Virus record (IMG/VR): IMGVR_UViG_3300014887_000097
Location: 1 to 22,711 of that record
Strand: one strand, 5' to 3'
Source of the DNA: a virus
DNA: 22,711 nucleotides
Part shown: positions 1 to 22,711 of the stretch, in pieces
How the letters are laid out: each line of letters begins with the position of its first letter
How positions within the stretch are numbered: the stretch's first letter is position 1
Position numbers and translations under genes: made by a program
The notes under the pieces: generated by a model
Seen by the model: the letters and a program-made list of their open reading frames with translations, nothing else
Told to the model about the DNA's origin: nothing
The model's database searches: none

Positions 1-1068
1 CGATTGAACAGCTGTCTCTACCAAAGCCGTACGTATGATCTGCAAATCCTCAGAAGCCTTTTTAAGAGATTGAGCCCAATCTTTTCTGAAGACACCCACC
101 ACTTTGGACAATCCTCCTAACACCTTAGACAAACCTGCAGCAACCGTGGACAAGGCTAAGGCTATAACTCCCTTGGCTGCGTTCCAAGCGCTTCTCAACA
201 CATCTATCGCTCGTATAAACACACCAATGCTTTCCACCCCAGTCTTGAAAGCTATTATGAGAGCGTTTGATATGCTTTTTGCCCATACATCGAGTTTACC
301 TTGTTCACGAAAGCGATTGATGTAATCTAGCAAGGTTTGAAACACTGCTTTGATATAATCCCAAACCCCACTTTCGGTCACTTTCATCCAAAAGATATCC
401 CAAATGGATCCCAATATTCTCATAACTCCAATGTATGTGCCCTCAGCCTTCTCCATCGCTCCTGAGAATCTTTTTTCCAACAATTCCACCACCCCTGCTC
501 TAATGGATGCGATAGTATTTTCCACTTCCATCCTTATGTTCCCGCTACTGATAACTGCCTTTTTACCAGTTCTGTCGATAACTACACCTAGCCTCCTCCA
601 CACTTCTGTTTCCATGCTAATCAAAGCATTAGCCACTTCAGAAATGTCTCGATTGAACAAATAGGCAGTGTCTCCTAGTGTTTTCAAGAGTTTGCTTGAA
701 ACTTTGATTCCAGCCGCTTCTAGCATAATGAATGCGTTCACGACGTCTTTGGTATAGAATGGGGTCTTTTCAGCAAATTGAATAACGGCTTGCAAAGCTT
801 GCTCAGCCAATTCTACATTGCCTTGGTAGAGAGCTTGCAACTGTGTTCTGAATGTTTCTAAATCAGTTCCCGCTTTAACCAAAGTCTGTCCTAATTCTCT
901 AGCTCCCAAAACAGCTATCAATCCACCCAAAGCTCCTTTTACTGAAAAAACAGTTTTTGCAAGGCTGGACAAACTTTTATCCAGCTTGTTCAGCCCTGAT
1001 TTTACTTCCTCAAATGTTCTGGTTGCTAAATTTTTGGCTCTGATTTTTAGTGTTAACTCTTTCTCCAT
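1..1068 (-). CDS. Tail tape measure protein, N-terminal 356 residues (3' end outside window)
   Basis: An open frame runs from an ATG at 1068 to the window edge without a stop (my translation: 356 codons starting MEKELTLKIRAKNL). A GGAG lies 8 nt upstream of the ATG, and the start overlaps the end of the preceding gene by 16 nt. After an amphipathic coiled-coil segment comes a glycine/alanine-rich stretch (ALGGLIAVLGA), then a helical domain with TPFYTKDVVNAF and later RFSGAMEKAEGTYIGVM. The latter is the pattern seen near the N-terminus of many siphophage tape measure proteins. The family sets tail length and is ejected with the DNA. Position after tail tube and chaperone-like genes is the classic one. 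Further 3' there are hydrophobic alanine/glycine-rich stretches (KGVIALALSTVAAGLSKV). Full length cannot be judged. Confidence 0.87.
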   Translation of the reverse strand, partial: MEKELTLKIRAKNLATRTFEEVKSGLNKLDKSLSSLAKTVFSVKGALGGLIAVLGARELGQTLVKAGTDLETFRTQLQALYQGNVELAEQALQAVIQFAEKTPFYTKDVVNAFIMLEAAGIKVSSKLLKTLGDTAYLFNRDISEVANALISMETEVWRRLGVVIDRTGKKAVISSGNIRMEVENTIASIRAGVVELLEKRFSGAMEKAEGTYIGVMRILGSIWDIFWMKVTESGVWDYIKAVFQTLLDYINRFREQGKLDVWAKSISNALIIAFKTGVESIGVFIRAIDVLRSAWNAAKGVIALALSTVAAGLSKVLGGLSKVVGVFRKDWAQSLKKASEDLQIIRTALVETAVQS

Positions 1069-1406
1069 CTCATTTGCTCCAGTTGTGTCAACATTTGCAG
1101 TTCTTGCGATTTCATCCGTTCGGAATAACGTTGAATTTCTGTTGCTATGATTTGAAATGCTTCCATTGTTTTGTTGTCTTGATCTAGCACTCCTCCTTCT
1201 TCAGGCAGACAATGCAAAGTTTTGCACAAATGAAACAATTCCAAATAATACCAGCTGTCAGAGCTAATCCAACTGAGAGGACAAACTTTGAATTTGATAT
1301 CTCCTAAAGTGAGTTGGAAGTTTCCCTTGACTTGAGGGCTGTAAACCACGTAAAATTCTTCATGTTTTTCCAACACAATCTCTTCATCAATAGCACAGTT
1401 TCTCAT
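1053..1406 (-). CDS. Tail assembly chaperone-like protein, second (117 aa)
   Basis: The start ATG overlaps the stop of the gene before it (ATGA), and its end overlaps the tape measure start. The sequence has no motif I can name. It is acidic in the N-terminal third, has a tryptophan-rich middle (PLSWISSDSWYYLELF) and a helical, glutamine-rich C-terminus (TQLEQMRWRKS). Its place between tail tube plus first chaperone and tape measure is that of the second tail assembly chaperone (lambda GT-like). In many phages that product is made by a -1 frameshift. Here it lies in the -1 frame of the upstream gene but also has its own ATG, so translational coupling is the simpler reading. The role is inferred from position only. 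Confidence 0.6.
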   Translation of the reverse strand: MRNCAIDEEIVLEKHEEFYVVYSPQVKGNFQLTLGDIKFKVCPLSWISSDSWYYLELFHLCKTLHCLPEEGGVLDQDNKTMEAFQIIATEIQRYSERMKSQELQMLTQLEQMRWRKS

Positions 1407-1843
1407 TCTCTTTTTGTCGCATGGGCATTCCCACTGCTTGCCGCTGAAGACCCAACGGCAAGCTGCCTGAAGTTTTTTAGTTCCTCCTCACTGAATGTGC
1501 TAGCATCTAGCATTGCATTAAAAATTTCAGTAATCAATTCATCGGGCGCTTCGTTGTAAAAACGCTCGATGTCCGTGATTTCCTCTCCTGTTTCATAATC
1601 AACAAAATTGTGTACCTCTAACACATGATCTAAAAATTGTCTTTTTTCAATTTCTGGCAAATTTGATTCCCATTGATCTCTGAATCCCTTTCTGCGCCAG
1701 TACCTTATTTGCTTCCTATATTGATCGCTCTCTCTTCTGGTCAATGGTCTGATTTTCACCCATAGAGGTTGGGGATCGTCTCTGTTCCCAGAGTACTCTG
1801 GGACATAAATGATTTCATTTTTGGGCATGCTTTTAATGGGCAT
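1403..1843 (-). CDS. Tail assembly chaperone-like protein, first (146 aa)
   Basis: ATG start with AAGGAGG 7 nt upstream. The N-terminal part is basic and aromatic (WVKIRPLTRRESDQYRKQIRYWRRKG). The C-terminal half is acidic and helical, with NFVDYETGEEITDIERFYNEA, and ends in a low-complexity alanine/serine tail. The pattern of 'xxIRPLTRRE..' followed by an acidic helical domain is common in proteins between tail tube and tape measure, which chaperone the tape measure during tail assembly. It sits 20 nt after the tail tube gene. No enzymatic motif is visible. Function is from position and general composition. Confidence 0.62.
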   Translation of the reverse strand: MPIKSMPKNEIIYVPEYSGNRDDPQPLWVKIRPLTRRESDQYRKQIRYWRRKGFRDQWESNLPEIEKRQFLDHVLEVHNFVDYETGEEITDIERFYNEAPDELITEIFNAMLDASTFSEEELKNFRQLAVGSSAASSGNAHATKRE

Positions 1844-1863
1844 CGTGTGCCTCCTTGAAATTA

Positions 1864-2928
1864 TTAGCTAATGTCATAACCTACCTTTTCATCTCTGTTG
1901 CTGAGTTTGATTCGAATATCATATCCTGAGCTTTCGTCCCACAGCGCTTGGAATGGCATAGTGACTACCAGTTCTTCGGGACCTCCAATGCTGGGTGGAG
2001 CACCAGTGAAAATCACTTTAGGCAAATCAAACTCAATTGTCCAATATGTACCTTTGGTGAATTTAATATTGAGAGATGCGCTTTGATTGTTGCGCCATTT
2101 GTCGAACAAGTCTTTCACCCATCCCTCAAATGGTGCAGTGATGTTCCCCGTTACAGTTCTGGCTCCACTGAATCTGACTCTTCCTAAGACATTAGTGCCC
2201 AATGTGTGAGCTTCCACCATCGGATTGGTGATTGTGATTTCAAAGGAATCAATTTGTCTAGTATTACCATCCACTGTCACACTTGCCTCATCAAATGTCC
2301 AAGGGGACAATCCTGAATAACTGGGTGTTTTGGCTGTGCCCGTGTCTCCTAGCTTTCTGCCTACAAATTCCACAGAGCATTTCAGTTCCTCGCCAGCAGC
2401 ACAACTGAAGGTGATGTTTCTGATCCTGCATCCCAAATGGGGATAGTTTTTCAAAGATCCGCTATCATCTTCACGACCAATGTGAACAGTCAATCCGTAA
2501 ACTCGATATGTGGAACCACTCCAAAGGTTGTCGATTTCGTCTTTGGGAATGAATGTGTGGAGATAATAATCATCTGACAATCCTTGTGCTGTTCCAATTA
2601 GTGTTCCGCTAGTCACACCAGCTGTGGCATGTTTGAGCAATAGGGCTAATCCGCTCATATCCCCACCACCTTCTGGATATGCTGTGATGGTGATAGCTCC
2701 TTCACATTTGTCTCCACGTTTGCGAGAACGACGAAATGCTCTGTCTCCTTCAGCATTTCTGCCGCCCAGTTCGGTGGAAAAGAATATATCTGGCGCTGGT
2801 GCTAGCGACTCGCTTTCAAAATACAAAGCACTCAACCAATCCACGCTTTCCTTACCCCACACATTTCCTCCAGCAACTGTGGTTCCCTCTTCGGCAATCA
2901 TCAAATAACCTTTGAAACCTAAAGGCAT
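1864..2928 (-). CDS. Phage tail tube (major tail) protein
   Basis: 354 aa, beta-rich, with the look of large siphophage tail tube proteins: an N-terminal arm (MPLGFKGYLMIAEEGT), long runs of alternating strands, a repeated fold with 'CRIRNITFSCAAGEELKCSVEFVG' near the middle, and a C-terminal strand-rich part (SLNIKFTKGTYWTIEFDLP). The family polymerises into the hollow tail tube through which DNA passes. The ATG is preceded by a GGGAGGG ribosome binding site, and 29 nt further upstream lies a TATAAT box inside the previous gene. Directly followed by chaperone-like and tape measure genes, which supports the call. Duplicated-domain length (about 350 aa) agrees with this subfamily. Confidence 0.85.
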   Translation of the reverse strand: MPLGFKGYLMIAEEGTTVAGGNVWGKESVDWLSALYFESESLAPAPDIFFSTELGGRNAEGDRAFRRSRKRGDKCEGAITITAYPEGGGDMSGLALLLKHATAGVTSGTLIGTAQGLSDDYYLHTFIPKDEIDNLWSGSTYRVYGLTVHIGREDDSGSLKNYPHLGCRIRNITFSCAAGEELKCSVEFVGRKLGDTGTAKTPSYSGLSPWTFDEASVTVDGNTRQIDSFEITITNPMVEAHTLGTNVLGRVRFSGARTVTGNITAPFEGWVKDLFDKWRNNQSASLNIKFTKGTYWTIEFDLPKVIFTGAPPSIGGPEELVVTMPFQALWDESSGYDIRIKLSNRDEKVGYDIS

Positions 2929-2929
2929 C

Positions 2930-2979
2930 TCAAATCCCTCCCTTCAAATGTCTAAAAATATTATAAATTGGGGATTTGA
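2930..2979 (-). promoter_or_regulatory. Inverted repeat that can hide the tail tube ribosome binding site
   Basis: Nine-base perfect arms, TCAAATCCC at 2979-2971 and GGGATTTGA at 2938-2930 (minus-strand reading), enclose a 32-nt loop. The downstream arm covers the 3' half of the Shine-Dalgarno sequence (GGGAGGG) of the tail tube gene. The upstream arm is before the TATAAT box at 2965-2960, so RNA started at that box would lack it. All of it lies in the last codons of the preceding glycosyltransferase. Seen directly; the switch is inference. Confidence 0.5.
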
Positions 2980-4981
2980 ATGCCCTGATTTCCAAGAAAA
3001 AATCTGGTCTGTCGAGGCTTTGAATAAAACTAAATCCACCAGCTAAAAGCATAATTTTCAGCAAACTCACATTCAACAAAGTTTTCCTTTGTCCAAATTG
3101 GTGATTGGGATTACCCAAAAGCAAATTGTTGAGGTCTGAGATAGAGATGTGGCGAGAACAAAAGGCACGGGTTATCTTTTCGGCATCGGGTTCAAGGATG
3201 CGTATTTCTCCTTGGTTGTCCAACAAAGCACACAAATTGTTCAAAATGGATTGAATTTCATTTTTGGAATAATGAGACAAAAAATCATACAACACAAACA
3301 CCTTGACATCGTGAGCAAAAGGATCTAATGGATTCACATCATAAGGGGTGAGCCGATGAAAAAACGGCAATTGGAAATTCAAATCGCATGTAAACAAAAT
3401 GGAACGCTTGCGAATGAAAAGGAAATGTTGGTATTTGGGATGATTGCGTACAGCTTCGGGATGATCTCCCAGATATTCCACTGTGTACCCACCCCCAAAT
3501 GGATGATTGCCTGTGGTGCTTTCCACTTTCACTCGGTCTTTATCCCAAGCCTTCCATACCTCTTCATACCAATTTTCATTCAATTTGAAACCAGGAGTGC
3601 CCTTCTTGAGATAATATTCAAACTTTTGTTTAATCTTTTCATCACTTTGACAATAGTTGTAGTGGTGAAAATGGATTTCGGGATGTAAAGTGGCTGGAAT
3701 CACTTGACCATCCTCTGTGACAGGAGTCAAATGGTCTTTATACTTGAGCCCCTTGTCCAATTTTATCAAAGTACGACGACCCAAAAACTGCTCCCACACT
3801 CCTTTGTTCACTCTGGTAAAGTCTTTCCAAAACTCATACATTCCAAAACTGAAGGCTCTGACATGTGGTTCTCTGAACATCAATTCCTCTACCTTTGCCA
3901 TTTCCCGGTAGCTCCACACTTCATCCCCGTCGACTATTAAAGCATAATCAAATCCTTTCAAATGCTTGCAATATTCGTTTCTCATTTGTGTTTTGTCTTT
4001 CCACTTTCCTTGAATGAGTACAATTTTTTTCTGAGGATCATTGAAATTTTTTATTTTTTCAACTGTCCCATCACTACTGCTTCCGTCTGGTCGAGCAAAT
4101 TGCTTTGTGTATTCAGTACAGCCTTCTACAATGATGATTTTGTGAACCCAAGGGTAAATGCTGGCCAAGCTTTCGCTAATGAATTCGGCTTCATTAAACA
4201 CAATGTAGCAGGCTGTTATTTTAGGATAACGACACAATTTGCCAGTTCGAATCCATCTTTGTTTGAAAATTTCGTGGTTGTGAAACCAGACTTCAGATGG
4301 GCATCCTCCTGTGGTGGCTGATTGGTGGTGAATCATTTCCACCGAAGCACAATAATAAGTTTTCCATCCTTTCTCCAAAGCTCTCATACAAAAATCCGTG
4401 TCTTCAAAATATCCGAATACATACTGTTCATCAAATCCATTCAACTCATCCCACACTTTCCTTCTCACCATAAACAAAGCTCCTGTAACAGCTGGTACGT
4501 ATCTGCTTTGGTTTACTCGAGGATCTGCTTTGTGGGCTCGATAATGACGGTGAATGAAATTCATATGGCGTGAGGAGAATTCCATACCGCAATGTTGCAC
4601 AGTGTCGTCAGGGAAAATCAATTTGCATCCTACTATCCCCACATCCTTTTTCTCCTCAAATACCATCACCAACCTTCCCAGCCAATCATCATGCAAAATC
4701 TCGATATCTGAATTCATAAACAAAAGATATTCACCAATTGCCACTTTAGCTCCATGGTTGCATGCTTTTATAAATCCTTGATTGCTCTGTTGTATCACAT
4801 TTTCAAAATTGCTCAAATACTCCTTCATCCCAGGCTCTGTACTCCCATCATCCACAATCACCAATTCGTATTCAGCTCCAGCACGGTGTTGACAAAGCGA
4901 ACTTATGCATTTTTTCAACAACTGCAAATTATTGTAAACTGGAATGATAATTGATACCTTCGAAATCCTCTTCCCACTCAT
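2930..4981 (-). CDS. Two-domain GT2 glycosyltransferase with C-terminal half-methyltransferase domain
   Basis: 683 aa in three parts. Residues 8-245 are a GT-A family 2 transferase: VSIIIPVYNN, VIVDDGST, the metal-binding NSD (90-92) and the acidic EDTD (193-196). Residues about 254-520 form a second GT2-like domain of the type with ITACYIVFNEAEF and DGDE at 351-354. Residues about 545-670 match the C-terminal half of a type-11 SAM methyltransferase (LYDFLSHYSKNEIQ, GEIRILEPDAEKI, AGGF) but no glycine-rich SAM loop precedes it. It probably adds two sugars in sequence to a glycan; substrates are unknown. ATG with GGAGG 9 nt upstream; overlaps the Cys-rich gene before it by 53 nt. Last gene of the sugar cassette. 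Confidence 0.88.
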   Translation of the reverse strand: MSGKRISKVSIIIPVYNNLQLLKKCISSLCQHRAGAEYELVIVDDGSTEPGMKEYLSNFENVIQQSNQGFIKACNHGAKVAIGEYLLFMNSDIEILHDDWLGRLVMVFEEKKDVGIVGCKLIFPDDTVQHCGMEFSSRHMNFIHRHYRAHKADPRVNQSRYVPAVTGALFMVRRKVWDELNGFDEQYVFGYFEDTDFCMRALEKGWKTYYCASVEMIHHQSATTGGCPSEVWFHNHEIFKQRWIRTGKLCRYPKITACYIVFNEAEFISESLASIYPWVHKIIIVEGCTEYTKQFARPDGSSSDGTVEKIKNFNDPQKKIVLIQGKWKDKTQMRNEYCKHLKGFDYALIVDGDEVWSYREMAKVEELMFREPHVRAFSFGMYEFWKDFTRVNKGVWEQFLGRRTLIKLDKGLKYKDHLTPVTEDGQVIPATLHPEIHFHHYNYCQSDEKIKQKFEYYLKKGTPGFKLNENWYEEVWKAWDKDRVKVESTTGNHPFGGGYTVEYLGDHPEAVRNHPKYQHFLFIRKRSILFTCDLNFQLPFFHRLTPYDVNPLDPFAHDVKVFVLYDFLSHYSKNEIQSILNNLCALLDNQGEIRILEPDAEKITRAFCSRHISISDLNNLLLGNPNHQFGQRKTLLNVSLLKIMLLAGGFSFIQSLDRPDFFLEIRAFKSPIYNIFRHLKGGI
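2957..2968 (-). promoter_or_regulatory. Promoter-like box ATTTATAATATT upstream of tail tube gene
   Basis: Minus-strand 12-mer containing a perfect TATAAT (2965-2960), 29 nt upstream of the tail tube ATG. The identical 12-mer occurs at 14176-14187 and 19918-19929, also just before structural genes. No TTGACA-like element sits 16-18 nt upstream, so it would need an activator or a phage-specific factor. It would restart transcription of the tail genes after the sugar cassette. Confidence 0.5.
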
Positions 4982-5297
4982 ATAAATATTCCTCCTGTGT
5001 TATATCGCTTACCACTCCCAAATCGCATAAATCGGGACCTCTGCTTTTCCTAGCTCTGTCCAAATAGTCTAACACTTCATCTTCAATTTTCCTTTGATAA
5101 AAGAGATCCCTTTGGACTCGCTTTTTGCAATGGGGATATTTGGGACAAGATTCGCAATCCCATCCCAACACGCAGCGAGTCCCCATAACATATGCCACTA
5201 TGTCTGGTGTTAATGCTCGATGTCTTTTCAACTTCAACTGAACTCTGTTTATTTGGTAGCCTCTTTTTCTTGCTTGAGTGCCCAACAATTGTCTCAC
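4929..5297 (-). CDS. Small Cys-rich protein of unknown function
   Basis: About 122 aa. Four cysteines in a C-x5-C-x2-C-x5-C arrangement (C42, C48, C51, C57) could bind zinc or an iron-sulfur cluster. The N-terminus is very basic (RKRGYQINRVQLKLKRHR) and the C-terminus acidic. I do not recognise the family. The longest frame starts at a GTG that overlaps the stop of the GT9 gene (GTGA); a TTG three codons further (5288) sits 8 nt after a perfect AGGAGG and may be the true start. It lies between two glycosyltransferases and overlaps the following one, so it is part of the cassette's transcript. It might bind nucleic acid or act as a structural partner; nothing decides this. Confidence 0.6.
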   Translation of the reverse strand: MRQLLGTQARKRGYQINRVQLKLKRHRALTPDIVAYVMGTRCVLGWDCESCPKYPHCKKRVQRDLFYQRKIEDEVLDYLDRARKSRGPDLCDLGVVSDITQEEYLYEWEEDFEGINYHSSLQ

Positions 5298-6187
5298 CTC
5301 CTTTCCTTCAATTTTTGTAAAGCCAATTCAAATACCTGTTCTGCTTTCAACAATGATATGCATTTGGGAATTGAAGTGCCAAAACGAGGACAATTTGCCC
5401 CGTGAAACCAACAGGGATGACAATCAGGCAAAACTGACTGCATTATTATTGAAACGTTTTTGTCTGTTTTTCGTATTCGACATTTGGGATCTGTGCCTGC
5501 GAAATAGGCAAGTGTAGGAGTTCCAAAATGACAACCAAAGTGCAAAGCCCCTGTGTCTGGTGTGATTAAAAGGTCACATTGCTCGATGACAGCGGCCACT
5601 TGTCGAACATTGTATCCCCCGCACATGCTCACCACTCCATCCAGTCTTGCCAAATCAACAGGATGAGAATGCAAAAGAATCACAGTGCCTATTTCTCTCA
5701 GCATCTTGATCAACCTCAACTGTTGAATGGGGTCCCAATTTCTCACGTTACTCGAAGCCCTTAAAGCCACTGTTATGATTGGTCGAGCAAATTGAGACAA
5801 AAATTCTCTAGCCCATTTCCTCTCTTCATCTTTCACTTTGTACTCATAACTCAAATCTTCAATCGTTAAACCAGCCCATACACCCAATGCTTCCACAGCA
5901 TGCATTTTGAAAGCATAACCACATCTCACATGAGGACACAACTCATCTTCTATCACTCGGTCAAACTCAGAGCAATCATAACTGCCAAAATCGAGCAGTT
6001 CATCCACATGAGAGTTATTTTCATAAATCAGTTTCCAATGAGGTCCCCGACTGCTCACACACAAATACGTGTTGGGGAATGATTTTTTGATTTGGCGAAA
6101 AAGAGCAGTACGCCACAACAAATCTCCGATTCCTCCATAAATTTGGTACAACAATCTTCCACCTTTCCAACCAGCTAATACATTCAT
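5294..6187 (-). CDS. GT9 family (ADP-heptosyltransferase-like) glycosyltransferase
   Basis: 297 aa, GT-B fold. The N-terminal GGIGDLLWRTALFRQIKKSF (18-37) and the C-terminal TPDTGALHFGCHFGTPTLAYFAGTDP (209-234) are the two hallmark motifs of the heptosyltransferase/GT9 family; the D211-T-G-A-L-H loop binds the nucleotide-sugar donor. The usual length is about 330-350 aa, so this one is slightly short. In bacteria GT9 enzymes add heptose or related sugars to LPS cores, glycans or proteins. Start ATG overlaps the preceding stop (ATGA). Donor and acceptor are unknown; in this cassette the product is presumably part of a phage-encoded glycan. Confidence 0.88.
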   Translation of the reverse strand: MNVLAGWKGGRLLYQIYGGIGDLLWRTALFRQIKKSFPNTYLCVSSRGPHWKLIYENNSHVDELLDFGSYDCSEFDRVIEDELCPHVRCGYAFKMHAVEALGVWAGLTIEDLSYEYKVKDEERKWAREFLSQFARPIITVALRASSNVRNWDPIQQLRLIKMLREIGTVILLHSHPVDLARLDGVVSMCGGYNVRQVAAVIEQCDLLITPDTGALHFGCHFGTPTLAYFAGTDPKCRIRKTDKNVSIIMQSVLPDCHPCWFHGANCPRFGTSIPKCISLLKAEQVFELALQKLKERR

Positions 6188-7089
6188 TTCATCAACTGTT
6201 GTAACTGAGAATCATTTTGGTCAAAAACTTTCTTGTACCAGTTGGCAGTTTCTTTCAATCCCTCTTCTAATGAAGTCAATCTTTGTCTCAAATAGTCTTC
6301 ACCAAAAAACCTTCTCATTTCCATACAGGACGAATAACGCACCCTAGGACCTGCATAAGGGTTGTCCACAGTCAAAATCGCAGATTTGGAATCAAAAAGT
6401 TCACGAATTCTCATGGCCAATGACCTGATGCTTATGACAGCAAATGGATTACCTACATCCATTACTCCTGTCCAATTAGAAATAGCCAACATAGTCAAAA
6501 GCTCCACCAAATCTTTCACGTACAAAAATGAACGAACAGCGCAATAACCAGATTCCTCGTGCAGCGTCAAGGGCAAATGATGGTAAGCCCGATAGCAAAA
6601 GTATGGAACCACTCCTGCATGAATTCTTTGCCTGGGTCCGTAAACGTTGAACAATCTTGCTATAACATATGATGTCCAGCTTTCGGACACCAAAAACTCT
6701 TCCAACAACTTTATCCAAGCATAGGTAAACCTTTTGTGATATGAGAATTGATATTTTGGCCAATATTGTCCGTAAACTTCGCTACTAGAGGTCAAAACAA
6801 TTCTGTGTGAGCAACCAACAAAAGTCCTCAAAAGAAGCAAAGACCCAACCAAGTTGAATGTTTTGGTTTGCATAATTGTTTTCACTCCTACTCGGTCAGC
6901 CAACCAAAAAATCACGTCCCAAAATTCATTTTGCAAGTCCTCTATTGAAGTGGCAACAGGAATGGAAACATTGTCGGGATTGCCTGCTATTAAATTGTCC
7001 AACACTTCTACTTCATAACTTTGGTTCAGTAAATGTTCAACCAAATGACTACCAATGAATCCTGCTCCACCCACAACCAGACATTTCAT
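6184..7089 (-). CDS. NAD-dependent sugar-nucleotide epimerase/dehydratase (extended SDR)
   Basis: 301 aa from the ATG at 7089, which overlaps the previous stop (ATGA) and has AGGAGGAG 6 nt upstream; an upstream in-frame ATG at 7140 lacks this site. Rossmann loop GGAGFIG (7-13), TSSSEVYG, catalytic Tyr123-x3-Lys127 (YAWIK) and the ARLFNVYGPRQR motif are all present, so an active extended short-chain dehydrogenase is expected. These enzymes epimerise, dehydrate or decarboxylate NDP-sugars, such as UDP-glucose 4-epimerase or dTDP-glucose dehydratase. The region between the Rossmann loop and the active site is shorter than usual. It likely supplies an unusual sugar donor for the glycosyltransferases beside it. 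Confidence 0.9.
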   Translation of the reverse strand: MKCLVVGGAGFIGSHLVEHLLNQSYEVEVLDNLIAGNPDNVSIPVATSIEDLQNEFWDVIFWLADRVGVKTIMQTKTFNLVGSLLLLRTFVGCSHRIVLTSSSEVYGQYWPKYQFSYHKRFTYAWIKLLEEFLVSESWTSYVIARLFNVYGPRQRIHAGVVPYFCYRAYHHLPLTLHEESGYCAVRSFLYVKDLVELLTMLAISNWTGVMDVGNPFAVISIRSLAMRIRELFDSKSAILTVDNPYAGPRVRYSSCMEMRRFFGEDYLRQRLTSLEEGLKETANWYKKVFDQNDSQLQQLMK

Positions 7090-7952
7090 TTGTCTCCTCC
7101 TTGGATTTGGTTTAAAAGAGACAAAACTCTGTGCTTCCAAGTATGGTTTTGTGATTCTGTTTTGATTTGCTGAGCTTTTTTCTTCAACTCTTCTTCATCG
7201 ACTAAGAGCTCATCGATTTCTTTGGTCAAGTGTTCCAAATCCTTCACATATATAGGTGTTTTTAACACACGATATTTCTCATCCACCCAACTGGTCACTA
7301 CCACACACCCACATCCAGCTGCTTCGAAAACTCGCTGTTGGGTAGATTGGAAGGCCAATCCCCAATTCACTGCAATTCTAGTCTCAGCTAACAGCTTAGG
7401 GTAGTCGTCTCCAACCCAACCAACCAAAGCATTGTAGCGATGCTTTAATATATAAGCTACTTCCAACCTTGGACCTACAACAGAACATAAAAAGCATACA
7501 TCTCTCTTCTTCGATCGAGGTCGATAAACTTCAGGGTCATAACCCAATGGCAAAAAATAGACCTTCCCTCTTATTTTGTCTTGCATCCATTCAATTCCCG
7601 ATTGATCAAAATAAAAAACATAATCATAATAAGGAAACAAAGTCTGAAACAAAGCCCAGTTGGTTTTACTCCAGCGTACATCGTCTTGAAACCAAAATGC
7701 TTTGGGTACAGAAGCACGAGGAAAGGTTTGCAAAGGATCTACTCTTTCACCTTTGATAACCAACACCAAATCTATTCCTTTTGCATAAGCTTCATCCACT
7801 TTCATAAACAAATTGCTAGGAAACATTTTGCGATACGACAAAGCAATCACATTCCAATTCAACTGGCGAAAAGCTTTGGCCACACCTGATTCCATTCCTG
7901 CGACGTTGTCAAAATTTGCCCCCAAAATTAACACCGTTTTTTTAGTACCCAT
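7086..7952 (-). CDS. CgeB-like GT-B glycosyltransferase
   Basis: 288 aa from the ATG at 7952 (GGAG 8 nt upstream; the GTG at 7961 overlaps the ribosome binding site and is unlikely). N-terminal Rossmann part (KTVLILGANFDNVAGMESG), then WFQDDVRW, PLGYDPEVYRP in the linker and a C-terminal RVFEAAGCGCVVVTSW. This is the pattern of CgeB/DUF3880-type transferases, where 'E-A-A-G-C-G' contributes to donor binding. These appear in spore-coat, teichoic and capsule gene sets. It overlaps the preceding GT2 gene by 25 nt and the next by 4, so it is co-translated. Substrate is unknown. Confidence 0.83.
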   Translation of the reverse strand: MGTKKTVLILGANFDNVAGMESGVAKAFRQLNWNVIALSYRKMFPSNLFMKVDEAYAKGIDLVLVIKGERVDPLQTFPRASVPKAFWFQDDVRWSKTNWALFQTLFPYYDYVFYFDQSGIEWMQDKIRGKVYFLPLGYDPEVYRPRSKKRDVCFLCSVVGPRLEVAYILKHRYNALVGWVGDDYPKLLAETRIAVNWGLAFQSTQQRVFEAAGCGCVVVTSWVDEKYRVLKTPIYVKDLEHLTKEIDELLVDEEELKKKAQQIKTESQNHTWKHRVLSLLNQIQGGDK

Positions 7953-9061
7953 TCTGACCACTCTCCTTCTTTGGCTGTGTCTAATTGAATCAAGTCAAAA
8001 TCTTTGGTTCTAAATTTATTGGTTATCCAAATCAAAAAGCCTTGACGCCATTCGGGATCTCGTTTGCGACTGATAACCAAAATCAAATGTCCTCCCCTTT
8101 TCACCTTGCGAGAGCAAAGCAATATCTTTTTCTTAATCAACTGAGATAAGTCAGAAACAAAAATTAAAACGTAATCCAATCTCTCATCCTCAAACACCAT
8201 CTCGTCTTTCACGCTCGCAAAAATGTCTGAGCTAAGCCCAATGACTTGCATTCCTAACTCAATTCCGTTACCCTTCAAATACTTTTTCACAGCCTCCAGC
8301 ACATCAGCCACTTTAGCACATGTCATAGGTTGAAAAGTTGACTGACGATATCTCCAAAACTCATAATTGCGTTTCAAAGCATCCTGAAAAACTCTCCGCT
8401 TAGCCTTTATGGGATCTTTATGTTTGGCATACCACACAGTGTACTGATCTTCATGATGACGATTGAGGTACAACACCTTTGGGATATGTCGAATTTCCCA
8501 GCCCATTTCCAGAAGCCTAATCACGCAATCTGTATCTGCTGCATAATCAATGTCGGTTCTCCACCCCCCTATTTGAAGCAAAGCCTGCCTCTTGATAGCC
8601 TGCACGTGGCCAATTCTCTCAGTACCTTCCAAAGTGCCATCCCATTCTGGATAACTGTACACGCCTCCATGCATGAAGGCAATATCACTGTGAACAAAAA
8701 CCACGTTGTCTGGACATTTTTGGATAAACAAAGCCAATTCATTCAAAGTGCAAGGATAGAATTGATCGTCATCATCCAATCTCACAATCCAATCTCCCGC
8801 AGCATAAAACAAACCAACGTTGAACGATTTTTGCAAACCCAGATTGCAAAGGTTGGGTACGTACAAAATGGGGTTGGTAGTGAGACTTTGCGCTCTTTCT
8901 ATCATCGGTTTCAATAGCTGTTCCCCTGTGTCGTCTACAACTATGCACTCCCAGTAAGGATAAGATTGGGACAAAACAGATGTCAAAGCTTCAAACAGCC
9001 ATATTTGCCTGATTTCTGACTTTGCTGCGCTGGTAATGATGACAGAAAACTTCAAAGCCAT
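7928..9061 (-). CDS. GT2 glycosyltransferase with degenerate C-terminal methyltransferase-like domain
   Basis: 377 aa. Residues 4-235 are a family 2 GT-A transferase: FSVIITSAAK, CIVVDDTGE, the metal-binding RLDDDD (94-99), and a later acidic AADTD (174-178). Residues about 245-375 resemble a shrunken class I methyltransferase: VLEAVKKYLKGNGIELGMQ, VFEDERLDYVLIFVSDLSQ and VKRGGHLILVISRKRD follow the order of the SAM loop, the 'fD.v' strand and 'l.pGG.l.l', but the GxGxG loop is absent. It is therefore perhaps a non-catalytic module. ATG start with GGAGG 7 nt upstream, overlapping the sulfotransferase by 10 nt. The C-terminal assignment is tentative. Confidence 0.85.
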   Translation of the reverse strand: MALKFSVIITSAAKSEIRQIWLFEALTSVLSQSYPYWECIVVDDTGEQLLKPMIERAQSLTTNPILYVPNLCNLGLQKSFNVGLFYAAGDWIVRLDDDDQFYPCTLNELALFIQKCPDNVVFVHSDIAFMHGGVYSYPEWDGTLEGTERIGHVQAIKRQALLQIGGWRTDIDYAADTDCVIRLLEMGWEIRHIPKVLYLNRHHEDQYTVWYAKHKDPIKAKRRVFQDALKRNYEFWRYRQSTFQPMTCAKVADVLEAVKKYLKGNGIELGMQVIGLSSDIFASVKDEMVFEDERLDYVLIFVSDLSQLIKKKILLCSRKVKRGGHLILVISRKRDPEWRQGFLIWITNKFRTKDFDLIQLDTAKEGEWSEWVLKKRC

Positions 9062-9729
9062 CGCAAATCCTCCTGAATGAAGTTGGTTGTTTCGGGGTTG
9101 TCAAAAGAGATTTTCAGAAATTCAGACAAAAGTCTCAGTTGATTACAACGAGATTCCTCGCTTTGAAACCATTTTTCAAAAATCACGTGTAATGTCGGGA
9201 CTTTGGCATGATTCAATGCTGTCAGTATTTTTTCACTGTAAATATAACAGAGATGAAGGGATTTTTTCAAATCGAATTTGTCACGAGATTCCAAACTCCG
9301 AGCCACATCAAGAGGATTTCTCCAACACACTATCACATGGGGATTCTTCACCAAAGGAATCCAAAGCTCCAAAAACAAAGATGTTCGGGGATCTTTCCAT
9401 CCCCACAAATCCCTTTGAGAGCGACTTTCAACAAGTTTCTTAGCCTTTTGTATTTGGCGCTGAAAACAATCTTGGAGCAAATGAAAAGAAGGAATTTGGC
9501 TCCAGCTACCTCCCGCAGCCTCCAAAAGCTCGATGTGAAATCGAACAAACTCCGCATCCTCAAAATAACCCTTGGGGTTGAAACGATCGGATTTCAAAAA
9601 GCGAAAGCCCATACAAATCCCCACAATATGACACAACCCTGCCACCAGACTGGTTCCGCTGCGATGCATTCCTACTATGATAATCGTCTTTGCTGTGTTT
9701 TTTGGTTTTTTCTGCTCACTCATCATCAT
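9052..9729 (-). CDS. PAPS-dependent sulfotransferase
   Basis: 225 aa. The 5'-phosphosulfate-binding loop is clear: IIIVGMHRSGTSLVAGL (16-32), followed by NPKGYFEDAEF, WGWKDPRTS (109-117) and the 3'-phosphate motif VIVCWRNPLDVARSL (132-146). The family transfers sulfate from PAPS to sugars or other hydroxyl groups. Length is normal for short bacterial sulfotransferases. Three in-frame ATGs (9729, 9726, 9723) lie close together; AAAGGTG precedes the first. It overlaps neighbours on both sides. In this cassette it probably sulfates the glycan made by the adjacent transferases. PAPS would come from the host. Confidence 0.88.
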   Translation of the reverse strand: MMMSEQKKPKNTAKTIIIVGMHRSGTSLVAGLCHIVGICMGFRFLKSDRFNPKGYFEDAEFVRFHIELLEAAGGSWSQIPSFHLLQDCFQRQIQKAKKLVESRSQRDLWGWKDPRTSLFLELWIPLVKNPHVIVCWRNPLDVARSLESRDKFDLKKSLHLCYIYSEKILTALNHAKVPTLHVIFEKWFQSEESRCNQLRLLSEFLKISFDNPETTNFIQEDLRWL

Positions 9730-9910
9730 TCACCTTTTCTACTTCATCTGGCCAAAACCAAAAAAGTCCAGCCTCTGCCACATCTACCAAAACTTGGTTC
9801 TTCTCTATTTGCATAACCACTCCTTCTTTCCCGTCCAAACACATCATTCTTGTAGTCTCATTCGATCTGATCTTTATCCTGTCGCCTGGTTTAAACCCAT
9901 GTTCCACCAT
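9716..9910 (-). CDS. Small beta-barrel (SH3/KOW-like) protein
   Basis: 64 aa. FKPGDRIKIRS, then DGKEGVVMQIEKNQVLVDV and a final FWFWPDEVEKV give the pattern of a KOW/SH3-like small barrel, in which a glycine separates two strands around a 'G-x-V' turn. Such proteins bind RNA, ribosomes or proteins, but no specific role can be assigned. GGGAGGTG lies 7 nt before the ATG and is inside an 8-bp hairpin (9914-9936). It overlaps the preceding gene by 37 nt and the sulfotransferase by 14 nt. Confidence 0.6.
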   Translation of the reverse strand: MVEHGFKPGDRIKIRSNETTRMMCLDGKEGVVMQIEKNQVLVDVAEAGLFWFWPDEVEKVNDDE

Positions 9911-10113
9911 GGCGTTACACCTCCCAGTGGTGTAACTGTGAAGTGAATTTCTCCCACCTCAGCCTTTATCTCCAATCTCCACTTGCCCAAATAAAAACTC
10001 AATTCGGCTTTACCTGTGGAAGCATATTGGGGATGAAGATTGTCTGGATTGGTCGACCAAAGTTTCAAAAAATGTTCCACCAACTTGGCTATCACTTCAG
10101 CATCTTCCTTCAT
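9874..10113 (-). CDS. Small protein of unknown function (79 aa)
   Basis: ATG overlaps the previous stop (ATGA) with GGGGGTGATG upstream. An N-terminal amphipathic helix (EVIAKLVEHFLKLW) is followed by beta strands (KAELSFYLGKWRLEIKAEVGEIHFTVTP). No family is recognised. The end of the gene contains the hairpin that covers the ribosome binding site of the next gene, and overlaps that gene by 37 nt. Its tight coupling to both neighbours suggests that it works with them, but nothing shows how. Confidence 0.55.
   Translation of the reverse strand: MKEDAEVIAKLVEHFLKLWSTNPDNLHPQYASTGKAELSFYLGKWRLEIKAEVGEIHFTVTPLGGVTPWWNMGLNQATG
9914..9936 (-). promoter_or_regulatory. RNA hairpin covering the ribosome binding site of the KOW-like gene
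   Basis: Perfect 8-bp arms GTTACACC and GGTGTAAC with a 7-nt loop (ACTGGGA on the coding strand). The Shine-Dalgarno GGGAGGTG lies across the loop and the 3' arm, and the ATG follows 3 nt after the stem. The hairpin is inside the preceding 79-aa coding region (codons for VTPLGGVT), so ribosomes translating that gene would melt it. Seen directly; the regulatory role is inferred. Confidence 0.6.
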
Positions 10114-10724
10114 TTTATCATCACCCCCTCACCCAATGGTTTGACACGAGTTAAAATAGCAAAACCGTGTCGCCAACCTCTTTCTTTGTATTTCCATTCG
10201 TTCATCTTGGAACATCTCAAAAACAAATCGATAGCTGCTTTGACCTCAACCCTCTCCGTATCATGAAGGAAAATCTGGTTGGTAAGCCAAGAATAACTGA
10301 AGAGTTCCGTCACTGTATGCTCATACTCGTGAGATGAATCAATGAACACAAAACGAGCTGCAGGGCTGAAACCTTTCCCCAAAAACATTTGTATTCCTCT
10401 TATGATTTTCAACACATTTCGGTCATCCTCACGGACGAACACATGATAACAATTCAGTCCCAATTGTTTGATTCTCTCCCGAGCATCAGAACAAGGCTTA
10501 TAATCCACGCTGAACAATCTTGCGTTGGAATTTGATTCTTTAATTCCCCACAGGATTGCCTCGGTTGAGCGTCCAGGACCCACGCCTAGTTCCAACGCCC
10601 AATCCTTGTCTTTGAATTTTTTTGCCTCTTCATACAAAAAATAGACAGCTCCTCCCAAGTCGCCGTGAGACAACAATTCCAACCTTTGTTTCACGATATC
10701 TACAACAACTCTTTCAGCTTCCAT
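10110..10724 (-). CDS. Class I SAM-dependent methyltransferase
   Basis: 204 aa from the ATG at 10724 (GGAGG 7 nt upstream; the TTG at 10739 is less likely). SAM loop ALELGVGPGRSTEAIL, acidic second strand LFSVDYKP, then FVFIDSSHEYEHTVTEL, which is typical of the methyltransferase-24 group, and a later FLHDTE that may bind metal. The group includes O-methyltransferases acting on sugars and small molecules. It overlaps the GT4 gene by 25 nt, so it belongs to the sugar cassette and probably methylates a sugar of the glycan. Substrate is not evident from the sequence. Confidence 0.83.
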   Translation of the reverse strand: MEAERVVVDIVKQRLELLSHGDLGGAVYFLYEEAKKFKDKDWALELGVGPGRSTEAILWGIKESNSNARLFSVDYKPCSDARERIKQLGLNCYHVFVREDDRNVLKIIRGIQMFLGKGFSPAARFVFIDSSHEYEHTVTELFSYSWLTNQIFLHDTERVEVKAAIDLFLRCSKMNEWKYKERGWRHGFAILTRVKPLGEGVMIK

Positions 10725-11764
10725 TTGTTCTCCTCCCAATTGTACAATTGCAAAGCTCTTTGTCTAGCCAATTGTTGATGACGAATCAACATCATAGGAT
10801 TGTCTGCATAAAATAACATAGACATCGCCAAATCTTTCACATCAACCAAAGCCACATCCACAAATACCCCTTGCTGCTTGGTCAAAATGCAATTACAAAG
10901 CAAGCCACAATCTGGAGTCACTATTTCATTCATTGGAGGTGCAGCTACTGTGATGACAGGTCTTCCACAAGACAAAGATTCCAAAAGATTCAAACCCAAA
11001 CCCTCCCATTTGCTTGGTATCAAAGTGACGTCATTGAAATGGTAAGCTCGGAGAATTTTGTTTCGGCTTTCATTTCCAAAGCTTCTCTTCCACCCCAATC
11101 CTTCCAGTGCCTCGCCAGGTGGTTTGGGATATTGAGAGTGAATGTACAATTCGCATTTCTTGGTTGGTATGGTATAAGAAAAGGCTTCCATCACTGCTCC
11201 AAAATTTTTCCTTCCATACATTCCTCCCCAACCTTCACAAAAGAAAAACCTCGTTTTCCTTTTGCCTTCATATAAAGGACCTGGTCGCCAATAATCAACA
11301 TCTATTCCCCACCTCATATAAAACACATTTTTCAATCCGTAATTTTTCAATCTTTTATAACAAGCATAAGTGGGACAGATTAATGCGTCGAATCTCTCAT
11401 ACAATTCTTTGTCTTGGGGATTCACACTTTCCCACACCGCATAATTGAACACCTTACCTCTGAATGATTCCAAGCATGGGATGGTGTGTTTCAAAGTGAA
11501 ATGTTCTTCAATGAAAAAGATTACATCTAGATCTCGGATGAAAAAGGATAAAAGGCTTTGGGGTATTTCATAGGAGGGAGAAACCACTACTGGAAATTCA
11601 AATGATTCTCTTTCCCAGGTTCTTTTGGACAGACCTTTCACATTGGTGGGTCGAGCCAAAATTCGAACATCCCATCCCCATTCCTGAAGGCAGGAAGCAA
11701 TTTGATAGGCTATGTAGCCAGCTCCTCTCTCAAACCAAACTGAAATTACACCAACTTTTTTCAC
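10700..11764 (-). CDS. GT4 family glycosyltransferase, first gene of the sugar cassette
   Basis: 354 aa, GT-B. The N-terminal KKVGVISVWFERGAGYIAYQ is the acceptor-side glycine-rich loop; MRWGIDVDYWRPG is the inter-domain linker; PSKWEGLGLNLLESLSCGRPV (250-270) contains the E254-x7-E262 motif that binds the nucleotide-sugar donor. All are family 4 hallmarks, so a retaining transferase is expected. It starts at a GTG. A TATAAT box ends only 8 nt before this GTG, so the mRNA would be leaderless or nearly so. No other start codon is near. The gene is separated from the preceding one by 49 nt that hold this promoter. Confidence 0.88.
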   Translation of the reverse strand: MKKVGVISVWFERGAGYIAYQIASCLQEWGWDVRILARPTNVKGLSKRTWERESFEFPVVVSPSYEIPQSLLSFFIRDLDVIFFIEEHFTLKHTIPCLESFRGKVFNYAVWESVNPQDKELYERFDALICPTYACYKRLKNYGLKNVFYMRWGIDVDYWRPGPLYEGKRKTRFFFCEGWGGMYGRKNFGAVMEAFSYTIPTKKCELYIHSQYPKPPGEALEGLGWKRSFGNESRNKILRAYHFNDVTLIPSKWEGLGLNLLESLSCGRPVITVAAPPMNEIVTPDCGLLCNCILTKQQGVFVDVALVDVKDLAMSMLFYADNPMMLIRHQQLARQRALQLYNWEENKWKLKELL

Positions 11765-11772
11765 CTTGTCTT

Positions 11773-11800
11773 ATTATACCTGATTTAAAAAAGAAGTCAA
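11773..11800 (-). promoter_or_regulatory. Sigma70-type promoter of the sugar cassette
   Basis: TTGACT (11800-11795), a 16-nt spacer and a perfect TATAAT (11778-11773) on the minus strand. It is the best-formed sigma70-like promoter I saw in the window. The predicted start would fall about 7 nt after the -10, that is at or just before the GTG at 11764, giving a leaderless transcript. Confidence 0.72.
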
Positions 11801-11812
11801 AAATTTTTTGAC
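11796..11812 (-). promoter_or_regulatory. Palindrome overlapping the -35 (operator or weak terminator)
   Basis: GTCAAAAA and TTTTTGAC arms separated by one base; the downstream arm provides most of the TTGACT -35. On the minus strand it is followed by CTTCTTTTTT, so it could also be a weak terminator for the upstream genes. The stem is very AT-rich and would leave little room for a loop, which makes a DNA-bound repressor site somewhat more likely. Confidence 0.5.
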
Positions 11813-11813
11813 A

Positions 11814-12143
11814 TCAATGCAAAGAGGCAGTGCCTTGGGACAAAGTTTCCTCTTCGATTGCCAGCTGTTTTTCGGATTCAGACAATGGAAATGCGTCCAG
11901 TAAGAATTTGATATCCTCTACACTCAACCACATTCCAAAAAAAGCATTTAACGAAAAGAAATAAAACTCACGTCCTGTGAGCTGAGAATGTTGATAAGCT
12001 GCCTTCAACCCTCGAACAAAAATTACCTTTTCAATGGACCCATGCAAATAAAAGGTGAAACGACCTTTTCGACTGGTCACAGCAAAATCATCCCCTCTCT
12101 TTCTCACTCTCCAATTTTCATTTTCTTTTATCAACCCTTCCAC
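11814..12143 (-). CDS. Unknown protein (109 aa)
   Basis: GTG start with AGGAG about 10 nt upstream; overlaps the previous gene by 26 nt. Beta-rich N-terminus (WRVRKRGDDFAVTSRKGRFTF) and a helical, acidic C-terminus (SVEDIKFLLDAFPLSESEKQ). I cannot name a family. It follows a holin and a membrane coiled-coil protein, the place where phages often keep an endolysin or spanin, but no catalytic or lipoprotein motif is present. It is the last gene before the sugar-cassette promoter. Confidence 0.5.
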   Translation of the reverse strand: MEGLIKENENWRVRKRGDDFAVTSRKGRFTFYLHGSIEKVIFVRGLKAAYQHSQLTGREFYFFSLNAFFGMWLSVEDIKFLLDAFPLSESEKQLAIEEETLSQGTASLH

Positions 12144-12375
12144 AACCCAACACTCCTTTCAAATCCATTATCAGATTTACAATATGGTTTTGTTGTTCTT
12201 TCAAGTCTCTGATATCATTACGCATTTCAGTGACTATCATATCCAACCTCATGTTCAACTCTTTGTGTCTCAAGTTGCAAAACTTCTCATTCACTTTCAC
12301 TTTCCACAAATAGCCAATCATAGCCCCACAAACTCCCACCAACGTACCCAAAGCCCAAAGCAAAACATCATTCAT
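12118..12375 (-). CDS. One-TM coiled-coil membrane protein, holin-associated
   Basis: 85 aa from the ATG at 12375 (AAGG 8 nt upstream; a further ATG at 12381 overlaps the holin stop). Residues 4-24 (VLLWALGTLVGVCGAMIGYLW) are one membrane segment. The rest is a charged heptad-like helix (ELNMRLDMIVTEMRNDIRDLKEQQNHIV). The layout fits small membrane proteins that work with holins (XhlA-like have the reverse order of TM and helix). The neighbouring holin is the main support. Confidence 0.6.
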   Translation of the reverse strand: MNDVLLWALGTLVGVCGAMIGYLWKVKVNEKFCNLRHKELNMRLDMIVTEMRNDIRDLKEQQNHIVNLIMDLKGVLGCGRVDKRK

Positions 12376-12380
12376 TTGCA

Positions 12381-12866
12381 TCACCTTCCCCAACGAGAAA
12401 ATGAAAAACGTTTCTTGTCAATGGTGCGAAAAGCCCCATAGCCCAAAAACCCTGCCGTCACAGCCTTCAAAAACACATCCAATATGTCCAAAGGTACATA
12501 TTTTGTAACCTCTATTCTCAAAATAGGAAACACGCAAAACAACATTACAAAAATCAAAATTGAAGCATAAAGCCACGTAGGTCTAGCTCTTCTCACATAT
12601 GGGTCTTCAGACGTGGCTTCTGCTTTGATTACTTCTAGACTGGCTTTCACTCTTTCTGTGTAAAGTCTTTCAAACTCAATTTCCTTTTCAAGTAACAACT
12701 TTTTCAGCTCTGGGTCTGTCTCGGCATCATTCATCAACTCATTGATAGTCTCGATAGCTGATTGCAATTTGGACACTTTGTCTGAACGATTTTTCTTTTT
12801 GAAAAAACCTATTGCTGCTTTTGCGACTGAAACAGCTGCTGGTACTAAAACTGCAGGCAAAGCCAT
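12381..12866 (-). CDS. Three-TM holin-type protein (gene-transfer-agent holin family)
   Basis: 161 aa from the ATG at 12866 (GAGGTG 6 nt upstream; the GTG at 12875 overlaps the connector gene). N-terminal hydrophobic stretch (ALPAVLVPAAVSVAKAAIGFF), a charged helix, then IKAEATSEDPYVRRARPTWLY, leading into a strong TM segment (ASILIFVMLFCVFPIL) and a weaker one (VFLKAVTAGFLGYGAF). The 'aE..s..yvRraRP' pattern before the TM pair is what I associate with the three-TM holin family. It would form membrane lesions for lysis. It sits between head-tail connector and sugar cassette, unusually early for a lysis gene. Confidence 0.75.
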   Translation of the reverse strand: MALPAVLVPAAVSVAKAAIGFFKKKNRSDKVSKLQSAIETINELMNDAETDPELKKLLLEKEIEFERLYTERVKASLEVIKAEATSEDPYVRRARPTWLYASILIFVMLFCVFPILRIEVTKYVPLDILDVFLKAVTAGFLGYGAFRTIDKKRFSFSRWGR

Positions 12867-12871
12867 ATCAA

Positions 12872-13321
12872 TCACCTCACAATAGTTTCATCCTCATCTT
12901 CAATCAAACCTTCACCCACTCCCTTAACTCCTTTCAACACATACAAACGGTCTTGCTTGGTGTAAGTGGGATATGCTCTTGTGGATAATCGAGACTGAAT
13001 ATAGGAATCCAATGCTTGCAAAGCCATCTCTTTCCAAGCATTCACGTTGTCTGGTGGTTCTTGCGTATCAGCACTTAACAATTGTGTATAAACAAGATAA
13101 GCCGTCAGATAGTTTGAACAAAATTCTAAAGCATCAGGAGTGGGTTCGATTGGCAAATCATCAAAATATGGAGAAAGCCGAGCGTTTATATATTTATCCA
13201 CTTGTTCCATAGTTTTTTGTATGTCATTAGTACCCAATGTGTCTTCATCTGAAATTCCTATTGTCAGCTTTCCTCTATAAGCTCCCAAAATTCTTTCTAC
13301 TTCGCTAGTCCCACCATACAT
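12872..13321 (-). CDS. Gp36-like head-tail connector protein
   Basis: 149 aa, mostly helical. The arrangement 'DIQKTMEQVDKYINARLSPYFDDLPIEPTPDALEFCSNYLTAYLVY' (motif split here as residues about 33-77) is typical of the Mu Gp36/DUF1320 connector family: a first helix pair with a conserved INARL and a second helix NYLTAYLVY. These proteins form the ring between portal and tail. The C-terminal tail is acidic. ATG with AGGA 8 nt upstream. It follows the fibre adaptor instead of the capsid gene, which is not the usual order. Confidence 0.75.
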   Translation of the reverse strand: MYGGTSEVERILGAYRGKLTIGISDEDTLGTNDIQKTMEQVDKYINARLSPYFDDLPIEPTPDALEFCSNYLTAYLVYTQLLSADTQEPPDNVNAWKEMALQALDSYIQSRLSTRAYPTYTKQDRLYVLKGVKGVGEGLIEDEDETIVR

Positions 13322-13322
13322 C

Positions 13323-13622
13323 TCAATAATCCTTTACTGTTAAAAATATATCCTCTTCAAATTTTCTAGCAGGAGAAGAGCTTGTATAACCTTTAACAGT
13401 GACTTTGTAAGAGCGACCATCCTCTCCACCTCCAATTGTCAACACCAGCGTTCCTGAAGAGTAGGTGGCATCCTTTAGCATCGAATGTATTTCAGTTCCT
13501 TTCAAATCATATATTGAAACTTCATATCCTCCCAAAGATTCCTGTCCCAAGAATTCAGTAAGATCTATTTTGATTTTATAGGTTTCGTATGGTTGCTTTA
13601 TACCCAAATAAGTCTTTCCCAT
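13323..13622 (-). CDS. Fibre-tail adaptor-like protein
   Basis: 99 aa, an Ig-like beta fold: MGKTYLGIKQPYETYKIKIDL, then SLGGYEVSIYDLKGTEI, TLVLTIGGGEDGRSYKVTVKGY and a final EEDIFLTVKDY. The sequence of 'K..dE...y.iDl..flg', the GG..G.sY.vt pattern and the terminal 'F.v.D' agrees with the family named phage fibre-tail adaptor. It starts 2 nt after the previous stop with a poor ribosome binding site, so it is probably translated by re-initiation. It likely attaches the adjacent LamG protein or other fibre to the virion. Confidence 0.7.
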   Translation of the reverse strand: MGKTYLGIKQPYETYKIKIDLTEFLGQESLGGYEVSIYDLKGTEIHSMLKDATYSSGTLVLTIGGGEDGRSYKVTVKGYTSSSPARKFEEDIFLTVKDY

Positions 13623-13624
13623 CT

Positions 13625-14149
13625 TTAAGCGTTAGTTCCTGCGACAGTGTAAGTCACTCTAACTATGTCGTCTGGTTGTACTACTCTAGCTGTCCCCACG
13701 AAAGTACCAATGCAAACAAGAGTACCCATAGTGCCATCCAATGTAGGATCTGTGCATAAAAATGCCCCATATATCGTTCCAGCACCAGTTATGGTGAATT
13801 GAGCTTTGTTATCTGTGTTAGATATTTGATGAGCTGAATCGATAGGTCCATCGATAAACTCTTGTCTAGTACCTTCCGAATAGGATGTGAACTCATCCCA
13901 CAAAGATCCCTGGTTTGCCATTTTCCAATCCATGCTGGGAGAAGGGGTTACAGTGCCTCCTAACAAACCCACATAAAGAGGATCGCTCGGTGTATGGCCT
14001 TTGAAAATTGAAGATAATATATAATCCAGCCCTTCGCTTGGATAGAGGTTATGAAATTCAGATTCAGCAACCAAATCCAAATTTTCACCCTTTTTTCTAT
14101 ATATGCAAACAGTGAAAGCGCCTCCTACACCAAAAACTTTTTTGTTCAT
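13625..14149 (-). CDS. Phage tail/fibre-associated structural protein
   Basis: 174 aa. Contains DPLYVGLLGGTVTPSPSMDW, LWDEFTSYSEGTRQEF, KAQFTITGAGTIYGAFLCTD and GTLVCIGTF..RVVQPDDIVRVTYTV. Proteins with this 'yvGl ... m.s.gw.Eft.Yse.tRp.f ... F.i.a.g.v.GaFl.t' pattern are common in Mu-like and other phages next to LamG or adaptor genes. Their exact function is unknown to me. AAGGAGG precedes the ATG by 6 nt, and a TATAAT box lies 29 nt upstream of the ATG, so this is the first gene of its own transcript. Confidence 0.7.
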   Translation of the reverse strand: MNKKVFGVGGAFTVCIYRKKGENLDLVAESEFHNLYPSEGLDYILSSIFKGHTPSDPLYVGLLGGTVTPSPSMDWKMANQGSLWDEFTSYSEGTRQEFIDGPIDSAHQISNTDNKAQFTITGAGTIYGAFLCTDPTLDGTMGTLVCIGTFVGTARVVQPDDIVRVTYTVAGTNA

Positions 14150-14175
14150 TTTTTCCTCCTTGAATCTCGCTTAGT

Positions 14176-14187
14176 AATATTATAAAT
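14176..14187 (-). promoter_or_regulatory. Promoter-like box ATTTATAATATT upstream of the fibre genes
   Basis: Second of three identical 12-mers, with TATAAT at 14184-14179, overlapping the stop of the LamG gene and 29 nt before the next ATG. A TTGACA exists at 14216-14211 but is 26 nt from the box, too far for a sigma70 -35. Confidence 0.52.
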
Positions 14188-16043
14188 CATTGCTCTCTAG
14201 ACACTTTCACTGTCAATTCGTTTTTAGACACTTTCACCTCACAGATTCTGTCTCTCACTTTGATTGTGAAATCAAATTCCTCTATTCCTAGTTCTGTAAC
14301 GGCATAGGATAAAATGCTTAAGTAATAAGAGCGAGCTATTATTTCTAAAGCCAAAACCAAATTAATCCCATTTTTCTCCAAAAATGAAACGGCTTGGCCC
14401 AATTGCGATGATATCTCAAATGTTCCAACAATTTTTTCTTCTCCCACCAAAAGATTCATAACTCTTGGTCTTATTATTGGATGTAGCCGATCTTCAGATT
14501 CGACACCAAACTTCCCAGTAAGAGACGCATCTAAAAGACTAAAAAATTTGGTAAAAGCAAAGAGGGAAGCCATTTCCATAATACTTTGCAAAATATTGAA
14601 ATTCACTGAAGCCGTCTTATCTAGTTTCAACAAATTGTAAGATTGCAAAATTTGCTCTAAATAGCTTAGCTTCTCTTCTGCCAAAATTGCTACTGAAGAA
14701 ATATCAACATCTATGTAACTTAAATAGTTGGAGCAAGATATATTGCTTAAAGCTGATTTGACTTGCTTTATAAATTCAAAAGCAAAAATTTCAAACTCTG
14801 ACATTTCAAATCTGCTCAATATTTTTTCAGACAAAACTGAATAAGTTCTTATATTTTCTAATATTTTCAGTGTGTTTACAATAGACTCATCTATGTAATT
14901 TAGTGTTTGGAAGAAACCCAAAGCTTTTAGCGTGTTTTTCAAAACATTGTTAATAGACAACACAATTGTATTGGACGAGCTGATTTTAATGAATTCGGAA
15001 TTCTTTTGGTTTAAAACAAGAGAATGTTGGCTTTTAACCCCATGTCTAGAAAAATCTTCGTTAGCTAAATTTAAGATCAAAAATAATTTGTTTCGATCTT
15101 TCAACAAAAGATCACTTATCGTTTGATGGTGAAGAGACAAAGGACCTGCGCCCAAGTCATCTGGTCTTATTACCTCTCGCATCTCGACTCCCATTTCAAT
15201 TTGAGGCTTAGAAACCAACTCAGGATTAAAGACCTCGCTACAAGACAATTCGTAAATTTGACCAGCCGCCTCACTCGCCCACCACTCCAGTCCTGGCCAA
15301 AGGAAAAAGGCATAAGGGTATATATGTAAAAACTCTATTTCTTCCTTTTTTAATTCTCTTTTCCAAAGATAAAAAATTATCATTTCTCCTCCTAAATCTT
15401 TTGTTAAATCATAAGGAACAATTCCTAAATGAGCATTCATATTCATACTTGTACTCAAACTAGAAGGTCCAGAAATAGGGCTATTAGAATCCTCGATACC
15501 ATTTATATATAATCTCATCATAGAATTGCCTAAAGTTGCTGCAATTGTCTGTTTAACTCCTAATTTTTTGCTATCTGTGCTAGCTTCAAGACGATATTGT
15601 GTTGAATTTACTGCTATATACCAGCTAATACAATTATCTCTTGATACGCCTTGATAATCACCAAATAACAAAACAGTTTCATCATACCAAGTTGAACTGT
15701 TAATACATTTACAAAAAAGTGCTTCATCTGCTGTAGCTTTCTTAAAACTGCAAACAGTAAAAATAGAAAGTTCTGTCAAACCATTAATTATATCAAAAGG
15801 ACCTAAATCGACATAATCATCAGTTCCATCAAAATCAAGCATTCCTGCGTTCCATATAGCTCCATTTACATTTCCTATTTTATCCACAGACAAAGCAAGA
15901 TTATTCACTAAAGTTCCCATATTCTCATTCATTACCCAACACCCAATCAGCCTACGGGTAATCGGATGACTCCAATCTATTCCCGCCCCCATTGGGGGTT
16001 TTTGCCAAGGAAATGGATTGCTAAATGGTAACGCAAATCTCAT
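14187..16043 (-). CDS. LamG-domain adhesin-like protein
   Basis: 618 aa. Residues about 20-265 form a concanavalin/LamG domain: SHPITRRLIGCWVMNENMG, GMLDFDGTDDYVDLG, LSIFTVCSFKK, RLYINGIEDS, LGGEMIIFYLWKRELKKEEI. Such domains bind carbohydrate and are common in phage fibres and host-recognition proteins. Residues 330-560 are a long serine/leucine/isoleucine-rich helical region with no recognised domain; the last part again has beta strands ending in EVKVSKNELTVKVS. It is noticeably more AT-rich by eye than the capsid genes. It starts 2 nt after the preceding stop. It probably acts in adsorption together with the next two genes. Confidence 0.78.
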   Translation of the reverse strand: MRFALPFSNPFPWQKPPMGAGIDWSHPITRRLIGCWVMNENMGTLVNNLALSVDKIGNVNGAIWNAGMLDFDGTDDYVDLGPFDIINGLTELSIFTVCSFKKATADEALFCKCINSSTWYDETVLLFGDYQGVSRDNCISWYIAVNSTQYRLEASTDSKKLGVKQTIAATLGNSMMRLYINGIEDSNSPISGPSSLSTSMNMNAHLGIVPYDLTKDLGGEMIIFYLWKRELKKEEIEFLHIYPYAFFLWPGLEWWASEAAGQIYELSCSEVFNPELVSKPQIEMGVEMREVIRPDDLGAGPLSLHHQTISDLLLKDRNKLFLILNLANEDFSRHGVKSQHSLVLNQKNSEFIKISSSNTIVLSINNVLKNTLKALGFFQTLNYIDESIVNTLKILENIRTYSVLSEKILSRFEMSEFEIFAFEFIKQVKSALSNISCSNYLSYIDVDISSVAILAEEKLSYLEQILQSYNLLKLDKTASVNFNILQSIMEMASLFAFTKFFSLLDASLTGKFGVESEDRLHPIIRPRVMNLLVGEEKIVGTFEISSQLGQAVSFLEKNGINLVLALEIIARSYYLSILSYAVTELGIEEFDFTIKVRDRICEVKVSKNELTVKVSREQ

Positions 16044-16045
16044 GG

Positions 16046-16453
16046 TTAAGCTGTCGTTAATCTATATGGTGTTACTCTTACTTCTACATCTATACTATCT
16101 GTCGAACCACTTGCTTCTAAATGAACCTTAAAATACTTACATAAGCCTACAAAGTAAGTATAAATTCTTTCTCCACCATCCTTTTTTTCAATCTGTCCAG
16201 CTGGTTGTTGCTCTTCTTCATCACCATCGAAAGTAGAGGAGTTAGAATATTTTGTGCTGAAGTTTAAATCATCAGTGGGAGATGCTGGAAAAGTAGCTTT
16301 TATCGTCACCATTGCACCGTGATAGCCGTTTGTGGCCAAATCGATGACATCAGAATCTACTCCTGTAGTTCCACTTATATCAGCATCCGAACCACCATAA
16401 GCATCAGTCTGATAAACAATCTGTTCTGTTCCCCATTCTACTTTAAAAGCCAT
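16046..16453 (-). CDS. Small beta-rich virion-type protein (unknown)
   Basis: 135 aa, all beta by appearance: AFKVEWGTEQIVYQTDAYGGSD, AMVTIKATFPASPTDDLNFSTKYS and a C-terminal IDVEVRVTPYRLTT. No cysteine pair or enzyme motif is seen. GGGGGT lies 9 nt before the ATG. It stands 3 nt after the preceding gene and 2 nt before the LamG gene. The pattern of a glycine/serine-rich strand protein next to fibre genes fits a decoration, baseplate or fibre accessory protein, but the family is not recognised. Confidence 0.58.
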   Translation of the reverse strand: MAFKVEWGTEQIVYQTDAYGGSDADISGTTGVDSDVIDLATNGYHGAMVTIKATFPASPTDDLNFSTKYSNSSTFDGDEEEQQPAGQIEKKDGGERIYTYFVGLCKYFKVHLEASGSTDSIDVEVRVTPYRLTTA

Positions 16454-16456
16454 CTA

Positions 16457-16735
16457 TTATACCCCCAAGTCTTTTTTAATCTCCTCAATCATAGAGGCAG
16501 CAACAGTTTTTAATTGGATGTATTCGTCTATTTCTGCTTTCGCAATAGCTGCTTCAGATTTAAGCATTTCCAAAATAAGAGTCTTGGCATCTTCTCTTTT
16601 CCAATTGATGCGAGCAGAAAAATCTCTCTTTTCTACAACCTCATTTGTAACGTCGTCGACATACTGAAGTGTCAAAGTTATGGTTACGATATTGTTATGT
16701 TTTGAAACCCTTGGGTTTACGATTTGATATGCCAT
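16457..16735 (-). CDS. Unknown small protein (92 aa)
   Basis: ATG with GGAGGTG 7 nt upstream, located inside the end of the preceding gene (41-nt overlap). N-terminal half is beta (HNNIVTITLTLQYVDD), C-terminal half a long helix (KTLILEMLKSEAAIAKAEIDEYIQLKTVAASMIEEIKKDL). No family recognised. Its codon pattern and strong ribosome binding site make it a real gene in the head-tail region. Confidence 0.58.
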   Translation of the reverse strand: MAYQIVNPRVSKHNNIVTITLTLQYVDDVTNEVVEKRDFSARINWKREDAKTLILEMLKSEAAIAKAEIDEYIQLKTVAASMIEEIKKDLGV

Positions 16736-16916
16736 CTTTTATCACCTCCACATGGAAATATTTTTTCAATAAAGATATAGTATTTTCACAATCTCCTTTA
16801 CTTCCTTCAGTAATAAGTCCTAAAGCTTTCTTTTCTTTGAGATCTTTTATTTTTACATAAGTGTATTCCATATACAACTTCCAAACATTTTCTTTCTTTG
16901 TGAGGATGAGCCTCAT
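16695..16916 (-). CDS. Unknown small protein (58 or 73 aa)
   Basis: The frame from 16916 has no ribosome binding site close to its ATG; an internal ATG at 16871 has GGAAG 7-8 nt upstream and would give 58 aa. Lysine-rich with a CENTISLLKKYF segment. It overlaps the next gene by 41 nt. No homology is recognised; it may be a small head-region protein. Confidence 0.45.
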   Translation of the reverse strand: MRLILTKKENVWKLYMEYTYVKIKDLKEKKALGLITEGSKGDCENTISLLKKYFHVEVIKDGISNRKPKGFKT

Positions 16917-16925
16917 TAAGCCAGA

Positions 16926-17258
16926 TCAACCACTCCAGCCAATCAAATTGATGAAGCTGGTTCCCGTGTTGGGTGCTTTCACTTTAGCCGAAACAGCCGT
17001 GCCCACAGATCCTTTCAACGCTGGGTCAAAAGGCTCAGACACTCGCTGGTTGGCAGAGGAGTTTATTTGCCACAAATAAGCAGTGCCATTCAAAATCTCT
17101 ACTTCAAAGTTTTCGCTGCTAACTGCATCAATTTTGGAAACAAAATGGTGAAATGGAGAATTGGCTGGTTTGGTTACAGTCAATGTTCCAGATCCTCTGA
17201 GGGTCAAACACCATCCATCTTCTTTGCTCATTATGATTTGCCAATATTGACGACTCAT
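16926..17258 (-). CDS. Unknown beta-rich head-region protein (110 aa)
   Basis: The ATG at 17258 shares a base with the previous stop (TGATG), with AGGAGAAGG just upstream. The protein starts MSRQYWQIIMSKEDGWCLTL and continues in strands (SGTLTVTKPANS, NFEVEILNGTAYLWQINSS) to a final TGTSFINLIGWSG. It looks like a small beta-sandwich, perhaps a capsid or tail accessory protein. I do not recognise a family. Confidence 0.55.
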   Translation of the reverse strand: MSRQYWQIIMSKEDGWCLTLRGSGTLTVTKPANSPFHHFVSKIDAVSSENFEVEILNGTAYLWQINSSANQRVSEPFDPALKGSVGTAVSAKVKAPNTGTSFINLIGWSG

Positions 17259-17479
17259 CACCTTCTCCTCATTCTAGCCACACTTAAATCTTTGACCAAA
17301 TTTCTGTCCTCTAAAATATGTCTGGATTTTTTAAACTTCAAATCCTTGCGATGAATGGGACGTACCCATCCCAATTCCATATAATATCGAGCTTCTTTTC
17401 TCGTCAATTCGATAATGTCCCCTGGGCGTTGGGGACCTGTAGGATAAGTGACCGAATATTTTAGCACTTCCACATACAT
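17258..17479 (-). CDS. Small post-capsid protein of unknown function (73 aa)
   Basis: Start chosen at the ATG at 17479, because GGAGG is 7 nt upstream; a longer frame from 17512 has no such site. Sequence: VLKYSVTYPTGPQRPGDIIELTRKEARYYMELGWVRP followed (about residue 42 on) by a very basic tail. Short proteins with 'pGd.ieLt..eA..l...G.v.p' often follow capsid genes in phages; their role is unknown. The arginine-rich tail suggests contact with nucleic acid or with the acidic capsid. Confidence 0.6.
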   Translation of the reverse strand: MYVEVLKYSVTYPTGPQRPGDIIELTRKEARYYMELGWVRPIHRKDLKFKKSRHILEDRNLVKDLSVARMRRR

Positions 17480-17521
17480 ACACGACCTCCAAAAGGCTCT
17501 CTTGGAGCTCAATCAAATGCA

Positions 17522-18433
17522 TTAGCTCAACACGTTGGTTAAGAGATAACCTGCATCAGGACAAAGAATTTTGGGATCGTAATTGCACAAGCAGCGAATC
17601 CACTCACCCTCTCTCTCTTCGTCCCTCCAGGTCTGTACCAAAAAGTTTCTCTTGGAATGGATGAACGTACGCCCTAATGTTACGGTGTCAGCAGGGTTGA
17701 CATAAGCCACTACCACTGTGTCGCCCCAAACAAAGTCCATATCCACGCTCAAGCCTTCCTTTGCTTTGTTGTAAACAGCTGGACATACAACCACCTGTAA
17801 ATCCCAAAGCTGAGCAGGTAAACCACCTTTGGTTAACAATTCTCGGCTAGTATACTTGATGAGTTCTTTGACTTGGTTGGTTTTTGCTAATGCAGTTTCA
17901 ACTTCAGGAGTCATATAAATGACATTGGGCATGCGACCAATTGCTTTGGCAATGGTCATTTTAGCTGTTCTAATATCACCTTGAGGGTCTGCATTAGCAG
18001 CATCGTCCCATTTGGTACTAGGAGTGGATGAATTGGTGATTTTGGATGTGACTACATCTTTCACGTCAATTTCCATCCCAAGCTTGATTCGAGAAGTGAG
18101 AAACTTTGTAACATCAGCTTTGAGATTAAACACATTGTCTGCATTAGCTACAGCACGGTCTGTGACGATATCCTTCAGTGCCCTTTCTTTGCATGTATAG
18201 GTATCATAGCTATAGCTGAGGCTTGCTTCTTCAGCTGGAGCACCATCAGCACGAATTGGAGCACCTTTGAAGTAACCGTCCTTTTTGTAAACCTTTATCT
18301 TGTCACTCTCTCTTTGCACGAGAAAAGGTGGCAACAACCTGTCCCAATAGAATTGGTCTTGTCCGTATTGAATTGCAATTTTGGACAAATATACATTGGT
18401 ATGAATATTGCCTGTCTGTACAGTGATTGCCAT
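17522..18433 (-). CDS. Major capsid protein
   Basis: 303 aa. The pattern near the N-terminus (FYWDRLLPPFLVQRESDKIKVY), then APIRADGAPAEEASLSYSYD, TYTCKERALKDIVTDRAVANAD and PADTVTLGRTFIHSKRNF near the end, is that of a HK97-fold capsid protein group seen in Mu-like and other phages. It would form the icosahedral shell. AGGAGG lies 10 nt before the ATG. It follows the decoration-protein gene by 16 nt. The position after scaffold and decoration proteins and its size agree with the call. Confidence 0.88.
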   Translation of the reverse strand: MAITVQTGNIHTNVYLSKIAIQYGQDQFYWDRLLPPFLVQRESDKIKVYKKDGYFKGAPIRADGAPAEEASLSYSYDTYTCKERALKDIVTDRAVANADNVFNLKADVTKFLTSRIKLGMEIDVKDVVTSKITNSSTPSTKWDDAANADPQGDIRTAKMTIAKAIGRMPNVIYMTPEVETALAKTNQVKELIKYTSRELLTKGGLPAQLWDLQVVVCPAVYNKAKEGLSVDMDFVWGDTVVVAYVNPADTVTLGRTFIHSKRNFLVQTWRDEEREGEWIRCLCNYDPKILCPDAGYLLTNVLS

Positions 18434-18449
18434 TACTTTCTCACCTCCT

Positions 18450-19052
18450 TTACACTACACTAGAATTTTTGATATGTCTTTCTCTTGCAATTAATACCCG
18501 AAATTCCTGATTTGGTGTGGTAGCATCCTCTAAAGCATAACCAATCACGGGCTGATCAATCTGGTAAGCCAAAGTGCAATCATAAGCACCACTGAAATAA
18601 ACAGATGTACCTTCAGCTGTCAGATAAATTGGAGTGCCTGTGCCCGAAGCCTTTTTGACTGAGCCTGGAACAGCTTTGTAAGATAAGCTTGCATAACCAG
18701 CAGCTGTACCAGACACATGCTCACCAGAAACAAATGCACTTCTTACCTTACCCACTGTTCCACCACTGTTTGCGTGATCATAGATGACGGGATCTCCTTT
18801 GTTCACTGTTCCTGCCTTGGAGCAAATGACCTTTGCCACCCCTCCACAAGCCACCACAACCCAATTGTTCAATGTGCCTTCATCCTGAAGCACTCCGAAA
18901 ATCAAATCATTTGCACTGTGGAGATATTCACAGGCATCAGCTGTCCCAATAGCCATCCTGACCACGTGGTGTTTGAAGGCTTTGTTTGTAGCATCAATCC
19001 ATTTTAGACTTCTCAAAATCTCAGGATTTTCTCCATACCCAAATCCGCTCAT
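18450..19052 (-). CDS. Capsid decoration protein (DUF2190-like)
   Basis: 200 aa, beta-rich. LIFGVLQDEGTLNNWVVVACGGVAKVICSKAGTVNKGDPVIY (motif at about residues 50-91) and the final PVIGYALEDATTPNQEFRVLI match the pattern of DUF2190 decoration/cement proteins ('G.v...a.aG..V.v...G.....a.g.i..Gd.v' and 'G.ALeda..g..i.vll'). These trimerise on the capsid surface and stabilise the head. AGGAGG lies 10 nt before the ATG. Neighbours are scaffold and capsid genes. Confidence 0.75.
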   Translation of the reverse strand: MSGFGYGENPEILRSLKWIDATNKAFKHHVVRMAIGTADACEYLHSANDLIFGVLQDEGTLNNWVVVACGGVAKVICSKAGTVNKGDPVIYDHANSGGTVGKVRSAFVSGEHVSGTAAGYASLSYKAVPGSVKKASGTGTPIYLTAEGTSVYFSGAYDCTLAYQIDQPVIGYALEDATTPNQEFRVLIARERHIKNSSVV

Positions 19053-19068
19053 TCATATCACCTCCTTC

Positions 19069-19533
19069 CTAAACTTGAATTTTGCCTTCTTTGGCTAATC
19101 TGGCACAAGCCTCTTCAAAACTCAATCCATTTTTCTTTGCCCACTCTTCAACTTCTTCCAAAGTCATTCCAGCCGGTTCGCCAGGCTTCGTGGTTTCAGA
19201 ATGGGTCCTTTCGTCATAGCTGAGCAACACGCTTTCAGGAATGGTTTGAAGTAATTCATCAATCACATCCATCATAGGCTTACCTTCACCATTGTCTTCA
19301 AGTTTGATAACCATATCACGAGAGTTGAGCAATATCTCTTTCACTTTGTCTACCATCGCTGGCCAATAACCTTTGTCCAGGTATTCTTGGCACTTTTTGT
19401 TCACTTGCTCCTCGAATAACTTGCGCTCTGATTCTTTGATTTTCTCTTGAAGTTGTTTATTGGCTTCGGCTAATGCTTTGTTGAGCTCTTCTAGTTTTTT
19501 GACTCTTTCTTCCATTTCCTCTAATCTCTTCAT
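19069..19533 (-). CDS. Possible internal in-frame scaffold product (154 aa)
   Basis: Methionine 112 of the scaffold-like gene (ATG 19533-19531) is preceded by a perfect AGGAGG (19547-19542) with an 8-nt spacer, better than many true starts in this window. Translation from it would give only the coiled-coil and C-terminal domain, as with lambda Nu3 made inside gene C. Sequence-level evidence only. Confidence 0.5.
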   Translation of the reverse strand: MKRLEEMEERVKKLEELNKALAEANKQLQEKIKESERKLFEEQVNKKCQEYLDKGYWPAMVDKVKEILLNSRDMVIKLEDNGEGKPMMDVIDELLQTIPESVLLSYDERTHSETTKPGEPAGMTLEEVEEWAKKNGLSFEEACARLAKEGKIQV

Positions 19534-19866
19534 ATCAATCGCCTCCTCTGCTTTTTTCTTTTTGTCTTCTGGATACTGATACCCTTCTTTCTCAGCAGCC
19601 TCCTTCTTCCTCTTCTCCTCCTCTTCCTCTGGATATTGATATCCTTTTTCAGCAAACAAATATGGACATGCGTGACCGCTCAACATCTGCTCACACTTTT
19701 TAGCCAGCTCTCTCAACTTTTGGCGTTCTTCACCTTTCTTCTTTTTGATGACTTCGGGATATTTGCCATACTCCACCTTTGCCTCTTCTCCCAACTCGAT
19801 CACAATAGGACATTCATCAGTTCCTGCCTTTTTGCAAACTGGCATATCTTTCAAATTATGAGCCAT
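19069..19866 (-). CDS. Capsid scaffold-like coiled-coil protein
   Basis: 265 aa from the ATG at 19866, which has AAGGAGGTG 7 nt upstream; a longer frame from 19902 lacks a site. The N-terminal domain has four cysteines (C11, C19, C58, C67) and a duplicated GYQYPE (75-80 and 95-100), each followed by a charged E/K run. Residues 112-160 are a strong coiled coil (EEMEERVKKLEELNKALAEA), then helices and a C-terminal LEEVEEWAKKNGLSFEEAC. Its position immediately before decoration and capsid genes suggests a scaffold. No protease motif is seen. A second start at codon 112 is likely (see separate entry). Confidence 0.7.
   Translation of the reverse strand: MAHNLKDMPVCKKAGTDECPIVIELGEEAKVEYGKYPEVIKKKKGEERQKLRELAKKCEQMLSGHACPYLFAEKGYQYPEEEEEKRKKEAAEKEGYQYPEDKKKKAEEAIDMKRLEEMEERVKKLEELNKALAEANKQLQEKIKESERKLFEEQVNKKCQEYLDKGYWPAMVDKVKEILLNSRDMVIKLEDNGEGKPMMDVIDELLQTIPESVLLSYDERTHSETTKPGEPAGMTLEEVEEWAKKNGLSFEEACARLAKEGKIQV
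19542..19547 (-). promoter_or_regulatory. Internal ribosome binding site in the scaffold gene
   Basis: AGGAGG inside codons for Glu-Glu-Ala, 8 nt before the in-frame ATG at 19533. Supports a separate short scaffold product. Confidence 0.5.
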
Positions 19867-19878
19867 ACTTCGCACCTC

Positions 19879-19938
19879 CTTCCATTTGAATTTGGGTTTC
19901 ATTGAACCTCTACATTAAATATTATAAATGAATGGAAG
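19879..19938 (-). promoter_or_regulatory. Inverted repeat that can hide the scaffold gene ribosome binding site
   Basis: Eight-base arms CTTCCATT (19938-19931) and AATGGAAG (19886-19879) on the minus strand. The downstream arm overlaps the 5' part of the GGAAGGAGG ribosome binding site. The upstream arm lies before the TATAAT box at 19926-19921 and would be missing from RNA started there. Same plan as at the tail tube gene (2930-2979). Confidence 0.45.
19918..19929 (-). promoter_or_regulatory. Promoter-like box ATTTATAATATT upstream of the head genes
   Basis: Third copy of the 12-mer, with TATAAT at 19926-19921. It lies in the only intergenic stretch of any size (19867-20032), before the scaffold, decoration and capsid genes. 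No good -35 at 16-18 nt. Confidence 0.55.
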
Positions 19939-19959
19939 ACGTACAAAATCAAAACACAA

Positions 19960-19987
19960 ATTGACCGAACACAAAATGATGGTCAAT
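19960..19987. repeat. Inverted repeat ATTGACC/GGTCAAT
   Basis: Seven-base perfect arms (19960-19966 and 19981-19987) with a 14-nt loop. On the minus strand it is followed by T-rich sequence (TTTGTGTTTTGATTTTG), so a weak terminator of the upstream transcript or an operator are both possible. Confidence 0.42.
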
Positions 19988-19990
19988 CGT

Positions 19991-20030
19991 GAAATGAAAT
20001 GAAATGAAATGAAACGAAAAGAAATGAATA
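19991..20030. repeat. Tandem pentanucleotide repeat (GAAAT)
   Basis: Eight five-base units: four perfect GAAAT at 19991-20010, then GAAAC, GAAAA, GAAAT and GAATA. It begins right after the stop of the Com-like gene. Such repeats arise by slippage and may change in number between isolates. Confidence 0.8.
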
Positions 20031-20032
20031 GA

Positions 20033-20245
20033 TTAGAATTTATTGATGCGACCGCAACGTGGACACTTGATTTCTCCTGCTACTCCTCTGACACTGGGTT
20101 TAGCCAAACACTTATGACACCTTTCACAACGAATTTCATGATAAACAGCCAAACAAAAAGTGCCCACATTGGGCAAAACCAAGCAGGGATGACCCAAAAG
20201 ATGATGAGTGAAACTCAGACGGGGAGAATTGATTTTGGATTTCAT
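20033..20245 (-). CDS. Com-like zinc-ribbon protein
   Basis: 70 aa. The second half, EIRCERCHKCLAKP and GEIKCPRCGRINKF, follows the Mu Com pattern (IRC..C.K.L.K, then EI.CPRC.R) and has two CxxC pairs that should bind zinc. Mu Com binds mom mRNA and activates its translation. The ATG at 20245 overlaps the previous stop (ATGA), which gives an N-terminal extension of about 36 residues not found in Com; a longer frame from 20359 lies inside the previous gene and is unlikely. There is no mom-like gene beside it. It may be a translational regulator or a general zinc ribbon. Confidence 0.65.
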   Translation of the reverse strand: MKSKINSPRLSFTHHLLGHPCLVLPNVGTFCLAVYHEIRCERCHKCLAKPSVRGVAGEIKCPRCGRINKF

Positions 20246-21048
20246 TTTTGTTTGCTCAATACTTGTTCCTTGGTTCGATTTTTCACTTTTATCATCATCC
20301 ATTGCCTCACTCCAGGACCTGTGGGCACGTAATTGAACTGGTAACAACCCTTCAACCATTTACCCTCCAGCCAAAATTCCTTGTGGTGACGGTCTTGAGT
20401 TCCTGCCCACCATCTGCCTTCATCTCTCATAGTCAATCTGCCCCAATGTTTTTCATCAGCTCCAGGAGTGCCCGGTCTGGCTATGTAAGGCTTGTCCTTG
20501 CCTATTTTCATCCAATCCAAAGGTCCCTTCACCACCTCAACCAACTCTTTAGATCCCTCAGCCTCCAATTCCTTCTCTCTGCCTTTTTTGAAATCAAAAA
20601 GAAAAGGCTGCTCCTCTTCAAACACCAACAATGGATTGTCATGAAATTGGTTGCCTGGTTTGAAGATCTCTCCTCCTTCAAAATAATCATCTCGCTTTGG
20701 TCGCAAACGATGAAATCTGATATCAGTATGAATGCTCACAGGATTGACCAAAGCCAAAACCTTGAGTTGCTGCACATTCAGATCCTCTATGTCCAAACCC
20801 TCCACAAACTTGTTCAATCTTTGGATAAACAATTTGTCTTCATGAATCTTAGGATCATTGATTTTATCCCAATTGAAATCAGCTATTGTTCTCAGAATGT
20901 TCAATTGGGAAGGAGACAAAAACACCCGCTTCCATCCCAAATCATGAGTGTATTTGATTTGATATTCCAATAAAAACCTTTCATGTGTTTGCACTACAAA
21001 CCTGCCCGAATCTCCAAAAGCATAATCTAGGTTTCCTTCCCTTGCCAT
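20242..21048 (-). CDS. LigD 3'-phosphoesterase-like protein
   Basis: 268 aa. It has two stretches that resemble the phosphoesterase domain of LigD. At 104-131, VSIHTDIRFHRL followed by DDYFEGGEIFKPG recalls the catalytic H-x-D-x-R strand (HYDFRLE) and its following hairpin. At 225-256, FWLEGKWLKGCYQFNYV and QWMMIKVK recall the closing 'L.G.kLkG.w.Lvr ... WlLiK'. Near the N-terminus, FVVQTHE (17-23) recalls the 'FVVQkH' opening. LigD phosphoesterases remove 3'-phosphates and ribonucleotides from DNA ends before ligation. ATG with GAGAGGT upstream, overlapping the ligase gene by 22 nt, so both are made together. Divergent; the call rests on motif order, not on a search. Confidence 0.6.
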   Translation of the reverse strand: MAREGNLDYAFGDSGRFVVQTHERFLLEYQIKYTHDLGWKRVFLSPSQLNILRTIADFNWDKINDPKIHEDKLFIQRLNKFVEGLDIEDLNVQQLKVLALVNPVSIHTDIRFHRLRPKRDDYFEGGEIFKPGNQFHDNPLLVFEEEQPFLFDFKKGREKELEAEGSKELVEVVKGPLDWMKIGKDKPYIARPGTPGADEKHWGRLTMRDEGRWWAGTQDRHHKEFWLEGKWLKGCYQFNYVPTGPGVRQWMMIKVKNRTKEQVLSKQK

Positions 21049-22700
21049 ATGTGACCTCTCTTAGCCAAATCCACACATTGGTTGGCAAAATAAGGTTTGG
21101 TTCTCTCCTTATCGATGTCTACAGGTAATGCTCCTAGCCAATCCAAAACAGGACCTTTGGGAGTGTCTTTTGGAATCAGCTCCTCCACTTCCACAGTGAT
21201 AATGTCTCCTGGCTCTGCCCTAAACTTAGCATTGTAAGTTTTGCCCATATCAACTAATTCTTGACCTTGAAATTCAATAGTATTCACATAAGGACTGTCT
21301 CCTTTCAACAATCCACACCAAAATGAATATGTACCATTTGCATTGCGCTGCACTTTGTAAACCATAGCCTTAAATTCCACCATGTGTTTTATCTTAGCCC
21401 ACTCAGCCATGGGACCAAATTGGTAACCGCTGTCCAAATTCTTGGCCACAATTCCCTCGCTCATAGGTAGAAAGCCTAACTTTTTGAAGGCCCTTTCCAA
21501 CTCGGGTTTAGAATCCACTATCATTTGCTGAGACAATTCAAAATGAGGATTGCCTTTCAAATAACGATTGTAAAATTCCTCCAGCCTTTTCCTTCTGATG
21601 CCCAAAGGCTGAGAGGTCAAATCCTCCTTCCAATAAGGCAAATCAAAAATGGTGGCAACCAACACCTCCCCTTCTTCCAACTTAGGATTTCCTCCTATCA
21701 GTTTCATGAGCATGATTCTGGGCAAAGGCTTTCCTTTTTCATTTATGCCTACATTAGTGTCCAAAGCAAAATCATCAGGAATCTTTTTCAAAGGCTCAAT
21801 CAAATCAGGAAAATCTCTTTCCTTTTGGCTGTCTTCAAAAAAGCAAGAAATTCGATTCCCTTTTTTCTGTATAAAACAACGAAAACCATTCAGCTTGTTC
21901 TCCACTGCTATCTTGTGACCAGCTTCAATACGCTTCTTTGCCCAATTGTCCCACAATTCATCTACATTGAAAAATTCTGTGTAAACCTTCATTTGTGGCT
22001 TAGGTAATTGCATCCCCTTTTGAATTGGTTCATAAAGTTTACAGCTTTGTGGAGAATCTATGCATCTCCTAGTTCCCGAAGTAGATCCTTTCACTGCCTT
22101 CATAACTCCTTTCAAATAGCAATAATCTCCTTTCACTTGCTCTTCCAGCTCCTCCAATTCGAACAATGGACGTCCTTGAGCCAGATGTGGTTGGGTGTAA
22201 AACATTACCACAGTTTTGTTCCAAAAATTGCGATGATCGGGAATGTAAGCCCCTTCACCCTTGGTAGAAGGCACTTCAAACACCAATCTTCCCCCAGGCT
22301 TCAAAATTCTCCAAATTTCCCACATAATGGCTGTTTGGTCATCAAAATGTTCTAATGAATGGATAGCCCTCACCTCATCTGCACAATTATCAGGCAAAGG
22401 AATCCCTTGGTTGCAATCATAAACCAAATCCACGCCAGGATAATATACTTTATCTATTCCGAAATAACCTTCAGCTTTGTTGGGACCGCATCCCAAATCA
22501 ACTTTGAAATTTGATGGAAACTGAGACAATTGTTTAGGGTTGTCTTCAAACTTGAAACCTCTTTTTTGCAAAATCGGTTTCAGATATTTTTCAGCTGCTT
22601 TGCTCCATTCTTCGGGATGAAAAGTGATTGCTTTTCTTTTCAACAATTCATCCACAATTTTTTCCAAAAATGAAATTCCCTCTTCTCTCGATTTGAACAT
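21027..22700 (-). CDS. Methyltransferase fused to ATP-dependent DNA-ligase-like domain
   Basis: At least 557 aa. Residues 60-150 are a class I methyltransferase: VDLGCGPNKAEGYFGID (67-83), LPDNCADEVRAIHSLEHF and RILKPGGRLVFEVPS. Residues 235-520 resemble an ATP-dependent ligase: motif I ENKLNGFR with candidate nucleotide-accepting Lys269, DFPDLIEPL, LVATIFDLPYW plus RRKRLEEF (IIIa), motif IV EGIVAK (415-420), motif V WAKIKH (434-439), then an OB-fold with GDIITVEVEEL. Motif I has Asn where Asp is usual and motif III reads ALDTN without the usual Glu. No ribosome binding site precedes the ATG at 22700 in the 11 nt that remain, and the frame is open to the edge, so the gene may start outside the window. 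Followed by the phosphoesterase-like gene. Confidence 0.82.
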   Translation of the reverse strand: MFKSREEGISFLEKIVDELLKRKAITFHPEEWSKAAEKYLKPILQKRGFKFEDNPKQLSQFPSNFKVDLGCGPNKAEGYFGIDKVYYPGVDLVYDCNQGIPLPDNCADEVRAIHSLEHFDDQTAIMWEIWRILKPGGRLVFEVPSTKGEGAYIPDHRNFWNKTVVMFYTQPHLAQGRPLFELEELEEQVKGDYCYLKGVMKAVKGSTSGTRRCIDSPQSCKLYEPIQKGMQLPKPQMKVYTEFFNVDELWDNWAKKRIEAGHKIAVENKLNGFRCFIQKKGNRISCFFEDSQKERDFPDLIEPLKKIPDDFALDTNVGINEKGKPLPRIMLMKLIGGNPKLEEGEVLVATIFDLPYWKEDLTSQPLGIRRKRLEEFYNRYLKGNPHFELSQQMIVDSKPELERAFKKLGFLPMSEGIVAKNLDSGYQFGPMAEWAKIKHMVEFKAMVYKVQRNANGTYSFWCGLLKGDSPYVNTIEFQGQELVDMGKTYNAKFRAEPGDIITVEVEELIPKDTPKGPVLDWLGALPVDIDKERTKPYFANQCVDLAKRGHIWQGKET

Positions 22701-22711
22701 TGATTTGCGAC

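Follow-up and report, generated by a model that had tools for sequence, protein, structure and literature searches.

Many uncultured bacterial and archaeal viruses encode, between the portal and the scaffold and capsid genes of their head operon, a capsid maturation protease that is fused to, or accompanied by, a Pol-beta-like nucleotidyltransferase (NTase), a methyltransferase (MTase), an ATP-dependent DNA ligase and a LigD-type phosphoesterase (PE). These unrelated enzyme domains were found in one polypeptide in most loci. There is an even chance, in our estimate, that they form a polyvalent, protease-linked kit for the processing and sealing of DNA ends, which would be carried by the virion and act on incoming phage DNA. 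The architecture is widespread, and the papers searched contained no description of it.

The window, i.e. the whole stretch of DNA analysed, was an entire virus record of 22,711 bp. Two ORFs on its minus strand, overlapping each other by 22 bp, encoded an MTase-ligase protein read as 557 aa and a PE of 268 aa (Table 1). The former ran into the window edge without a start; as the window is the whole record, it is the record and not the virus that lacks the start of the gene. The reading as a standalone MTase-ligase gene was thereby ruled out. In two near-identical contigs (L013 and G061) these 557 residues formed the C-terminal half of a protein of ~1073 aa. The L013 protein was 1073 aa long, was 100 % identical to the window sequence over the shared 557 aa and displayed, in this order, a Mu-I-like head protease (PF10123, E 2e-13), a Pol-beta-like NTase carrying the motif GSHTKGDLSSDLDL, the MTase and the ligase. 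The remark in the first-pass annotation that no polymerase or primase domain was visible hence reflected an edge effect, the missing half containing a Pol-beta-palm-like NTase and not the AEP type of LigD. The MTase, said to be fused in place of such a domain, was present (Methyltransf_11, E 2.1e-8), but its fusion partners also included the head maturation protease. In G061, a contig of 79,661 bp, the polyprotein gene was split over the two contig ends, which displayed a near-identical but inexact repeat of ~103 bp; this suggests that the 79.7-kb contig is a circular assembly, an inexact terminal repeat giving no certainty on packaging. Compared with a close relative, both window genes were under strong purifying selection, with dN 0.017 and dS 0.203 for the PE gene and dN 0.006 and dS 0.237 for the MTase-ligase. 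A chance pair of ORFs was ruled out by these values and by conservation.

Table 1. Features of the polyprotein locus and of the downstream head genes in the window
Feature	Position	Strand	Evidence or remark
C-terminal 560 codons of the ~1073-aa polyprotein (MTase and ATP-dependent DNA ligase)	21027..22709	minus	ORF open at window edge, 5' part outside; complete in L013:3369-6590
SAM-dependent methyltransferase domain (motif DLGCG)	22239..22502	minus	Pfam Methyltransf_11 / Methyltransf_23 above cut-off
DNA ligase nucleotidyltransferase domain	21387..21920	minus	Pfam DNA_ligase_A_M, motif table over relatives, fold match of L037
C-terminal OB-like part of ligase (limits approximate)	21081..21368	minus	family alignment continues past Pfam domain; beta-rich in L037 model
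268-aa LigD-type 3'-phosphoesterase-like protein	20242..21048	minus	AlphaFold2 model and Foldseek PDB matches, invariant columns, profile link with LigD PE
Com-like zinc-ribbon ORF directly after PE gene (start uncertain)	20033..20359	minus	Pfam Zn_ribbon_Com E 3.9e-6, residues 74-107
Scaffold-like protein	19069..19902	minus	matches phrog_976 head maturation protease positions 209-397, E 1.1e-6
Decoration/cement-like head protein	18450..19052	minus	Pfam Phage_cement_2 just under cut-off; phrog_673, phrog_122
Major head protein	17522..18433	minus	phrog_1005 E 1.2e-60

The 268-aa protein gave no useful match by sequence in Pfam, PHROGs or PDB. Its AlphaFold2 model (pLDDT 82.6, 24 aligned sequences) was compared with PDB by Foldseek, and the seven best matches were all LigD PE entries, namely 3p43 (E 7e-6), 3n9b (twice), 3n9d, 3p4h, 5dmp and 2lj6, each with a probability of 1.00 and with E values ranging up to 1.2e-3; what came next was noise, starting with a match of probability 0.06. 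The relationship to LigD that had been proposed from motif order was thus borne out. Direct profile comparison between the window PE family and cellular LigD PEs was marginal (31 %, E 5e-4), whereas a bridging group composed of L104, L106-L108 and ANMV-1 displayed profile probabilities of 97.8 % to the window family and 96.1 % to cellular LigD PEs; it was therefore the structure together with this group that settled the identity. The divergent member from L106 also cleared the Pfam LigD_N cut-off (31.4 versus 31.1 bits). In L106 and L107 the PE protein (L106:7112-8953 and L107:8263-10089) seemed to contain two or three tandem PE-like units, and LigD_N matched different portions of it in the two loci.

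Residues Q20, H22, H107, D109 and R111 were invariant in all 24 sequences of the PE family, and in the model H22 and H107 were separated by a helical insertion. The Mn site of the Pseudomonas aeruginosa LigD PE is composed of His42, His48 and Asp50, with Arg52, His84 and Tyr88 holding the phosphate (PMC8656161). By motif order, H22, H107 and D109 would be the one-to-one equivalents of the metal triad. His84 and Tyr88 had no clear equivalent in the family, so that the PE is of LigD type in its fold and, by this pairing, in its metal site but differs in its phosphate pocket, where the invariant H221 is a candidate stand-in for His84.

The DNA-ligase-like domain reported in the first-pass annotation was recovered by Pfam DNA_ligase_A_M (E 6.9e-13, 49.2 bits for a cut-off of 26.2). 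L037, a full-length relative whose model reached a pLDDT of 78, found its best matches among human, archaeal and T4 DNA ligases; the 50 structure matches listed for it were all DNA ligases and included no RNA ligase. With the 557-aa protein, Pfam RNA_lig_T4_1 reached an E value no better than 0.15. The window ligase displayed motifs KLNGFR (I, with Lys269 of the 557-aa reading), LDTN (III, without the usual glutamate), SEGIVAK (IV) and WAKIK (V). Across 47 relatives the nucleophilic lysine, the glutamate of motif IV and a lysine of motif V were kept wherever the alignment covered them. The main clade, to which the window belongs, displayed KxNG in motif I and lacked the glutamate of motif III (LDTN, LDCS, LDFG), while the deeper relatives L106-L109 and ANMV-1 displayed both KxDG and the motif III glutamate. 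L110, from a Thermoplasmatota genome, combined KFNG with an intact DGE, which indicates that an asparagine in motif I is, by itself, not necessarily the sign of an inactive ligase. The loss of the motif III glutamate is nevertheless a real warning as to ligase activity in the clade of the window. No second PF01068 ligase was detected in nine records.

The NTase was recognised by Pfam DNA_pol_B_palm in six of 16 members (best E 2.4e-6), and a profile search of PDB found Pol-beta alone, weakly (E 0.2). Pfam scans of the full proteins yielded no AEP-type polymerase; the match was to the Pol-beta palm instead. In the clade fused to XkdF, three aspartates (D60, D62 and D113) were invariant, while the group of the window kept the DxD and displayed histidine or lysine in place of the third aspartate. 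With this aspartate and the motif III glutamate of the ligase both missing, the catalytic competence of NTase and ligase in the window's own clade must be regarded as uncertain, as read from the motifs. The Pfam family of the window MTase is not a DNA-methylase one.

Searches started from the PE revealed that, among the complete loci, most encode a single protein of 1018 to 2137 aa that displays NTase, MTase, ligase, PE and XkdF protease in this order. As these loci had been chosen for their PE, the search was repeated starting from the ligase, which gave 48 viral loci, a set in which near-duplicate contigs (L075/L076, L082/L083, L104/L105 and L013/L068) slightly inflate the counts. Among the 40 loci that extended 900 bp or more downstream, the PE adjoined or lay inside the ligase protein in 38 and shared its ORF in 33; co-occurrence of the two in other phages, which the first-pass annotation had named as a test of its proposal, is thus the rule. 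L069, where the ligase was followed by other genes and not directly by a PE, departed from it, and no PE was found at the ligase locus of L109. A XkdF or Mu-I protease domain was found in 30 of 34 loci with at least 2.4 kb downstream, and profiles built for the NTase and the MTase each matched in 36 of 41 loci with at least 1.3 kb upstream. Relatives L020 and L040 lacked the ligase.

Within 50,697 phage records the sole protein found with a comparable enzyme core belonged to the archaeal virus ANMV-1, where it is annotated as DNA ligase; one short unannotated contig gave a weak ligase match, and the remaining records among the matches listed displayed a protease or an MTase match alone. When the ANMV-1 protein was used to search viral contigs, no relative sharing its short peptide patterns was found. 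The genome collection gave a single match, a contig of a Thermoplasmatota MAG with NTase, PE and protease, and a viral fold library gave one borderline match, A0A516LT18, an unnamed protein of 827 aa (E 3e-3, probability 1.00). A search for Ku (PF02735) detected none in nine records, which include the 79.7-kb relative but may be fragments, while the B. subtilis control was positive; this agrees with the earlier remark that no Ku was visible. Mu Gam, considered as a substitute for Ku, gave no match, but its control gave none either.

Placement of the two genes in a head operon, proposed from the window, was confirmed: portal (Mu-type) and MuF genes lie upstream of the polyprotein gene in L013, and scaffold/protease-like, decoration and major capsid genes follow the PE gene in the window. 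The position was stable in the relatives whose loci were inspected, with terminase and portal before the polyprotein gene and scaffold and capsid after it. The protease domain of the polyprotein was of PF10123 in L013 and L004 and of PF14550 in L006, L008, L010 and L011; in the window it falls outside the record edge. In the XkdF family model phrog_3017 the protease and scaffold parts constitute one protein, whereas here the scaffold part is encoded separately, by the following gene, and the enzymes are attached to the protease. Com, the phage Mu protein resembled by the ORF that directly follows the PE gene, is a regulator of mom translation. The structural region of the window also harbored, on the minus strand between tail-tube and holin-like genes (2930-11764), a glycan-type cargo cluster with glycosyltransferases and with proteins resembling epimerases, heptosyltransferases and sulfotransferases. 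The near-identical virus of the 79.7-kb contig G061 encoded a protein of 365 aa (L059:10105-11202) whose CXXCH motifs are doubled, as in a multihaem cytochrome c.

Additional polyprotein domains varied between relatives. In the longest polyprotein (2137 aa, L039:3069-9482) the NTase and the usual MTase were separated by an additional region, a DNA methyltransferase. That of L104 (1539 aa, L104:1534-8305) started with a queuine-transferase-like domain, probably of DpdA type, followed by NTase, PE, ligase and XkdF; GTP-cyclohydrolase (FolE-like) and QueC-like genes lay directly upstream, which suggests that 7-deazaguanine DNA modification is tied to the same polyprotein. In L106 (L106:3343-6879) a metallo-beta-lactamase-like domain was joined before the ligase, and visual inspection suggested a similar domain in L111, the Thermoplasmatota contig (L111:1-3375). 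It is possibly an extra nuclease in both.

As they share a chain with the capsid maturation protease or are encoded next to it, the enzymes are probably brought into the procapsid and delivered from there. The fusion would place them in the prohead and proteolysis would free them, which fits the idea of polyvalent proteins, an earlier example of enzymes that phages inject along with their DNA (PMC5512222). The polyprotein would then be a miniature Ku-less worker of LigD type, in which the NTase may add or fill in nucleotides at DNA ends, the PE may clean 3' ends of phosphates or ribonucleotides and the ligase may seal the cleaned ends, while the MTase and, in some relatives, DNA-modification enzymes would ride along. 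Carried by the virion and released with the genome, the set may repair or join the ends and breaks of incoming phage DNA in the host, or protect them. The PE and ligase folds, the Pol-beta-like palm of the NTase, the regular co-occurrence with the PE and the protease, the position between portal and capsid genes, the DNA-directed additional cargo and the purifying selection speak for this explanation. Against it count the altered ligase and NTase motifs in the clade of the window, the lack of clear counterparts of His84 and Tyr88, the failure to detect Ku, the relatives lacking PE or ligase and the MTase, for which end joining offers no evident role. A narrower version, according to which it is a Ku-independent end-joining kit that is made in one chain with the capsid protease, is released by it and heals, circularizes or repairs the genome before viral gene expression, appears less probable to us.

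The same enzymes might instead mend RNA. NTase (then RlaP-like), MTase, ligase and PE would repair tRNAs, or RNAs of another kind, that anti-phage nucleases of the host have cleaved, after delivery with the virion or after late synthesis. The PE of LigD also acts on 3' ribonucleotides, and the MTase lies outside the DNA-methylase families. This alternative must be taken seriously since, in jumbo phages, Pol-beta NTases (RlaP) accompany RNA ligases (PMC7824862). We consider it unlikely all the same: the listed structure matches of the ligase all point to DNA, its RNA_lig_T4_1 match is poor, the additional cargo of the relatives is DNA-directed and RNA-repair genes would not usually be expected to be linked to a head protease. 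Loss of function is another possibility, less probable still, whereby ligase and NTase would be catalytically dead in the clade of the window and act as modules that bind DNA ends or nicks, or as structural internal head domains, leaving the PE and the MTase as its sole enzymes, if any. The missing aspartate of motif I and glutamate of motif III in the ligase and the histidine or lysine at the third aspartate of the NTase would be explained in this way; invariance of the nucleophilic lysine, the motif IV glutamate and the motif V lysine throughout the clade would be unexpected in a dead enzyme, and both the three aspartates retained in the XkdF-fused clade and the pairing of a motif I asparagine with an intact DGE in L110 argue in the same direction.

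The least probable explanation, in our view, limits the enzymes to assembly, where they would repair nicks or ends of replicating or packaging DNA in the prohead and be degraded or shed before the virion is released. Their fusion to a maturation protease is compatible with this, and in some phages the head loses the products of that protease. To keep five domains on a single structural chain, however, would seem a costly solution where free enzymes would suffice, and the variable additional cargo resembles delivered effectors more.

If the virion-carried set for DNA ends is indeed what the polyprotein provides, its enzymes could counter damaged ends, or cuts made by restriction or CRISPR systems, ahead of viral gene expression. 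Enzymes of end-joining type are encoded by dozens of uncultured viruses themselves, one virus and one likely provirus of archaea among them, and functions can be predicted for proteins so far left unnamed or merely called 'ligase' or 'methyltransferase' in databases.

In bacterial non-homologous end joining (NHEJ), LigD unites polymerase, phosphoesterase and ligase and works with Ku. The viral set shares with it the PE fold and, by motif order, the metal triad, an ATP-dependent DNA ligase and a nucleotide-adding domain, all three in one chain or operon. It differs by a Pol-beta-like NTase in place of the AEP polymerase, by the lack of a detected Ku, by a fused or adjacent capsid protease and an extra MTase, by the altered motifs I and III of the main-clade ligase and by the helical insertion of the PE. 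Since neither an AEP polymerase nor Ku was found when looked for, the set is not classed as LigD, though it would be an analogue of LigD in its working. Mycobacteriophages Omega and Corndog, as they are cited in PMC7719229, encode Ku and use the LigD of their host. They likewise apply end joining to their own genome, but Ku is encoded and LigD borrowed there, while the viruses described here encode the enzymes and yielded no Ku; compared with this known viral end joining, the enzymatic side is viral here and tied to capsid maturation. In about 3,000 actinobacteriophages that were surveyed, NHEJ components were not found (PMC7719229).

The closest annotated protein, AJP62006.1 of ANMV-1 ('ATP-dependent DNA ligase'), also unites NTase, ligase and PE next to a portal-like gene; it has no fused MTase or protease, its ligase motifs I and III are intact and its record names neither PE nor NTase. 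Families phrog_1530 ('DNA methyltransferase') and phrog_14859 ('RNA ligase') resemble the polyprotein in carrying a C-terminal XkdF (S78_2) protease behind other domains, but their models count 373-379 positions and neither covers the NTase-MTase-ligase-PE array. Polyvalent proteins are likewise large, display several unrelated enzyme domains and variable cargo and are encoded among virion genes (Iyer et al. 2017, PMC5512222), a type of architecture that the first-pass annotation had rightly recognised here. The main text of that study nowhere mentions LigD, end joining or XkdF. By its testable features the polyprotein belongs with the polyvalent proteins; what is new is its fixed partner, a head protease of Mu-I or XkdF type, and its end-joining core.
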